A stretch of DNA of 64,000 bases, from assembly GCF_000158955.1 (NCBI RefSeq), contig NZ_GG657757.1, positions 6,081,858 through 6,145,857 of the forward strand, read 5' to 3'. Origin of the DNA: Streptomyces viridochromogenes DSM 40736 (GTDB lineage: Bacteria; Actinomycetota; Actinomycetes; Streptomycetales; Streptomycetaceae). The stretch's first letter is position 1. Every line of letters begins with the position of its first letter. The notes under the pieces were generated by a model. The model saw only the letters and a list, made by a program, of their open reading frames with translations, made no database searches and had not been told where the DNA came from. Both the position numbers and the translations under genes were made by a program. Shown piece after piece: positions 1 through 64,000 of this stretch.

Positions 1-2
1 CC

Positions 3-1229
3 GCGGTGCTCATGGGTATGGGCTTCACCCCCACGCTCGCCCTCGCCGACGACCACCCGTCGACCTCGAACAGCCTCAAGGCGGACGAGTACAAGGACTG
101 CGTCGCGGCGCTGGACGACGACAAGGACGGCGCCTCTCCCTCGCCCTCGGCGAGTGACGGAGACGCCGACGGCAAGAAGGACCAGGACGCTGCTGAGCCG
201 GCTCCGTCGGCGTCGGCCGGCGGCTCGGGCGAGGACGCGGACAAGGCCCCGTCGGGTTCGACGGGTTCGTCTGGTTCGTCGGATTCAGGTTCCGACGACT
301 CGGGCGACAAGACCGAGCCCACGCCGACCCCTTCGGCCTCGTCTGGCACGTCGGGCGAGGACGACGCGGCCACGCCGAGTCCGTCGGCGTCCGAGAGTGG
401 TGGCGGGCTGCTGGACGGCATCGGCGACGCGATCGGCGGCATCCTCACGGGCGGCAAGTCCACCGAGAGCCCGAGCCCCACGCCGTCCGCGTCCTCGTCG
501 CCTTCCGGGGACACGAGCGAGTCCGGGGACACGAGCGAGTCCGGGGACGCGAGCAAGTCCGACGCGTCCGGCACCGTCAAGGAGACCACCGACAAGGTCA
601 CCGACACGGCCGAGGACGCGGTGAAGGACACGACCGACAAGGCGTCGAAGGCGGCTGAGGACACCACCGAGGCGGCGAAGAAGGCGGCCGAAGAGGCGGC
701 GGACAAGGCCACAGCCTCCCCCAGCCCGTCCGAGAGCCCCTCCGTAGACCCCGAGGACTGCCCGGCCGCCACGGACGCCGAGGGCGGGATCGACAACAAG
801 ATCCTCGTGCCCGACGAGCCCTGGCGCCTGGAGGCCAGCTCGCTGACGCTGAAGGGTGCCGACTACCAGGGCATCGTCGAGGTGAAGACCGCGAGCGGCG
901 CCACAAAGAAGGTCCTGAAGTACGTCATCAACGACGGGACCGACATCGGGGACCTGCACCAGCTCGTCAAGGACAAGGCGTCCGGCAAGACCCACCACGT
1001 CCAGGCGGCCAAGGGCTCGAAGTCCACGATCACCGACGGCAAGACGGTGATGTACACGGAGAGCATCTCCGGAAACCTGCTCGGCCTGATCCCGGTCACG
1101 TTCGACCCGGAGCACCCGCCGCCCCTGAACATCCCGCTCATCTACTTCACCAACGTGAAGGTCACCCAGGCAGGCCAGTTCGGAGGCACGCTGACCGTGC
1201 CCGGGCTGCATCAGTACGTCACGGACTGA
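3..1229 (+). CDS. Secreted acidic Ser/Pro-rich protein, 5'-truncated by the window
   Basis: The frame is open to the left edge. The first visible residues look like the end of a signal peptide (VLMGMGFTPTLALA followed by DD), so the true start lies outside the window. After the predicted cleavage comes a low-complexity segment of about 240 residues rich in Ser, Pro, Asp and Gly, including an 18-bp tandem repeat (GDTSES units at about 511-565). A Lys/Glu/Ala/Thr helical stretch (about 570-715) resembles LEA-type amphipathic helices. The last 145 residues look globular, contain little low complexity and end in GLHQYVTD. I do not recognise the C-terminal domain. The linker suggests a protein that spans or decorates the cell wall. 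No sortase motif or transmembrane anchor is visible at the C-terminus. Confidence 0.8.
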   Translation, partial: AVLMGMGFTPTLALADDHPSTSNSLKADEYKDCVAALDDDKDGASPSPSASDGDADGKKDQDAAEPAPSASAGGSGEDADKAPSGSTGSSGSSDSGSDDSGDKTEPTPTPSASSGTSGEDDAATPSPSASESGGGLLDGIGDAIGGILTGGKSTESPSPTPSASSSPSGDTSESGDTSESGDASKSDASGTVKETTDKVTDTAEDAVKDTTDKASKAAEDTTEAAKKAAEEAADKATASPSPSESPSVDPEDCPAATDAEGGIDNKILVPDEPWRLEASSLTLKGADYQGIVEVKTASGATKKVLKYVINDGTDIGDLHQLVKDKASGKTHHVQAAKGSKSTITDGKTVMYTESISGNLLGLIPVTFDPEHPPPLNIPLIYFTNVKVTQAGQFGGTLTVPGLHQYVTD

Positions 1230-1245
1230 CGTCCCCCGTCGGACT

Positions 1246-1280
1246 CGAGGGCGCCCCCTGGCCACCAGAGGGCGCCCTCG
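1246..1280 (+). terminator. Terminator after the secreted protein
   Basis: Perfect 11-bp inverted repeat CGAGGGCGCCC / GGGCGCCCTCG with a 13-nt loop, 16 bp after the stop codon. There is no U-tract, as is usual for Streptomyces terminators. Confidence 0.75.
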
Positions 1281-1313
1281 CCGCTGTCCCGAGAGATAGG
1301 GGATGATCGAGGC

Positions 1314-1817
1314 ATGACCATCGTGGACGTGCTGACGGAATTCGCCGAGTCCGGTGGAATCGGCGTTCTCAAACCCGGCGCGTCCCTCGCTGAGGTGTCC
1401 GAGCGGCTGGGGCCGCCTCAAGATGGGGAGTACTTCCCGGGAAGGCGGCGGAAGAGGGGCGAGCCGCGCAACGTGCGCTACGGCGATGTCCGTCTCGAGG
1501 TCTGCTGCGACAAGCTCCTGGCCGTGGCACTGAGCACCGGGAGCGGGTCCGTCGACCTGCCGAGCGGCGTATCGGGCGAGACGGAGGAACTGCCCTCGGC
1601 CGTGACCGCCGCGCAGCTGCGCGAGGCGTTCGCCACGGCCGGGATACGTGCCGAGGAGGGGCTCTGGCCCGAACCGGCCGACCAGCTCACCCTCGTGGTG
1701 CCCCGTTCCCCGGCGGACGTGCACTTCACCTTCCGCCGGACCGACGCGGACGTGTCCGGGGACAGCGGTACGGTCCTGCACAGCGCGATCGCCCGAGGGC
1801 ACCACGTCTGCGGCTGA
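1314..1817 (+). CDS. Small cytosolic protein of unknown function, possible immunity partner of the convergent toxin-like protein
   Basis: A 167-residue protein with no signal peptide or membrane segment. It starts at ATG 1314 in TIVDVLTEFAESGG. The N-terminal part has the pattern KPGASLAEVSERLGPP followed by YGDVRLEV. This layout occurs in small actinobacterial proteins found near polymorphic toxins, but I cannot assign a family. It converges on the 1303-residue secreted protein (stop to stop 65 bp). The size, soluble character and position beside the toxin-like C-terminus make an immunity role conceivable. Classical immunity genes are usually downstream in the same direction, however, so this is weak inference. 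The reading frame itself is well supported by start context and codon bias. Confidence 0.7.
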   Translation: MTIVDVLTEFAESGGIGVLKPGASLAEVSERLGPPQDGEYFPGRRRKRGEPRNVRYGDVRLEVCCDKLLAVALSTGSGSVDLPSGVSGETEELPSAVTAAQLREAFATAGIRAEEGLWPEPADQLTLVVPRSPADVHFTFRRTDADVSGDSGTVLHSAIARGHHVCG

Positions 1818-1829
1818 CGCAAGAGCGGA

Positions 1830-1865
1830 GGGCCGGCCCGCATCACGAACCGGCCCCCTTTTTTT
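1830..1865. terminator. Bidirectional terminator with T-tract
   Basis: GGGCCGG / CCGGCCC stem at 1830-1836 and 1850-1856, followed by CC and seven T. This is a classical intrinsic terminator for the plus-strand gene and lies between two convergent genes. T-tracts are rare in this genome context. Confidence 0.8.
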
Positions 1866-1882
1866 CAACTCTGTGTCGGTGC

Positions 1883-4800
1883 CTACCCGACACCCTTCTG
1901 GCGGCTGATCTCCTTCAACGCGTCAATGAGGAACTTCAGTTTCGGCGCGAAGTTGGTCTTGCAGCCCCACCTCAGCGGCCGGGGCTTCTGACCAGTCTCC
2001 AACTTCTCGTTGTACCGCTGGTTCGCGGCGTCCTGGTTGAAGATGCGCATGGCATCCGTCGACTTCGCGATCAGGTCCTCACGCAGCCGGTCGTCGTCGA
2101 TGAGCGTCTGGACGACCGCGCGGATCTCGTCATTGGTGGCCGCTCCCGCCTTGACGTCGATCGCGTAGCCCATGATGCCGCCCTTGACGTTGGTGGTCTG
2201 CAGCCCCACCTCGCGGCCGTTCTTCAGGTTGACGTGCGCACCCCGCTTGGTGCACCAGTCACCGTCGATCGGCGAGATGTGGTCGATCCCGCAGAACCGC
2301 TTCTTGCCCCCTGCCGCCTTGGCGGCGGCGAGCCCCTTGGCCTTGGAAGCCCCGGCCGCGCCGCTGAAGAGGTCCGCGGCGTCCAGAACGCACTCGCCGA
2401 GCTGGCCCTTGCGGAACTTCTCGATGATGTCCTTCAGCCTGGTGAGGGTTTTCCTGCCCCACGCGGCCTTCTCGAAGAACTCGGCGATACCGCTGGCGAC
2501 CCGGACGATCGCTTTGCCGACGGCAGGAAGTTTGCCCACGACCAGTGCGAGGGACGCCACGTCGACGAAGGACCACAGGCAGCTTTCGATGTCGTCCTCA
2601 CCGAAGCAGCGCTTGACGTTGTTGACGCCGAGCACCTCCAGCAGGATCTCGCCGCCGTTGGCCTTCACCCAGTCGATCACGCTCAGCGAGACGGCTGCCT
2701 GAGCGGCACGGTAGTCGTCGACACACTGCTGGCCGCACTGGGCCCGCAGGACGGCCTCGTCGTCGGCGCTCAGGGCCGGGCCCGCACTTCCTCCGGGCAC
2801 ACCGGTCTCACCCGCCTCCATGGCTTCACGGCGCTGCTGTTCGAGCCGCTTGCGCTCCTCCTGCTCCGCGCGGTCGGCGGCCTGGTCGGCGTCCTTCGCG
2901 GCACCGTCGGCATTCTTGGCCGCCGTCTCGGCCGCGGTGGCGTCCTGCTCCGCCTTGGTGGCGGTGTTGCGGGAGCTCGCCGCGTCCTTCTCCGCCGCGG
3001 TGGCGGCGGAACGGGCACTGGCGGCGTCCTTCTCCGCCTCGTCGGCCTCCCGGTCCGCCGCGGCCGCCTCTGACTCCGCCTCGTTCGCGGCCATGCCGGC
3101 GTAGACGGCGTCAGTACCGGCTTGCTGGTCGTACTTCTGGGCGTTCGCGTCGGCCTTCTTCGCCGCTTCCGCGGCTGTGGCGGCTTCGGCGGCGGAAGCG
3201 CGTGCGGCGGCTACCGAGGCCGCGGCCTTGGCCGCGTCGTCGGCTGCCGCGGCGGCGGCCTCGGCTGCGAGCTTGGCGTCGCCCTTCGCCTTCTCGGCCA
3301 GGGCCTTGGCCGCCTTGGCCGCCTTGGCGGCCTCATCGGCCTTGGCCTTGGCGGCGGCGGCCTGGCGTTCCGCGATCGGCTTGGACGTCTGCCCCACGAG
3401 GACTGCGAACGCGGCCGAGACGTCGGTCTCCTTGTACGGAGTGCCCATGGCGATGGCCTGGTTGGCGGGCTTGATCACCTCGGCGGCGGAGTCCCGGGCG
3501 GCGGTGGCCGCCTCGCCCGCGGCGAAGGCGTAACCGGCCGTGGTCGCGGCCCACGCGGCCGTCTTGGCGGCCTCGGCCTTCGCTGCCGTGGCCTCCTTAC
3601 GTGCCGTGACCGCCGCTGCGGCGGCCTTCTTGCCCTCGGCCTCGGCGTCGGCGGCGTTCTTCTTGGCCGCTGCCGCGGCGTCGATCGCCTCGGCCGCGGC
3701 GGCGTGTGCCGTGGCGGCCGCGGCGCGCGTGGTTTCGTACGCGGACCACGCGTTGTCGGCCGCGGCGCGGGAGCGGGACGCTGCGGCGTCAGCGCGCGTG
3801 GCGGCGGCCCGAGCCTTCACGGCGGCCTCGCTCGCGTCATTGGCCGCGGCCCGTGCGTCGCGCGCCTCGTCCGTCGCCTCGGTGGCGGCAGAGCGGGCTT
3901 CCGTCGCGGCTTCACGAGCCTCACCCGCAGCGGCGGAACCCTTGGCCGCCTCGGCGGCGGCCTCCATGGCGGCCGCCCTGGACTTTGCGGCGTCCCGCTT
4001 CTTTTCGGCCGCGACGGCCAGGTCGCGGGCCAAGTACGCCTGGGCTTCGGCCTCCTCGGCCTCTTCGCGCTTGGCAGCGGCGGTGCCGCCCGCCGTTTCC
4101 GCGGCGGTGCGAGCCCGGGAGGCGGCATCCCGGTCCGACTGCGCCCGCTGCTCGGCGTCCTTCGCCTTGGACCGTTCGGCCGCCGCGTTGGCGCGCTCCC
4201 GCTTGGCGTTGTCGCGTTCCTTCTCGGCCTTGGCCCGCTCGGCAGCCGCCGTCGCGGCGCCCTGCTTCGCCGTCTTCTCGGCGGCCTCCGCCGTCGCCTG
4301 CGCGTTCTTCGCCTTCGTGGCGTTGGCAGCGGCTTCCTTTGCCAGCGCGTCCGCCGACACCCGGGCGGCCTTCGCCTGGGCGGCCGCCTCCTGCGCGGCG
4401 ATCCGCCGGAACTCGGTGTTGATGGCGTGCGCCTGCGTCTGCGAGAGCGCGAACAGGGCCTTGCTGTCCGCCACCGTCGCCTTGGCGGCGTTCACCGCGG
4501 TCTGGGTGGCCTTCGCGGCCGCCTGGGCAGCGGCGTACGAGGCCTTGGCGGCCTGCACCGACTGCTGGGCGTACAGCAGGCCACGGCCGCGCGGCGTCTT
4601 GGCGGCGTCGGCGATGGCGTACGCGTCGTTCTGCGCGGTGCCGGCCTGTTCCGAGGCCGTCTTGGCCACGGCCACGGCCTTGTTGGCCAGGGTCAGTTGC
4701 TCGGCGGCCTTCTTCTGCGCGTTGGCGAGGTCCGTCTTGGCCTGGGTGAAGACCGCTGCCTTGGGCCGGTGGATGTTGTCCTTGGGCTGGCCGGCCCAGT

Positions 4801-5794
4801 ACTTCTGCCAGAGCAGGATCTGCTCGGCCAGCCACGCCTGCCCGATGGACTCGATCATCGCCTCGGTGGTCTTGCGGGCCTCGGCCGAAGCGGACGCCTC
4901 GGCGGCCATGATGGTGCTCCGCGGCTTGGCCTGGGCGGCGTACTCCTGCTCCCACTCCTGATGGGCGCTCAGGACCACGGGGGTGAGGTTCCGTCGGGCG
5001 TCGACGGGGTTGAAACTGTCGCAGCCGCCCCAGGCGACCTTGAGGGACTCGACCTCCATGCGGTACTCGGCGGAGCCCTCGTCCAGCGGCTTGGTGACGA
5101 AGCCGCCGTGACGCAGGAAGGAGGCGACGTCGCTGGCGGTGGTCCAGTTGTAGGGGCCGCGGACGTCGGTGTCGCGGAACATCGAGTCCGTGGCGAAGTC
5201 GTTCCAGTCGTCCTGGCCCTTGATGTCGGCGGCGATCTTCCTCGCCTGGTCGACGGAGGCCTTGGTGGGCACACTCCGGCCGTCCTGGCCGAGCCGGCCG
5301 TACAGGTCCCGCTGCGGACCGAGTGTGAAGGCGACGACGTCCTTGTCGAACTCGGGAGCGTGGTACTCGGTGCCCGAGTCCCAGCCCGTCTGTGCGTAGA
5401 TCTTGTTGGCCGTCTCCCAGCGCTCCGTGCGCTTCCTGGACTGGTCCAAGTACTGGGTGACGCCGTCGTTGTCCTTGCCGCGGGCGTCGCCGAGTGTGCC
5501 GAGGCCCGTCTGGGCACCTTCGAGGGCCGCCGTGAGGTCGGCGTCGGTTCCGTTGAGGGCTTTGGCCGCGGCGGCCTTGAGTGTGGGGCCGCCTATGTGC
5601 AGCGCCGTACCGGCCACGCACCGGTTCATCCGGGCGTCCTGCCCGAGGCTGATCCGGAACTGACCGGCATCAGGGTCTTCGGCCGGCGGATCGTCGGCCC
5701 GGGCGGGGGTCGCGTACACCAGTCCTGTCAGTACGGCGGACGCCGCCACCAGTGCGGTGCCGGCTAACCCCCGTGAGCGCAAGGCTCTTCGCAT
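1883..5794 (-). CDS. Giant secreted Ala-rich coiled-coil protein with toxin-like C-terminus
   Basis: A 1303-residue protein. The signal peptide is MRRALRSRGLAGTALVAASA... ending ATPARA before DDPPAE. An N-terminal globular part (about 35-330) has several Cys and Trp. It is followed by about 650 residues of nearly pure Ala/Lys/Glu/Asp/Arg heptad-like sequence, predicted to be a very long helical rod. A short Pro/Gly break (GETGVPGGSAGP) comes next, then a hydrophobic pre-domain with paired Cys and SLALVVGKLPAVGKAIVRVA. The last 140 or so residues form a distinct Cys-containing domain (FCGIDHISPIDGDWC to RWGCKTNFAPKL). Signal peptide, long stalk, hydrophobic pre-toxin region and small variable C-terminal domain match the general architecture of polymorphic or contact-dependent toxins. 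I do not recognise the terminal domain, so toxicity is inferred only from layout. A structural or surface role remains possible. Confidence 0.85.
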   Translation of the reverse strand: MRRALRSRGLAGTALVAASAVLTGLVYATPARADDPPAEDPDAGQFRISLGQDARMNRCVAGTALHIGGPTLKAAAAKALNGTDADLTAALEGAQTGLGTLGDARGKDNDGVTQYLDQSRKRTERWETANKIYAQTGWDSGTEYHAPEFDKDVVAFTLGPQRDLYGRLGQDGRSVPTKASVDQARKIAADIKGQDDWNDFATDSMFRDTDVRGPYNWTTASDVASFLRHGGFVTKPLDEGSAEYRMEVESLKVAWGGCDSFNPVDARRNLTPVVLSAHQEWEQEYAAQAKPRSTIMAAEASASAEARKTTEAMIESIGQAWLAEQILLWQKYWAGQPKDNIHRPKAAVFTQAKTDLANAQKKAAEQLTLANKAVAVAKTASEQAGTAQNDAYAIADAAKTPRGRGLLYAQQSVQAAKASYAAAQAAAKATQTAVNAAKATVADSKALFALSQTQAHAINTEFRRIAAQEAAAQAKAARVSADALAKEAAANATKAKNAQATAEAAEKTAKQGAATAAAERAKAEKERDNAKRERANAAAERSKAKDAEQRAQSDRDAASRARTAAETAGGTAAAKREEAEEAEAQAYLARDLAVAAEKKRDAAKSRAAAMEAAAEAAKGSAAAGEAREAATEARSAATEATDEARDARAAANDASEAAVKARAAATRADAAASRSRAAADNAWSAYETTRAAAATAHAAAAEAIDAAAAAKKNAADAEAEGKKAAAAAVTARKEATAAKAEAAKTAAWAATTAGYAFAAGEAATAARDSAAEVIKPANQAIAMGTPYKETDVSAAFAVLVGQTSKPIAERQAAAAKAKADEAAKAAKAAKALAEKAKGDAKLAAEAAAAAADDAAKAAASVAAARASAAEAATAAEAAKKADANAQKYDQQAGTDAVYAGMAANEAESEAAAADREADEAEKDAASARSAATAAEKDAASSRNTATKAEQDATAAETAAKNADGAAKDADQAADRAEQEERKRLEQQRREAMEAGETGVPGGSAGPALSADDEAVLRAQCGQQCVDDYRAAQAAVSLSVIDWVKANGGEILLEVLGVNNVKRCFGEDDIESCLWSFVDVASLALVVGKLPAVGKAIVRVASGIAEFFEKAAWGRKTLTRLKDIIEKFRKGQLGECVLDAADLFSGAAGASKAKGLAAAKAAGGKKRFCGIDHISPIDGDWCTKRGAHVNLKNGREVGLQTTNVKGGIMGYAIDVKAGAATNDEIRAVVQTLIDDDRLREDLIAKSTDAMRIFNQDAANQRYNEKLETGQKPRPLRWGCKTNFAPKLKFLIDALKEISRQKGVG

Positions 5795-6035
5795 GTTGTC
5801 GCCTGTCTACTGGACGTATGTTCGATCCAAGAGGAAGGCGGGCGCGAGTGTGGGTGTGCGGCGGCAGCCGTGCGCGGACGGCCGACGGTGACTTCCGTCG
5901 GTACACGTCCGCGCTCTGGTCAGAGACTCCCGTGTGCTGGTCAGGCACACTTCCCCCGTGCCCTTTCCCCAAGGGCTTCACAAGAGTTACACAGGAAACA
6001 GATTTCCGGTAGGTGTACTTCGTCACCTACAAGCA
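5795..6035. other. Gene-free interval upstream of the giant secreted protein
   Basis: No plausible coding sequence. It should hold the promoter of the minus-strand giant protein, but I see no clear -35/-10 pair. Two inverted repeats are visible: GTGTGC / GCACAC at 5932-5950 (7-nt spacer) and GACGG / CCGTC at 5884-5899. Either could be an operator; nothing else is evident. Confidence 0.5.
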
Positions 6036-6067
6036 AGGGCGCCCCCTGCCGTCACAGGGGGCGCCCT
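6036..6067 (-). terminator. Terminator after pyk
   Basis: Perfect 13-bp stem AGGGCGCCCCCTG / CAGGGGGCGCCCT with a 6-nt loop, about 42 bp beyond the pyk stop codon. It closes the pta-ackA-pyk direction. Confidence 0.85.
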
Positions 6068-6109
6068 CGGCGCCGTACGCGGGCCTTCAGGCCCTTCCGG
6101 ATCGGTGGA

Positions 6110-7537
6110 TCAGTTGGCGGCGCCGCCCAGGTGGTGGACGCGCACCATGTTGGTGGTGCCGGGGACGCCGGGGGGCGAACCGGCGGTGATGACCACGATG
6201 TCGCCATCGTTGAAGCGGTTCAGCTTGACCAGCTCCTGCTCGACCAGGTCGACCATCTCGTCGGTGCTGTTCACGAACGGGACCACGTACGGCTCGACGC
6301 CCCAGCTGAGCGCCATCTGGTTGCGGGTGCCCTCGTCGGTGGTGAAGGCGATGATCGGCTGCTGCGCGCGGTAGCGGGACAGCCGGCGGGCGGTGTCGCC
6401 GGACTGCGTGAAGGCCACCAGGCCCCGGCCGCCGAGGAAGTCGGCGATCTCGCACGCGGCCCGGGCCACCGAACCGCCCTGCGTGCGCGGCTTCTTGCCC
6501 GGGACGAGCGGCTGCAGGCCCTTGGACAGCAGCTCCTGCTCGGCCGCGGTGACGATCTTCGACATGGTCTTGACCGTCTCGATCGGGTACGCGCCGACGG
6601 AGGACTCCGCCGACAGCATGACCGCGTCGGCGCCGTCCAGGATCGCGTTGGCCACGTCGGAGGCCTCGGCGCGGGTCGGACGGGAGTTGGTGATCATCGA
6701 CTCCATCATCTGGGTCGCCACGATCACCGGCTTGGCGTTGCGCCGGCACAGCTCGATCAGGCGCTTCTGCACCATGGGGACCTTCTCGAGCGGGTACTCG
6801 ACGGCGAGGTCACCGCGGGCGACCATCACACCGTCGAACGCCATCACGACGTCCTCCATGTTCTGCACCGCCTGCGGCTTCTCCACCTTGGCGACGACCG
6901 GGACGCGACGGCCCTCCTCGTCCATCACGCGGTGCACGTCCTGGACGTCCTTGGCGTCACGCACGAAGGACAGCGCGACGAGGTCGCAGCCCATGCGCAG
7001 CGCGAAGCGGAGGTCCTCGACGTCCTTGTCGGACAGCGCGGGCACGTTGACGGCCGCGCCGGGCAGGTTGATGCCCTTGTGGTCGGAGATGACGCCGCCC
7101 TCGATGACGATCGTCTTCACCCGGGGGCCCTCGACGCCGGTGACCTTCAGTTCGACGTTACCGTCGTTGATGAGGATCTGGTCGCCCTTGGCCACGTCAC
7201 CGGGCAGGCCCTTGTAGGTCGTCCCGCAGATCGTCTTGTCGCCCGGGACGTCCTCGGTGGTGATGGTGAACTCGTCACCGCGGACCAGCTCCACCGGGCC
7301 TTCGGCGAAGGTCTCCAGGCGGATCTTCGGGCCCTGGAGGTCGGCGAGGACCCCGATGGCCCGGCCGGTCTCCTTGGCGGCGGCACGGACCCGGTCGTAC
7401 CGGCCCTGGTGTTCGGCGTGCGAGCCGTGGCTGAAGTTGAAGCGGGCCACGTTCATGCCGGCCTCGATCAACGCGACAAGCTGCTCGTGGGAGTCGACCG
7501 CGGGGCCGAGAGTACAGACGATTTTCGAACGGCGCAT
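6110..7537 (-). CDS. pyk: Pyruvate kinase
   Basis: Converts phosphoenolpyruvate and ADP to pyruvate and ATP, the last step of glycolysis, in the cytosol. The 475-residue protein has the family's usual length and starts MRRSKIVCTLGP. Visible hallmarks are the N-terminal NFSHG nucleotide/substrate segment, the LADLQGPKIR loop, KVEKPQAVQNMEDV with the catalytic lysine region, the MVARGDLAVE metal site and VIVATQMMESM. The C-terminal regulatory domain ends in ITAGSPPGVPGTTNMVRVH. It is the last gene of a minus-strand run after pta and ackA, 73 bp from ackA, and may share transcripts with them. Streptomyces usually carry two pyruvate kinases; this context matches the copy next to the acetate genes (pyk2 in S. 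coelicolor, from memory). Confidence 0.97.
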   Translation of the reverse strand: MRRSKIVCTLGPAVDSHEQLVALIEAGMNVARFNFSHGSHAEHQGRYDRVRAAAKETGRAIGVLADLQGPKIRLETFAEGPVELVRGDEFTITTEDVPGDKTICGTTYKGLPGDVAKGDQILINDGNVELKVTGVEGPRVKTIVIEGGVISDHKGINLPGAAVNVPALSDKDVEDLRFALRMGCDLVALSFVRDAKDVQDVHRVMDEEGRRVPVVAKVEKPQAVQNMEDVVMAFDGVMVARGDLAVEYPLEKVPMVQKRLIELCRRNAKPVIVATQMMESMITNSRPTRAEASDVANAILDGADAVMLSAESSVGAYPIETVKTMSKIVTAAEQELLSKGLQPLVPGKKPRTQGGSVARAACEIADFLGGRGLVAFTQSGDTARRLSRYRAQQPIIAFTTDEGTRNQMALSWGVEPYVVPFVNSTDEMVDLVEQELVKLNRFNDGDIVVITAGSPPGVPGTTNMVRVHHLGGAAN

Positions 7538-7610
7538 GGGGCGATCCTATCGGTTTGTTTCGCAACGGAATATTCCGTCTGGCGGAAAATACAAAAGGGC
7601 GGGATGCCGC

Positions 7611-8825
7611 TCAGGTGTGATTCCCTGAACCAATTACCAGCGCGTAGGTCTGTGTCGCGATCTCCAATTCCTCGTCAGTAGGGACCACCGCCACCGCGAC
7701 CCGGGCGCCCTCGGGCGAGATCAGCCGCGCCTCGTCGCCGCGTACGGCGTTGCGCTCGCCGTCCACCGCCAGGCCCAGCTCCTCCAGGCCCGCCAGGGCG
7801 GCCGCCCGCACGGGAGCCGCGTTCTCGCCCACACCGGCGGTGAAGGCGACCGCGTCCACCCGTCCGAGTACGGCGTAATAGGCACCGATGTACTTCTTCA
7901 GGCGGTGAATGTAGATGTCGAACGCCAGCTCCGCCTGCTCGTCGCCCTCGTCGACGCGACGGCGGATCTCCCGCATGTCGTTGTCGCCGCACAGACCGAT
8001 CAGACCGCTCTTCTTGTTGAGAAGAGTGTCGATCTCGTCGGCGGACATTCCACCAACACGCATCAAATGGAAGATGACGGCCGGGTCCATGTCTCCGGAG
8101 CGCGTACCCATCACGAGCCCCTCCAAAGGCGTCAGCCCCATGGAAGTGTCCACGCAGCGACCGCCCCGCACGGCCGAGGCGGACGCCCCGTTGCCCAGGT
8201 GCAGCACGATCACGTTCGTCTCGGCCGGGTCCTTGCCCAGCAGCTCGGCGGTGGCCCGGGACACGTAGGCGTGCGAGGTGCCGTGGAAGCCGTAGCGCCG
8301 GATGCGGTGCTCGTCGGCGGTCTTCACGTCGATCGCGTAGCGGGCGGCCGACTCCGGCATCGTGGTGTGGAACGCGGTGTCGAAGACCGCGACCTGCGGC
8401 AGGTCGGGCCGCAGCGCCTGTGCCGTACGGATCCCGGTGAGGTTGGCCGGGTTGTGCAGCGGGGCCACCGGGATGAGCCGCTCGATCTCGGCGAGCACGG
8501 CGTCGTCGACGACGGTCGGCTCGGTGAAGAACTTCCCGCCGTGCACCACCCGGTGCCCGATCGCGGCCAGCTCGGGCGAGTCCAGGCCGAGGCCGTCCTT
8601 CGCGAGCTCCTCGGCCACGGCCTTCAGAGCGGCGTCGTGGTCGGCGACCGCCCCGCCGCGCTCCCGGCTCTCGCCGCCCGCCGGGGTGTGCTTGAGGCGG
8701 GAGGTCTGCTCGCCGATGCGCTCGACCAGGCCCACCGCCAGCCGGTCGTTGTCGCGCATGTCGAGCAGCTGGTACTTCAATGACGAGGAACCGGAGTTGA
8801 GGACGAGGACGCGGGTGGAGCTCAC
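7611..8825 (-). CDS. ackA: Acetate kinase
   Basis: Interconverts acetyl phosphate plus ADP and acetate plus ATP, working with Pta in overflow metabolism. The 404-residue protein starts at a GTG that overlaps the pta stop codon (GTGA), so translation is coupled; the longer open frame upstream is a shadow of pta. Motifs visible are VLVLNSGSSSLKYQ at the N-terminus, GHRVVHGG, FDTAFH, YGFHGTSH, VLHLGNGAS, GTRSGDMDP and FTAGVGEN near the C-terminus. Together they cover the phosphate, acetate and nucleotide sites of the ASKHA fold. Length matches the family. Confidence 0.97.
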   Translation of the reverse strand: MSSTRVLVLNSGSSSLKYQLLDMRDNDRLAVGLVERIGEQTSRLKHTPAGGESRERGGAVADHDAALKAVAEELAKDGLGLDSPELAAIGHRVVHGGKFFTEPTVVDDAVLAEIERLIPVAPLHNPANLTGIRTAQALRPDLPQVAVFDTAFHTTMPESAARYAIDVKTADEHRIRRYGFHGTSHAYVSRATAELLGKDPAETNVIVLHLGNGASASAVRGGRCVDTSMGLTPLEGLVMGTRSGDMDPAVIFHLMRVGGMSADEIDTLLNKKSGLIGLCGDNDMREIRRRVDEGDEQAELAFDIYIHRLKKYIGAYYAVLGRVDAVAFTAGVGENAAPVRAAALAGLEELGLAVDGERNAVRGDEARLISPEGARVAVAVVPTDEELEIATQTYALVIGSGNHT

Positions 8826-10924
8826 TGGGCGGTTGCTTTCTCGCTCGGGGACGGGGCGGGGGACTGGGCCTGGATCGCCGTGATGGCGACGGTGTTCACG
8901 ATGTCCTGGACGAGGGCGCCCCGGGACAGGTCGTTGACCGGCTTGCGCAGCCCCTGGAGCACCGGGCCGACGGCGATGGCGCCGGCCGAGCGCTGCACGG
9001 CCTTGTAGGTGTTGTTGCCGGTGTTCAGGTCGGGGAAGATCAGCACACTCGCCTGCCCGGCGACCTCGGAGCCGGGCAGTTTGGTCGCCGCCACCGACGG
9101 CTCCACCGCGGCGTCGTACTGGATCGGGCCCTCGATCCTCAGGTCGGGCCGCAGCCTGCGGACGATCCCGGTGGCCTCGCGCACCTTGTCGACGTCGGCG
9201 CCGGAGCCGGACGTGCCCGTGGAGTACGACAGCATGGCGATGCGCGGCTCCACACCGAATTGCGCGGCCGTCGTCGCCGACTGGATGGCGATGTCGGCGA
9301 GCTGCTCGGCGTTCGGGTCGGGGTTGACCGCGCAGTCGCCGTAGACGAGCACCTTGTCGGCCAGGCACATGAAGAACACCGACGAGACGATGTCGGCGTC
9401 CGGCTTGGTCTTGATGATCTCGAAGGCCGGGCGGATGGTCGCGGCCGTGGAGTGCACCGACCCCGACACCATGCCGTCGGCGAGGCCCTCCTGCACCATG
9501 AGGGTGCCGAAGTAGTTCACGTCCGAGACGACGTCGTACGCCAGCTCCACGGTGACGCCGCGGTGGGCGCGCAGCGCCGCGTACTTCTCCGCGAAGGCGT
9601 CGCGCAGGTCGGAGGCGGCAGGGTCGATCAGCTGGGACTCGCCCAGGTCGATGCCGAGGTCGGCGGCCTTCTTGCGGATCCGGTCGACCGGGCCGAGCAG
9701 TGTCAGCTCGCACACGCCCCGGCGCAGCAGCACCTCGGCCGCGTGCAGCACACGCTCCTCGGTGCCCTCGGGCAGCACGACGCGGCGCAGGTCGGAGCGG
9801 GCCTGCTCCAGCAGCTTGTGCTCGAACATCATCGGCGTGACGCGATCGCTGCTCGGCGCGGAGACGCGGCGTGCGAGGCCGGCGGTGTCGGCGTACCGCT
9901 CGAACAGGCCGAGCGCCCGCTCCGCCTTGCGCGGGGTGGCCGCGTTCAGCTTTCCCTCCAGGGAGAACAGCTGCTCGGCGGTGGGGAAGCTGGTGCCGGC
10001 CACCGACAGCACCGGGGTGCCGGGGGCGAGGCGGTCGGCGAGGGTGAGGATGTCGTCGCCGGGCACCTCGTCCAGGGTGAGCAGCACGCCCGCGATCGGC
10101 GGGGTGCCGGCGCTGTGTGCGGCGAGCGAGCCGACGACCAGGTCGGCCCGGTCGCCGGGGGTGACGACCAGGCAGCCCGGGGTCAGGGCGCCGAGGAAGT
10201 TCGGCAGCATCGCGCCGCCGAAGACGAAACCGAGCACGTCCCGGGCCAGGCCCGAGTCGTCGCCGAGCACCACCTTGCCGCCGAGGGCGTGGCTGATCTG
10301 CGAGACGGTCGGGGCCGACAGCGCGGGCTCGTCGGGCAGCACGTAACAGGGCACGGGGAGCCGGGAGCCGAGCTGGCCGGCGATCTCGTCGCGGTCCTCA
10401 GGGGCCACCCGGTTGGTGACCATGGCCAGGACGTCGCAGCCGAGGGTGTCGTAGGCGCGGTAGGCGTTGCGCGTCTCGGCGAGCACGGACTCGACGCTCT
10501 GCTTGCGGCCGCCGACGACCGGGATCACCGACGCGCCGAACTCGTTCGCCAGCCGGGCGTTGAGCGACAGCTCGTCCGGGAGCTGGGTGTCGGCGAAGTC
10601 GGTGCCGAGGACCAGGACGACGTCGTAGTCCCGGGCGACCAGGTGGAAGCGGTCGACGAGCGTGGACACCAGCTCGTCCGTGCCGGCCTCGGCCTGGAGG
10701 GCGGACGCCTCGTGGTAGTCCATGCCGTACACGGTCGCGGGGTCCTGGGCGAGCCGGTAGCGTGCGCGCAGCAGCTCGAAGAGGCGGTCGGGCCCGTCGT
10801 GGACCAAGGGGCGGAAGACGCCGACCCGGTCCACCTGCCGGGTGAGGAGCTCCATGACCCCCAGTTCGACGACCTGCCGTCCGTCGCCGCGGTCGATGCC
10901 GGTCACGTACACGCTGCGGGTCAC
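8822..10924 (-). CDS. pta: Phosphate acetyltransferase, long three-domain form
   Basis: Converts acetyl-CoA and phosphate to acetyl phosphate and CoA. The chosen GTG start (10924, VTRSVYVTGIDRGDGRQ) has GGAGAG six bases upstream and gives 700 residues, matching long bacterial Pta proteins. The upstream extension of the open frame is not credible because it enters the intergenic region shared with pfkA. Domains in order: an N-terminal BioD-like P-loop-type domain (about 1-230), a DRTGG-type middle domain (about 230-350), and the C-terminal catalytic PTA_PTB domain (about 370-695) with SGSVHSTAATIRPA, SYSTGTSGSGADVDK and FPDLNTGN. It is divergent from pfkA and translationally coupled to ackA. 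Confidence 0.96.
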   Translation of the reverse strand: MTRSVYVTGIDRGDGRQVVELGVMELLTRQVDRVGVFRPLVHDGPDRLFELLRARYRLAQDPATVYGMDYHEASALQAEAGTDELVSTLVDRFHLVARDYDVVLVLGTDFADTQLPDELSLNARLANEFGASVIPVVGGRKQSVESVLAETRNAYRAYDTLGCDVLAMVTNRVAPEDRDEIAGQLGSRLPVPCYVLPDEPALSAPTVSQISHALGGKVVLGDDSGLARDVLGFVFGGAMLPNFLGALTPGCLVVTPGDRADLVVGSLAAHSAGTPPIAGVLLTLDEVPGDDILTLADRLAPGTPVLSVAGTSFPTAEQLFSLEGKLNAATPRKAERALGLFERYADTAGLARRVSAPSSDRVTPMMFEHKLLEQARSDLRRVVLPEGTEERVLHAAEVLLRRGVCELTLLGPVDRIRKKAADLGIDLGESQLIDPAASDLRDAFAEKYAALRAHRGVTVELAYDVVSDVNYFGTLMVQEGLADGMVSGSVHSTAATIRPAFEIIKTKPDADIVSSVFFMCLADKVLVYGDCAVNPDPNAEQLADIAIQSATTAAQFGVEPRIAMLSYSTGTSGSGADVDKVREATGIVRRLRPDLRIEGPIQYDAAVEPSVAATKLPGSEVAGQASVLIFPDLNTGNNTYKAVQRSAGAIAVGPVLQGLRKPVNDLSRGALVQDIVNTVAITAIQAQSPAPSPSEKATAQ

Positions 10925-11039
10925 GCGCGCTCTCCGTTTCGTCTCAGGGGGAGGTCCGGTCTCAGGGGGGATGTCCGGGGTGTCTCTGTGGGCTGTGCGG
11001 GACGTCGAAAAATCGCCCACCGAGGCGAGCAGAACCGCC

Positions 11040-11068
11040 TTGACAATACCTCCGCCGCTAGATAAGGC
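11040..11068 (+). promoter_or_regulatory. Possible pfkA promoter
   Basis: TTGACA at 11040-11045 and TAAGGC at 11063-11068 with a 17-bp spacer, about 95 bp upstream of the pfkA start. The -35 is consensus; the -10 is poor. This is a candidate only. Confidence 0.35.
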
Positions 11069-11162
11069 GCCCGTCAGAGTGGGGCTGCCCCATCGGGCTG
11101 TGGAGCGTGAAACAATCGGCGGAGGCTCACCGGTATCCACAGCGAGCAGGAGACACAGCACG

Positions 11163-12188
11163 ATGCGTATCGGAGTCCTCACCGCAGGCGGCGACTGCCC
11201 TGGCCTGAACGCCGTGATCCGTTCGGTCGTGCACCGAGCGGTCGACAACTACGGCGACGAGGTCATCGGCTTCGAGGACGGGTACGCGGGCCTGCTGGAC
11301 GGGCGCTACCGCACCCTCGACCTGAACGCGGTCAGCGGCATCCTCGCCCGCGGCGGCACCATCCTCGGCTCGTCCCGGCTGGAGCGCGACCGGCTCCGCG
11401 AGGCCTGCGAGAACGCCTCCGACATGATCCACCAGTTCGGCATCGACGCGCTGATCCCGATCGGCGGCGAGGGCACGCTGACGGCGGCCCGCATGCTGTC
11501 CGACGCGGGTCTGCCGGTCGTGGGCGTCCCGAAGACGATCGACAACGACATCTCCTCCACGGACCGCACCTTCGGCTTCGACACGGCGGTCGGCGTCGCC
11601 ACCGAGGCGATGGACCGCCTCAAGACCACCGCCGAGTCCCATCAGCGGGTGATGGTGGTCGAGGTCATGGGCCGGCACGCCGGGTGGATCGCGCTGGAGT
11701 CCGGCATGGCGGCCGGTGCGCACGGGATCTGTCTGCCGGAGCGTCCGTTCGACCCGGCCGATCTCGTGAAGATGGTCGAGGAGCGCTTCGCCCGCGGCAA
11801 GAAGTTCGCGGTCGTCTGCGTCGCCGAGGGCGCCCACCCGGCCGAGGGCTCCATGGACTACGGCAAGGGCGAGATCGACCAGTTCGGCCATGAGCGCTTC
11901 CTGGGCATCGGCACGGCACTCGCCCATGAGCTGGAGCGACGGCTCGGCAAGGAGGCCAAGCCGGTCATTCTCGGCCACGTCCAGCGCGGCGGTACCCCGA
12001 CCGCCTACGACCGGGTGCTCGCCACGCGCTTCGGCTGGCACGCGGTGGAGGCGGCGCACCAGGAGCAGTTCGGCAGGATGACGGCGCTGCGCGGGACGGA
12101 CATCGTGATGGTGCCGCTCGCGGAAGCGGTCACCGAGCTGAAGACCGTGCCGAAGGACCGGATGGACGAGGCCGAGTCGGTGTTCTAG
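11163..12188 (+). CDS. pfkA: ATP-dependent 6-phosphofructokinase
   Basis: Phosphorylates fructose-6-phosphate to fructose-1,6-bisphosphate. The 341-residue protein starts at ATG 11163 after the ribosome-binding site CAGGAGA (11147-11153); the longer frame upstream is intergenic. Visible motifs are LTAGGDCPGLNAVI, PIGGEGT (E103, G104), VPKTIDNDI (K124, catalytic D127), MGRHAGW and HVQRGGTPTAYDR. From family knowledge, Gly at position 104 (E. coli numbering, which matches here) indicates ATP rather than pyrophosphate as donor. Lys124 marks the mixed actinobacterial group III. It is convergent with the HTH gene downstream. S. coelicolor has three pfkA paralogues; the pta neighbour fits pfkA2. 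Confidence 0.96.
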   Translation: MRIGVLTAGGDCPGLNAVIRSVVHRAVDNYGDEVIGFEDGYAGLLDGRYRTLDLNAVSGILARGGTILGSSRLERDRLREACENASDMIHQFGIDALIPIGGEGTLTAARMLSDAGLPVVGVPKTIDNDISSTDRTFGFDTAVGVATEAMDRLKTTAESHQRVMVVEVMGRHAGWIALESGMAAGAHGICLPERPFDPADLVKMVEERFARGKKFAVVCVAEGAHPAEGSMDYGKGEIDQFGHERFLGIGTALAHELERRLGKEAKPVILGHVQRGGTPTAYDRVLATRFGWHAVEAAHQEQFGRMTALRGTDIVMVPLAEAVTELKTVPKDRMDEAESVF

Positions 12189-12236
12189 GCCGGGCGACGT
12201 CCGGGGGCCTGGGCCGGGCGGCATCCGGGATCAGGA

Positions 12237-12968
12237 TCAGGCCGGGTTCTCCTGGACCGTCGTCCAGAAGTGCTCGACGATCCGGTCGAGGAAGTCGCGC
12301 GCCAGGTCACCGGCCTCGCTGCTGCCGCCGCCCCAGCTCAGAGTGGCGGCCATGTGCCCCTGGTAGTCCTGGTGCAGTTCCTGCAGGGCGTCCTCCAGGA
12401 ACCGCCGGTCCAGGGGGACGACCTTCGCCACGGGGCGTACGTAGGCCTGCCATCGGGTGGTGACGGCGCTGCGCAGCAGGTCGCCGAGTCTGGCGTCACG
12501 GCCCGTGACGGCGACGAAGTCGGGCAGCCGGAGGCCGAGCAGATCGGCGAGGGCGGCGGACTGCCGGTCGCTGCCGCGCCAGGAGTCGGTCGCCTCCATG
12601 CGCAGGTACGCGTGGAGTTCGTGCCCGACGGTCCGGGCGACGTCCTCGGGGGCGAGGCCGCGGGCGATGCGGTGCTCGCGCAGGGTGCGGGGTCTGCCGA
12701 TGAGTTCGCCGGGCGAGCACCACAGGACGCCCGCCAGGGCGGTGAGTTCGGATCCGGACGGGGCGGCGGCCCCGCGTTCCCAGGCGATGACGTGGCCCGG
12801 GGTGATGTGCGGGTGCCCGTACGAGACGCGCATGTCGTGGGCGACGTGGTCGGGCGTCATCCCGAGCGCGGCGCGCAGCCGGCGGGCGGCGGGGGCGTTG
12901 AAGGGCGGCGGCGTGGGGGTCGGGGTCGGTTCACTCGGGCGGGGCGAAGGTCGGCGCACGCGCCACAA
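12237..12968 (-). CDS. XRE-type regulator with two helix-turn-helix domains
   Basis: A 243-residue cytosolic protein. A Pro/Thr-rich N-terminal lead (about 1-25) is followed by one HTH (LRAALGMTPDHVAHDM ... TPGHVIAWERG, about 28-90) and a second (LREHRIARGLAPEDVARTV ... AYLRMEATD, about 96-150). The C-terminal helical domain is rich in Trp and aromatic residues. Tandem HTH domains suggest a DNA-binding regulator with a sensing tail; target and signal are unknown. The start is uncertain: the longest frame begins with TTG at 12968, GTG at 12959 is an alternative, and no Shine-Dalgarno sequence is visible. A TACAAT-like -10 lies at 13025-13020. It is convergent with pfkA, with 48 bp between the stop codons. 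Confidence 0.8.
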   Translation of the reverse strand: MWRVRRPSPRPSEPTPTPTPPPFNAPAARRLRAALGMTPDHVAHDMRVSYGHPHITPGHVIAWERGAAAPSGSELTALAGVLWCSPGELIGRPRTLREHRIARGLAPEDVARTVGHELHAYLRMEATDSWRGSDRQSAALADLLGLRLPDFVAVTGRDARLGDLLRSAVTTRWQAYVRPVAKVVPLDRRFLEDALQELHQDYQGHMAATLSWGGGSSEAGDLARDFLDRIVEHFWTTVQENPA

Positions 12969-13137
12969 GCTAGGGGCGCGGGACTGCGGCGACTACGGTC
13001 TGTTCGGCCAGGATCACGGATTGTAGGAAGCTACGGCTACTCGCGGGTTGGAAGGGGGCTGAAGATCGTCTTGCCAGGCCGGGCGGGGCGGTGGTGAGGA
13101 TGGCGCCGGACCCGGCGGACGTGGGTCCGGAAAGGCA

Positions 13138-13596
13138 GTGAAAAACGTGAACGGCAAGCTCAACGGGCATATTCGCGAGCGTCTGCTGGCGACGAACTTC
13201 TGGCACCTCGCGACCGTGAGTGCGGACGGGGCGCCTCAGGTGTCGCCCATGTGGGCGGACATCGAAGGGGAGTACGTCATGGTCAACACCTCGATCGGGC
13301 GGGTGAAGGAGGAGAATCTGCGGCGCAATCCGTACGTTTCCCTGTCCCACCACGACCCCGCGAACCCGTACGACCGTGCGGAGATCCGGGGGAAGGTCGT
13401 CCGGTTCGTCGAGGGCGAGGAGGCGGAGCGGGGCATGGACCGGCTCGCGCGCAAGTACCTCGGGGAGGACCGGTACCCGTGGCTGTTGCCCGGGGAGCGC
13501 CGGGTGATGCTGCTCATCGAGCCGACGCGGGTGCGGACGCTGGAGGGTGTGGAGCCGTTCCGGGCCGGGGTCCTGCCCGACGCAGCCGCCGGCTGA
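13138..13596 (+). CDS. Pyridoxamine 5'-phosphate oxidase-like flavin split-barrel protein
   Basis: A 152-residue cytosolic protein of the PNPOx/FMN-binding split-barrel superfamily. The pattern LATNFWHLATVSADGAPQVSPMWADIEGEYVMVNTS, then NLRRNPYVSLSHHD and IRGKVVRF, is typical of actinobacterial F420- or FMN-dependent oxidoreductases. The substrate is unknown. The GTG at 13138 gives the annotated length; GTG at 13147 is an alternative, and neither has ideal Shine-Dalgarno spacing. It stands alone, divergent from the HTH gene, with no operon partner visible. Family membership is firm; the cofactor assignment is inference. Confidence 0.87.
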   Translation: MKNVNGKLNGHIRERLLATNFWHLATVSADGAPQVSPMWADIEGEYVMVNTSIGRVKEENLRRNPYVSLSHHDPANPYDRAEIRGKVVRFVEGEEAERGMDRLARKYLGEDRYPWLLPGERRVMLLIEPTRVRTLEGVEPFRAGVLPDAAAG

Positions 13597-13597
13597 C

Positions 13598-13680
13598 GAT
13601 CCCTCTCGCGCACCACCCCTCATCTCTCGCGAACTGCCCCTGATCTTTCGCGAATGCCCCTGATCTTTCGCGACCTGATC
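13598..13680. repeat. Short tandem repeats between convergent genes
   Basis: Four imperfect copies of a unit of about 20 bp. The two best are CCCCTGATCTTTCGCGAATG and CCCCTGATCTTTCGCGACCTG; two more degenerate copies precede them. Together they fill the interval between the split-barrel gene and the IclR gene. No stable hairpin accompanies them. Confidence 0.7.
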
Positions 13681-13681
13681 C

Positions 13682-14470
13682 TCAGCGCCAGTCGGGCACG
13701 CCCGCCACCGGTGGCGGCCCGGACTCGATCCTCGCCCGGACGTCCCGCATCACGTCGATGACGCGGGCCTCGTGCTCAGGCGTCAGCCGGGCCACCGGGA
13801 CCGAACAGCTGATGGCGTCGACGACCGGGGTGCCGTAGCGCAGGGCGAAACCGAAGCCGGCGATGCCGGGCACCGTCTCCTCGCGGTCGACCGAGTAGCC
13901 GCGTGCGCGCACCCCGGCCAGGTCGGCCAGCAGGGCGGCCCGGTCGGTGTGCGTGTTCTCCGTGAGGGCCGTCAACGGGCCGTCGCCGAAGGGCAGTTCA
14001 CCGTCGGTGCGCTCGGCGAGCAGCGCCTTGCCGAGCGCACCGGCATGCGCCGGGACACGGCGGCCGACCCGGCTGATGGTGCGCAGGTACTCGTGCGACT
14101 CCCGGGTGGCGAGATAGACGACGTCCCGGCCGTCCAGCCGTGCCATGTGGATCGTCTCGCCCAGCGCGTCGGACGCCTCGTCCAGGTACGGCCGGACCAG
14201 GCGGATGCGCCGGTCCCCGTCGAGGTAGCCGGTGCCGGTGAGCAGCGCCCGGATGCCGATGCCGTAGAGGGAGCCGGTGGCGTCGGTACGGACCCAGCCG
14301 GAGTCGACGAGCGTCTGGAGCAGCTGGTACATGCTGCTGCGCGGCACGCCCAGGTCCTGCGCGAGCTGGTCGAGGCGGGAGGGCTCTTCGCCCCGCCCGG
14401 CGAGCAGTTCCAGCAGCGCGACGGTCCGGGCCGCCGACTTCACGCCGCGGACGCCTCTCCTCTCCTGCAT
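13682..14470 (-). CDS. IclR-family transcriptional regulator of the glucarate/gluconate locus
   Basis: A 262-residue protein starting at ATG 14470 (MQERRGVRGVKSAARTVALL). The N-terminal winged HTH (about 8-70) has LDQLAQDLGVPRSSMYQLLQTLV. The C-terminal IclR effector domain (about 80-250) has VYLATRESHEYLRTISRVG, AHAGALGKALLAE and the terminal SCSVPVARLTPE. It is divergent from the GntP permease across a 153-bp region holding a consensus-like promoter and a direct repeat, the usual arrangement for a local catabolic repressor. The effector is probably glucarate, gluconate or a breakdown product (inference from neighbours). The much longer open frame upstream is a shadow of the permease. Confidence 0.93.
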   Translation of the reverse strand: MQERRGVRGVKSAARTVALLELLAGRGEEPSRLDQLAQDLGVPRSSMYQLLQTLVDSGWVRTDATGSLYGIGIRALLTGTGYLDGDRRIRLVRPYLDEASDALGETIHMARLDGRDVVYLATRESHEYLRTISRVGRRVPAHAGALGKALLAERTDGELPFGDGPLTALTENTHTDRAALLADLAGVRARGYSVDREETVPGIAGFGFALRYGTPVVDAISCSVPVARLTPEHEARVIDVMRDVRARIESGPPPVAGVPDWR

Positions 14471-14527
14471 GGGCTCATCGTAGGTCCGCCGCGATCCGGT
14501 CCCCGGCAATCCGTGATCGCACGACCA

Positions 14528-14556
14528 TTGACCCCGCAGGTTCACCCACTTAGCCT
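14528..14556 (+). promoter_or_regulatory. Promoter of the GntP permease operon
   Basis: TTGACC at 14528-14533, a 17-bp spacer and TAGCCT at 14551-14556. This is a good match to the housekeeping sigma consensus of Streptomyces, in the right place and orientation for the permease, with transcription expected to start near 14563. Confidence 0.65.
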
Positions 14557-14557
14557 C

Positions 14558-14587
14558 CATCTGCATACGTGGACAGCATCTGCATAC
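14558..14587. promoter_or_regulatory. Direct repeat, candidate IclR operator
   Basis: Two identical 11-bp copies of CATCTGCATAC at 14558-14568 and 14577-14587, 19 bp from start to start. They lie over and just after the expected transcription start of the permease operon, a position suited to repression by the divergent IclR protein. Confidence 0.55.
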
Positions 14588-14623
14588 AGGGATGAGCTCC
14601 CACCAGTTCAAAGGGGAACTGCC

Positions 14624-15961
14624 TTGCCTCTGCTCGTAGTCGGGATCAGCGTCCTGATCCTGCTTCTCCTCATGACCAGGCTCAGACTGAACGGCTTCGC
14701 CGCGCTGCTGCTCGTGGCGGTCGGGGTGGCACTGGTCCAGGGCATTCCGGTGGCGACCATCCCGGACGTCCTCTCCGAGGGCATCGGGGACCAGATCGGC
14801 GACACCATGCTGACCATCGGGCTCGGCGCCATGGTCGGCCGGGTGATGGGCGACTCGGGCGCCGCACAGCGGATAGCCGGCAAGCTCCTCGACGCCTTCG
14901 GCCCGCGCTGGGTCCAGGTCGCCATGGTGGTCACGTCCATGCTGATCGGCGTGACCATGTTCTACGAGGTCGCGTTCATCATCATCGTGCCCATCGCGTT
15001 CACCCTGGTCAGGGTCACCGGGGCGAAGCTGCTGTGGGTCGGCCTGCCGATGTCCATCGCCCTGTCCACCATGCACAGCTTCCTGCCGCCGCACCCCGGC
15101 CCCACCGCCGTCGCCGCGACCTTCCACGCCTCCGTCGGACTGACGCTGTTCTACGGCCTGTTCGTCGCCGTGCCCGCCGGGGTGCTCATCGCCCTCACCT
15201 GGCCCCGGCTTCCGTTCGTCGCGCGGTTGACGCCCGGCATCCCCAAGGGCCTGGTCAGCGAACGGGAGTTCACCGAGGAGGAGATGCCGGGGCTCGGCTG
15301 GTCGCTGTTCGTGGCGCTGTTCCCCGTGGTGCTGATCGTCGCCGCCGCCGTGACCGACATGGCCACCTCCGGCGAGAGCCCGTTCCTGCACGTCGTCGCC
15401 TTCGTCGGCTCGGCACCGATCGCCCTGCTGCTGACCCTGTGTCTCGCGGTCTGGGCGTTCGGGCCGCGGATCGGCCGGAGCCTCGCCGACGTCGCCGCCT
15501 CCTGCACCTCGGCGGCCCAGGCGATGGCCATGATCCTGCTGGTGATCGGCGCGGGCGGGGCCTTCAAGAACGTCCTGGTTGAAGGCGGGATCTCCGACTA
15601 CATCAAGGACGCCACGGACGGCTGGTCCATCTCGCCGATCGTCCTCGCCTGGCTCGTCGCCGTCATCCTGCGCATCGCGCTCGGCTCGGCCACGGTCGCC
15701 GTCGTCACGGCCTCCGGGGTGGCGCTGCCGCTCCTGGCGGGCAGCGGGGCGCACCCGGAGGTGATGGTGCTGGCCGTCGCCTGCGGCTCCATCGCGTTCT
15801 CCCATGTGAACGACCCCGGGTTCTGGCTGTTCAAGGAGTACTTCAACCTCTCCGTCATCGAGGCGATCAAGGTCCGCACGTCCTACACGACGGTGCTCGC
15901 CGTGCTCGGACTGGGCGGGGTGCTGGTGGTCGAGTGGGTGCTCGACGCCCTCGGCCTGTGA
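14624..15961 (+). CDS. GntP-family permease (gluconate/aldarate:H+ symporter)
   Basis: A 445-residue integral membrane protein, the standard GntP length. TTG 14624 was chosen as start because AAGGGGA lies six bases upstream and translation begins directly with the first membrane helix ([20 protein letters not shown]); the long open frame further upstream overlaps the IclR gene. About 12 hydrophobic segments are visible, with family motifs [49 protein letters not shown] and [15 protein letters not shown]. Glucarate dehydratase follows 60 bp downstream on the same strand, so an aldarate such as glucarate is the likely substrate. Family is certain, substrate inferred. Confidence 0.94.
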
Positions 15962-16020
15962 ACCCCGGCGTCCTTGGTCTGCGCATCACCCATCCGAACC
16001 CATCCGAGAAGGGACATCCG

Positions 16021-17358
16021 ATGAGCATCCGGCAACAGCCGACCGTCACGGCGTTCGCCGTCTACCCCGTCGCGGGCCGGGACAGCATGGAGCTGAACCT
16101 CTCCGGCGCGCACGGGCCGTACTTCACCCGCAACATCGTGGTTCTCACGGACTCCGAGGGCCGTACGGGGCTGGGCGAGGTGCCCGGCGGGGAGAAGATC
16201 GCGCGGACGCTGCGGGACGCCGAGGGGCTGGTCGTCGGGGCGAAGGTGGGCGACTACAAGCGGGTGCTGCGCGAGATCGGCGAGCGGTTCGCCGACCGGG
16301 ACGCCGGGGGTCGGGGTGCGCAGACCTTCGACCTGCGGACGACGGTGCACACCGTCACCGCGGTCGAGTCGGCGCTGCTCGATCTGCTCGGGCAGCATCT
16401 CGACGTGCCGGTCGCGGCATTGCTGGGTGACGGGCAGCAGCGGGACTCGGTGCGGGTGCTGGGCTATCTGTTCTACGTCGGTGACCCGGACCGGACCGAC
16501 CTGGAGTACGTCCGTGAGCCCGACTCCCCGGTGGAGTGGTACCGGGTGCGGCACGAGGAGGCGCTGTCGCCGGAGGCGATCGTCCGGCAGGCGGAGGCGG
16601 CGTACGAGCTGTACGGGTTCCGGGACTTCAAGCTCAAGGGGGGCGTGCTGGAGGGAGCGGAGGAGGTACGGGCCGTGCGGGCGCTGAAGGAGCGCTTCCC
16701 GCAGGCCCGGATCACCCTCGACCCGAACGGGGCGTGGTCGCTGCGGGAGGCGGTGGAGTTGTGCCGGCCGCTGGTCGGGACGCTGGCGTACGCGGAGGAC
16801 CCCTGTGGGGCGGAGGGCGGTTACTCCGGGCGGGAGATCCTCGCGGAGTTCCGCCGTGCGACGGGGCTGCCGACGGCGACCAACATGATCGCGACGGACT
16901 GGCGCCAGATGGCGCACGCGCTGGCACTCCAGTCGGTGTCGATTCCGCTGGCCGACCCGCACTTCTGGACCATGCAGGGGTCGGTGCGGGTGGCGCAGCT
17001 GTGCAACGCGATGGGGCTGACCTGGGGCTGCCACTCCAACAACCACTTCGACATCTCGCTGGCCATGGTGACCCACTGCGGGGCGGCGGCGCCGGGCGAG
17101 TACAACGCCCTGGACACGCACTGGATCTGGCAGGAGGGGCTGGAGCGGCTGACCGTCGACCCGCCGCGCATCGCCGACGGCGAAGTCGCGGTCCCTGATG
17201 CGCCGGGCCTGGGTGTGCGACTGGACATGGACCGGCTTCTCGCGGCGCATGAGCTGTACCGGGAGAAGGCGTTGGGTGGGCGGGACGATGCGGTGGGGAT
17301 GCGGTACCTGGTTCCGGGGTGGGAGTTCGACGCCAAGCGTCCGTGCTTGGTGCGGTGA
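16021..17358 (+). CDS. gudD: Glucarate dehydratase
   Basis: An enolase-superfamily enzyme that dehydrates D-glucarate to 5-keto-4-deoxy-glucarate. The 445-residue protein has almost the length of E. coli GudD. ATG 16021 has GAGAAGGG upstream. The mandelate-racemase-type N-terminal capping domain (about 5-130) precedes the TIM barrel. The barrel has the paired catalytic lysines in FKLKGG (K204, K206), DPNGAW and AEDP metal ligands, [12 protein letters not shown], and [12 protein letters not shown] containing the catalytic His. These match glucarate dehydratase rather than other superfamily members. It lies 60 bp after the GntP permease and probably forms an operon with it under the IclR regulator. 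No downstream aldolase gene is present in the window. Confidence 0.94.
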
Positions 17359-17499
17359 TCGCCCGGTGGGGGGTCGGGGCCGCGCCGGGGGGTGTCCGTC
17401 CTCGGAACGGCGCGACCAGGCCACCTACCGGCCAACTGGCGTCACACGCGCCGCCCACTGCGGGCGAACACCCCCCGACACGGCCCCTCACGTCGCGCC

Positions 17500-17580
17500 C
17501 CTAGCTGCGGGCAGTCGTGCCGCTGGGGCGGCACGGGTGGGCGCAGCGGCACCTCGCGGCGCCGAGCTGCGCAACGCCCC
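17500..17580. repeat. Streptomyces-type dispersed intergenic element with hairpin
   Basis: The interval after gudD contains GTGCCGC / GCGGCAC (17517-17534, loop TGGG) within CTGCGGGCAGTCGTGCCGCT and a following GGGTGGGCGCAGCGGCACC block. From memory this string recurs in many Streptomyces intergenic regions like a REP element. It lies between two convergent genes and probably also terminates transcription. The remaining bases of 17359-17599 hold nothing else I recognise. Confidence 0.55.
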
Positions 17581-17599
17581 GCCCCAGCACAAACGCCGC

Positions 17600-18439
17600 T
17601 CAGCCCTTCACCGCCCCACCCAGCGCGAACCCACCCCCCAACCTCCGGGCGATCAACACGTACAAAAGGATCACCGGCGTCGAGTACACGATCGAGAACG
17701 CCGCCAACTGCCCGTACGCCACCATCCCCCGATTCCCGAAGAAGTCGTTGATGCTGACGGACGCCGGCATCTGGTCGGGGGTGAGCAGCAGCATGAAGGG
17801 GACGAAGAAGTTGCCCCACATCATGACGAAGCAGAAGACCGTCACCACGGCCACGCCCGGCCCCATCAGCGGCAGGACGATGCGGACCAGGGACTGCAGG
17901 GAGCCCGCCCCGTCCGTCCAGGCCGCCTCCTCCAGTTCCTTCGGTACGCCGTCCATGAAGTTCTTCATCAGCCAGATCGCGAACGGCAGTTGGGACGCGG
18001 CGAAGAAGAAGATCGTGCCCTGCATGGTGTCGATCAGGTCCACCTGGACGAACAGCGCGTAGACCGGGACCATGATCGCCGTGATGGGCAGACTGGTCGC
18101 GAAGAGGATCGTCAGCAGGAACGGGCGGTTGAAGCGGGAGCGGAAGCGGGAGAGCGGATAGGCCGCCAGCGCCGCGCACACCACCGTCAGCAGCGTCGCG
18201 CTGCCGCACAGCACCAGGCTGTTGAGCAGCGGCGTGAAGGTGATGTCCGAGGTCAGGATCGCGTCGAAGTTGTCCAGGGTGAGGCCGTCGGGGGCCTTCA
18301 CACGGAGGTCGGCACGGGGGTCGAGGGAGGACAGGACCACCCAGGCCAGGGGCAGGACGAACGCCGCGGCGACCACGAGCAGTCCCGCGTCGGCCGCGAG
18401 CCGGCGGGTCGTGCGGCGGGAGGAGAGGGTCAGGGCCAC
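17600..18439 (-). CDS. Carbohydrate ABC transporter permease, MalG type
   Basis: A 279-residue inner-membrane permease with six hydrophobic segments. The EAA loop reads KNFMDGVPKELEEAAWTDGAG ... VLPLMGPG, the site that contacts the ATPase. GTG 18439 was chosen because it lies 5 nt after the stop of the upstream permease with GGAGG ten bases before it; the longer open frame is a shadow. It is the last gene of a three-gene importer (binding protein, permease, permease). No ATPase is encoded, as is common in Streptomyces, where the shared ATPase MsiK energises many sugar importers. The transported sugar cannot be told from this sequence. Confidence 0.93.
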   Translation of the reverse strand: MALTLSSRRTTRRLAADAGLLVVAAAFVLPLAWVVLSSLDPRADLRVKAPDGLTLDNFDAILTSDITFTPLLNSLVLCGSATLLTVVCAALAAYPLSRFRSRFNRPFLLTILFATSLPITAIMVPVYALFVQVDLIDTMQGTIFFFAASQLPFAIWLMKNFMDGVPKELEEAAWTDGAGSLQSLVRIVLPLMGPGVAVVTVFCFVMMWGNFFVPFMLLLTPDQMPASVSINDFFGNRGMVAYGQLAAFSIVYSTPVILLYVLIARRLGGGFALGGAVKG

Positions 18440-18444
18440 GGGGG

Positions 18445-19374
18445 TCAGACCTCCGTCCGCAGCAGGCGCAGATACACGAGCGAGAACAGGGAGCCGACCA
18501 GCAGGAGCAGCAGGGCCACCGCCGTGCCGTAGCCGATGAGGCTGTTCTGGAAGGCCTGTTCGTACATGAAGAGCGGGAGCGTCTGGCTCCTGCCGCCCGG
18601 GCCGCCTCTCGTCATCACCCAGATCAGGCCGAAGACCGAGAGGGTCTGCAAGGTGTTGAGCATCAGGTTCGTGCCGATGGAGCGGCGGATCATCGGGAGG
18701 GTGATGTGCCACATCCGGCGCCGGCCGCCCGCCCCGTCCACCTCGGCCGCCTCGGTGATCTCCTTGGGGATCTCGTTCAGCGCGGCCGAGTACACCAGCA
18801 TGGAGAAGGCCGTTCCGCGCCAGACGTTGGCGAAGGACACCGCCAGGATGGGCAGGGTGAACAGCCAGTTCTGGGACGGCAGGTGCAGCCAGTCCAGGAT
18901 GGCGTTCAGTGTGCCTTCCCGGCGGAAGAAGGCGTAGAGGAGGAAGCCCGCCACGACCTCCGGCAGTACCCACGCCGTGACGACGATGCCGCCGGTGAGG
19001 GTGCGGACCGGCTTGGACGCGCGCTGCATCAGGGCCGCGAGGGCCAGGCCGAGGGTGTTCTGGCCGATCAGCGACGAGACGACCGTGAACACCAGTGTCA
19101 GCCATACGGCGTTGAGGAACGCCTCGTCGCCGAAGGCCCGGGTGAAGTTGTCGAAGCCGACGAACGACTCCTGGGCCTGGCCGGTGAGCTGGAGGTCCGT
19201 GAAGGCGATCCAGACGCAGTAGACGATCGGGCCGGCGAGGAAGAGGAGCAGGAGGACGACCGAGGGGACCAGGGGGAGGGTGCGGATCAGCACGCCCGGG
19301 CCCCGCCGGGGGCGGAGGGAAGCAGGGGGCCGGGGCGCCTTTCCGATCTCGGGGTGCGGTGCTGTGGCGGTCAT
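18445..19374 (-). CDS. Carbohydrate ABC transporter permease, MalF type
   Basis: A 309-residue permease. ATG 19374 (MTATAPHPEIGK) was preferred because the 33 residues upstream overlap the end of the binding-protein gene and lack membrane character. About six hydrophobic segments begin at VLIRTLPLVPSVVLLLLFLAG. The EAA motif is LNEIPKEITEAAEVDGAGG followed by ITLPMIRRS. It lies 16 nt after the binding-protein stop and 5 nt before the second permease, so the three genes form one operon. It should form a heterodimer with the MalG-type partner in the cytoplasmic membrane. Confidence 0.93.
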   Translation of the reverse strand: MTATAPHPEIGKAPRPPASLRPRRGPGVLIRTLPLVPSVVLLLLFLAGPIVYCVWIAFTDLQLTGQAQESFVGFDNFTRAFGDEAFLNAVWLTLVFTVVSSLIGQNTLGLALAALMQRASKPVRTLTGGIVVTAWVLPEVVAGFLLYAFFRREGTLNAILDWLHLPSQNWLFTLPILAVSFANVWRGTAFSMLVYSAALNEIPKEITEAAEVDGAGGRRRMWHITLPMIRRSIGTNLMLNTLQTLSVFGLIWVMTRGGPGGRSQTLPLFMYEQAFQNSLIGYGTAVALLLLLVGSLFSLVYLRLLRTEV

Positions 19375-19390
19375 CGGCGCGTACCGCCGC

Positions 19391-20758
19391 TCACCGCTCG
19401 ACGACCTGGTTGTCCGTGGCGTCCTTGAGGGCGTCGGTGTAACCGCGGGCCGCCTCGCCGACCGTGGTGTCACCCGTCGTCACGCCCTCCATGGCCTCCT
19501 GGATGGCCGTGGAGACCTTGGGGTAGGCGGGGTAGGCGGGTCGGTAGTGGGTGCTCCGCACCAGGTCGGTGAAGAACTTGATGCCGGGCTGGGCGGTGGC
19601 GTACGCGGGGTCCTTCGCGACGTCCTCGCGGACCGCGATGCCGGAGTTGGCGACGTACCACTTCTGCGCGTTGGCCTTGGTCTGCATGGTCTTGATGAAC
19701 TCGAACGCCAGGTCCGGGTTGCCCGCCTTGGCGGGGACGGCCCAGGTCCAGCCGCCGGACATGCTCACCTTGCCGGGCGCCTGGCCGTGCTGCGTGGGCA
19801 TGGCGGCGAGGCCCAGCTTCTTCGACCACTCGGGCCACTCGTGGCCGCTGCCGGGCAGCCAGTCCTGCGGCAGCCAGGAGCCGTCGAGGGCGATGCCGAG
19901 CTCGCCCTTCGGGAGCCACTCGCCGCGGACCCGGGTCATCACGTTCGGGTCGAGGGCGTCGGAGACGTCCGGGCCCAGCTTCTCCTTGTAGACCGTCTCG
20001 ACGAAGCCGAGCGCGTCCTCGAAGCCCTGGCCGCCGGCGATCCACTTCTTCGTGTTCTTGTCGTAGAGGGGATCCGTGCCGCCGTCGTTCGTGCCGTAGA
20101 GCAGCATCTCGAAGGTCTGCATGGTGGCCGCCTCGCCGACCGGTTTGCCCGTGTAGACGTTGAGCGGGATGACGCCCGGGACCTTCTTCTTGATGGCGCG
20201 GGCGGCGCTCAGGACGTCGTTCCAGGTCTTCGGCTGCCAGTCGGCGGGGAGGCCGGCCTTGGCGAAGACGCCCTTGTCGAACCAGAGTCCGCGGGTGTCG
20301 GTGCCGTCGGGGACGCCGTACGTCTTGCCGTCCTCGCCCTTGGCCGCCGCCTTCGCGGTGTCGATGAACCGGTTCCAGTCCGGCCACTTGGCGAGGTACG
20401 CGTCGAGGGGCTTGAGGTAGCCGCTGGTGATGTCCGAGTTGATGAGGAACGTGTCCTCGTAGACCAGGTCGGGGGCGGTCTTGGGGGAGCGGAGCATCTG
20501 CTGGAGCTTGGTGTAGTACTCCGAGTCCGGGGCCTTGATGGGGACGAGTTCGACCTTCTTGCCGGGGTTGGCCTTCTCGAACTGCTTCTTGATGTCCGCG
20601 AGGTAGGTGTCCATCACCTTGACGGAGTTGTCCGTGGACTGTTTGAAGGAGACCTTCACGGTGTCCGGGTCGCTGCCGGAGCCCCCGCCGCAGGCGGTGA
20701 GGGTGGTCGCGGCGAGGACGAGGGCGAGGAAGGGTGTGAGGGCGGCGGTGGGGCGCAC
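19391..20758 (-). CDS. Extracellular sugar-binding lipoprotein of the ABC importer
   Basis: A solute-binding lipoprotein of family 1 (MalE-like), 455 residues. The signal peptide is followed by a lipobox ending LTACG, giving a lipid-anchored Cys on the outer membrane face. The frame opens at GTG 20764, but the strong AGGAGGT (20772-20766) is one base from that codon and seven bases from GTG 20758, so the latter is the likely start. Typical features are the early VKVSFKQSTDNS strand, PDLVYEDTFLINSDI and the later GGWTWAVPAKAGNPDLAFEFIK. It is first in the operon and defines sugar specificity. A promoter with a DasR-like palindrome precedes it, which hints at an amino-sugar or chitin/cellulose-derived substrate (inference). 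Confidence 0.92.
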   Translation of the reverse strand: MRPTAALTPFLALVLAATTLTACGGGSGSDPDTVKVSFKQSTDNSVKVMDTYLADIKKQFEKANPGKKVELVPIKAPDSEYYTKLQQMLRSPKTAPDLVYEDTFLINSDITSGYLKPLDAYLAKWPDWNRFIDTAKAAAKGEDGKTYGVPDGTDTRGLWFDKGVFAKAGLPADWQPKTWNDVLSAARAIKKKVPGVIPLNVYTGKPVGEAATMQTFEMLLYGTNDGGTDPLYDKNTKKWIAGGQGFEDALGFVETVYKEKLGPDVSDALDPNVMTRVRGEWLPKGELGIALDGSWLPQDWLPGSGHEWPEWSKKLGLAAMPTQHGQAPGKVSMSGGWTWAVPAKAGNPDLAFEFIKTMQTKANAQKWYVANSGIAVREDVAKDPAYATAQPGIKFFTDLVRSTHYRPAYPAYPKVSTAIQEAMEGVTTGDTTVGEAARGYTDALKDATDNQVVER

Positions 20759-20812
20759 GGGCACGACCTCCTACGGGCGCACTTCGTTGTGGCCGGGACG
20801 GCTGCGTCGTGA

Positions 20813-20841
20813 ACCTAAGTTGAGTGGTCTAGTCAGGTCAA
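20813..20841 (-). promoter_or_regulatory. Promoter of the sugar ABC operon
   Basis: On the minus strand TTGACC (20841-20836), a 17-bp spacer and TTAGGT (20818-20813). Transcription would start near 20805, leaving a leader of about 45 nt before the binding-protein start. Confidence 0.6.
20823..20838. promoter_or_regulatory. DasR-like (GntR-type) operator candidate
   Basis: AGTGGTCTAGTCAGGT resembles the DasR-responsive element consensus (TGGTCTAGACCA core, known from Streptomyces chitin/GlcNAc control) in its left half and at the central CTAG; the right half is degenerate. It lies inside the spacer of the importer promoter, an ideal place for repression. Confidence 0.45.
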
Positions 20842-20890
20842 TGCGTGTGCGCCGGATCGATCCCGCCCCGTCGCGTCTGACGACCCGTCA

Positions 20891-21586
20891 CTACCCGGTG
20901 ACCCAGCGGTACTGCAACTCCGGCCGCCCCACCGTCCCGTACTGCGGGCGGCGGGCCGCGCGGCCCGCGTCGACCAGGTGCTCCAGGTAACGGCGGGCCG
21001 TGATGCGGGAGATGCCGACCGTCTCGGCGACACCGGCGGCGGTGAGGCCCTCCGCACTGTCGCGCAGGGCCACGGTCACCCGCTCCAGCGTCGGTGCGCT
21101 CAGGCCTTTCGGCAGGGCGGCCGGGCCCGGTGCGCGCAGGGCCGCCAGCGCCCGGTCCACCTCGTCCTGGCCGCTCGCCTCGCCGACCGCCGCGTGGAAC
21201 TCGGAGTACCGCACGAGCCGGTCCCGCAGGGTCGCGAAGGTGAACGGCTTCAGGACGTACTGCACGACCCCGAGGGAGACGCCCTCGCGGACGACGGTGA
21301 GGTCGCGTGCCGACGTCACCGCTATCACGTCGGCGTGATGCCCGGCCGCCCGCAGTGAGCGCGCCAGCTGCAGCCCGTGCACGTCGGGCAGGTGCAGGTC
21401 GAGCAGGAGCAGGTCCACCGGGGTGCGGTCCAGGGCCCGGCGGGCCTCCGCGCCCGTGTGCGCCTTGCCCACGGCGACGAAGCCCGGGACCCGGCCGACG
21501 TACAGGACGTGGGCGTCGGCGGCCACCGGGTCGTCCTCCACAACCAGGACGCGGATGGCCTGCTGTCTCGTCGTGTCGCTCGTCAT
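20891..21586 (-). CDS. Response regulator, CitB/DcuR type
   Basis: A 231-residue regulator. The receiver domain (about 10-125) has acidic pocket VVEDD, phosphoacceptor D63 in LLLLDLHLPD, and the conserved Thr/Ser and Lys positions in AVTSARD and LKPF. The C-terminal HTH (about 165-225) has LTAAGVAETVGISRITARRYLEHLV. Its ATG overlaps the sensor kinase stop (ATGA), so the pair is translationally coupled. The divergent gene is a dicarboxylate symporter; by analogy with DctRS, CitAB and DcuSR this regulator probably switches the symporter on in response to C4-dicarboxylates or citrate. Confidence 0.94.
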   Translation of the reverse strand: MTSDTTRQQAIRVLVVEDDPVAADAHVLYVGRVPGFVAVGKAHTGAEARRALDRTPVDLLLLDLHLPDVHGLQLARSLRAAGHHADVIAVTSARDLTVVREGVSLGVVQYVLKPFTFATLRDRLVRYSEFHAAVGEASGQDEVDRALAALRAPGPAALPKGLSAPTLERVTVALRDSAEGLTAAGVAETVGISRITARRYLEHLVDAGRAARRPQYGTVGRPELQYRWVTG

Positions 21587-23541
21587 ACGTGGCCTCCAGA
21601 GCCCCTCGATGTAGAGCCCCCGGAAACCGCGCCACGGGACGCGGGGTCTGTGGACGGAGGGACGGCGGGAGCCGGGCCTCCGGGCACGTGGTCCTCCCGG
21701 GCCGGCGCCGCGGGCACCGGGTTCTCTCGGGCGGGTTCCGCGGGCGTCGGGTTCTCCTGGACGGGTTCCGCGGGCGTCGGGTTCTCCCGGGCGGGTTCCG
21801 CGGGCGCCGGGTTCTCTCGGGCGGGTTCCGCGGGCGTCGGGTTCTCCTGGACGGGCTCCGCGGGCGTCGTGTCCTTCCGGGCGGGCTGCCCGGGCGCCGG
21901 GTGCTCGCGGACCCGCTCTGAGGACGTCGTGTCCTTCGCCTCGCCCAGCGGCAGCCGCACCTCGAACTCCGCGCCACCCCCGTCGGCCTCCGTCACCGAC
22001 AGCGAGCCCTCGTGCCGCTGGGTCGCCTGCCGTACGAGCGCCAGTCCGAGCCCCCGGCCACCCGGACCCGCCGGCTTCGTCGAGAAGCCCCGCTGGAAGA
22101 CCGCCTCGGCGTGCTGCGGGTCGACGCCCGGGCCCGTGTCCGAGACCCGCAGCACCAGCTCCGGGGCGCCGTCCCGGTCCTCGGTGTAGGCGGCGACCGT
22201 CACCCGGGCCCGCGCGCTCCCCTGGGCCGCGTCCACGGCGTTGTCGATCAGGTTGCCCAGGATGGTCACCAGGTCCCGCGCGGGGAGGGTCTCGGGCAGC
22301 AGTCCGTCGTCCAGGCTGCTGTCCTCGGACACCATCAGCTCCACGCCCCGCTCGTTCGCCTGGGCGGTCTTACCCAGCAGCAGCGCCGCCAGCACCGGCT
22401 CGCTCACCGCCGCGACGACCTGGTCGGTCAGTGCCTGCGCCAGCTCCAGCTCGGCCGTCGCGAACTCCACCGCCTCGTCCGCCCGGCCCAGCTCGATCAG
22501 CGAGACGACCGTGTGCAGCCGGTTCGCCGCCTCGTGCGCCTGTGAGCGCAGCGCCTGCGTGAAGCCCCGCTCGGAGTCCAACTCGCCCATCAGGGACTGG
22601 AGTTCGGTGACATCGCGCAGCGTGACGACAGTACCGCGCCGCTCGCCGCCCGACACCGGCGAGGTGTTGATCACCAGCACCCGCGACGCCGTCAGATGCA
22701 CCTCGTCCACCCGCGGCTCCGACGCCAGCAGCGCGCCCGTCAGCGGGGCGGGGAGCCCGAGCTCGGCCACCGACCTGCCCACCACGTCCCCCTCCACGCC
22801 GAGCAGCTCCCGCCCCCCGTCGTTGATCAACGCCACACGGTACTGCCCGTCCAGCATCAGCAGCCCCTCACGTACCGCGTGCAGGGCGGCCTGGTGGTAG
22901 TCGTGCATCCGGCTCAGCTCGGATGCGTTCATACCGTGGGTGTGGCGGCGCAACCGGGCGTTGACAACGTAGGTGCCGACGGCGCCCAGGGCCAGTGCCC
23001 CGGCCGCGACGCCCAGCAGGCCCGTGACCTGACTCTGCACGCGCTCACTGATCGCCTCGACCCGGATGCCCGCGCTGACCAGGCCGACGATCCGCGTGCC
23101 GTCCCGGATCGGGGTGACCGCGCGGACCGAGGGGCCGAGGGTGCCGGTGTAGGTCTCGGTGAAGGTCTCGCCCCTCAGGGCACGCTCGGTGTGGCCCTGG
23201 AAGGTCTGGCCGATCTGGTCCGGGTCGGGATGCGTCCAGCGGATGCCCTTCGGGTTCATGATCGTGATGAAGTCGACCTCGGTGTCCTGCATGACCTTCA
23301 GCGCGTACGGCTGGAGCTCCGCGGTCGGGTCGGAGGCGCGCGCGGCCGCCGGCACGGAGGGGGAGTCGGCCACGGACCGTGCCACCGCCCTGGCCTGGCG
23401 CGTCGCGGCCTCCTCGGCCTGGCTGCGGTCGCTGACGTAGGTGAACAGTGCGCATCCGGCCACGACGACGGCGATGAGCACCGCCTGCATGGCGAAGAGC
23501 TGGGCCGCCAGGCTGCGAGGTCGGGGTACGGAGATGCGCAT
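21583..23541 (-). CDS. Sensor histidine kinase, CitA/DcuS type, with proline-rich repeat tail
   Basis: A 652-residue membrane sensor. The first membrane segment (about 12-36) is followed by an extracytoplasmic PAS-like CitA domain (about 40-170, with DFITIMNPKGIRWTHPDPDQ and TPIRDGTRIVGLVSAG) and a second membrane segment (about 172-194). A cytoplasmic PAS (about 205-315) leads to a Spo0B-type phosphoacceptor helix SQAHEAANRLHTVVSLIELG and an HATPase domain (NLIDNAVDAA, VSDTGPGVD, GRGLGLALV). After the kinase core comes an unusual tail of about 100 residues made of 10-residue units such as ENPTPAEPAR. It is coupled to the response regulator and divergent from dctA. Sensing of C4-dicarboxylates or citrate is inferred. 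Confidence 0.94.
   Translation of the reverse strand: MRISVPRPRSLAAQLFAMQAVLIAVVVAGCALFTYVSDRSQAEEAATRQARAVARSVADSPSVPAAARASDPTAELQPYALKVMQDTEVDFITIMNPKGIRWTHPDPDQIGQTFQGHTERALRGETFTETYTGTLGPSVRAVTPIRDGTRIVGLVSAGIRVEAISERVQSQVTGLLGVAAGALALGAVGTYVVNARLRRHTHGMNASELSRMHDYHQAALHAVREGLLMLDGQYRVALINDGGRELLGVEGDVVGRSVAELGLPAPLTGALLASEPRVDEVHLTASRVLVINTSPVSGGERRGTVVTLRDVTELQSLMGELDSERGFTQALRSQAHEAANRLHTVVSLIELGRADEAVEFATAELELAQALTDQVVAAVSEPVLAALLLGKTAQANERGVELMVSEDSSLDDGLLPETLPARDLVTILGNLIDNAVDAAQGSARARVTVAAYTEDRDGAPELVLRVSDTGPGVDPQHAEAVFQRGFSTKPAGPGGRGLGLALVRQATQRHEGSLSVTEADGGGAEFEVRLPLGEAKDTTSSERVREHPAPGQPARKDTTPAEPVQENPTPAEPARENPAPAEPARENPTPAEPVQENPTPAEPARENPVPAAPAREDHVPGGPAPAVPPSTDPASRGAVSGGSTSRGSGGHV
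21691..21870 (-). repeat. 30-bp in-frame repeats in the sensor kinase tail
   Basis: About five consecutive 30-bp units (plus-strand wording like GGGTTCTCCCGGGCGGGTTC) encode ENPTPAEPAR, ENPAPAEPAR and ENPTPAEPVQ variants. More degenerate copies lie on both sides. The array length is a multiple of three, so copy number can change without breaking the frame. Confidence 0.85.
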
Positions 23542-23659
23542 GTCGTCAGTCTGCCCCTTGGCTGATTGTGAACTAAATGAACGGAAGGGTGACCGCGCTC
23601 ACAGAGCAGGACATAGTCACGGCATTCCCCATAACGCATCTCCGGGAGTCCCGCTCCCT

Positions 23660-23690
23660 GTTTCTCGGAGTTTCCCGGAGTTTTCCCGGA
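23660..23690. promoter_or_regulatory. Phased direct repeats, candidate response-regulator site upstream of dctA
   Basis: Three consecutive copies of a 10-11-bp unit: GTTTCTCGGA, GTTTCCCGGA and GTTTTCCCGGA. They are spaced one helical turn apart and lie 50-80 bp before the dctA start, in the 198-bp region between the kinase and the symporter. Confidence 0.5.
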
Positions 23691-23739
23691 CGTGAGCCGC
23701 ACGCCGGTGATGCCGACGACGTCGTCAAGGAGGGCCGCC

Positions 23740-25134
23740 GTGACCAGCGCAGCCGATACGGCACCTGCCGCACGCAAACCCAAGCGGGACCGCACCCACT
23801 ACCTCTACATCGCGGTGATCATCGCGGTCGCTGCCGGTATCGCGGTGGGTCTGGCCGCACCGGACTTCGCTGTCGGGCTGAAGCCGATCGGCACCGGGTT
23901 CGTGGCCCTGATCAAGATGATGATCTCGCCGATCATCTTCTGTACGATCGTGCTGGGCATCGGCTCGGTACGGAAGGCCGCCAAGGTCGGTGCCCTCGGT
24001 GGTATCGCCCTGGGCTACTTCATGGTGATGTCGCTGGTCGCGCTGGGCATCGGCCTGGTCGTCGGCAACATCCTGGAGCCGGGCACCGGCCTCGCGGTGA
24101 CCGACGCGGTCAAGGACGCCGGTCACGCGCAGATCGACTCCGAGGCCACCGCGAACACCGCCGACTTCCTGCTGGGCATCATCCCGACCACGATCGTGTC
24201 GGCCTTCACCAACGAGTCGGTCCTGCAGACCCTGCTGATCGCTCTGCTCGCCGGCTTCGCGCTGCAGGGCATGGGCTCGGCCGGCCAGCCGATCCTGCGC
24301 GGCATCGAGCACATCCAGCGGCTCGTCTTCCGTATCCTCGCCATGGTGATGTGGGCCGCCCCGATCGGTGCCTTCGGCGCCATCGCCGCGGTCACCGGCT
24401 CCGCCGGCCTGGAGGCGCTCAAGAGCCTCGCCGTGCTGATGCTCGGCTTCTACGTCACGTGCTTCCTCTTCGTCATCGTTGTGCTCGGCGCCCTGCTGCG
24501 CGTCGTCTCCGGCCTGAATATCTTCGCGCTGTTCAAGTACCTGGGCCGGGAGTTCCTGCTGATCCTGTCCACCTCCTCCTCCGAGTCCGCGCTGCCGCGG
24601 CTCATCGCGAAGATGGAGCACCTGGGCATCAGCAAGCCGGTGGTCGGCATCACCGTCCCGACCGGCTACTCCTTCAACCTCGACGGCACCATGATCTACA
24701 TGACCATGGCCTCGCTGTTCATCGCCGACGCCATGGGTACGCCCATGTCGATCGGCGAGCAGATCCCGCTGCTGCTCTTCCTGCTCGTCGCGTCCAAGGG
24801 CGCCGCCGGTGTCACCGGCGCGGGCCTGGCGACCCTGGCCGGTGGTCTGCAGTCGCACAAGCCGGCCCTGGTGGACGGTGTCGGCCTCATCGTCGGTATC
24901 GACCGCTTCATGAGCGAGGCCCGCGCCCTGACCAACTTCGCCGGCAACGCCGTGGCCACCGTGCTGATCGGCACGTGGACGAAGGAGATCGACAAGGAGC
25001 GCGTCAACGAGGTCCTCGCGGGCCGGCTGCCCTTCGACGAGAAGACGCTGCTGGACGACCACGACGACGCTCCGGGCGACGGTCACGTCGAGGTGCCCGA
25101 GCAGGGCGGCGAGAAGGAGCTGGCGAAGGCCTGA
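23740..25134 (+). CDS. dctA: Dicarboxylate:cation symporter, DctA/GltP family
   Basis: A 464-residue sodium- or proton-coupled symporter of the DAACS family that imports C4-dicarboxylates (succinate, fumarate, malate). GTG 23740 was chosen because AAGGAGG lies six bases upstream; the 16 codons before it have no ribosome-binding site. Family hallmarks are about eight membrane helices, two re-entrant loops, the serine-rich STSSSESALPRLI (HP1), the GYSFNLDGTMIYMT helix with the NLDGT substrate motif, and ASKGAAGVTGAG (HP2). A charged Asp/Glu-rich C-terminal tail follows. It is divergent from the CitA/CitB-like two-component system that probably regulates it. Confidence 0.92.
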   Translation: MTSAADTAPAARKPKRDRTHYLYIAVIIAVAAGIAVGLAAPDFAVGLKPIGTGFVALIKMMISPIIFCTIVLGIGSVRKAAKVGALGGIALGYFMVMSLVALGIGLVVGNILEPGTGLAVTDAVKDAGHAQIDSEATANTADFLLGIIPTTIVSAFTNESVLQTLLIALLAGFALQGMGSAGQPILRGIEHIQRLVFRILAMVMWAAPIGAFGAIAAVTGSAGLEALKSLAVLMLGFYVTCFLFVIVVLGALLRVVSGLNIFALFKYLGREFLLILSTSSSESALPRLIAKMEHLGISKPVVGITVPTGYSFNLDGTMIYMTMASLFIADAMGTPMSIGEQIPLLLFLLVASKGAAGVTGAGLATLAGGLQSHKPALVDGVGLIVGIDRFMSEARALTNFAGNAVATVLIGTWTKEIDKERVNEVLAGRLPFDEKTLLDDHDDAPGDGHVEVPEQGGEKELAKA

Positions 25135-25156
25135 CGGCCGCGCCGCCCCCCAGAAT

Positions 25157-25195
25157 CCGGGCGGCTGGGTGTCCCCCCGTCACTCAGCCGCCCGG
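25157..25195. terminator. Bidirectional terminator between dctA and the TetR gene
   Basis: CCGGGCGGCTG / CAGCCGCCCGG perfect 11-bp stem, extendable by four further pairs to a 9-nt loop. It lies 22 bp after dctA and 18 bp after the convergent TetR gene. Confidence 0.85.
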
Positions 25196-25212
25196 TCATC
25201 ACCCCAAGAAGT

Positions 25213-25830
25213 TCAATCGTTCAGCTTCGCCACCAGTTCGGTGGCTCTCGAGGCGGGCACGCCCGCCGCGGTCAACACGGTGACCGCGGCGCAGCGGCCC
25301 GCCTCTCGCGCTGTCAGCAGGCCGTCGTTCACGGCCTCCATGACCGCGAACAGCGTCTGCTCGTGCACGTAGGCCAGGGCCGGCGCCGGAAGCGGTGAGC
25401 TGAAGACGTTCTCGTCCAGTCCGCGCCGCAGCAGTCCGATGCTCTCCTCACGGACCGGTCCGAGCCGCTCCCGGATGCCCTGCATGGTGACCGTGCGCTG
25501 GGCGAGCGCGACCAGCAGCCGGTAGCGGTCGGCGATCTCCCACACCGCCAGCACCGAACGCGCCACGGCCTCGGCCGGGTCCTCCACGCCCTCGCGGCCC
25601 GCCGAGTGCGCGGCCGACAGAGCCTGGACGGCCTCGTCGACGAGCGTGCTGATCAGCCCCTCGCGGCTCGGGAAGTGCCCGTACACGGTCCGCCGTACGA
25701 CGCCCGCGGCGCGGGCGATCTGGTCCATGGACGCGTCGGGGTCCCGCAGCAGCTCGGCGAGGGCGACGTCGAGGATGCGGCGCCGGTTGGCGTCGGCGCG
25801 GCTGGTGCTGCCCGTGGTCATGGACGTCAT
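25213..25830 (-). CDS. TetR-family repressor of the adjacent efflux pump
   Basis: A 205-residue regulator. ATG 25830 has GGGAGG four bases upstream; the 28 extra residues of the longest frame run through the operator region and are not credible. The N-terminal HTH (about 15-60) reads RRRILDVALAELLRDPDASMDQIARAAGVVRRTVYGHFPSR, a classical TetR pattern. The variable C-terminal helices form the ligand pocket. It is divergent from a DHA2-type drug exporter across three palindromes of the form TTGCACA-n4-TGTGCAA, the standard layout for a substrate-induced efflux locus. The inducing ligand is unknown. Confidence 0.93.
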   Translation of the reverse strand: MTSMTTGSTSRADANRRRILDVALAELLRDPDASMDQIARAAGVVRRTVYGHFPSREGLISTLVDEAVQALSAAHSAGREGVEDPAEAVARSVLAVWEIADRYRLLVALAQRTVTMQGIRERLGPVREESIGLLRRGLDENVFSSPLPAPALAYVHEQTLFAVMEAVNDGLLTAREAGRCAAVTVLTAAGVPASRATELVAKLND

Positions 25831-25850
25831 TGTGCCTCCCCTCCATCGAC

Positions 25851-25914
25851 TTGCACAGTGCTGTGCAACGGGCGTACATTGCACAGCGTTGTGCAAATGC
25901 ACACTCCTGTGCAA
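25851..25914. promoter_or_regulatory. Three tandem TetR operators in the divergent promoter
   Basis: Perfect-arm palindromes TTGCACAGTGCTGTGCAA (25851-25868) and TTGCACAGCGTTGTGCAA (25879-25896), plus the shorter TGCACACTCCTGTGCAA (25898-25914). TTGCAC at 25851 with TACATT at 25875-25880 (18-bp spacer) could be the efflux-pump promoter, wholly covered by the operators. Confidence 0.85.
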
Positions 25915-25945
25915 CTCCGCGAGTCAGTGAGGAAGGCGAACCGTC

Positions 25946-27616
25946 GTGCGACTCGTCATGACCGAACCGGCCGAGAGGAGGGAGCGTCCCTACGCACGCC
26001 GCTGGTGGGCGCTCCTCGTGCTCTGTCTGAGCCTGCTGATCATCGTGATGGCGAACACCGCCCTCACCGTGGCCGCACCCGCGATGACCGAGGACCTCGG
26101 TCTGTCCAGCGCCGACCTCCAGTGGGTCATCGACGGCTACACCGTTCCGTACGCCGCGCTGATGCTGCTGCTGGGTGCGATAGGCGACAAGTACAGCCGC
26201 CGGGGCGCCCTGGTGCTCGGGCTCGTCGTGTTCGGCGCGGGCGCGGTCTTCGGCTACCTGGCCGACAGCGCCACGACGGTCATCGCGGCGCGTGCCGTGA
26301 TGGGCGGCGGCGCCGCGATGATCATGCCCGCCACGCTGTCCCTGCTCGCGGCCACGTTCCCGCGTGCGGAACGCGCCAAGGCCATCACCCTGTGGACCGC
26401 GACGGCCGGACTGGCCATCGCCGCGGGACCGCTGGTCGCCGGGGCGCTGCTGGAGCGGCACGGCTGGTCGTCGACGTTCCTCATCAACGTCCCCGTGGCC
26501 GCACTGGCCGTCGTCGGTGCCTTCGTCCTCGTACCGCCGTCCAAGGCCGGTCACCGAGAGCGCATCGACTACGTCGGCGGATTGCTGTCGGTGGTGTGGA
26601 TCGGCGCGCTCGTCTACATGATCATCGAGGGCCCGCACTTCGGCTGGGGCACCAAGGCGATCACGGCGGCGGTCGTCGCGGGCGCCGGGCTCGTCGCCTT
26701 CGTGCTCTGGGAGCTGCGCCACCCGCGTCCCGTCCTCGACGTGCGCCGCTTCACCGACCGCCGCTTCGCGGGGTCCAACCTCGCCGTCGCCCTGTTCTTC
26801 CTGGCGGTCTTCGGCGCCTTCTACTACCTGACCCAGCACCTGCAGTTCGTCCTCGGCTACGACGCCCTGGACACCGGCCTGCGCATGCTGCCGCTGGCCG
26901 GCGCGGTCTTCGTGGGCTCGGCGCTCACCGGCTACCTCACCCCGCGGGTCGGCATGAAGTGGACCGTCACGGCCGGCATGGTCGGCGGTACGGCGGCCCT
27001 CGCCCTGCTCACCCGGGTCGACGCCGGGTCGTCGTACGGCGACTTCGTCGCGCCCCTGATCGTCCTCGGGCTCGCGATCGGGCTGGCGCTCTCGCCCTGC
27101 ACGGACGCGATCATGGGAGCCTTCCCGGAGTCCGAACTGGGCGTCGGCGGCGCCGTGAACGACACGTCGCTGGAGCTGGGCGGCTCGCTCGGCATCGCCA
27201 TCCTCGGCTCACTGCTGGCGACGTCGTACTCCGGGCACCTCTCCGACGCCACCACCGGCAGCAAGCTGCCCGCCTCCGCCCTGGAGACGGCCCAGGACTC
27301 CGTCGGGGCCGGGTACGCCGTGGCACGGGGCATCGGGGACAAGGCACGGCAGCTGGCCGAGCAGGCGGCGCACACCAGCGATCCGCAGCAGGCGGAGCGG
27401 CTGCGCGCGCAGGCCGAGCAACTCGGCGCAGGAGCCCGGCAGATGGCCGACGCGGTCGGGGCCTCCTTCGCCGACGCGGTCGCGCACACCAGTGTGGTGG
27501 GGGCTGTGATTCTGGGGGTCGGCACGGTCGTCGTGGCGCTGCTGCTGCCGCGCAAGGGGAAGACGGCGCCGGAGCCCGTCGAGGACAGGGAGCCGGAGAC
27601 CGCGGGAACTCGCTGA
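25946..27616 (+). CDS. MFS drug exporter, DHA2 (14-helix) family
   Basis: A 556-residue membrane protein with 14 predicted helices. Motif A appears as GAIGDKYSRRGAL, an antiporter-type motif C region as LWTATAGLAIAAGPLVAGAL, and the DHA2-specific LQWVIDGYTVPYAALMLL in the first helices. A long loop of about 85 residues before the last helix (ATTGSKLP ... VGASFADA) is rich in Ala, Gln and Arg and probably helical. The GTG start at 25946 has AGGAAGG upstream; ATG 25958 is an alternative. It exports a drug or small toxic compound by proton antiport, and TetR control from the divergent gene is very likely. Confidence 0.94.
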   Translation: MRLVMTEPAERRERPYARRWWALLVLCLSLLIIVMANTALTVAAPAMTEDLGLSSADLQWVIDGYTVPYAALMLLLGAIGDKYSRRGALVLGLVVFGAGAVFGYLADSATTVIAARAVMGGGAAMIMPATLSLLAATFPRAERAKAITLWTATAGLAIAAGPLVAGALLERHGWSSTFLINVPVAALAVVGAFVLVPPSKAGHRERIDYVGGLLSVVWIGALVYMIIEGPHFGWGTKAITAAVVAGAGLVAFVLWELRHPRPVLDVRRFTDRRFAGSNLAVALFFLAVFGAFYYLTQHLQFVLGYDALDTGLRMLPLAGAVFVGSALTGYLTPRVGMKWTVTAGMVGGTAALALLTRVDAGSSYGDFVAPLIVLGLAIGLALSPCTDAIMGAFPESELGVGGAVNDTSLELGGSLGIAILGSLLATSYSGHLSDATTGSKLPASALETAQDSVGAGYAVARGIGDKARQLAEQAAHTSDPQQAERLRAQAEQLGAGARQMADAVGASFADAVAHTSVVGAVILGVGTVVVALLLPRKGKTAPEPVEDREPETAGTR

Positions 27617-27636
27617 TCGTGCGAGGCGAACCACTG

Positions 27637-27667
27637 TTGCCTTGACGCCAGGGGCAAGGATTACGTT
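27637..27667 (+). promoter_or_regulatory. MerR-type promoter with 19-bp spacer and internal palindrome
   Basis: TTGCCT (27637-27642), 19 bp, then TACGTT (27662-27667). The spacer carries the inverted repeat CCTTG / CAAGG (27640-27659). An over-long spacer with a dyad between -35 and -10 is the signature of MerR-activated promoters. The predicted start falls on or next to the ATG at 27675, suggesting a leaderless mRNA. Confidence 0.55.
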
Positions 27668-27674
27668 CGTACGC

Positions 27675-28085
27675 ATGCGAATCGGCGAGCTGGCCGCACG
27701 GGCCGGGACCACGACGCGGACGCTGCGGTACTACGAGTCACGCGGGCTGCTGCCCGCACGGCGCGCGGGCAACGGATACCGGACCTACGACGAGAGCGAT
27801 CTGCGGCTGCTCCGGCAGATCCGGACGCTCCAGGACTTCGGGTTCGACCTGGAGGAGACGCGGCCCTTCGTGGAGTGTCTGCGGGCGGGGCATCCCGAGG
27901 GGGACTCCTGCCCGGCGTCGCTCGCGGTCTACCGGCGCAAGCTGGACGAGCTCGACTCCCTGATCGGTCAGCTGAGCGGGGTGCGGGACACCGTCGCCCG
28001 GCAACTGGCCCGGGCCGAGCTGGCCGCCGAGGCGGAGGCTCCGGGAGGTCCGGAGCCGCAGTGCGAACTGGGAGGGGACTGGTGA
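27675..28085 (+). CDS. MerR-family regulator with cysteines, coupled to thioredoxin
   Basis: A 136-residue regulator. The HTH-wing (about 1-70) begins MRIGELAARAGTTTRTLRYYE with RTYDESDLRLLRQI; a coiled-coil dimerisation helix follows. Cysteines lie at positions 68, 79 and 130 (VECLRAGHPEGDSC and PQC), so a redox or metal/thiol signal is possible. ATG 27675 fits the MerR consensus N-terminus and the MerR-like promoter directly upstream; the TTG start of the longest frame is not needed. The stop codon overlaps the GTG of the thioredoxin gene, so both are co-translated. Control of its own operon is inferred from the promoter dyad. Confidence 0.92.
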   Translation: MRIGELAARAGTTTRTLRYYESRGLLPARRAGNGYRTYDESDLRLLRQIRTLQDFGFDLEETRPFVECLRAGHPEGDSCPASLAVYRRKLDELDSLIGQLSGVRDTVARQLARAELAAEAEAPGGPEPQCELGGDW

Positions 28086-28414
28086 GCGACGTGACCGGCG
28101 TGACGGACGTGACGGACGCGGACTTCGAGGCGGAGGTGATCGGCGCGGACCTGCCGGTGCTGGTGGAGTTCACCGCCGACTGGTGCCCGCCGTGCCGGCA
28201 GATGGGGCCGGTGCTGAAAGCCCTCGCTTCCGAGGAGGGCGACCGGCTGAAGGTGGTGCAGCTCGACGTGGACTCCAACCCGGCGACGACCAATGCCTAC
28301 AAGGTGCTGTCGATGCCGACGTTCATGGTGTTCCGCGGCGGTGAGCCCATGAAGTCGATGGTGGGGGCGCGAGCCAAGCGGCGGCTGCTGGAGGAGCTGG
28401 CCGACGTGCTGTAG
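28082..28414 (+). CDS. trxA: Thioredoxin with WCPPC active site
   Basis: A 110-residue cytosolic thioredoxin. The active-site motif is FTADWCPPCRQMGPV (C35, C38), followed by LDVDSNPATTNAYKVLSMPTFMVF with the conserved cis-proline in SMPTF and GARAKRRLLEEL at the end. The usual WCGPC is WCPPC here, which may shift the redox potential. GTG 28082 overlaps the MerR stop (GTGA). Being translationally tied to a Cys-containing MerR regulator, it may serve a dedicated oxidative or disulfide stress response rather than housekeeping reduction. Confidence 0.94.
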   Translation: MSDVTGVTDVTDADFEAEVIGADLPVLVEFTADWCPPCRQMGPVLKALASEEGDRLKVVQLDVDSNPATTNAYKVLSMPTFMVFRGGEPMKSMVGARAKRRLLEELADVL

Positions 28415-28431
28415 GCGACCCGCCCGGACCA

Positions 28432-28470
28432 CAGGAAATCCCCCGAGCAATTGCGCTCGGGGGATTTCCT
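28432..28470 (+). terminator. Strong terminator after the MerR-thioredoxin operon
   Basis: Long stem AGGAAAT-C6-GAGC paired with GCTC-G5-ATTTCCT, one bulged C, loop AATTGC. The outer A/T-rich arm gives an asymmetric, intrinsic-like end 18 bp after the stop codon. Confidence 0.85.
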
Positions 28471-28488
28471 TGCGTATATTTGTCTGTT

Positions 28489-28515
28489 CGCGACTTCAAG
28501 TCGAAAGAAGTCGCG
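28489..28515 (+). promoter_or_regulatory. Inverted repeat in the helD leader
   Basis: Perfect 9-bp arms CGCGACTTC and GAAGTCGCG with a 9-nt spacer, 41 bp before the helD start, in an unusually AT-rich patch that also contains TATATT and GTATAT. It could be an operator or a 5'-leader hairpin. It does not match the rifamycin-associated element as I remember it. Confidence 0.5.
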
Positions 28516-28555
28516 CGAAGTTCAGTGAGCACAGTATATCCGGGCGGGAGCGGAA

Positions 28556-30817
28556 TTGTCAAACACCGAATTTCCGGACGATGAATTGCGGCAGGAGCAG
28601 GAATTCATCGACGGGTTGTACGCGCGCGTGGACGCGCTGCGCGGCGACGCCGAGACCTCCGTCACGGACGCGCTCGCGCAGGGCAACACCCCCATGCAGG
28701 CCAGACTCGAACGGGACATCCTGGTAGCCGAGCGCTCCGGGCTGCTCGCCGCGCTCAACGCGGTGGACGGCTCCCTGTGCTTCGGCCGGATCGACCTCAC
28801 CTCGGGCACCACCCACCACATCGGCCGGATCGGGCTGCGCACCGACGACGCGGAGCGCACGCCCGTCCTGATCGACTGGCGCGCCGACGTCGCCCGGCCC
28901 TTCTACCTGGCCACCGGCCACACTCCGATGGGCCTCAGGCGCCGGCGGCACATCGCGACCGACGGCCGCAGGGTCACCCACCTGCACGACGAGATCCTGG
29001 ACCTCGGGGACGAGACCCGCACCGGCCACGAGGACCCCACCGGCGACGCCGTGCTGCTCGCCGCGCTGGGCTCGGCCCGCACCGGCCGGATGAACGACAT
29101 CGTGCAGACCATCCAGGCCGACCAGGACCGCATCATCCGCGCCCCGCACCGCGGCGTCATGGTGGTGGAGGGAGGCCCCGGCACCGGCAAGACGGCCGTC
29201 GCCCTGCACCGCGCCGCCTACCTGCTGTACGAGCACTGTGAGCTGCTCGCCAAGCGCGCCGTGCTGATCGTCGGGCCCAACCCGGCCTTCCTCGGCTACA
29301 TCGGCGAGGTGCTGCCCTCCCTCGGCGAGACGGGCGTGCTCCTCGCGACCGTCGGCGAGCTGTTCCCCGGGGTGAAGGCGACCGCGACCGACACGCCCGA
29401 GGCCGCCGCCGTGAAGGGCCGGGCCGACATGGCCGACGTCCTCGCCGAGGTCGTCCGCTCCCGGCAGGCGCTGCCCGACCCGGTGATCGCCATCGAGCAC
29501 GACCGCGAGGTCCTCATGCTCGACGACGGTCTGGTGAACGTCGCCCGCGAGCGCACCCGCGCCGCCACGCTGCCGCACAACGCGGCCCGCGAGCACTTCG
29601 AGGGCCACATCCTCAACACCCTCACCGAGCTGTACGCCGAGCGGATCGGCACCGACCCGTTCGACGGCTCCAGCCTGCTCGACCCCAGCGACATCACCCA
29701 GATCCGCGACGACATCGCCGAGAACCCCGAGGTCTGGTCCGCCATCGACCAGCTGTGGCCGGTGCTCACCCCGCAGCGGCTCGTCGCCGACTTCCTCGCC
29801 GCGCCCGAGGAGTTCCTGCCCGCCGAGGACGCCGACGCCGTACGCCGCCCCGTGACCCGGCGCTGGACGGTCGCGGACGTGCCGCTGCTCGACGAGGCCG
29901 CCGAACTCCTCGGCGACGACGACCGCCTGGCCCGGGAGCGCGCCGCCCGCGAGCGCGAGGAGCAGATCGCCTACGCGCAGGGCGTGCTGGAGGTGTCGTA
30001 CGCCTCCCGCACCTACGAGTTCGAGGACAAGGAGGACAGCGACCCCGACGGCAGCGAGGTGCTGTCCGCGCACGACATCATCGACGCCGAGCGGTTCGCC
30101 GAGCGGCACGAGGAGGACGACCACCGCAGCGCCGCCGAGCGCGCCGCGGCCGACCGCACCTGGGCCTTCGGGCACATCATCGTCGACGAGGCGCAGGAAC
30201 TGTCGCCCATGGCGTGGCGGCTGCTGATGCGGCGCAGCCCGACCCGCTCGATGACCCTGGTCGGCGACCCCGCGCAGACCGCCGAGGCGGCCGGCGTCGG
30301 CTCCTGGGCGGGCATCCTCGACCCGTACGTCGAGGACCGCTGGGAACACACCCGGCTCGGCGTCAACTACCGCACCCCCGCCGAGATCATGGACGTGGCG
30401 GCGGCCGTGGTGCGCGCCGAGCACCCGGAGTTCGAACCGCCGAGCTCCGTCCGCTCCACGGGCGTACGCCCCTGGGCACGGGCCACCGACGACCTGCCCG
30501 GCGCCGTCGCCAAGGCGGTCGACGAGCTCACCCCCGCCGAGGGACGGCTCGCGGTGATCGCCCCCCGGGAGCTGCACCGTGCCCTCGCGGCCCGGCTGGA
30601 CGGTGTGACGGCGGACGCCGAACCGGACCTCACGCACACGGTCGTCCTCCTCGACCCGCGCCAGGCCAAGGGGCTGGAGTTCGACTCCGTCCTCGTGGTC
30701 GAGCCGGGCCGGTACGGCACCAGCGACCTGTACGTGGCCCTCACCCGGGCCACCCAGCGGCTCGGCGTGCTGCACACCGGGGAGCTGCCGAAAGCCCTGG
30801 CGGACGCGTTCGTGTAG
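28556..30817 (+). CDS. helD: HelD-type RNA polymerase recycling ATPase
   Basis: A 753-residue UvrD/Rep-like SF1 ATPase. The N-terminal coiled-coil arm (about 1-60, ELRQEQEFIDGLYARVDALR) and LCFGRIDLTSG ... VLIDWRADVARPFYLAT match the actinobacterial HelD class. It continues with Walker A GGPGTGKTAVALHRAAY, motif II VDEAQELSPM, VGDPAQT, NYRTPAEIM and the C-terminal AKGLEFDSVLVVEP ... YVALTRATQRLGVLH. From family knowledge, HelD enters the primary and secondary channels of RNA polymerase and removes stalled or nucleic-acid-bound enzyme; the related HelR confers rifamycin tolerance. TTG 28556 has GGGAG six bases upstream. I cannot separate HelD from HelR on sequence alone. Confidence 0.9.
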   Translation: MSNTEFPDDELRQEQEFIDGLYARVDALRGDAETSVTDALAQGNTPMQARLERDILVAERSGLLAALNAVDGSLCFGRIDLTSGTTHHIGRIGLRTDDAERTPVLIDWRADVARPFYLATGHTPMGLRRRRHIATDGRRVTHLHDEILDLGDETRTGHEDPTGDAVLLAALGSARTGRMNDIVQTIQADQDRIIRAPHRGVMVVEGGPGTGKTAVALHRAAYLLYEHCELLAKRAVLIVGPNPAFLGYIGEVLPSLGETGVLLATVGELFPGVKATATDTPEAAAVKGRADMADVLAEVVRSRQALPDPVIAIEHDREVLMLDDGLVNVARERTRAATLPHNAAREHFEGHILNTLTELYAERIGTDPFDGSSLLDPSDITQIRDDIAENPEVWSAIDQLWPVLTPQRLVADFLAAPEEFLPAEDADAVRRPVTRRWTVADVPLLDEAAELLGDDDRLARERAAREREEQIAYAQGVLEVSYASRTYEFEDKEDSDPDGSEVLSAHDIIDAERFAERHEEDDHRSAAERAAADRTWAFGHIIVDEAQELSPMAWRLLMRRSPTRSMTLVGDPAQTAEAAGVGSWAGILDPYVEDRWEHTRLGVNYRTPAEIMDVAAAVVRAEHPEFEPPSSVRSTGVRPWARATDDLPGAVAKAVDELTPAEGRLAVIAPRELHRALAARLDGVTADAEPDLTHTVVLLDPRQAKGLEFDSVLVVEPGRYGTSDLYVALTRATQRLGVLHTGELPKALADAFV

Positions 30818-30958
30818 CGGAGCGGCCTCGTGCCGCCGGGTACGGGGCCGCCCACAGCGGGAGCGACCTCGGGGTGGAGACTCCCGACACCGCCCCGCTC
30901 CCCAGGACGCCCTCCCGCATCGGCTCCCTGGGGCAGGGGGCGGTCTCCGGGAAACCGA

Positions 30959-30984
30959 GGGAGCAGCGTCATGACGCTGCTCCC
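30959..30984. terminator. Perfect 26-bp palindrome, bidirectional terminator
   Basis: GGGAGCAGCGTCA joined directly to its reverse complement TGACGCTGCTCCC. It lies between helD and a convergent gene, and the stop codon of the latter is inside the palindrome. Confidence 0.75.
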
Positions 30985-31436
30985 GGTGTCTTCCGGGCCC
31001 GGAGTTCACTCGCGTAGCCCACACCGATGACCAGCAGGGCGGCGGACAGGGCGAGGGACGCGCTCGCCGCGTTCATCCACCCGTAGTCCCCCGGGGCGCC
31101 GGAGTACACGGAGCCGTCCTCGCGGACGCAGTCGAAGCGCAGCGGCAGGTACGAGGAACGGTGGTGGGAGAGTCCCCGGACCGTGTCCGGATCGAAGCCG
31201 TCGCGGCAGGCCGGGGCCGGGACCGAGTCTGCGCCGTCACCGAACGCCTGCTCCGACATCAGCACGTCGAAGAACCCCAGCGAGTACACGGCCGCCGCCG
31301 CCCACGCGGCCGTCGCCGCCGCACGGCGCATCAGATGGTCCGGCCACGGCTCGGGCCGTCCGGGAAGCGCCATCGCGACAACCCCTGCCCCGGCGACGAG
31401 CGCGCCGACGGCACAGGCCAACGAGACCAAGCTCAT
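30969..31436 (-). CDS. Small integral membrane protein of unknown function
   Basis: A 155-residue protein from ATG 31436 (MSLVSLACAVGALVAGAG); the frame is open to GTG 31490 but the extra residues are Cys/His/Pro-rich and unlikely. Three hydrophobic segments are visible at about 1-24, 38-62 and 125-147. Between the second and third is a polar loop of about 60 residues with two Cys (PACRDGFD and RFDCVRED), which may form an extracellular disulfide. No family is recognised. It is convergent with helD and lies upstream of nothing in its own direction, so it appears to be a single gene. Confidence 0.65.
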   Translation of the reverse strand: MSLVSLACAVGALVAGAGVVAMALPGRPEPWPDHLMRRAAATAAWAAAAVYSLGFFDVLMSEQAFGDGADSVPAPACRDGFDPDTVRGLSHHRSSYLPLRFDCVREDGSVYSGAPGDYGWMNAASASLALSAALLVIGVGYASELRARKTPGAAS

Positions 31437-31560
31437 CAGCACCGCGGGGCCCGCGAGGTGAGCGGGGTGGCATCCATGCGGACACCCCACCAGGACCGGA
31501 CCGGAGGGGCTGTGGTGGAGGCCACTCCTCCGGTCACAGCCCTGTCACGAGGGCCAGATG

Positions 31561-32505
31561 TCAACCCGCCTTGCCCGTAGGAGCGTTCGCGGGAGGTTCG
31601 GGCAGCCAGTCGCGCGCCGGGTCGTACTCCAGCCATCGGCTCCGCCCGGCTTGCGCGGCGAAGGCGGCGGTGAGGGCGTTCAGCCCCGGGTGCCCGCTGC
31701 CGGTGCGCCACAGCAGCGACCAGGCGTAGAGCGGCGTGGGGTCGACCAGCGGGACGGAACGCAGGCCCGGCACGTCCGGCAGCGGCACGTCGGCGGGCAG
31801 CAGCGAGAAGCGTCGCGGGTCCTCCGCCACCTCGGCGAGGAAATGGGCCAGACCCAGGTTGAGGGTCGTGGCCGTGGTGGGGATGGTGAACCGGTGGGCG
31901 AACCGGTGCAGGAAGTCGAGCCGGTCCAGAGCACCGGGCGCCCACAGCACGCTGCCGCCCAACTGCTCCGGCCGCAGCGCCGGTTCGGCGGCGAGCGGAT
32001 GGTCCGCGCTGAGTACCGCGTCCACCGGCTCCAGGCGGACCAGGCGATGGGCCAGCCCGGCGTGCAGGGGCGGGTGAACCCGGCCGAACGCCGCGTCGAT
32101 GTCGCCGCGCAGCAGGGCCGCCATCACCGACGGCAGATCGCGTCCGTGCCCCGGCACCAGCTCCCCGGCACGTCCGGCGACCTGCGCCAGGGTCCGCATC
32201 GGCGCGTAGAGGTGCCCCCAGACGTCGAGCCGCAGGGGGCGATCCGGTCCCACCGCGGCCGCGACCGCCGACTCGGCCGAGGCCAGGGCCTGCCGGGCCG
32301 GCCCGAGGAAACGCCGCCCCGCATCCGTGAGGCCGACCGCCTTGCCGCCGCGCTGGAACAACTCGGTGCCGAGGAGTGACTCGAGCCGGGCGATCCGCTT
32401 GGACAGCGCCTGCTGGGAGAGGCCGAGTGTGCCGGCCGCCCGCCCGAAGTGCAGTTCCTCGGCGGCGCGCACGAAGGCCCGTACCTGCGCCATGTCGAGA
32501 TCCAC
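31561..32505 (-). CDS. LysR-family transcriptional regulator
   Basis: A 314-residue regulator. The N-terminal winged HTH (about 3-65) reads AQVRAFVRAAEELHFGRAAGTLGLSQQALSKRIARLE. The substrate-binding type-2 periplasmic-fold domain (about 90-295) completes the family layout. The start may be GTG 32505 or ATG 32493 (MAQVRAF). It is divergent from the oxidoreductase-hydrolase pair with 81 bp between starts, the classical LysR arrangement in which the regulator controls the divergent operon and itself. The region contains the short inverted repeat CCGAACGTTGTCGG. The effector is unknown. Confidence 0.93.
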   Translation of the reverse strand: MDLDMAQVRAFVRAAEELHFGRAAGTLGLSQQALSKRIARLESLLGTELFQRGGKAVGLTDAGRRFLGPARQALASAESAVAAAVGPDRPLRLDVWGHLYAPMRTLAQVAGRAGELVPGHGRDLPSVMAALLRGDIDAAFGRVHPPLHAGLAHRLVRLEPVDAVLSADHPLAAEPALRPEQLGGSVLWAPGALDRLDFLHRFAHRFTIPTTATTLNLGLAHFLAEVAEDPRRFSLLPADVPLPDVPGLRSVPLVDPTPLYAWSLLWRTGSGHPGLNALTAAFAAQAGRSRWLEYDPARDWLPEPPANAPTGKAG

Positions 32506-32586
32506 GGCTCCTCACTCTAAGCGACAACCGAACGTTGTCGGTCCTGCTGGTTCGTTGTTGGATCACGGGGCGGTCGCGGAGGTTGC

Positions 32587-33516
32587 ATGGTCGGCATGCG
32601 AAGACTCATTCCCACGGGAGAGGCGGCCCGTCCGGTCGCCTTCGCCGAGCTCCCCCCGCCCGTACCGGAGCCGGACGAGGCGCTGGTCAAGGTCGAGGCG
32701 TTCGCACCGAACCGGGGCGAGACGTTCCTCCTCGAACACCCCCGCCCGGGGCTGCTGCCCGGCAAGGACGTCGCCGGACTCGTCGTGCAGGCCGCGGCCG
32801 ACGGTTCGGGCCCCGCCATCGGCACCCGGGTGGCCGGACATCCGGCGCAGGGCGGCTGGGCCGAGTACGCGGCGGTGCCCACGCACTCCCTCGCACCGCT
32901 CCCGGACAGCGTCGACAGCGTCCGGGCGGCGGCCCTGCCCCTCGCCGGCATCACCGCTCTGCGACTGCTGCGCACGGCCGGTTCCCTGGCCGGCGCCCGG
33001 GTGCTGCTGACCGGCGCCTCGGGCGGGGTCGGCCACTACGTCACCGAACTCGCCGTCGCGGCCGGAGCCGAGCTGACCGCGGTGACGGCCACGCCGGAGC
33101 GCGGCGAGCGGCTCGCGGAGCTGGGCGCCGAGGTGGTGCACGAGCCGGCGGCGGCTCAAGGGCCGTTCGACGTCGTGCTGGAGTCCACGGGAGGACCGGA
33201 TCTGCCGGTGGCCCTCTCCAAGGCGCGGCCGGGCGGACTGGTCGTCTGGTTCGGCCAGGCGAGCCGCACCCCGGCGACCCTCGACTTCTTCGAGCTCCTC
33301 GGCGGGACCGAGCGCGTGACCCTCCAGCACTTCCACTACGCCGGCGCCCCCTACGGGCCCGACCTCGCGACGCTGGTGCGCCTGGTGGCACAGGACCGGC
33401 TGCACCCGGAGATCGGCCGGATCGCCGACTGGACGGACACCGCGGGCACCCTGGTCGATCTGCGCGAGCGCCGGATACGCGGCAAGGCCGTCCTGCTGAC
33501 GGGAGGAACCCGATGA
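32587..33516 (+). CDS. Zinc-independent medium-chain oxidoreductase (quinone oxidoreductase-like)
   Basis: A 309-residue MDR-superfamily NADPH-dependent reductase. The GroES-like N-terminal domain (about 10-110) has VEAFAPNRGETFLL and PGLLPGKDVAGLVV. The Rossmann domain has the nucleotide motif VLLTGASGGVGHYVTELA. The zinc-binding cysteines of alcohol dehydrogenases are absent, placing it with quinone or enone reductases. The first ATG (32587) has GGAGG four bases before it and was preferred to ATG 32596. Its stop overlaps the start of the next gene (ATGA), so reductase and hydrolase are co-translated. LysR control is likely. The substrate is unknown. Confidence 0.92.
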   Translation: MVGMRRLIPTGEAARPVAFAELPPPVPEPDEALVKVEAFAPNRGETFLLEHPRPGLLPGKDVAGLVVQAAADGSGPAIGTRVAGHPAQGGWAEYAAVPTHSLAPLPDSVDSVRAAALPLAGITALRLLRTAGSLAGARVLLTGASGGVGHYVTELAVAAGAELTAVTATPERGERLAELGAEVVHEPAAAQGPFDVVLESTGGPDLPVALSKARPGGLVVWFGQASRTPATLDFFELLGGTERVTLQHFHYAGAPYGPDLATLVRLVAQDRLHPEIGRIADWTDTAGTLVDLRERRIRGKAVLLTGGTR

Positions 33517-34505
33517 ACACCGCCGAATTCGCCGCCGCCCAGTGGACACGCGCCACCGGCGCGGGCATCGATCCCCACGAGTACCGGCGGGTCACCGCCG
33601 GCCTCACCTCCGTCGCCGACTGGGGACCGGCCTTCTCGCGCACCGGACGCGCCTGCGTCGAGCGCGCGGAGCGGGCCGGATCGTCCGTCTCCGCGGGTGA
33701 GTACCTCCTGATGGCGGCCCGGTGGTTCCACCTCGCCACACTCGCGCCGTACGCGGAGGCGGGCCGGGCCGCGGCCGAGGCGGACCAGGCGCTGAGCCGC
33801 GCGCTGACCGTGCTGGAGCCCGAGGCGCGGCGCGTCAGCGGCGAGGGCTTCACCGGCTGGCTGCGCGGACCTTCGGACGCTCCCGGGACGGTGGTCGTGG
33901 TCCCCGGCCTGGACTCGGCCAAGGAGGAGTTCCTCGGCGTGGCGTCCGCACTGCTCGCCAGGGGACTCGCGGTGTTCGCGATGGACGGACCCGGGCAGGG
34001 TGCCCTCGCCGCCACGAGCGTCCTCACACCGGACTACGAGCAGGTCGTCGGCCGGGTCGTCGACGCCCTCGGTGTCGCACGGATCGGGCTCGTGGGTCTC
34101 AGCCTGGGCGGCTACTACGCGGCGCGGACCGCGGCACTGGAGCCGCGCGTGGCGGCCGTCGCCACCGTGAGCGGCCCCTTCCGTCTCGACTGGGACGGAC
34201 TGCCCCCGCCCGTGCGGGACATCATGACCCGGCGGGCCGCAGGCGCCGACCCCGCGCGCGCCTTCGCCCGCGCTGTGGACCTCGCCGACCTGGCACCGCG
34301 CATCACGGCCCCGCTGCTGGTCGTGGACGGCGGCCAGGACGTCATCCCCGGCGTGACGAACGGCGAGCCGCTGGCCCGTCTGGCACCGCACGGCACCTAC
34401 CTGCCGGTCCCGCACGGCGACCACCTGCTCGGCAACGCACGCAGCGACTGGCTGGCGCCGCTCGCCGACCACATCGCGCACACGCTGGCGGGAGCGGCGG
34501 AATGA
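33513..34505 (+). CDS. Alpha/beta hydrolase with helical N-terminal domain
   Basis: A 330-residue cytosolic hydrolase. The helical N-terminal domain (about 1-115, with WFHLATLAPYAE) precedes an alpha/beta core carrying VVVVPGLDSAKEEF, the nucleophile elbow GLSLGG, the acid Asp in VVDGGQDVI and the His in VPHGDHLL. This two-part layout resembles C-C bond hydrolases such as 2,6-dihydroxy-pseudo-oxynicotine hydrolase and FrsA-like enzymes, so cleavage of a beta-diketone or ester is plausible. ATG 33513 has GGGAGGA five bases upstream and overlaps the reductase stop. Together the pair may reduce and then cleave an aromatic or diketo compound (inference). Confidence 0.91.
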   Translation: MNTAEFAAAQWTRATGAGIDPHEYRRVTAGLTSVADWGPAFSRTGRACVERAERAGSSVSAGEYLLMAARWFHLATLAPYAEAGRAAAEADQALSRALTVLEPEARRVSGEGFTGWLRGPSDAPGTVVVVPGLDSAKEEFLGVASALLARGLAVFAMDGPGQGALAATSVLTPDYEQVVGRVVDALGVARIGLVGLSLGGYYAARTAALEPRVAAVATVSGPFRLDWDGLPPPVRDIMTRRAAGADPARAFARAVDLADLAPRITAPLLVVDGGQDVIPGVTNGEPLARLAPHGTYLPVPHGDHLLGNARSDWLAPLADHIAHTLAGAAE

Positions 34506-34536
34506 GCCGCTTCCGCCCCGGCGCGTCACAGACCAC

Positions 34537-37347
34537 CTAAGCCGGGCGCAGCCACACCGTGGACAGGGGCGGCAGGGTCAGGCGGATGCTCGCCGGGCGG
34601 CCGTGCCAGGGCTGGGCCTCGGGCTTGACCGGGTCGGGGTTGGTGACGTCACTGCCGCCGTAGCGTTCGGCGTCGGTGTTGACCGCCTCGTGCCAGGCGG
34701 GGACGTCCTCGGGCACGCCCAGGCGGTAGTCCTGGCGCACGACCGGCGCGAAGTTCGACACCGCCAGCAGCGGGGTGCCCTCCTGGTCCAGCCGCAGGAA
34801 CGCGAGCACGTTGTCCTCGGCGGCGTCCCCGACGATCCACTCGAATCCGGCCGGATCCGTGTCGAGCCGCCACAGCGCCGGCGTGGCGCGGTAGACGGTG
34901 TTGAGGTCGCGGACCAGGTCACGCACGCCCCGGTGGTCGGGCTCGGCCCCGTACCCCGGGTCCAGCAGCCACCAGTCGGGCCCGTGCGCCTCGGACCACT
35001 CGGCGCCCTGCGCGAACTCCTGCCCCATGAACAGCAGCTGCTTGCCCGGGTGGGCCCACATGAAGCCGAGGTAGGACCGGACCCCGGCGCGCTGCTGCCA
35101 CCAGTCGCCGGGCATCTTCGACACCAGGGAACGCTTGCCGTGCACCACCTCGTCGTGGGAGATCGGCAGCACGTAGTTCTCGCTGTACGCGTACACCATC
35201 GAGAACGTCATCTCGTGGTGGTGGTACTTGCGGTGCACCGGCTCGTGGCTCATGTACTGGAGCGAGTCGTGCATCCAGCCCATGTTCCACTTCAGCCCGA
35301 ACCCCAGCCCGCCGAAGCCGCTCGGGCCCTCGTGGTGGGTGGCCCGGGTGACACCGTCCCAGGCGGTCGACTCCTCGGCGATCGTGACCACGCCGGGCAC
35401 CCTGCGGTACACCGTCGCGTTCATCTCCTGGAGGAACGCGACCGCGTCCAGGTTCTCCCGGCCGCCGTGCTCGTTGGGCGTCCACTGGCCCGGCTCACGC
35501 GAGTAGTCGAGGTAGAGCATCGAGGCGACGGCGTCCACGCGCAGGCCGTCGATGTGGAACTCCTCGCACCAGTACGAGGCGTTCGCGACGAGGAAGTTGC
35601 GCACCTCGTTGCGCCCGAAGTCGAACTCCAGCGTGCCCCAGTCGGGGTGCGCGGCCCGCAGCGGATCCGCGTGCTCGTACAGGGGCCGGCCGTCGAACTC
35701 GGCCAGCGCCCAGTCGTCGCGCGGGAAGTGCGCCGGCACCCAGTCCATGAGGACGCCGATACCGGCCTGGTGCAGCTTGTCGACCAGGTACCGGAAGTCG
35801 TCCGGCGTGCCCAGCCGGGCCGTCGGCGCGTAGAAGCCGGTGACCTGGTAGCCCCAGGAGCCGCCGAACGGATGCTCCGCGACCGGCATCAGCTCGACGT
35901 GCGTGAAGCCCAGGTTCTTCACGTACCCCGGGAGCTGCTCGGCGAGCTGACGGTACGTCAGTCCAGGTCGCCAGGACGGCAGATGGATCTCGTACACCGA
36001 GAACGGCGACTCGTGCGCCGGGGCCTCGGCACGCCCTGCCAGCCAGTCGGCGTCGCCCCACTCGTACTCCGAGGAGGTGATGACCGACGAGGTCGCGGGC
36101 GGCACCTCCGTGCGGCGGGCCAGCGGGTCGGCACGCAGGGTCTTCGAACCGTCGGGGCGGGTGATCTCGAACTTGTACAGCTCGCCCTCGCCGATGTCCG
36201 GCAGGAACAGCTCCCACACCCCGGACGAGCCCAGCGACCGCATGACGTGCCCGGTGCCGTCCCAGAAGTTGAAGGTGCCGGCCACGCGCACGCCCCGCGC
36301 GTTCGGCGCCCACACCGCGAACCGGGTGCCGGTCACGCCCTGGTGGGTGGTCGGGTGCGCGCCCAGCGCCGTCCACAGCTCCTCGTGCCGGCCCTCGCCG
36401 ATCAGATGCAGGTCCAGTTCGCCCAGTGTGGGCAGGAACCGGTAGGCGTCCTCGGTGTCCAGCACCGTCCCCTCGTACTCGACGAGCAGCCGGTACAGCG
36501 GGACCTCCGTCAGCGGCAGCAGCCCGGAGAAGAACCCCTCCCCGTCGTCGTGCAGCTCCGCCCGCAACTCCCCGGAGACGACGGTCACCGACCGCGCGTA
36601 CGGCCGGAACGCCCGGAACGCGACCCCGCCGGGGACGGGGTGGGCGCCGAGCACGGAGTGGGGGGCGTGGTGCGTGCCGGAGAGCAGCCGCTCCCGGTCC
36701 ACCGCGTCGACGGCCGGTGAGACGGCGATCTCCGTCTCCGGCGGAACGACCTGGGTGGGGGAAGCCTGCTCCGCGGCGTCCTTCCCGGGGGAGGACTTCT
36801 TGGCGGTGACCTTCTTGGCAGGGGCCTTCTTCGCGGGCGACTCGGCGGCAGTGGTCTTCGCGGCGGCCTTGGTGGCCGTCGCCTTCGTCGCGGTCGCCCT
36901 CTCGGCGCCCGCCTTCGCGACCGCCGTCTTCGCGGTCGCCTTCTTCGCCGCTGTCTTCTTCACGGCCGTCTGCTTGGCGGCTGCCTTGGTCGCGGCCGCC
37001 TTCTTGGCGGTGGCCTTCGCCGCGGTCGCCTTGGTCGTGGTCGCCTTCGCGGGAGCCGACTTCTTCGCGGCGGCCTTCTGCGCGACGGCCTTCTGCGCGG
37101 CGGTCGTCTTGGCAGGGGCCGCCTTCTTGGCGGCGGTTGCGGACTTCGTCGCCGGTGACCGTGCCGAGGACGTCTTCTTGGCGGCGGCCTTCTTCGCGGC
37201 TGCCGTCCCCTTCTTGGCCGCTGCCTGTTTCGGCACCGCCGTCTTCTTCGCGGCGCTCTTCTGCTGGGCGGCCGTGGGCTGCTCGGGGATCTTCTCCCCG
37301 GCCGTCCCCTTGGGGCGCGAACCGCTGGACTCAGGGCGGGGGGTCAC
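34537..37347 (-). CDS. glgB: 1,4-alpha-glucan branching enzyme with Lys/Ala-rich N-terminal tail
   Basis: A 936-residue protein that transfers alpha-1,4 segments to alpha-1,6 positions, the last step of the GlgE pathway. Residues from about 215 onward form a normal GlgB: N1 and CBM48 modules (about 225-430) and a GH13 barrel with [21 protein letters not shown] (nucleophile Asp), TIAEESTAW (acid/base Glu) and [12 protein letters not shown]. The first 210 or so residues are almost pure Ala, Lys and Thr with AAKK, TAAKK and ATKA units, like histone H1 tails or HU extensions. This tail is not part of GlgB in model organisms. GTG 37347 has AGGAGG eight bases upstream, and codon bias is normal across the tail. 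It is last of glgE-treS-mak-glgB. Confidence 0.95.
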
Positions 37348-37378
37348 GGGCGGAGCCTCCTGGGCGAAGATCGGTCAG

Positions 37379-38821
37379 TCAGGTCAGGTGGCCGGACTCG
37401 GCGAGCCGGTCTATGGCGGCCAGCGGCACCGGCAGCCAGTCGGGACGGTGCCGGGCCTCGTACACCACCTCGTAGATCGCCTTGTCCGTCTCGTAGGCGC
37501 GCAGCAGCACCGGGTCGGTGCGCGGATCGCGGCCGGAGGCGTCGGCGTATCCGGAGCAGTACGCGGACCGGCAGGTCTCGGCCCAGTCCGGCTGGGGCGG
37601 ATCGGCCGAGCGGGCCGCGTAGTCGAAGGACCGCAGCATGCCGGCCACGTCCCGCACCGCCGGCTGCGGCATGCGCCGCTCGGCCAGCGGCCGGGCCGGC
37701 TCGCCCTCGAAGTCGATCAGCCACCACTCGCCGGCCGGCGAGCGCAGGCACTGCCCGAGGTGTAGATCGCCGTGCACGCGCTGCGCGGTCCAGGTGCGGC
37801 CCTCGGCGGCCAGATCGCCCAGCGCCGTGAACGCCGACCTGAGGCCGTCGGCGTAGGGCCGGAGCACGGGCACCGCCTGGACGGCCGCCTCCAGCCGCTC
37901 GATCATGCCGGCGACCATGAGCTCCAGCTGGGTGTGACCGAGGGTGACGGTCGGCAACGCCCGGGCCAGCGCGGTGTGCACCTCGGCGGTGGCCCGCCCC
38001 AGCGCCCGCGCCTCGGCACCGAAGTCCTCGCCCTTGGCGAGCTCCCGCAGCGCCAGCTCCCAGCCGTCGGAGGCGCCCTGCACGAACGGCTGGAGCACCC
38101 CCAGGACGTACGGCTGGCCGGCCAGGTCCACCGAACCTGTGGCGAGCACCGGGTCCGCCGCGGGGTCGACGTCCGCGACCATCCAGGCCGTCGGAGCCGG
38201 CACCTGGGGGCAGCCCGCGCGGGCCAGCGCCAGCGGCAGCTCCAGGTCGGGGTTGACGCCGGGCACGATCCGGCGCAGCAGCTTCAGGATGAACGTATCT
38301 CCGTAGACGATCGACGAGTTGGACTGCTCCGCGGTCACCACGCGCGGCACCAGCTGGGACCGGATCTCCTGCTCCGGGTCCCGCTCGAAGCGGAGCCCGC
38401 CGATACGGGCCTGGGTGCGCAGCGCCTCCAGGAGCAGCTCGGCGGGCCTGGGGTCGTGCAGGGCGTCGTAGACCGTCCGGCCGGCCAGCGGCCCCGCCGA
38501 CAGATGTCCGATCAGCGCGGGCGCCAGCCGAGGCGGCAGCGCCTCGCGCACGCCTATCAGGAGCTGGTAGCAGTCACCGGGGTGGCCGGGCGCGCCGTGG
38601 GAGGGGGCGAGCGGCTGGTGGGCGCGGACGAGCAGGTGGTACAGGCCGAGCTTGGCGGTGCCCGGGAGCAGTTCGGTGGCGGCGACCAGCGTGAACCCGG
38701 TGACCGGTCGCCCCTTGCCCGCGAACCAGCGCTGCCGCGGCAGCCATTCCCGCAGCAGTGGGTCGAGGGAGGCAAGGAGGCCGGGCGGGGTGGTGACGGT
38801 GCGTGTGACGGCTTCCGACAT
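37379..38821 (-). CDS. mak: Maltokinase
   Basis: Phosphorylates maltose with ATP to maltose-1-phosphate, the donor for GlgE; also known as pep2. The 480-residue protein starts at ATG 38821 (MSEAVTRTV) with AAAGGA upstream; GTG 38839 is an alternative. Hallmarks are the N-terminal cap with LPRQRWFAGKGRPV, VVTAEQSNSSIVYGD, FILKLLRRI, and the eukaryotic-kinase-like catalytic core RVHGDLHLGQCL and WLIDFEGEPARPL with YEVVYEARHRPDWL near the end. In many actinobacteria it is fused to or complexed with TreS; here the two are separate. It is 31 bp upstream of glgB. Confidence 0.95.
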   Translation of the reverse strand: MSEAVTRTVTTPPGLLASLDPLLREWLPRQRWFAGKGRPVTGFTLVAATELLPGTAKLGLYHLLVRAHQPLAPSHGAPGHPGDCYQLLIGVREALPPRLAPALIGHLSAGPLAGRTVYDALHDPRPAELLLEALRTQARIGGLRFERDPEQEIRSQLVPRVVTAEQSNSSIVYGDTFILKLLRRIVPGVNPDLELPLALARAGCPQVPAPTAWMVADVDPAADPVLATGSVDLAGQPYVLGVLQPFVQGASDGWELALRELAKGEDFGAEARALGRATAEVHTALARALPTVTLGHTQLELMVAGMIERLEAAVQAVPVLRPYADGLRSAFTALGDLAAEGRTWTAQRVHGDLHLGQCLRSPAGEWWLIDFEGEPARPLAERRMPQPAVRDVAGMLRSFDYAARSADPPQPDWAETCRSAYCSGYADASGRDPRTDPVLLRAYETDKAIYEVVYEARHRPDWLPVPLAAIDRLAESGHLT

Positions 38822-38931
38822 GGCGTCGCGTCCTTTCACCCGTTCTCGGTGCGCCTCCGGCGCCCTCAGCGGGCCCGGACCGCGCCCTCCGGCTCACGCG
38901 CGTGGGTGGGGTGTTACTGATGCGTGCCCCG

Positions 38932-38956
38932 GGCGGGGCGGAGGAAACGCCCCGCC
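38932..38956 (-). terminator. Hairpin between treS and mak
   Basis: GGCGGGGCG / CGCCCCGCC perfect 9-bp stem with a 7-nt loop in the 190-bp gap. It could attenuate read-through from glgE-treS into mak-glgB or stabilise an upstream mRNA end. Its role is unproven. Confidence 0.5.
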
Positions 38957-39011
38957 ACGGGGGTTTGCGGCCCGCCCCGCGGTATCTGGCTTCAACAGGC
39001 CCTTCCGGACC

Positions 39012-40708
<1,697 letters not shown>

Positions 40709-40712
<4 letters not shown>

Positions 40713-42826
40713 GTTGTGGGTGACCCTCCGATCTGCGGGTTGGACGGTCGCAGAACCGAGAAGACATGCGCGGGCCGGTGGCCCGGTTCGAGGCGCACAT
40801 AGTTGGCCCTGCCCCAGTGGTAGGTCTCGCCGGTGAGCTCGTCGCGCACCGGCACCGACTCGTGCCAGTCCAGGCCGAGTTGCGGCATGTCCAACGAGAC
40901 CGTGGCCTCCTGGGTGTGGTGGGGATCGAGGTTGGCGACCACCAGAACCGTGTTCGAACCCTTCCGCTTCGAATAGACGATCACCGCTTCCTGGTCCGCC
41001 TCGTGGAAGTGGAGATCGCGCAGCTGCTGGAGGGCCGGATTCTCCCGCCGGATGGTGTTGAGCCTGGTCAGCAGCGGGGTCAGGGTGCGGCCCTCGCGTT
41101 CGGCGGTGACCCAGTCACGGTGCCTGAGCTGGTACTTCTCCGAGTCGAGGTACTCCTCGCTGCCCTCGCGCAGCGGGGTGTTCTCGCACAGCTCGTAGCC
41201 GGAGTAGATGCCCCAGGTGGGGGAGAGGGTCGCGGCGAGCACGGCCCGGACCTCGAAGGCGGGCCGGCCGCCGGTCTGGAGGTAGGCGTGCAGGATGTCG
41301 GGGGTGTTGGTGAAGAAGTTGGGCCGCATGTAGGAGGCGGCCTCGCCCGACAGTTCGGTGAGGTACTCGGTCAGTTCCTGCTTGGTGTTGCGCCAGGTGA
41401 AGTAGGTGTAGGACTGCTGGAAGCCGATCTGGGCCAGGGTGTGCATCATCGCCGGGCGGGTGAACGCCTCCGCCAGGAAGATCACGTCGGGGTCGGTGCG
41501 GTTGACCTCCGCGATCACCCGCTCCCAGAAGACGACCGGTTTGGTGTGCGGGTTGTCCACCCGGAAGATCCGCACCCCGTGGTCCATCCAGTGCCGCAGC
41601 ACCCGCACGGTCTCGGCGATCAGGCCGTCCATGTCGGCGTCGAAGGCGATGGGGTAGATGTCCTGGTACTTCTTGGGCGGGTTCTCGGCGTAGGCGATGG
41701 TGCCGTCGGGGCGGTGGTGGAACCACTCGGGGTGTTTCTGCACCCAGGGGTGGTCCGGGGAGCACTGCAGGGCGAAGTCCAGCGCGACCTCCAGGCCCAG
41801 GTCCCGGGCCTGGTCCACGAACCAGGTGAAGTCCTCCAGGGTGCCCAGGGCGGGGTGGACGGCGTCGTGGCCGCCCTCGGGCGAGCCGATCGCCCAGGGC
41901 ACGCCGACGTCGTCGGGGCCGGGGGAGAGGGAGTTGTTCTTGCCCTTGCGGAAGGTGGTGCCGATGGGGTGGATCGGGGGCAGGTAGACCACGTCGAAGC
42001 CCATCGCGGCGATCGCCGGCAGTCTGCGGGCGGCGGTGCGGAAGGTGCCGTGGGGCTGGGTGCGGGTGCCCTCGGAACGCGGGAAGAACTCGTACCAGGA
42101 GCCGTACAGGGCCCGCTCCCGCTCGACCAGCAGCGGCAGCGGCTCGGAGGTGGTGACCAGGTCCCGCAGCGGATGCCGGGCCAGCACCTCGTCCACCTCC
42201 GGCGTCAACGCCGCCGCCAACCGCGCCGACGCCGGGCGCTTCTCGTCCCGCAGGGCGTCCACGGCGGCCAGGATCACCTCCCGCGGGCCGTCCTCGGGCG
42301 CACCGGCGGCGGCGCGCTCGTACAGCCGCGCGCCCTCCTCCAGGACGACGTCCGTGTCCATGCCCGCGGGGATCTTGATCTCGGCGTGGTGGCGCCAGGT
42401 GCCGATCGGATCGCCCCAGGCCTCCACGGTGAACGTCCACAGGCCGGGTTCGCCGGCGGTGACCTCGGCGCCCCACCGGTCCGTGCCGGGGGCCAGTTCC
42501 CGCATCGGCGTCCACGGCCCGGGCCGGCCCTCGGGATCCCTCAGGACGACGTTGGCGGCGACCGCGTCGTGCCCCTCCCGGAACACGGTCGCCGAGATCT
42601 CGAAGCTCTCACCGGTCACGGCCTTGGCCGGCCGGCGCCCCCGCAGGACGACCGGGCGGACGTCGAGGACGGGTATGCGCCCGACGGCGGTCGCCGCATG
42701 CGCGGGGGGTGGTTGCGGTGCCGGTGGACCGGCGTCGGCCGGGCGCACGGGGTGTGCTTCGCCGCTGGGCGCGCGCGCCCCGGTGCGGCGGGTCGGGGGT
42801 GGTGACGAATGGTGCTTGGCGGGCAT
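40709..42826 (-). CDS. glgE: Alpha-1,4-glucan:maltose-1-phosphate maltosyltransferase
   Basis: Extends alpha-1,4-glucans by transferring maltosyl from maltose-1-phosphate. The 705-residue protein starts at ATG 42826 ([16 protein letters not shown]) with AGGAG six bases upstream. A disordered Pro/Ala-rich N-terminus of about 45 residues precedes [13 protein letters not shown], where GlgE similarity begins. Domains: N-terminal beta domain (about 45-160) and GH13_3 barrel with [31 protein letters not shown] (nucleophile Asp), [10 protein letters not shown] (acid/base Glu) and [10 protein letters not shown]. It is first of glgE-treS-mak-glgB. S. coelicolor has two such clusters, for vegetative and sporulation glycogen; this layout matches the vegetative one, from memory. 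Confidence 0.96.
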
Positions 42827-42920
42827 GACCGCTCCTGTCCGCGTCAACGTGGGTGGGCGGATGTCTATGGGGAGGTGGGTCCTGCGTGGTGCTCCTGAGA
42901 GGGGTACCCGGAGGAGCCTT

Positions 42921-42939
42921 CCCACCCTATTCGGGTGGG
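42921..42939. promoter_or_regulatory. Inverted repeat upstream of glgE
   Basis: CCCACCC / GGGTGGG with loop TATTC, about 95 bp upstream of glgE in a 160-bp control region that also contains the AT-rich patch TTTGTTAACT. It could be an operator or a leader hairpin. Confidence 0.45.
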
Positions 42940-42986
42940 CAATCCGGCACTTTGTTAACTCCTCACGCGTATGTCGACACACAAGA

Positions 42987-43015
42987 CCGGCCTCGTCCGT
43001 CACGGACGAGGCCGG
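42987..43015 (-). terminator. Terminator after the subtilase gene
   Basis: Perfect 13-bp stem CCGGCCTCGTCCG / CGGACGAGGCCGG with triloop TCA, 26 bp beyond the protease stop. It separates protease transcription from the glgE operon. Confidence 0.88.
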
Positions 43016-43041
43016 CCCCCGCGCACGGCTGCGGCTTCGCC

Positions 43042-44253
43042 CTACCCGCCCGGCACCCGCAGCAGTTTGTCCGGCGAGCCGGGCCCCCCGCCGGAGATCT
43101 TCTTGGTCGCCGCCGATGTGGTCAGAGCCCTCCCGACCTGGGACGGAGTCGCCTTCGGATGATCAGCCAGATACAGCGCGGCCGCGCCCGCGGCGTGCGG
43201 GGACGCCATCGACGTGCCCGAGTACGTGGCCTGCGCGGTGTCGCTGGCGGCGGACGCGGAGGTGATGGCGACGCCCGGGGCGAACAGATCGAGCGCCGGG
43301 CCGTGGTTGGAGAAGGCCGGTTTTGTATCCCTCCGGTCGGTCGCGCCGACCGTGATCGCCTGCTCCACGCTCCCGGGCGAGTACAGACCGGCGGGCCGGC
43401 CGTCGTTGCCCGCGGCGACCGTGTACGTGACGCCGGAGGCGATGGAGGTGCGGACGGCGGCGTCCAGCTGTGCGTTGCGGAACCCGCCCAGGCTGAGGTT
43501 GGCGACCGCGGGCTTGCGCGCGTGCCGGGTCACCCAGTCGATCCCGGCGATCACCCGGGCTGTGGTGCCCCCGCCCGCGGCGTCGAGGACGCGCACGGAG
43601 ACGATCCTGGCCTTCTTGGCGACGCCGTGGGACTTCCCCGCGACCGTGCCGGCGACATGTGTGCCGTGGCCGTTGGCGTCCGCCGCGACCCCGTCGTTCC
43701 CGACGAAGTCCCAGCCGTGGCTCGCCCGGCCGCCGAAATCCCGGTGGGTGGTCCGGACGCCGGTGTCGATGACGTACACCGTCACCCCGGCACCCGCCGA
43801 CCCGGGTGAGGTGTATCCGCGGTCCAGCGGCAGGCCGGGCTGGTCGATCCGGTCCAGACCCCAGGACGGCGGGTTGCGCTGGGTGAGCCCGGTGCTCTCC
43901 AGGCGTACCCGGGTGTCCTGGACGACCGAGGCGACCCGGGGGTCGGCGGCGAGCCACCGGGCCCGTCTCGCGTCCGCCCTGACCGCGTAGCCGTTCAGGA
44001 CCGCGCCGTAGGTGTGGCTGATGTCCACCCCGTACCGCTCGGCCAGGCTCTTTCCCGCCGCCGACGGCGCCGGGGTGTGCTTCCTCAGTGTCACCAGGTA
44101 ACTGCCGTCCACGGCGCCGGGTTCTCCGGCGCCGAGTATCCGCCCCTCCGGTACGGCGTGCGCGGGCAGGGTGATGGCCGAAAACGCCGCGGCGCAGATC
44201 GCCGCGGCCAGGCCCCCCGTCCAGCGCAGACGCCGGGTGCGCGTCCGTGCCAT
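43042..44253 (-). CDS. Secreted subtilisin-like serine protease (S8) with inhibitor prodomain
   Basis: A 403-residue prepro-protease. ATG 44253 (MARTRTRRLRW) has a GGAGGGG upstream; the frame's earlier start is not credible. The signal peptide ends near LPAHA. The I9 inhibitor prodomain (about 40-115) has GSYLVTLRKHT and HTYGAVLNGYAV. The catalytic domain has VYVIDTGVRTTH (Asp), NGHGTHVAGTVAG (His), TVAAGNDG (oxyanion Asn) and YSGTSMASPHAAGAA (Ser). The fold matches the proteinase K subfamily. It is divergent from the glgP leader and isolated from glgE by a terminator, so it is probably a single gene for extracellular protein degradation. Confidence 0.95.
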   Translation of the reverse strand: MARTRTRRLRWTGGLAAAICAAAFSAITLPAHAVPEGRILGAGEPGAVDGSYLVTLRKHTPAPSAAGKSLAERYGVDISHTYGAVLNGYAVRADARRARWLAADPRVASVVQDTRVRLESTGLTQRNPPSWGLDRIDQPGLPLDRGYTSPGSAGAGVTVYVIDTGVRTTHRDFGGRASHGWDFVGNDGVAADANGHGTHVAGTVAGKSHGVAKKARIVSVRVLDAAGGGTTARVIAGIDWVTRHARKPAVANLSLGGFRNAQLDAAVRTSIASGVTYTVAAGNDGRPAGLYSPGSVEQAITVGATDRRDTKPAFSNHGPALDLFAPGVAITSASAASDTAQATYSGTSMASPHAAGAAALYLADHPKATPSQVGRALTTSAATKKISGGGPGSPDKLLRVPGG

Positions 44254-44486
44254 GGTCCGAGTTCCCCTCCTCGACTCGGCGTACGGCTGCCGCGCGGTGC
44301 CGCGGACGGCGGGCGCGGGCCGGGTCGCCACGGGAAGCCTCTCGTGGCGGGTGAAGCACCACAAGGACGCCTATGGGGGCGGAATCGGCCATATCCGGGG
44401 ATGGGCCGGTTCCGGCCGATCGGGGGTCCGGCGGCGGAGCTTCAGCGGCGGCGGCGCCGACGCCGGTACTGTCGTAGGAGACGTCG

Positions 44487-44546
44487 ATGAAGCCCTGTGT
44501 CAAAGCCCTGCGTCAACCAGCGAACGCGCCGAGGTGGAACCCGTGA
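44487..44546 (+). CDS. Nineteen-codon leader ORF coupled to glgP
   Basis: ATG 44487 has a strong GTAGGAG six bases upstream and opens MKPCVKALRQPANAPRWNP, whose TGA overlaps the glgP GTG by four bases (GTGA). It contains the 13-bp tandem direct repeat AGCCCTGTGTCAA / AGCCCTGCGTCAA (44491-44516). The Shine-Dalgarno sequence is better than that of glgP itself, so glgP may be translated by re-initiation after this peptide. Expression of the peptide is unproven; the position and coupling are seen directly. Confidence 0.5.
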   Translation: MKPCVKALRQPANAPRWNP

Positions 44547-47161
44547 AGGCGATCCGTCGATTCACCGTCCGACCCGTTCTCCCCGAACCCCTCCGGCCGC
44601 TCAGCGACCTGGCCCGCAATCTGCGCTGGTCGTGGCACGCGGAGACCCGTGACCTGTTCCAGTCCGTCGACCCCGAGCGGTGGGCCACCTCCGGTGGCGA
44701 CCCGGTCCGGCTGCTGGGCAGCGTGCCGCCCCAGCGCCTCGCCGAGCTGGCCGAGGACCGCCGGTTCCTGCGCCGCCTCGCCGCGGTCGAGGGCGATCTG
44801 CACGACTACATGACCGGCGACCGCTGGTACCAGGCCCAGCCCGACGAACTCCCCGCCGCCATCGCCTACTTCTCACCCGAGTTCGGCGTCACCGCCGCCC
44901 TGCCGCAGTACTCCGGTGGCCTCGGCATCCTGGCCGGCGACCACCTGAAGTCCGCCAGCGACCTCGGCGTGCCGCTGATCGGCGTCGGGCTGCTCTACCG
45001 GCACGGCTACTTCCGCCAGACCCTCTCCCGGGACGGCTGGCAGCAGGAGCACTACCCCGTCCTCGACCCCAACGAGCTGCCCCTGGTCCTCCTGGAGGAG
45101 CCCGACGGCACCCCCGCCCAGGTCGCCCTCGCCCTGCCCGGGGGCAAGCAGCTGCGCGCCCGGATCTGGCAGGCGCAGGTCGGCCGGGTCCCGCTGCTGA
45201 TGCTGGACTCGGACGTCGAGGAGAACGACCTCGGCGAGCGCGGCGTGACCGACCGGCTCTACGGCGGCGGCAGCGAGCACCGGCTGCTCCAGGAGATGCT
45301 GCTCGGCATAGGAGGGGTACGGGCGGTGCGCGCGTACTGCCGGCTGACCGGGCACCCCGCGCCGGAGGTGTTCCACACCAACGAGGGGCACGCCGGGTTC
45401 CTCGGCCTGGAGCGGATCGCCGAACTCTGCGCCGAGGGCCTGGACTTCGACTCGGCACTGGAGGCGGTGCGCGCCGGGACCGTCTTCACCACCCACACCC
45501 CCGTCCCGGCCGGCATCGACCGCTTCGACCGTGAGCTGGTCGCCCGCCACTTCGGGCCCGACGCCGAGCTGCCGCGCATCGATGTCGAGCGCGTCCTGCG
45601 GCTCGGTATCGAGACCTACCCCGGCGGGGAGCCCAACCTGTTCAACATGGCCGTGATGGGCCTGCGCCTCGCCCAGCGCGCCAACGGTGTGTCGCTGCTG
45701 CACGGCAACGTCAGCCGCGAGATGTTCTCCGGGCTGTGGCCCGGCTTCGACGCCGACGAGGTGCCGATCACCTCCGTGACGAACGGTGTGCACGCGCCCA
45801 CCTGGGTCGCGCCGGAGGTGTTCCGGCTCGGCGCCCGGCAGATCGGCGTGCAGCGCGCCGAGGACGCGCTGACCGTCGGCGGCTCGGACCGCTGGGACGC
45901 GGTGGCCGACATCCCCGACCAGGAGATCTGGGAACTGCGGCGGGGCCTGCGCGAGCAGCTCGTGACGGAGGTGCGGGAGCGGCTGCGGGCCTCCTGGCGG
46001 CAGCGCGGGGCGGCCACGGCCGAGCTGGGCTGGATCGACGGCGTGCTCGACCCGGACGTCCTCACCATCGGCTTCGCCCGGCGCGTCCCGTCGTACAAGC
46101 GCCTGACGCTGATGCTGCGCGACCGCGACCGGCTGATGGACCTGCTGCTGCACCCCGAGCGGCCGGTGCAGATCGTCGTGGCGGGCAAGGCGCACCCCGC
46201 GGACGACGGCGGGAAGCGGCTGGTGCAGGAGCTGGTGCGGTTCGCGGACGATCCGAGGGTGCGGCACCGGATCGTGTTCCTGCCGGACTACGGCATGGCG
46301 ATGGCGCAGAAGCTGTACCCGGGCTGCGACATCTGGCTGAACAATCCGCTCAGGCCGCTGGAGGCGTGCGGCACGTCCGGGATGAAGGCCGCGCTCAACG
46401 GTTGTCTCAATCTGTCCGTCCTCGACGGGTGGTGGGACGAGTGGTTCCAGCCGGACTTCGGGTGGTCGATCCCGACGGCGGACGGGGTGGCGACCGATCC
46501 GGACCACCGCGACGACATAGAGGCCGCGGCGCTGTACGACCTGCTGGAGCAGCGGGTGACACCCCGCTTCTACGAGCGCGGCCGGAGCGGGCTGCCCGAC
46601 CGCTGGCTCGAGATGGTCCGCCAGACCCTGAGCCTGCTCGGACCGAAGGTGCTGGCCGGGCGGATGGTGCGCGAGTACGTCGAGCGGCTCTACTCGCCGG
46701 CGGCGCTCGCCCACCGGTCGATGGATCCGGACACCGCCCGTGACCTCGCGGAGTGGAAGGGCCGGGTGCGGGCGGCGTGGCCGGGCGTCACGGTCGACCA
46801 CGTGGAGACGTCGGCGTCCGAGGCGCTGGCCGAGCTCGGTACGACCCTGGGGTTGCGGGTGCGGGTCGGGCTCGGGGAGCTCGGGCCGGACGACGTGGAT
46901 GTGCAGGTGGTGTCGGGGCGGGTGGACGAGGAGGACCGCATCGGGGACGCGACGATCGTTCCGTTGAAGCCGGTCGGGTCCCCCGAGCGGGACGGGCGGT
47001 GGGTCTATGAAGGGGCGTTGTCCCTGGATCGCACCGGGCCTTTTGGGTACACGGTGCGGATCCTTCCCGCGCATCGGCTGTTGGCTTCCAGCGCGGAGTT
47101 GGGGCTTGTGGCCGGGCCGTCCGAGGAGCTTGTGGAGGCTGCGGGGTTGTTGATGCGGTGA
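44543..47161 (+). CDS. glgP: Alpha-glucan phosphorylase
   Basis: An 872-residue GT35 enzyme that releases glucose-1-phosphate, or in the GlgE pathway trims maltooligosaccharides. GTG 44543 (VKAIRRFTVRPVLPEPL) matches the actinobacterial family start; GTG 44534 is possible. The N-terminal DUF3417 domain (about 10-120) is followed by YFSPEFGVTAALPQYSGGLGILAGDHLKSASDLGVPL, VFHTNEGHAGFLGLERI and FTTHTPVPAGIDRF. The C-terminal Rossmann half has FARRVPSYKRLTLML, the pyridoxal-phosphate lysine region EACGTSGMKAALNGCLNLSVLDGWWDEW, and a beta-rich tail. It faces away from the glgE operon but belongs to the same pathway. A short coupled leader ORF precedes it. Confidence 0.95.
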   Translation: MKAIRRFTVRPVLPEPLRPLSDLARNLRWSWHAETRDLFQSVDPERWATSGGDPVRLLGSVPPQRLAELAEDRRFLRRLAAVEGDLHDYMTGDRWYQAQPDELPAAIAYFSPEFGVTAALPQYSGGLGILAGDHLKSASDLGVPLIGVGLLYRHGYFRQTLSRDGWQQEHYPVLDPNELPLVLLEEPDGTPAQVALALPGGKQLRARIWQAQVGRVPLLMLDSDVEENDLGERGVTDRLYGGGSEHRLLQEMLLGIGGVRAVRAYCRLTGHPAPEVFHTNEGHAGFLGLERIAELCAEGLDFDSALEAVRAGTVFTTHTPVPAGIDRFDRELVARHFGPDAELPRIDVERVLRLGIETYPGGEPNLFNMAVMGLRLAQRANGVSLLHGNVSREMFSGLWPGFDADEVPITSVTNGVHAPTWVAPEVFRLGARQIGVQRAEDALTVGGSDRWDAVADIPDQEIWELRRGLREQLVTEVRERLRASWRQRGAATAELGWIDGVLDPDVLTIGFARRVPSYKRLTLMLRDRDRLMDLLLHPERPVQIVVAGKAHPADDGGKRLVQELVRFADDPRVRHRIVFLPDYGMAMAQKLYPGCDIWLNNPLRPLEACGTSGMKAALNGCLNLSVLDGWWDEWFQPDFGWSIPTADGVATDPDHRDDIEAAALYDLLEQRVTPRFYERGRSGLPDRWLEMVRQTLSLLGPKVLAGRMVREYVERLYSPAALAHRSMDPDTARDLAEWKGRVRAAWPGVTVDHVETSASEALAELGTTLGLRVRVGLGELGPDDVDVQVVSGRVDEEDRIGDATIVPLKPVGSPERDGRWVYEGALSLDRTGPFGYTVRILPAHRLLASSAELGLVAGPSEELVEAAGLLMR

Positions 47162-47238
47162 GTTCGCCGTCTGCGGGCCGCGTGGGGGCTGGTCGCGCCC
47201 ACGCGGCGGAGCCGCCGATCGATACAGCCCCGCGCCCC
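47162..47238. repeat. Dispersed Streptomyces intergenic element, also terminator of glgP
   Basis: GCCGCGTGGG / CCCACGCGGC perfect 10-bp stem at 47177-47207, within CTGGTCGCGCCCACGCGGCG and followed by CGATACAGCCCCGCGCCCCT. I recall this wording from many Streptomyces intergenic regions. It lies between glgP and the convergent DUF1990 gene. Confidence 0.65.
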
Positions 47239-47778
47239 TCAGGGCGATTCGCCACCCTGCGTCGCGATGTTCCGTAGGACGTTGCCGCACCTGCGGGCGT
47301 ACGCGTGTTGCAAGCCCCTGGTCGCTACCCCGCCCGCCCGCGCGTACCACTTGGCCGGCCTGCTGAAGGCGTTCACCGTGAGCCAGACCGTGCCGTCGCC
47401 CGTGCGGTCGACCACGAAGGACTCCTCGCCGGTCTCCGGGTGGCCGGGCAGGGTGCCGTAGGCCCAGCCCGCCCGGCGGGGTTCCTCGACCGTCCAGACC
47501 ACCCGGCAGGGGGCCTTGATCATGCCGGCCAGGGTGACGGTGACGTCGACACCGGGGGCGGCCCGGTCCGCGCTCGTGTCGACGCCGACGCCCATCGTCC
47601 GGTGCATCTCCCAGGTGAGCACCGCCTCCGAGGCCCGGCGGAAGACCTCCTCACCCTCGCCGAGACGGGTGCGCACATTCATGGGGTGGAAGCCCGGCGG
47701 GCAGAAGCCCTGCTCACGGGTGGCGCCGACGTCGGCGTAGGTGAAGTCCTGCGAATCCGGATGAGACACGGTCACCAA
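47239..47778 (-). CDS. DUF1990 family protein
   Basis: A 179-residue protein of the actinobacterial DUF1990 family. Diagnostic stretches are FTYADVGATREQGFCPPGFHPM, EVFRRASEAVLTWEMHRTMG, RVVWTVEEPRRAGWAYGTLPGHPETGEESF and the C-terminal RPAKWYARAGGVATRGLQHAYARR. Such proteins have a START/Bet v1-like beta-grip fold according to general family knowledge, but no reaction is known. The start lies in a cluster of TTG 47778, GTG 47775 and GTG 47769 without a good Shine-Dalgarno sequence. It has no obvious operon partner; the M4 protease downstream begins its own unit. Confidence 0.88.
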   Translation of the reverse strand: MVTVSHPDSQDFTYADVGATREQGFCPPGFHPMNVRTRLGEGEEVFRRASEAVLTWEMHRTMGVGVDTSADRAAPGVDVTVTLAGMIKAPCRVVWTVEEPRRAGWAYGTLPGHPETGEESFVVDRTGDGTVWLTVNAFSRPAKWYARAGGVATRGLQHAYARRCGNVLRNIATQGGESP

Positions 47779-47837
47779 GAGTAGGGCGGTACCCGGACCT
47801 GTCGTGGATCCGGGTACCGCCCTCGGTCGAGCTTCGG

Positions 47838-49487
47838 TCAGCCGACGTTGACGGCCGACCAGGCGGCCGCGACCGCCTTGTACTCGGTGCTGCTCGCGCC
47901 GTACAGGGCCGAGGCCGCGTTCAGGGTCGCCGTGCGGGCCTGGGCGTACTTGGTCGTCGACGTCATGTACGTCGTCAGCGCCTTGTACCAGATCTGCAGC
48001 GCCTTGGTGCGGCCGATGCCGGTGACCGTGGAGCCGTTGGAGGTGGGCGAGTTGTAGGTCACGCCGTTGATGGTCTTCGAGCCGCTGCCCTCGGACAGCA
48101 GGTAGAAGAAGTGGTTGGCGGGGCCGGAGGAGTAGTGGACGTCCACGCTGCCGAGATTGGAGGACCAGGAGTCCTTGGACGCGCCGTCCTTGCTGGGCTT
48201 GTCCATGTAGCGCAGCGGGGAGCCGTCGCCGTTGATGTCGATCTCCTCGCCGATGAGGTAGTCACCGACGTCCGAGGAGTTGTTGGCGAAGAACTCCGCG
48301 CCCGCGCCGAAGATGTCGCTCGTGGCCTCGTTCAGACCACCGGACTCGCCGCTGTAGTTCAGGCCCGCCGTGACGGACGTCAGACCGTGGCTCATCTCGT
48401 GCGCGGCCACGTCGAGCGAGGTCAGCGGGTTGGTGTTGCCCGACCCGTCGCCGTAGGTCATGCAGAAGCAGCTGTCCGACCAGAAGGCGTTGACGTAGCT
48501 GTTGCCGTAGTGGACGCGCGAGTAGGCGCCCTTGCCGTCGCCCCGGATGCCGTTGCGGCCGAAGGCGCTCTTGTAGAAGTCCCAGGTGATCTGGGCGCCG
48601 TAGTGGGCGTCGGCGGCGGCGGTCTCGGCGTTGGAGGGGTTGCCGGTGCCCCAGACGTCGTCCGAGCCGGAGAAGAGCGTGCCGGTGCCGGAGGTGCCGC
48701 GGTTGAGGTTGTACGTCTTGTGGCCGCCGCGCGTGCCGTCCGTCAGGTTGTACGTCGACCCGGACTGGGTGGTGCTGAGGGTGACGGTGCCGCTGTAGGT
48801 GGTGTTGCCGGTGCCGGTCTCGATGGCCTGGTGCTCGTAGAGCTTCTTGCCGGTGGCGGCGTCGGTGATGACGTGCAGTTCGTTCGGGGTGCCGTCGTCC
48901 TGGAGGCCGCCGACGACCGTCTCGTAGGCCAGGGCCGGCTTGCCGTCGGCAGCCCAGATCACCTTGCGGGGCGCGGAGTTCGCCTCGGTCTTCTCCGAGC
49001 CGTCCGCCTTGGCCAGGGTCACGGCCTGCTTCTCCGCCTTGGCGGCGGTGACCGTGGGCTTGAGCGAGGCGACCTTGAGAGCGGCCTTCGTCGCTCTCGT
49101 GACGCCCTTGGTCTCACCGGACTTCGACTCGTGCACGACGAGGTCGCCGCCGAGGACCGGAAGGCCGGCGTAGGTCCGCTCGTAGCGGGTGTGGACGGTG
49201 CCGTCGGCGTCCTTCACGACGTCCTTGACGACCAGCTTCTCCTGGGCGCCGAGGCCTATCTCGTCGGCGGTCTTCGTGGCGTTTGCCTGCTGCTCCTTGA
49301 TGAGCGTGGTGCGGGCGGGCGCGGAGAGCAGGACGGGTGCGGCGGCGAGGGCCGGCTTGCCGGAGGCGGAGTCGGCCGCGGCGCTGGTGCCGGAGGTCAG
49401 TCCGGTGGTGAGGAGCGCGCCGGCGGCGACGGCGGTGGCGATGGCCAGGGTGGTGCGCTTGTGACGCGCGTAGAGAGGGGAGGTCAC
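47838..49487 (-). CDS. Secreted neutral zinc metalloprotease, M4 (thermolysin) family
   Basis: A 549-residue prepro-protease. GTG 49487 (VTSPLYARHKRTTLAIATAV) has AGGAGCT five bases upstream. The signal peptide is followed by an FTP-type propeptide (about 60-200, with VHTRYERTYAGLPVLGGDLVV). The catalytic domain (about 215-549) has zinc motif HEMSH in DVAAHEMSHGLTSV, third ligand Glu in GGLNEATSDIFG, DVHYSSGPANHFFYLL with the catalytic His, and two Cys in DSCFCMTYGDGSGN. It ends soon after the M4 domain with no accessory module. The paralogue next to it is highly similar through the catalytic domain but carries an extra C-terminal domain. Confidence 0.96.
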   Translation of the reverse strand: MTSPLYARHKRTTLAIATAVAAGALLTTGLTSGTSAAADSASGKPALAAAPVLLSAPARTTLIKEQQANATKTADEIGLGAQEKLVVKDVVKDADGTVHTRYERTYAGLPVLGGDLVVHESKSGETKGVTRATKAALKVASLKPTVTAAKAEKQAVTLAKADGSEKTEANSAPRKVIWAADGKPALAYETVVGGLQDDGTPNELHVITDAATGKKLYEHQAIETGTGNTTYSGTVTLSTTQSGSTYNLTDGTRGGHKTYNLNRGTSGTGTLFSGSDDVWGTGNPSNAETAAADAHYGAQITWDFYKSAFGRNGIRGDGKGAYSRVHYGNSYVNAFWSDSCFCMTYGDGSGNTNPLTSLDVAAHEMSHGLTSVTAGLNYSGESGGLNEATSDIFGAGAEFFANNSSDVGDYLIGEEIDINGDGSPLRYMDKPSKDGASKDSWSSNLGSVDVHYSSGPANHFFYLLSEGSGSKTINGVTYNSPTSNGSTVTGIGRTKALQIWYKALTTYMTSTTKYAQARTATLNAASALYGASSTEYKAVAAAWSAVNVG

Positions 49488-49703
49488 ACGAGCTCCTAAG
49501 TGTGGGGGAACTGCTGGGGTGCTGTGCGGCGGGTGGAGGAAGACTGGCACCCCGGACGCGTACATGTCAGGAGTGCGTGTGATGTTGGCCGGAAATCGAC
49601 GGCGCGGTATGTGCGCCCGGGGAACGGCGCGGGCGCCGTCCTGGGGGAGTCGAACCCGCCGGGACGGCGCCCTGACATGGAGCCGCCGACCGTGCGCCGC
49701 GGC

Positions 49704-51767
49704 CTACGGGAAGGTCAGCTTCCAGCTGTTGATGTAGCCGGTGTCGACGGCAGCGTTGTCCTGGACCCGCAGCTGCCAGACACCGTTGGCGGCCTCGGAG
49801 GAGGCGTCCACCGTGTACGTGGTGTCGATGTTGTCCGCACTGCCGCCGGTGCCGTACCCCTTCAGCGTGTACGCCGTGCCGTCGGGCGCGACCAACTGCA
49901 CCTGGAGGTCACCGATGTAGGTGTGGACGATGTTCACGGCCACCTGGAGGTTGGACGGCGCGTTGCCGGTCCGCCCGGAGACGGTGATCGGCGACGTGAC
50001 CGCCGCGCCCCGGTCCGGGATCGCCACGTCGGCGGTGTTCTCGAAGGACGTTCCGCCGCCGCCTCCGCCGCCGGAGCGGGTGCCGACGTTGATGCCCGCC
50101 CACGCGTCCTGGACCGCCTTGTACTCGGCGCTGTCGGTCCCGTAGAGCTCACCGGTGGCCGCGAGGGTGCCGGTGCGGGCGGCCGCGTAGTTGGTGGTCG
50201 AGGTGAACTTGGTGGTCAGTGCGCGGAACCAGATCTTCTCCGCCTTGTCCCGGCCGATGCCGGTGACCGGAAGGCCGTCCGAGGTGGCCGAGTTGTACGT
50301 GACACCGTTGATGGTCTTGGTGCCGCTGCCCTCGCTGAGCAGGTAGAAGAAGTGGTTCGCGGGGCCCGACGAGTAGTGCACGTCGATCGAGCCGATGCCC
50401 GAGTACCAGCTGTCCTTGGACGCGCCGTCCTTGCTGGGCTTGTCCATGTAGCGCAGCGGCGTGCCGTCGCCGTTGATGTCGATCTCCTCGCCGATGAGGT
50501 AGTCACCGACGTCGCCCGAGTTGTTGGCGTAGAACTCGACGGTCGAGCCGAAGATGTCGGAGGTCGCCTCGTTCAGACCGCCGGACTCGCCGCTGTAGTT
50601 CAGGCCCGCCGTGTTGGAGGTGACGCCGTGCGTCATCTCGTGGCCGGCCACGTCGATGGCCGTGAGCGGGTGGGTGTTGCCCGAGCCGTCGCCGTAGGTC
50701 ATGCAGAAGCAGCTGTCGGACCAGAAGGCGTTGACGTAGTTGTTGCCGTAGTGGACGCGGGAGTAGGCGCCGACGCCGTCACCCCGGATGCCTGAACGTC
50801 CGTGCACGTTCTTGTAGTAGTCCCACGTCAGCGCGGCACCGTAGTGCGCGTCCGCGCCGGCGGTCTCCGCGTTGGACGCGCTGCCGTTGCCCCACACGTC
50901 GTCGGGGCCGGAGAACAGCGTGCCCGTGCCGGAGGTGCCGCGGTTGAGGTTGTACGTCTTGTGGCCGCCGCGCGCGCCGTCGGTCAGGTTGTACGTCGAC
51001 CCCGACTGCGTGGTGCCCAGCGTGACCGTGCCGCTGTACATCGTGTTGCCGGTGCCGGTCTCGATGCCCTGGTACTCGAAGAGCTTCTCGCCGGTGGCGG
51101 CGTCGGTGACGACGTGCAGTTCGTTCGGGGTGCCGTCCGCCTGGAGGCCGCCGACGACCGTCTCGTAGGCGAGAGTGGGCTTGCCGCTCGCGGCCCAGAT
51201 CACCTTGCGGGGCGCCTTGTCGACGTCGGGGCTCTTGGCCTTGCCCGCCTTCGCCGCGGACAGCGCCTGCCGCTCCGCCTTGGCGGTGGACACGGCCGCG
51301 GTCGTCGTGGCCGGCTTGATGGCGGCGCGGGTGGCCTTCACGACGGAGGCGGTGGCGTCCGCCTTCGTGCTCTTCACGACCAGGTCGCCGCCGAGGACCG
51401 GCAGGCCGTCGTAGGTGCGCTCGTAGCGCGTGTGCACGGTGCCGTCGCTGTCCTTGAGGACGTCGCGGACGACCAGCTTCTCCTTGGCGCCGAGGCCGAG
51501 GTCCTTCGCGGTCTCGGCCTTGCCGGCGTCGGCTTCCCGGATCAGCTGGGCCCGCTGGGCGGGGGTGAGCCGGACCGACTCCGTGCCGGGCTTCGCCTTG
51601 CTCGCGGCCGCCGGCGCCGTCGCGGGGGCCGCGGTGGCGGTGCCGGTCTGCACGGCGGCGGCGATCAGCGCGGCGACGCCGGCGAGGGCCACGGCCGCGG
51701 TGCGGCGAGGGGTGTGGGGAGTGCGTCTGTGGGAGGTGCCTCTTCGCGAGGAACTGCTTCTCAACAC
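49704..51767 (-). CDS. Secreted M4 metalloprotease with C-terminal P domain
   Basis: A 687-residue prepro-protease. GTG 51767 has AAGGAGT four bases upstream. The signal peptide (ALAGVAALIAAAVQTGTATAA), the propeptide with RYERTYDGLPVLGGDLVV and the catalytic domain with GHEMTHGVTSN (HEMTH), GGLNEATSDIFG and DVHYSSGPANHFF are followed by a GGGGGGG linker at about residue 565. A proprotein-convertase-type P domain (about 572-687: FENTADVAIPDRGAAVTSPI ... YTLKGYGTGGSADNIDTTY ... GVWQLRVQDNAAVDTGYINSWKLTF) ends the protein. P domains are thought to aid folding or substrate binding. It is a tandem paralogue of the neighbouring protease, separated by about 215 bp. Confidence 0.96.
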   Translation of the reverse strand: MLRSSSSRRGTSHRRTPHTPRRTAAVALAGVAALIAAAVQTGTATAAPATAPAAASKAKPGTESVRLTPAQRAQLIREADAGKAETAKDLGLGAKEKLVVRDVLKDSDGTVHTRYERTYDGLPVLGGDLVVKSTKADATASVVKATRAAIKPATTTAAVSTAKAERQALSAAKAGKAKSPDVDKAPRKVIWAASGKPTLAYETVVGGLQADGTPNELHVVTDAATGEKLFEYQGIETGTGNTMYSGTVTLGTTQSGSTYNLTDGARGGHKTYNLNRGTSGTGTLFSGPDDVWGNGSASNAETAGADAHYGAALTWDYYKNVHGRSGIRGDGVGAYSRVHYGNNYVNAFWSDSCFCMTYGDGSGNTHPLTAIDVAGHEMTHGVTSNTAGLNYSGESGGLNEATSDIFGSTVEFYANNSGDVGDYLIGEEIDINGDGTPLRYMDKPSKDGASKDSWYSGIGSIDVHYSSGPANHFFYLLSEGSGTKTINGVTYNSATSDGLPVTGIGRDKAEKIWFRALTTKFTSTTNYAAARTGTLAATGELYGTDSAEYKAVQDAWAGINVGTRSGGGGGGGTSFENTADVAIPDRGAAVTSPITVSGRTGNAPSNLQVAVNIVHTYIGDLQVQLVAPDGTAYTLKGYGTGGSADNIDTTYTVDASSEAANGVWQLRVQDNAAVDTGYINSWKLTFP

Positions 51768-51994
51768 TGACTCCTTCTGCTGGACCGGGGGTCGCCCGGC
51801 CTGGGGAGGTGGAGGTGTTGCCGTGGGGTTGCCGTGGAGCAGTCGTGGGAAGCGTGGCAGGGGAGTGCGCTTGCTGTCAGGAGCGCGTCAACACTATGGC
51901 CGGAAAAGGTTCGTTGACCGGAAGTTCATGTTCGCTATGCGAACGCTTCTCCTGTCCGCCGCCAGGCCGGACGACGACCTGGCGGCGCTCCGCG

Positions 51995-53860
51995 CTACGC
52001 CAGACTGTCCCGCCAGGCCCGGTGCAGATCCGCGAACCTGCCCGTGCCCGCGATGAGTTCGGCCGGTTCTCCGTCCTCCACGATCCGGCCGTGTTCCATC
52101 ACCAGGACACGGTCCGCGATCTCGACGGTCGACAGCCGGTGCGCGATGACCACGGCGGTACGGCCCTTCAGTACCGTCGCCATCGCCCGCTGCACCGCCC
52201 GCTCGCCCGGGATGTCCAGCGAACTGGTCGCCTCGTCGAGGATCAGCACCGCCGGGTCGGCCAGCAACGCCCGTGCGAACGCCACCAGTTGCCGCTGGCC
52301 GGCCGAGATACGGCCGCCCCGCTTGCGTACGTCGGTGTCGTAGCCGTCGGGCAGGGCGCTGATGAAGTCGTGCGCGCCGATCTCCTTCGCCGCCCGCTCG
52401 ATCTCCTCGCGGCGGGCGTCCGGACGGCCGATCGCGATGTTCTCGGCGACCGTGCCGGAGAACAGGAAGGCCTCCTGCGTCACCATGACCACCCCGCGCC
52501 GCAGTTCGGGCACGGCGAGGTCACGCAGGTCGACCCCGTCCAGCAGCACCCGGCCGCCGGAGGGGTCGTAGAACCTGGCCAGCAGCTTGGCCAGTGTCGA
52601 CTTGCCGGCGCCGGTGGAACCGACGACCGCGACCGTCTGCCCGGCCGGGACCGTGAGGTCGAAGCGGGGCAGCACCTCGCCGCCGGTGCGGTAGCCGAAG
52701 CGGACCCCGTCGAAGACGACCTCGCGCCCCGGGTGTTCGCTCGCGAGCGGCGGGAGCTGCCGCGGAGTCTCCGGTGCGGGCACCGACGGGGCTTGCGCGA
52801 GCAGCCCGGCGATCTTCTCCAGCGAGGCGGCCGCCGACTGGTAGGAGTTGAGGAACATCCCCAGCCGGTCGATGGGGTCGTAGAGCCGCCGCAGGTACAG
52901 CACGGCCGCCGCCAGCACACCGAGGGCCAGCGTGCCGTCCGCGACCCGGTAGGCGCCCCACAGCACGATCGCCGCGACCGCGGTGTTGGCGACCAGCCGC
53001 GAGCCGGTGACGTACCGGGCCATCTCCAGCAGCGCGTCGCCGTTGGTCCGCTCGTGCCGGTGGTTGAGCGCGCCGAAGTCCGTGTCGTTGACGGCCTCGC
53101 GGCGGAAGGCGCGCACCGGCCGGATGCCGTTCATGGTCTCGACGAACTTGACGATGACGGCCGCGATGGCGGTGGACCGCGCCCGGTACACCCGCCCGGC
53201 CCGCCGCTGGTACAGCCGCACCAGGGCGTACAACGGCACGAAGGACGCCATCGCCACGCCGCCGAGGCCCAGATCCAGCCAGAGCAGCATCGCCGAGATG
53301 TAGACGAACGACAGGACGACCGTCACGAGCTCCTGGAGTCCCTCGTCCAGCAGCTCGCGCAGCGACTCCACGTCCGTCGTGGAGCGGGAGATGAGCCGGC
53401 CCGAGGTGTAGCGCTCGTGGAAGTCGACGCTCAGCGCCTGCGCGTGACGGAAGATCCGGCCGCGCAGGTCGAGCAGCACGTCCTGGCTCACCCGGGCCGC
53501 GGCGGCGACGAACGCGAACTGGAGACCACCGGCGGCCAGCGCGCACGCGAGGTAGCCGGCCCCGACCGCGATCAGCGGCCCGTGGTCCTGCGCCCGGAAC
53601 GCCGGTACGGCACGGTCGATGGCGTACGCCACGAGCAGCGGACCCGCCTGTACGACCGCCTGCTGGAGCAGCAGCAGGAGCGTCGTGACCGTGACCCGGG
53701 CCTTCCTGGGCGCGAGCAGGGAACGGAGGAGGGCGGCGGTGGCGCCCGGAGGTGTCGGCAGGACGTCCTGGTCGAACGGGTCGCCGGTGGCGGGGGTCCG
53801 GGCGCCGGGCCGGTCGTCGTCGGGTTTCTCGTCGGCCGGTGTGGTGGTGGCCGCCGTCAT
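51995..53860 (-). CDS. ABC exporter half-transporter with canonical ATP site
   Basis: A 621-residue fused membrane/ATPase protein. ATG 53860 (MTAATTTPADEKPDDD) overlaps the stop of the first half (ATGA); the long open frame beyond is a shadow. Six membrane helices lie at about 45-330. The nucleotide domain has Walker A GSTGAGKS, Q-loop VTQEAFLF, signature ISAGQRQ (deviating from LSGGQ), Walker B VLILDEATSSLD with the catalytic Glu, and H-loop IAHRLST. With the upstream partner it should form a heterodimeric exporter in the cytoplasmic membrane for lipid, peptide or drug; the substrate is not deducible. Type IV ABC exporter family. Confidence 0.95.
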   Translation of the reverse strand: MTAATTTPADEKPDDDRPGARTPATGDPFDQDVLPTPPGATAALLRSLLAPRKARVTVTTLLLLLQQAVVQAGPLLVAYAIDRAVPAFRAQDHGPLIAVGAGYLACALAAGGLQFAFVAAAARVSQDVLLDLRGRIFRHAQALSVDFHERYTSGRLISRSTTDVESLRELLDEGLQELVTVVLSFVYISAMLLWLDLGLGGVAMASFVPLYALVRLYQRRAGRVYRARSTAIAAVIVKFVETMNGIRPVRAFRREAVNDTDFGALNHRHERTNGDALLEMARYVTGSRLVANTAVAAIVLWGAYRVADGTLALGVLAAAVLYLRRLYDPIDRLGMFLNSYQSAAASLEKIAGLLAQAPSVPAPETPRQLPPLASEHPGREVVFDGVRFGYRTGGEVLPRFDLTVPAGQTVAVVGSTGAGKSTLAKLLARFYDPSGGRVLLDGVDLRDLAVPELRRGVVMVTQEAFLFSGTVAENIAIGRPDARREEIERAAKEIGAHDFISALPDGYDTDVRKRGGRISAGQRQLVAFARALLADPAVLILDEATSSLDIPGERAVQRAMATVLKGRTAVVIAHRLSTVEIADRVLVMEHGRIVEDGEPAELIAGTGRFADLHRAWRDSLA

Positions 53861-55668
53861 CGTGCACCCTCCTCTTGGCCTGACTGTTCGCCTGACTGTT
53901 CGCCTGACTGTTCGCCGGACATCAAGTGCGCGTACTCGGCGTTCGAACGCAGCAGTTCCTGGTGGGTGCCGACCGCGGTGATCCGGCCGCCGGACAGCAG
54001 GGCGACCCGGTCGGCGAGCAGCACGGTGGACGGGCGGTGCGCCACGATCAGGGCCGTCGTGTCCGCGAGGACCTGGCGCAGGGCGGCCTCCACGGCGGCC
54101 TCCGTGTGCACGTCCAGGGCCGACAGGGGGTCGTCCAGGACGAGGAACTCCGGCTGCCCCACGACGGCTCTGGCGAGCGCGAGCCGCTGCCGCTGCCCGC
54201 CGGAGAGGCTGAGGCCCTGCTCGCCGACCCGGGTCTGCGTCCCCTGCGGCAGCGCGTGCACGAAGTCGGCCTGTGCGACGGACAGGGCGCGCTCCAGCTC
54301 CCTCTCGCCGGCCGTGCCGTCCGTCCCCATGAGAACGTTGTCGCCGACTCCGGCCGAGAAGAGCGTGGGCTCCTCGAAGGCGACGGCGACCTTGGTGCGC
54401 AGCGCCTCCCTGGACAGGGCGGCGATGTCGACGCCGTCCAGGGTGATGCGGCCCGAGGTCAGTTCGTAGAGGCGGGGGATGAGCGCGGTGAGCGTGGTCT
54501 TGCCGCTGCCCGTCGCCCCGACCAGGGCCATGGACTCGCCGGGCCGGATGTGGAGCGTGACGCCGTCGAGGACGGGCGCGGAGCCGGGCGGGGCGTCGGG
54601 GTAGCGGAACCGGACGTTGTCGAAGCGCAGGCCTTCGTCCTCGGCGTTCGGTGCGGCAGCGGCCGCCCCCGGGTCCTCGACGCCCTCGTCCATCACCTCG
54701 AAGTACCGCTCCGTCGCCGTCGCCGCCTCCTGGCTCATCGCCAGCAGGAAGCCGATCGACTCCACCGGCCACCGCAACGCCAGGGCCGTCGACAGGAACG
54801 CCACCAGCGTGCCCGCCGACAACGCCCCGTCGGCCACCTGGGCGACCCCCACCACCAGCGCAGCCCCGATCGCCACCTCCGGCAGCGTCACGATGACGCC
54901 CCAGATCGTCGCCAGCAGCCGCGCCTTGCGCAGTTCCGTGCCGCGCAGTGTCCCCGACAGCTCCCGGAACGCCCGCGCCTGGCTGCGATGGCGGCCGAAG
55001 CCCTTGATGACGCGGATGCCGAGCACGCTCTCCTCGACGACCGTGGTGAGGTCGCCGACCTGGTCCTGGGCGAGCCGGGCCACCTTGGCGTACCGCTTCT
55101 CGAAGATCACGCAGGTCACCATGAGGGGCACCGCGGGCCCGAGGACGACCAGACCGAGGGTCCAGTCCTGGAGCAGCATGATGACCACGCCGACGAGGAT
55201 CGTCACCCCGTTGACCAGCAGGAACGTCAGCGGGAAGGCGAGGAACTGACGCAGCAGCATCAGGTCCGTCGTCCCCCGGGACAGCAACTGCCCGGACGCC
55301 CACCGGTCGTGGAACGCCACCGGCAGCCGCTGGAGGTGCCGGTACAGAGCCGCCCGCATCGACGCCTCGACGTGGGACAGCGGCCGCGCCACGAGCCACC
55401 GCCGCAGGCCGAACAGCAGCGCCTCCGTGAAGCCGAGGAGCAGGAGGAACAGCGCCCCGAGCCACACCCCGCCCGGGTCGTGGTCCGCGACCGGTCCGTC
55501 CACCAGCCACTTCAGCACGAGCGGGATCACCAGACCCACGCACGAGGCGAGTATCGCCACGAACGCGGCGCTGAACAGCCGCGCCCGCACGGGCCGCACG
55601 TACGGCCACAGACGCAGCAGCGTACGCACGGCGGAACGGTCCTGGGCGGGTGCGGGTGTAGTGGCCAT
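53857..55668 (-). CDS. ABC exporter half-transporter with degenerate ATP site
   Basis: A 603-residue fused membrane/ATPase protein starting at ATG 55668. Six membrane helices (about 30-320) precede the nucleotide domain with Walker A GATGSGKT, a Q-loop reading AFEEPTLF where Glu replaces Gln, canonical LSGGQRQRLALARA, Walker B FLVLDDPLSALD with Asp in place of the catalytic Glu, and H-loop VAHRPST. Substitutions at these two positions are typical of the degenerate half of heterodimeric exporters such as TM287/288 and BmrC. The C-terminus ends in repeated GEQS units (12-bp repeats at about 53875-53915). It is coupled to the second half by an ATGA overlap. Confidence 0.94.
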   Translation of the reverse strand: MATTPAPAQDRSAVRTLLRLWPYVRPVRARLFSAAFVAILASCVGLVIPLVLKWLVDGPVADHDPGGVWLGALFLLLLGFTEALLFGLRRWLVARPLSHVEASMRAALYRHLQRLPVAFHDRWASGQLLSRGTTDLMLLRQFLAFPLTFLLVNGVTILVGVVIMLLQDWTLGLVVLGPAVPLMVTCVIFEKRYAKVARLAQDQVGDLTTVVEESVLGIRVIKGFGRHRSQARAFRELSGTLRGTELRKARLLATIWGVIVTLPEVAIGAALVVGVAQVADGALSAGTLVAFLSTALALRWPVESIGFLLAMSQEAATATERYFEVMDEGVEDPGAAAAAPNAEDEGLRFDNVRFRYPDAPPGSAPVLDGVTLHIRPGESMALVGATGSGKTTLTALIPRLYELTSGRITLDGVDIAALSREALRTKVAVAFEEPTLFSAGVGDNVLMGTDGTAGERELERALSVAQADFVHALPQGTQTRVGEQGLSLSGGQRQRLALARAVVGQPEFLVLDDPLSALDVHTEAAVEAALRQVLADTTALIVAHRPSTVLLADRVALLSGGRITAVGTHQELLRSNAEYAHLMSGEQSGEQSGEQSGQEEGAR

Positions 55669-55795
55669 CGGCAGCGAGCCTACGGACCGCCACTGACACT
55701 GCCCACCGAGTTTCTGGCGACTCCGACTCGTCCTGTGGCCCTACGACCTGGGGGTACCTCCCGACCGCGCGACGGCCTACCGGTGGGCTCCTCGG

Positions 55796-57220
55796 CTAGT
55801 CCGGGTACGGCAGCAGACCGGAGGCGATCTTCTCCCAGGAGGACCTGAGCTCCGCCAGCAGCTCCGGCCGGTCCGGGGCGAGATCGGCCTGCTCCCGCTG
55901 GTCCTCGGCCAGGTTGTACAGGTGGTCGGTTCCCTTGGCGTCCCGGTAGTACTTCCAGTCGCCGCGCCGCAGCGCCCGGTTGCCCCGCACCCGCCAGAAC
56001 AGGTCCCGCTCGGGCGGTTCCTCGCCCCGCAGCAGGTACCCGGCGAGGCTCGTGCCGTCCAGTGGGTACGCCGGGTCGTGCCGGGCGCCGGCCAGCTCCA
56101 GCAGGGTCGCGGTCCAGTCGGGGGAGAAGTGGGGCTCGTGACTGACCTGGCGGCCGTCGATCCGGTCGGGCCAGCGCAGGATCGCCGGCACCCGGATGCC
56201 GCCCTCCTGGAGGGAGAACTTCCCGCCGCTGAGCGGCCACAGGTACGACCAGCGCTCGCCGCCGTTGTCGCTGGCGAACAGCACCACGGTGTCGTCCTCC
56301 TGCCCGGAGCGGCGCAGCGCGGCGAGCACCTCGCCGACGGCCGCGTCCAGGCTCTCCACCATCTGCGTGTACTTGGCGACCGAGCCGCCGTCGTAGTGGT
56401 TCAGGGCCTTGCTGACCTCGGCCTGGCTCTTCGCCGCCCTGATCTTCGCCGCGATCCCGGCGGCGGTCTCCTCGTCGCCCTCGGCGAGCCAGGGCCAGTG
56501 CGGGGTGGTGAAGTTGAGGTTGAGCAGCCAGGGCCGGTCGTGGTCCCGGCGCACGTACTCCACCGCCCGTTCGGTGAGGACGGTCGTGTAGTACCTCAGG
56601 TCCTGGTACTCGGCGTCGCCCTCGTAGAGGTCGTACGCGCCGAGCTGGCCGAGCTTGGAGTAGTACTCCAGCACGCCCCCGAAGTTCCCGAAGAACTCGT
56701 CCCAGCCCGACTTGGTCGGACTGAAGTCGGGCAGCCAGCCGCAGTGCCACTTGCCGATGAGCGCGGTGTCGTAGCCCGCCTTCTTCAGCAGGGAGGCGAG
56801 GGTGGGGTGGTTCGGGTCCAGGCCTTGCGACTTGTCGGCTATCGGCTCGGCGAGGCCGCCCTTCGTACGGCCCGGATAGCGGCCGGTGTAGAGGCTGAAC
56901 CGGGTCGGCGAGCAGGTCGAGGAGCCGGAGTAGGCGTCCGTGAAGCGCACGCCCTGGCGGGCCAGCCGGTCCAGGTTCGGCGTCCTGATGTGCGGGGCGC
57001 CGTACGAGGACAGGTCGGCCCAGCCGAGGTCGTCACCCAGGATGACGAGGAAGTTGGGGCGCCGGCCGGATCCGGCACCGGGACGGGCCGTGAAGGGACG
57101 CTCGACGGGGGTGGCACCGGCGGCATCGGTGGCACCGGCGGCACCGGCCGTACCGGCGACGGCGCCCACGGCACCGCTTCCGACGAGAGCCCCTAGGGCA
57201 CGACGGGATATTTCGGGCAT
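55796..57220 (-). CDS. Tat-exported sulfatase (arylsulfatase A type)
   Basis: A 474-residue sulfatase. The N-terminus SRRALGALVGSGAVGAVAG carries a twin-arginine signal, fitting enzymes whose active-site Cys is converted to formylglycine in the cytosol before export. The core begins RPNFLVILGDDLGWADLSSYG (metal-binding D63, D64), then the sulfatase signature CSPTR (C103) in STCSPTRFSLYTGRYPGR, and IGKWHCG, NFTTPHWPW, FASDNGGERWSY and VPAILRWPD. C103 requires a formylglycine-generating enzyme encoded elsewhere. The substrate is a sulfate ester, not otherwise defined. It lies alone between the ABC exporter and glgX, both on the same strand. Confidence 0.93.
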   Translation of the reverse strand: MPEISRRALGALVGSGAVGAVAGTAGAAGATDAAGATPVERPFTARPGAGSGRRPNFLVILGDDLGWADLSSYGAPHIRTPNLDRLARQGVRFTDAYSGSSTCSPTRFSLYTGRYPGRTKGGLAEPIADKSQGLDPNHPTLASLLKKAGYDTALIGKWHCGWLPDFSPTKSGWDEFFGNFGGVLEYYSKLGQLGAYDLYEGDAEYQDLRYYTTVLTERAVEYVRRDHDRPWLLNLNFTTPHWPWLAEGDEETAAGIAAKIRAAKSQAEVSKALNHYDGGSVAKYTQMVESLDAAVGEVLAALRRSGQEDDTVVLFASDNGGERWSYLWPLSGGKFSLQEGGIRVPAILRWPDRIDGRQVSHEPHFSPDWTATLLELAGARHDPAYPLDGTSLAGYLLRGEEPPERDLFWRVRGNRALRRGDWKYYRDAKGTDHLYNLAEDQREQADLAPDRPELLAELRSSWEKIASGLLPYPD

Positions 57221-57395
57221 GCGGAGGTCCTGGGATTCAGAGAGGGGGAGGGGGAGGGGCCGCGGCTCGGTACGGACGTTGCCAGCGGTGCGACGGCGGG
57301 GTCAAGAAGATCCCCGGCGAGTTCACGCACCCGCAACGGGCGGCGACAAGGCCCGCCGGACGGGCCGCGACATCGCCCGCCGGCGAAACGATGCT

Positions 57396-59648
57396 TCAGC
57401 CGGCCACGCGCAGCAGCAGCACCGCCCGGGCCGGCACCGTGATCTCCGTCCCCGCCGGGTGCACCACGCCCGGCGCTTCCCCCTGCTCCTCCAGACTCGT
57501 GTCCACGACCACCTCGTACCGCTCCGCCCACGGCGGCCCCGGCAGCGCGAAGCTCACCGGCGTCTCACCCGCGTGCAGGACGGCCAGGAAGCTGTCGTCG
57601 AGGATCTGCCGCCCCCGCTCGTCCCGGCCCGGGATGTCCCGTCCGGACAGGTACATGGCCAGCGAGGCGGCCGGCGCGTACCAGTCCTGCTCCGTCATCT
57701 CGGTGCCCCGGGAGGTGAACCAGGCCAGGTCGCGCAGCCCGTCCGCGGTCTGCGCCCGGCCCGAGAAGAAGGCCCGGCGCCTGAGCACCGGGTGCCGGTG
57801 ACGGAGCTTGATCAGCCGGGAGGTCAGCTCGAACAGCGCCCTCCAGCCGGGGTCCTCCAGCAGGCTCCAGTCCACCCAGCCGATCTCGTTGTCCTGGCAG
57901 TAGGCGTTGTTGTTCCCGCGCTGGGTGCGGCCCAGTTCGTCGCCCGCGACCAGCATGGGCACGCCCGTGGACAGCAGCAGGGTGGTGAGCAGGTTCCTGA
58001 GCTGCCGCCGCCTGAGCGCCCGTACGCCCTCGTCGTCCGTCTCGCCCTCGGCACCGCAGTTCCAGGCCCGGTTGTCGTCCGAGCCGTCCCGGTTGCCCTC
58101 GCCGTTGGCCTCGTTGTGCTTGCGCTCGTAGGTCACCAGGTCGCGCAGGGTGAAACCGTCGTGCGCGGTGACGAAGTTGACCGACGCGTACGGCCTGCGC
58201 CCGCCCCAGGCGTACAGGTCGCTGGAGCCCGACAGGCGGTAGCCCATCTCCCGAACATCGGGCAGGGCGTGCCGCCAGAAGTCCCGGACGGCGCCCCGGT
58301 ACCGGTCGTTCCACTCCGTCCACAGGGGCGGGAACGCCCCCACCTGGTATCCGCCCGACCCCACGTCCCACGGCTCGGCGATCAGCTTCACCCGGCGCAG
58401 CACCGGGTCCTGGGCGATGACCGCCAGGAACGGGGAGAGCATGTCGACGTCGTGCATGGAACGGGCCAGCGCCGCCGCCAGGTCGAAACGGAAGCCGTCC
58501 ACGCCCATCTCGGTCACCCAGTACCGCAGGGAGTCGGTGATCAGCCGCAGGACGTGCGGCTGGACCACGTGCAGGGTGTTGCCGCAGCCGGTGTAGTCGG
58601 CGTAGCGGCGCGGGTCGTCCTGGAGGCGGTAGTAGCCGCGGTTGTCGATGCCCTTCAAGGAGAGCGTCGGGCCGAGTTCGCCCGCCTCCGCCGTGTGGTT
58701 GTAGACCACGTCGAGGATGACCTCGATTCCGGCCGCGTGCAGGGCGCGCACCATGCGCTTGAACTCGCCGACCTGCTGACCGGTCGTCCCGGAGGCCGCG
58801 TAGCCGGAGTGCGGGGCGAAGTAGCCGACGGAGTTGTAGCCCCAGTAGTTCCGCAGGCCTCTGCGCAGCAGGTGGTCCTCGTGGGCGAACTGGTGCACCG
58901 GCAGCAGCTCCACCGCCGTCACCCCCAGCCTGACCAGGTGCTCGATCGCGGCCGGGTGCGCGAGACCGGCGTAGGTGCCGCGCAGTTCCTCGGGGATCTC
59001 CGGGTGCAGCCGGGTGAAGCCCTTGACGTGCAGCTCGTAGATCACGGAGTCGGCCCACGGCGTCTTCGGGCGGCGGTCGTCGGCCCAGTCGTCGTCATCG
59101 TGGACGACGACGCCTTTGGGGACGTACGGCGCCGAGTCCCGCTCGTCGCGCACGGTGTCGGCGACGTGCTGCTGCGGCCAGTCGCGGACGTGCCCGTACA
59201 CCTCGGGAGGCAGCGAGAAGTCCCCGTCCACCGCGCGCGCGTAGGGGTCGAGGAGCAGTTTCGCCGGGTTCCAGCGGGAGCCCGTCCAGGGGTCCCACCG
59301 GCCGTGCACCCGGTAGCCGTAGCGCCGGCCGGGCAGCACGCCCGGCACGAAACCGTGCCAGATCTCGTGGGTCAGCTCGCCGAGCCGGACCCGCGACTCC
59401 TTGCCCGCCTCGTCGAAGAGGCACAGCTCCACGCCCTCGGCCCCGCCCGCCCACAGGGCGAAGTTGGTCCCCGCCACCCCGTCCGGACCGACCCGGAACC
59501 GGGCGCCCAGCGGCGTCGGCGCGCCCGGCCAGGCAGGCACCGTGGGCGGCGGCGCGGCGGTCCGCCGTACGCCGTTCGCGGCGGCCTGGCGCCCGTTCCC
59601 GGCGGCCCGACGAGCGGCCACCGCCTCCTGCTCGGCTGCGCTGGACAC
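57396..59648 (-). CDS. glgX: Glycogen debranching enzyme GlgX
   Basis: Hydrolyses alpha-1,6 branches of phosphorylase-trimmed glycogen, complementing GlgP. The 750-residue protein starts at GTG 59648 with GGGAGG seven bases upstream. A disordered Ala-rich head (about 1-40) is followed by a CBM48 module (about 45-160, TPLGARFRVGPDGVAGTNFALWAG) and a GH13_11 barrel with VIYELHVKGFTRLHPEIP, VILDVVYNHTAEA, GFRFDLAAALAR (nucleophile Asp), LIAEPWDVGSGGYQVG (acid/base Glu) and FVTAHDGFTLRDLV. NNNAYCQDNEIGWVDW is specific to GlgX/isoamylase. It lies 10 kb from the glgE cluster on the same strand, with no immediate operon partner. Confidence 0.95.
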   Translation of the reverse strand: MSSAAEQEAVAARRAAGNGRQAAANGVRRTAAPPPTVPAWPGAPTPLGARFRVGPDGVAGTNFALWAGGAEGVELCLFDEAGKESRVRLGELTHEIWHGFVPGVLPGRRYGYRVHGRWDPWTGSRWNPAKLLLDPYARAVDGDFSLPPEVYGHVRDWPQQHVADTVRDERDSAPYVPKGVVVHDDDDWADDRRPKTPWADSVIYELHVKGFTRLHPEIPEELRGTYAGLAHPAAIEHLVRLGVTAVELLPVHQFAHEDHLLRRGLRNYWGYNSVGYFAPHSGYAASGTTGQQVGEFKRMVRALHAAGIEVILDVVYNHTAEAGELGPTLSLKGIDNRGYYRLQDDPRRYADYTGCGNTLHVVQPHVLRLITDSLRYWVTEMGVDGFRFDLAAALARSMHDVDMLSPFLAVIAQDPVLRRVKLIAEPWDVGSGGYQVGAFPPLWTEWNDRYRGAVRDFWRHALPDVREMGYRLSGSSDLYAWGGRRPYASVNFVTAHDGFTLRDLVTYERKHNEANGEGNRDGSDDNRAWNCGAEGETDDEGVRALRRRQLRNLLTTLLLSTGVPMLVAGDELGRTQRGNNNAYCQDNEIGWVDWSLLEDPGWRALFELTSRLIKLRHRHPVLRRRAFFSGRAQTADGLRDLAWFTSRGTEMTEQDWYAPAASLAMYLSGRDIPGRDERGRQILDDSFLAVLHAGETPVSFALPGPPWAERYEVVVDTSLEEQGEAPGVVHPAGTEITVPARAVLLLRVAG

Positions 59649-59835
59649 CTGTCAGCCTCCCGCGGCTCGTGGGACGACGGGGGACAGAGAGGTGCGGCCC
59701 CGTGCGCGGCCCGGGTCGCGGCTCCCCTGCGCGTCGTCCTCCCCACTGTTCTGCCCAGAGCATGGGTCGCACTCACGTTTCCCCGGGGGCGGGCATGGTC
59801 GTTTCCCGGGGACGCGGCCGGTCGTTGGGCACCTC

Positions 59836-61080
59836 GTGAGGCACGTACAAGGGCGCGCGCGGCGCGCGAGGGCCGCGCTGGCCGCCGTAGTGACATGGGC
59901 AGGGCTGATGGCCGGGGCCACGGGCTGTACCTCGGACGACATGGGCGGGATCGCCGGCGCCTTCGGCGCGCCCCCGGCGCCCGAGGACGTCATCCGGGTC
60001 TCGCCCGACGACGGCAGCAGGGGTGTGCGCCCCGGCAGGAAGCTGCGGGTGCGCGTGCCCGGCGGACGCCTGGAGTCGGTGAAGGTCGTCAGGTCGCAGG
60101 ACGCGCAGGAGACCCCGGTGCGCGGGCGCCTGTCCGCCGACCGGCTCACCTGGGAGCCCGAGGAGAAGCGGCTGGCGCTGGCGGCGAAGTACACCGTCGA
60201 CGTGGTGGCCGTGGGCGGCGACGGACGCCGCTCGGCCCGGCACACCACCTTCACGACGTACGTCCCCGAGGAACGCTTCATCGGCTACGTCACCCCGGAG
60301 AACCGCGCCACGGTCGGCACCGGAATGATCGTCTCACTGGAGTTCAACCGGGCGATCGCCCACCGCGCCGCCGTGGAACGCGCGGTGCGGGTCACCGCCA
60401 GTCCCGCCGTCGAGATCCGCCCGCACTGGTTCGGCAGGACCCGCCTGGACTTCCGTCCCGAGGAGTACTGGAAACCCGGCACCCAGGTCACCGTCGCCCT
60501 GCGCCTGCGGGACGTCGAGGGGGCCCGCGGGGTCTACGGCCTGCAGCACAAGACGTTCTCCTTCACCGTCGGCCGCAGCCAGGTCTCCGTGGTCGACGCC
60601 GCCCGCCACACCATGGAGGTCCGCCGCGACGGCGAAACGCTCGCCACCGTGCCGGTCACGGCCGGCGCCCCCAAGACCACCACGTACAACGGCAAGATGG
60701 TGGTGACCGAGATGCTCGAGGTCACCCGGATGAACGGCGCCACGGTCGGCTTCAAGAAGCGCGACGGCAAGGGCGAGTACGACATCCCGGACGTCCCGCA
60801 CGCCATGCGCCTGACCGACTCCGGCACCTTCCTGCACGGCAACTACTGGGCCCACCACTCCGTCTTCGGGCACAGCAACGTCAGTCACGGCTGCGTCGGA
60901 CTGCGCGACGTGAAGGGCGGCGGTGCCGCCACCCCGGCCGGCTGGTTCTTCGACCGCAGCCTCGTCGGGGACGTCGTCGAGGTCGTCAACAGCAATGACA
61001 AAGAGGTCGATCCCGACAACGGGCTCGGAGGCTGGAATATGGGCTGGAACGCATGGAAGGCGGGCAGTGCGGTGAAGTAG
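59836..61080 (+). CDS. Lipoprotein L,D-transpeptidase with Ig-like domains (first copy)
   Basis: A 414-residue cell-wall enzyme that makes 3-3 peptidoglycan cross-links or attaches proteins. GTG 59836 leads into a signal peptide with a lipobox-like AGATGC. Two Ig-like domains (about 45-240) precede a YkuD domain with QVSVVDAARHTMEVRRDG, GTFLHGNYWAHHSVFG and the catalytic SHGCVGLRD. A Trp-rich C-terminal tail (GGWNMGWNAWK) is shared with the paralogue. No Shine-Dalgarno sequence is visible. A 14-codon ORF (59795-59839, MVVSRGRGRSLGTS) stops over the GTG (GTGA), suggesting coupled translation. It is divergent from glgX and in tandem with the second copy. Confidence 0.92.
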   Translation: MRHVQGRARRARAALAAVVTWAGLMAGATGCTSDDMGGIAGAFGAPPAPEDVIRVSPDDGSRGVRPGRKLRVRVPGGRLESVKVVRSQDAQETPVRGRLSADRLTWEPEEKRLALAAKYTVDVVAVGGDGRRSARHTTFTTYVPEERFIGYVTPENRATVGTGMIVSLEFNRAIAHRAAVERAVRVTASPAVEIRPHWFGRTRLDFRPEEYWKPGTQVTVALRLRDVEGARGVYGLQHKTFSFTVGRSQVSVVDAARHTMEVRRDGETLATVPVTAGAPKTTTYNGKMVVTEMLEVTRMNGATVGFKKRDGKGEYDIPDVPHAMRLTDSGTFLHGNYWAHHSVFGHSNVSHGCVGLRDVKGGGAATPAGWFFDRSLVGDVVEVVNSNDKEVDPDNGLGGWNMGWNAWKAGSAVK

Positions 61081-61236
61081 TCCGACACGGGGGTGGGTTG
61101 ACGCAGCGTTCCGTTGGGACCGAACGGTGACATTCGCGGGCCGCCGGTGCCGTTCACCCTGTGGTTACTATTCGCCGGTGCGCGGGGGACGCGCAGGGGC
61201 GCGGGGCCTGACCAGGCCCGGGGAGGGGAGAACCAC

Positions 61237-62463
61237 GTGAACGGGCGACCGATATCGGGGGCGTCGGTTGGCGGGCGGAACGGAGCGCTCGCACTGATAG
61301 CCGGGGGGCTGCTGCTGGCCGTCACGGCGTGCGGTGGCGGGGGGACGGGTTCCGGTGCCGGCGGGGGCGAGGGCAAGGGCTCGGACGCCGCGCGGAGCAA
61401 GCAGTCCGAGGCCGTCGTCAGCATCACGCCGAAGGACGGCGCCAAGTCCGTCGACACCAGCGGCGCGCTGAAGGTCACCGCCGCCAAGGGGAAGCTGACC
61501 GAGGTCGAGGTCGAGGACGGCAAGGGCAGGAAGATCGCCGGGAAGATATCCGGGGACGGCGCCACCTGGACGCCGTCCACCCATCTGGCCGCGGCCACCA
61601 AGTACAAGGTCCACGCGGTCGCCAAGGACTCCGAAGGCCGCACGGCCGCGGAGGACACCGGCTTCACGACCCTGACGCCGGACAACACCTTCACCGGCAG
61701 CTTCACCCCCGAGGACGGCTCCAAGGTCGGGGTGGGCATGCCGTTCTCCATCCGCTTCTCGCGGGGCATCACCCACCCGGACGACGTCGAGAAGGCCATC
61801 CGCATCAGGACGGAACCGGCCGTCGACGTCGAGGGTCACTGGTTCGGCAACGACCGTCTCGACTTCCGCCCCGAGAAGTACTGGAAGCCCGGCACCAAGG
61901 TGACCGTCGACCTCGACCTCGACGGCGTCGAAGGCCGCCCCGGCGTCTACGGCGAGCAGGACAAGACCGTCGACTTCACCATCGGCCGCAACCAGGTCTC
62001 CGTGGTCGACGCCAAGAAGCTCACGATGAAGGTCACGCGCGACGGCAAGACCGTCAAGACCATCCCGGTCACCACCGGCAAGCCCGGGATGGAGACCTGG
62101 AACGGCCAGATGGTCGTCAGCGAGATGCTCACGGTGACCCGGATGAACGGCGAGACGGTCGGCTACGGCGGCGAGTACGACATCAAGGACGTCCCGCACG
62201 CCGTGCGCCTGACCACCTCCGGCACCTTCCTGCACGGCAACTACTGGGCGGGCGGCGCCTTCGGCAACTACAACGCCAGCCACGGCTGCATCGGCCTGCG
62301 CGACGTGCGCGGCGGCTGGGACAAGAAGGTGCCGGCCGCGTGGTTCTTCAACCACTCGATGGTCGGCGACGTCGTGGTCGTCAAGAACTCCGAGGACCGG
62401 ATCGTCGACCCGGACAACGGGCTCAACGGCTGGAACATGTCCTGGGAGAAGTGGAAGAAGTGA
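61237..62463 (+). CDS. Lipoprotein L,D-transpeptidase with Ig-like domains (second copy)
   Basis: A 408-residue paralogue of the preceding gene. GTG 61237 (VNGRPISGASVGG) has GGGGAG six bases upstream. The signal peptide ends in a lipobox LLAVTACG, followed by a short Gly/Ser linker. Two Ig-like domains and a YkuD domain have QVSVVDAKKLTMKVTRDG, GTFLHGNYWAGGAFGNYN and catalytic SHGCIGLRD; the tail is LNGWNMSWEKWKK. Differences from copy one lie mainly in the linker and first Ig-like domain. Such enzymes contribute to beta-lactam-tolerant cross-links in actinobacteria. The strong hairpin at 62474-62519 ends the transcript. Confidence 0.94.
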   Translation: MNGRPISGASVGGRNGALALIAGGLLLAVTACGGGGTGSGAGGGEGKGSDAARSKQSEAVVSITPKDGAKSVDTSGALKVTAAKGKLTEVEVEDGKGRKIAGKISGDGATWTPSTHLAAATKYKVHAVAKDSEGRTAAEDTGFTTLTPDNTFTGSFTPEDGSKVGVGMPFSIRFSRGITHPDDVEKAIRIRTEPAVDVEGHWFGNDRLDFRPEKYWKPGTKVTVDLDLDGVEGRPGVYGEQDKTVDFTIGRNQVSVVDAKKLTMKVTRDGKTVKTIPVTTGKPGMETWNGQMVVSEMLTVTRMNGETVGYGGEYDIKDVPHAVRLTTSGTFLHGNYWAGGAFGNYNASHGCIGLRDVRGGWDKKVPAAWFFNHSMVGDVVVVKNSEDRIVDPDNGLNGWNMSWEKWKK

Positions 62464-62473
62464 CCCCGGCCTG

Positions 62474-62519
62474 ACGGCAGGGGCCCCGGTGTGACGGACC
62501 GCACCGGGGCCCTTGCCGT
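62474..62519 (+). terminator. Very strong terminator after the second L,D-transpeptidase
   Basis: ACGGCAGGGGCCCCGGTG / CACCGGGGCCCTTGCCGT, 18 pairs with one G-U and a 10-nt loop, 10 bp after the stop codon. Confidence 0.92.
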
Positions 62520-62769
62520 TGGCCCCCGTGCGGTGCTTGCCCGGGGGCAACCCCTGGACCCCCGGCCGATGTGACCCACCGCACCGCCCCCAAATCTGTT
62601 AGCCCCCGTGCTGTGTTTGCCCGGGGGCAACCCCTGGACCCCCGGCCGATGTGACCCACCGCACCGCCCCCAATCCCGTTAGCCCCCGTGCTGTGTTTGC
62701 CCGGGGGCAACCCCCGGACCCCCGGCCGATGTGACCCACCGCACGCCCCCAAATCTGTTAGCCCCCGTT
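62519..62769. repeat. Three tandem 80-bp repeats plus partial fourth
   Basis: Units begin TTAGCCCCCGTGCTGTG at about 62519, 62599, 62679 and (partial) 62758, with periods of 80, 80 and 79 bp and near identity. Each contains the hairpin TTGCCCGGGGGCAA, then CTGGACCCCCGGCCG, GATGTGACCCACCGCAC and CCCCCAAATCTG. No coding frame of credible codon use spans them. They fill most of the interval before the enoyl-CoA hydratase. Confidence 0.93.
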
Positions 62770-62782
62770 CAACCTACTACCT

Positions 62783-63554
62783 ATGACCGTCTCTCTCGAA
62801 AGTCGCTGAAGGTGTCGGCACGCTGCGCCTGGACCGTCCGCCCATGAACGCGCTGGACATCGCCACGCAGGACCGGCTGAAGGAACTCGCCGAGGAGGCC
62901 CGCGCGCCGGGAGGGACGTGCGGGCCCGTGGTGGTCTACGGCGGGGAGAAGGTGTTCGCGGCCGGCGCGGACATCAAGGAGATGCAGGCGATGGACCACA
63001 CCGCGATGGTCCTGCGCGCCCGCGCCCTGCAGGACTCGTTCACGGCGGTGGCCCGGATCCCCAAGCCGGTCGTCGCGGCCGTGACGGGCTACGCGCTCGG
63101 CGGCGGCTGCGAACTCGCGCTCTGCGCCGACTACCGGATCGCCGGCGAGAACGCCAAGCTCGGTCAGCCGGAGATCCTGCTCGGCCTGATCCCCGGCGCG
63201 GGCGGCACCCAGCGCCTGGCCCGGCTCGTGGGCCCCTCCAAGGCCAAGGACCTCATCTTCACCGGCCGGATGGTGAAGGCGGACGAGGCGCGGGAGATCG
63301 GCCTGGTGGACCGGGTCGTACCCGCGGAGGAGGTGTACACGCAGGCGCACGCCTGGGCCTCGAAGCTGGCGCAGGGCCCGGCGCTCGCGCTGCGCGCCGC
63401 CAAGGAGGCGATCGACGCGGGCCTGGAGACGGACATCGACACGGGCCTGACGATCGAACGGAACTGGTTCGCAGGTCTGTTCGCCACCGAGGACCGCGAG
63501 CGCGGGATGCGCAGCTTCGTGGAGGAGGGGCCGGGCAAGGCGAAGTTCCTCTGA
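62783..63554 (+). CDS. Enoyl-CoA hydratase/isomerase family protein with out-of-frame first codons
   Basis: Crotonase-fold enzyme, probably a fatty-acid or acyl-CoA hydratase. ATG 62783 begins MTVSLE, then an extra A in the AAA run at 62799-62801 puts the frame into a stop; removing one A gives VAEGVGTLRLDRPPMNALDIATQ in continuity with the rest. As it stands the intact frame starts only at ATG 62844 (236 residues, ending at 63554), lacking the first beta strand. The remaining protein has all hallmarks: FAAGADIKEM (oxyanion hole), VTGYALGGGCELALCADYRIA and PEILLGLIPGAGGTQRL with the catalytic Glu. It is a sequencing error, programmed shift or recent mutation; which one cannot be told here. 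Confidence 0.88.
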
Positions 63555-63815
63555 ACACTCCACAGGGGCTTGCAATTGACACGGCGTCTGGTCCGGGTCC
63601 CTCGATGGGGCGGTTTATGACAGCCTTAAGGCAGCCTTAAGCGTATCCGGCCGGGACAGCTCGTCCCATGCCTCGGAACGGTCCGTCATCGCAGGTCGGG
63701 CCCACTGTGAGCGGCTCCGAAGTGCCGTCGGCATATGTCATCGGATCGCCGGGTGACGACCCGTTTCCGGGGGTGTATTCCCCGGGAACGGCCCCCAAGG
63801 GCGACCCGCACGGCC
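63555..63815. other. Gene-free interval after the enoyl-CoA hydratase
   Basis: No credible coding sequence. A consensus-like TTGACA occurs at 63576-63581 and the direct repeat GACAGCCTTAAG / GGCAGCCTTAAG follows at about 63617-63641. GGGAAC / GTTCCC type symmetry is weak. It presumably holds the promoter of the edge gene. Confidence 0.45.
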
Positions 63816-64000
63816 ATGATGGGGGGCATGGCGGGGCTGGAGGGTATGGAACAGCCGCGGGGACACGCACATGCGGCCGCGGCGCGCTGGTCGCCGACCG
63901 TCGAGGACGAACACGCGCTGAAGGCGCTGGAGTTGTACGGCAACCCGACGGAGGCAGAGGTTCCACTGCCGTCCCGCCCCGAGTCCGCGGCCACCGCCAG
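63816..64000 (+). CDS. Partial gene at the right edge, possibly an ATP-binding anti-sigma-type protein
   Basis: The frame is open from ATG 63816 to the window end (61 codons) with strong third-position GC. The clustered possible starts are ATG 63816, 63819, 63828 and 63846. The visible protein contains HAHAAAARWSPTVEDEHA, LKALELYGNPTEAEVP and LPSRPESAATA. The last stretch resembles the entry to HATPase_c_2 (RsbW-like) domains in Streptomyces regulators, but too little is present for a firm call. Confidence 0.6.
   Translation, partial: MMGGMAGLEGMEQPRGHAHAAAARWSPTVEDEHALKALELYGNPTEAEVPLPSRPESAATA

Follow-up and report, generated by a model that had tools for sequence, protein, structure and literature searches.

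A tandem array of hairpin element and copied host sequence between L,D-transpeptidase and enoyl-CoA hydratase genes in Streptomyces

Genomic islands and phages integrate site-specifically into the 3' ends of genes, and MIRU elements insert at overlapping stop and start codons. The MIRU of Mycobacterium tuberculosis, in those parts of one account that deal with them, have units of 40–100 bp and occupy 41 places in the chromosome, 12 of which vary in unit number; the gap between rnc and fpg1 measures 279–358 bp and holds repeats in the M. tuberculosis-complex strains listed there, and spans a few bp in other mycobacteria (PMC2734929). For Streptococcus pneumoniae, the relevant sections of a second source describe BOX, RUP and SPRITE as short, dispersed, structured repeats that are apparently dormant, with terminal inverted repeats in BOX and RUP and with SPRITE being terminator-like and lying near the 3' ends of genes (PMC3049150). 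REP sequences usually number more than 100 copies per genome, according to the part of a third source that treats them (PMC2817692). The Streptomyces array considered here behaves like a MIRU-VNTR, a likeness that by itself does not make it one.

Composition of the array in the transpeptidase–hydratase gap

The window, that is, the whole stretch of DNA that was analysed (64,000 nucleotides), comes from a chromosome assembled as one contig of 8.65 Mb, and its placement in Streptomyces follows from its nearest relatives, S. djakartensis among them. Between the terminator of an L,D-transpeptidase gene and the start of an enoyl-CoA hydratase gene lie three units of 80, 80 and 79 bp (62529–62767). 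These are the near-identical tandem repeats of the initial annotation, and both Tandem Repeats Finder and exact tiling recover them, the former as a single array (62518–62768, period 80, 3.2 copies, 93% matches) whose score of 446 is the highest among its 35 rows for the window. Each unit is a composite of a 41-nt hairpin element (E) and a 39-nt copy of the adjoining host segment (T). The order T0-E1-T1-E2-T2-E3-T3 tiles positions 62490–62767 without a gap, and the third unit has 79 bp because T3 is 38 rather than 39 nt long. The features of the region are as follows:

61114–62463, + strand: L,D-transpeptidase gene upstream of the array (ORF list; Pfam YkuD, E 4.6e-14, and Big_10)
62471–62522, + strand: terminator hairpin of the L,D-transpeptidase gene (-49.8 kcal/mol, z -6.4)
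62490–62528, + strand: T0, original host segment, made of the terminator 3' half and GTTGGCCCCCG (28/39 identical to T1)
62529–62569, + strand: E1, first copy of the hairpin element (covariance model R1, 54.8 bits)
62570–62608, + strand: T1, copied host segment (exact tiling)
62609–62649, + strand: E2, second copy of the hairpin element (R1, 57.3 bits)
62650–62688, + strand: T2, copied host segment (36/39 identical to T1)
62689–62729, + strand: E3, third copy of the hairpin element (R1, 62.1 bits; absent from the 15 sequences behind the model)
62730–62767, + strand: T3, copied host segment, one base shorter, beside the putative hydratase promoter (exact tiling)
62768–62782, + strand: TTCAACCTACTACCT, diverged TTAACCT box just before the hydratase start, abutted by the E insertion point
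62783–63554, + strand: enoyl-CoA hydratase gene (Pfam ECH_1, E 2e-60 for 62844–63551)

The terminator contains an inverted repeat (62474–62491 with 62502–62519) and is separate from the array, as had been annotated. T0 is a further partial copy that the initial annotation lacked, and its homology extends back into the terminator loop; its identity to T1 was reached by 0 of 10,000 shuffles of T1, and at the empty site L064 the only T present agrees with it at 34/39 positions. A coding role for the array is unlikely, in line with the earlier reading of it as noncoding, because 80 is no multiple of 3 and the overlapping open reading frames are mechanical ones, found on the other strand only. Searched against its own genome at E <= 0.001, the 80-mer matches the three array units and nothing else.

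The two states of the gap in related genomes differ by whole units. A typical empty gap runs from the terminator hairpin through CGTTAGTCCCCG and TTAACCTGCTGCC to ATG, and in a filled gap one or more E+T units sit between CCCCG and TTAACC. The consensus of E in filled gaps is TGCTGTGyyTGCCyGGGGGCaaCCCCCrGACCCCCGGCCGA (41–42 nt, G+C-rich); T there reads TGTGACcgACCGCACCgg...GTTAGyCCCCG (~39 nt) and is a second copy of the terminator 3' half plus the box.

On the hydratase side, 98 of 99 other gap sequences (among which some genomes are counted twice) have TAACCT immediately before the start, where the window reads TTCAACCTACTACCT; judged from sequence, the TTAACCT box is a putative promoter of the hydratase gene. 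An ATG or GTG followed by 20 open codons is likewise present in 98/99 of these sequences, and the window has a stop. An extra A in the run at 62799–62801 breaks its frame (CTCGAAAGTCGC in place of CTCGAAGTCGC), which is open again from the ATG at 62844; this is either a sequence error or a real frameshift or loss. On the other side of the array, the adjacent L,D-transpeptidase genes at 59401–61080 and 61114–62463 share the domain make-up Big_10, Big_5, YkuD.

Unit number and unit identity among relatives

To compare the locus across genomes, gaps were fetched from 80 loci by way of the hydratase gene. An L,D-transpeptidase orthologue lies upstream of the same hydratase in 78/80; L093 and L121, where none was found upstream, were dropped. 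Loci lying in reverse (L142, L146, L149, L150, L158, L165, L166 and L168) gave no forward match and were left out of the gap counts. The E pattern is absent from 62 of the 78 gaps and present in 16. The unit proper is carried by 14/78 Streptomyces gaps in 1–4 copies, some of them degraded (the count for L063 was corrected from a pattern count of 1 to 2), and a related insert by 2/78 (L075 and L083), which fit the E pattern but lack T and were scored as 0 on the tree. Eight of the 62 E-less gaps are longer than 180 nt and were left out of the analysis. Related hairpin inserts without a T copy are seen at or near the same transpeptidase–hydratase box in L075, L083 and L140.

Gap length follows unit number. 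Taken together with 60 nt of the hydratase N-terminus, the gap measures ~140 nt in many E-less loci (most about 100–185, with a single T), 203–276 nt where one unit is recognisable, 300–315 nt with two, 380 nt with the three of the window and 464 nt with four, so that array loci lengthen by ~80–82 nt per unit. Beyond the 78 gaps, G104 carries six identical 82-bp units. The range of 0 to 6 units per genome at this one place fits a hot spot of copy number; a homologous-recombination hot spot was one of the possibilities raised in the initial annotation. It also bears on whether the array could be an artefact of assembly, which we regard as very improbable: 1 to 6 units stand at the same place in other genomes, those of G104 within an 11.4-Mb contig, and the copies in the window differ from one another.

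Units resemble each other more closely within arrays than between them. Over ten arrays, mean unit identity is 0.973 within (33 pairs, 15 of them from G104; the other 18 give 0.951) versus 0.813 between (345 pairs, highest 0.963). The proposal of recent amplification or concerted evolution, made from the near identity of the repeats, is thus supported for the arrays as a set; the window itself does not show it, as its units are 0.942 identical among themselves and 0.90–0.963 identical to the two units of its relative S. massasporeus. Being no closer to one another than to those of S. massasporeus, the window units suggest that amplification may predate the species.

Mapped onto the hydratase tree, the presence of E (15/79 rows) requires no fewer than 13 changes, and well-supported branches force 5 of these; shuffled labels need about as many (14.0; 125/500 as low). 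L119 and L120, which bear one species name, do not group with each other on this tree. In the loci inspected by eye, the junction at which E lies is constant and the first base of T nearly so, and this constancy favours one old insertion with losses. We therefore prefer a reading of these sequences in which a single old insertion at the hydratase locus would have been followed by many losses via T–T recombination. The patchy tree also allows repeated independent insertion at a hot target.

Dispersal of the element and repeats of host sequence at its sites

Recurrence of the unit at other loci had been named as a check. E does recur, and T proved to be specific to its locus. A search with the whole gap found matches in at least 121 of the 199 genus genomes (the window's own among them), and among the matches listed many span the E part only. 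With covariance model R1, built on 15 E copies, E is found in 34 of 61 genus genomes, including the window's own, at E <= 1e-4 and in 0–13 copies each, counts that are lower bounds because stricter filters were used. In the window's genome R1 gives 17 matches at E <= 10: besides the three units there is one more full copy, at 6,696,948 (E 1.9e-4), and the remaining matches are weaker. Altogether, 104 E sites reduce to 101 unique ones in 58 target groups, and tandem arrays at other loci have periods of 69, 72, 80, 84, 89, 92, 104 and 111 bp. We recognised no published description of E in literature searched by titles and abstract openings, which is weak evidence that none exists. We rejected a longer element extending beyond E, since the 60 nt on its far side share little information across the 101 sites (at most 0.63 bits per position, in the last two).

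Outside the genus, a class-wide sample searched at E <= 1e-5 matched 25/296 genomes, 17 from the window's genus (own included) and 8 from one other family. ARAGORN places a tRNA gene in 6 of the 8 other-family loci (L306, L310, L311, L315, L316 and L317) and none at L313 and L314, and we regard these matches as hairpins related to E in a different setting. Close to the tRNA gene in L306, L310, L311 and L315–L317 there is a hairpin of similar form, CCCGGGGG-CCCCCGG.

Pairs of E copies from one genome have a mean identity (0.812, 187 pairs) no higher than that of unrelated copies (0.804, 4778 pairs), so that no recent burst of movement in a genome is seen. Identity is somewhat higher, at 0.858 (85 pairs), for copies that occupy one target across genomes. 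Together these figures point to slow or extinct movement and to descent at sites.

The surroundings of E reveal a pattern that extends well beyond the hydratase locus. We compared the 160 nt on each side of E, calling a direct repeat at a local score of at least 18, and found direct repeats of host sequence flanking E at 54/101 sites versus 2/402 control windows shifted by 350–400 nt in the same loci. At 50 of these 54 sites, and in none of the 402 controls, the left repeat stops no more than 2 nt from the E 5' end; the right copy begins 0–112 nt after E (median 15). Junctions were counted for 51 of the 54 duplication sites: T there is 21–122 nt long (median 43), although the 122-nt case (L036) covers an array unit and the longest single T has 118 nt (L262), and the host bases after the shared stretch are AA in 27/51, GA in 10/51 and TA in 5/51.

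The sequences duplicated at E sites are mostly gene 3' ends. By a mechanical ORF test, a frame of at least 80 codons ends no more than 130 nt before E' at 75/101 sites, an upper bound because the test was run mechanically in GC-rich DNA; the same kind of test finds the end of a long frame immediately ahead of E' at 48 of the 54 duplication sites. Genes at duplication sites, one locus each by Pfam, include those for an EPSP-synthase-family protein (which we take to be murA), an ABC transporter permease, an ABC ATPase, a PmbA/TldD-like protein, a PhyH-like dioxygenase, a proline dehydrogenase and an EngA-like GTPase. At the PhyH-like site the gene tail is single in relatives that lack E and double in relatives that carry it; in the window's genome the two tails are identical at 32/32 bases. 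Paralogous PhyH-like genes of this genome (L276 at 6,696,948 and L294 at ~1,992,580) have E or its remnant at the same near-3' point, with duplicated tails, the copy at L294 being an apparently degenerate E. At some sites, by eye, T spans an overlapping stop and start (ATGA, GTGA), so that the left gene keeps its tail and the right gene its ribosome site and start. T also includes part of a tRNA-Lys gene at L213 and L273 and part of a tRNA-Cys gene at L050; beside the latter, ARAGORN makes two tRNA-Gly calls across the E units that are probably spurious.

The direct-repeat test finds no duplication at 47/101 E sites, among which L207, L209, L235 and L241 seem, by eye, to have a short or diverged one. 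By a mechanical test, a frame of at least 60 codons that starts with (A/G)TGAA lies within 130 nt downstream of E at 18/47 non-duplicated sites versus 8/54 duplicated ones. At one non-duplicated site, orthologous gaps occur with and without E plus a promoter-like stretch, and the polarity of filled and empty is ambiguous; distant species keep an E-like remnant and the promoter-like stretch there, so some empty gaps may be deletions. Two further insertions stand out by their setting. In L230, E lies within the open coding frame of a flavin-monooxygenase-like gene (named by eye) as an apparent in-frame insertion, and in L303 it lies inside a TTTCACGTGAAAC sequence that is partly duplicated and that looks like a parS site.

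These distributions also allow us to weigh a plain minisatellite, in which a stretch of the terminator–promoter gap would have been duplicated by slippage with no dispersed element. Such an origin would account for the overlap of the unit with the local terminator, as T0 shows, and for an array of similar units of the type that Tandem Repeats Finder reports. It does not explain why the empty gaps inspected are without E, or why the same E occurs in 58 target groups and is flanked there by different host repeats, and we consider it unlikely.

Hairpin folding, proposed origin and known systems

The conserved internal hairpin noted in each unit is present, within E, as CCGGGGG-CAA-CCCCYGG, although single units fold only slightly better than shuffles when treated as RNA (z -1.35, -1.88 and -1.54 on the + strand; -0.80, -0.79 and -1.68 on the - strand). 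For units 2 and 3 alone, the best predicted + strand fold is another hairpin, GCCCCCG with CGGGGGC, that competes with the E stem. For the region 62464–62785, which takes in the terminator, folding is clearly stronger than for shuffles (z -4.43 on the + strand, -2.49 on the - strand). Compensatory change in the stem, which had been named as a check, gives a mixed answer: the covariation score of the E stem is reached by only 5/500 shuffles, yet one pair alone changes on both sides, a count that 310/500 shuffles reach. At the two outer stem pairs the 101 sites comprise 81 with C-G/C-G, 6 with a compensated T-A pair, 1 half-changed and 13 unparsed. A stem kept with few compensated changes fits a DNA hairpin or an RNA hairpin alike. 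Rfam gives 12 matches up to E 10 for 62400–62900, none above its own gathering score.

An array of structured RNAs or of protein-binding sites, both among the initial proposals, that acts on the hydratase promoter would be consistent with the regular 80-bp spacing, the GTTAGyCCCCG box in every unit, the folding of the whole region, the covariation score, and the T-A pairs at 6 of the 88 parsed sites. Set against these are single-unit folding near that of shuffles, the single pair with changes on both sides, the lack of an Rfam family over its gathering score, and the 62/78 relatives in which E is missing; taken together, they make such an array improbable. For RNA in particular, the feeble single-unit folding, the Rfam result and the thin, mixed covariation led us to reject this candidate, and the structured-RNA role first suggested for the array has weak support.

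Alternatively, the repeats could work as an insulator or as a series of terminators, in which every E hairpin would halt transcription between transpeptidase and hydratase and unit number would be under selection. The GC-rich stem of the typed consensus is strong (-18.6 kcal/mol), and the mechanical test does place the ends of long frames before E' at the 75 sites given above. Neither strand of the consensus has a T run after the stem, so that the U tract of an intrinsic terminator is lacking; moreover, a strong terminator is already in place at this locus, and 62/78 relatives do without E at the hydratase gap. We accordingly give this explanation little weight, and while a mild insulating or terminator effect of E is possible, no selected function is needed to account for the array.

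We think it probable that the array consists of E+T units left by an old insertion of a small interspersed element with target duplication, followed by changes in copy number through recombination between direct repeats. E would have entered once, between the TT and AA of the box upstream of the hydratase, and the target segment, made up of the terminator 3' half and the GTTAGCCCCCG box before the hydratase promoter, would have been duplicated on entry; with this segment duplicated, both flanks would remain intact, the terminator to the left of E and the promoter box to its right. Unequal recombination or slippage between the direct repeats could then shift the number of units, and T–T recombination could bring back the empty state. 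Set against this reading are the 47 sites without a duplication by the direct-repeat test, the spacer of 0–112 nt between E and the right-hand T copy, which it does not account for, and the similarity of the window units to those of S. massasporeus.

As to what moves E, neither of two candidate enzymes is associated with it over 61 genomes, and both were rejected as the mover. Reverse transcriptase (RVT_1) occurs in 12/34 genomes with E and 11/27 without (23/61; p 0.79), with none found in the window's genome, and Y1 transposase (Y1_Tnp) in 8/34 and 6/27 (14/61; p 1.0); of the 12 genomes with at least four E, 7 have neither. The precise E 5' end and variable spacer would suit a retroposon-like origin, yet 47/101 sites are without duplication. 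The combination of a precise 5' end, a ragged other end and a variable target copy may be likened to target-primed reverse transcription or to the work of a cryptic site-specific recombinase.

More tentatively, E may be an undescribed family of ultra-short (~41 nt) mobile Streptomyces hairpins that enter between T(G/T) and AA(C/G) in boxes of that kind and copy tens of bp of whichever gene tail, operon junction, promoter or tRNA 3' part lies next to them, leaving both neighbours intact. The array joins a Streptomyces-wide set of sites at which a very small hairpin lies by gene ends or operon junctions and copied host DNA would have kept both neighbours working, which offers a natural experiment in the harmless spread of very small elements. 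If one enzyme makes the duplications, it would be an enzyme of unusual kind. The family-wide duplication pattern is more surprising than the array itself, and the loci of variable unit number are a source for strain typing.

Several described systems share some of these properties. E differs from the mobile elements known as MITEs in having no terminal inverted repeats, since TGCTGTG at one end and CGGCCGA at the other show no complementarity (by eye on alignments), and in a target copy that is not of fixed short length but ranges over 21–122 nt. E resembles REP and BIME in being a small hairpin found largely outside genes, and differs in that its 0–13 copies per genome (61 genomes, strict filters) fall below the figure of more than 100 given in the cited part of the REP literature, and in that Y1 transposases, unlike in a REP/BIME and RAYT pairing, do not track it. 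As far as the cited description of BOX and RUP goes, E is unlike them in having no terminal inverted repeats and in having long, variable target copies. The displaced and restored tails at E sites recall the block of identity at the attachment sites of islands and phages, which ends at or soon after the stop codon, but there is no room for an integrase gene, because only ~40–150 bp separate the tails at duplication sites. With MIRU-VNTRs, E shares the character of a short unit dispersed at several loci, some of them tandem and variable in number, and the states of the rnc–fpg1 gap, in the portion of the source that reports them, resemble the filled and empty hydratase gaps; the difference is that only the 41-nt E is common to loci here, the rest of the unit being a copy of local host DNA. 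In behaviour, the closest known systems are the MIRU-VNTRs and terminator-like interspersed repeats such as SPRITE.
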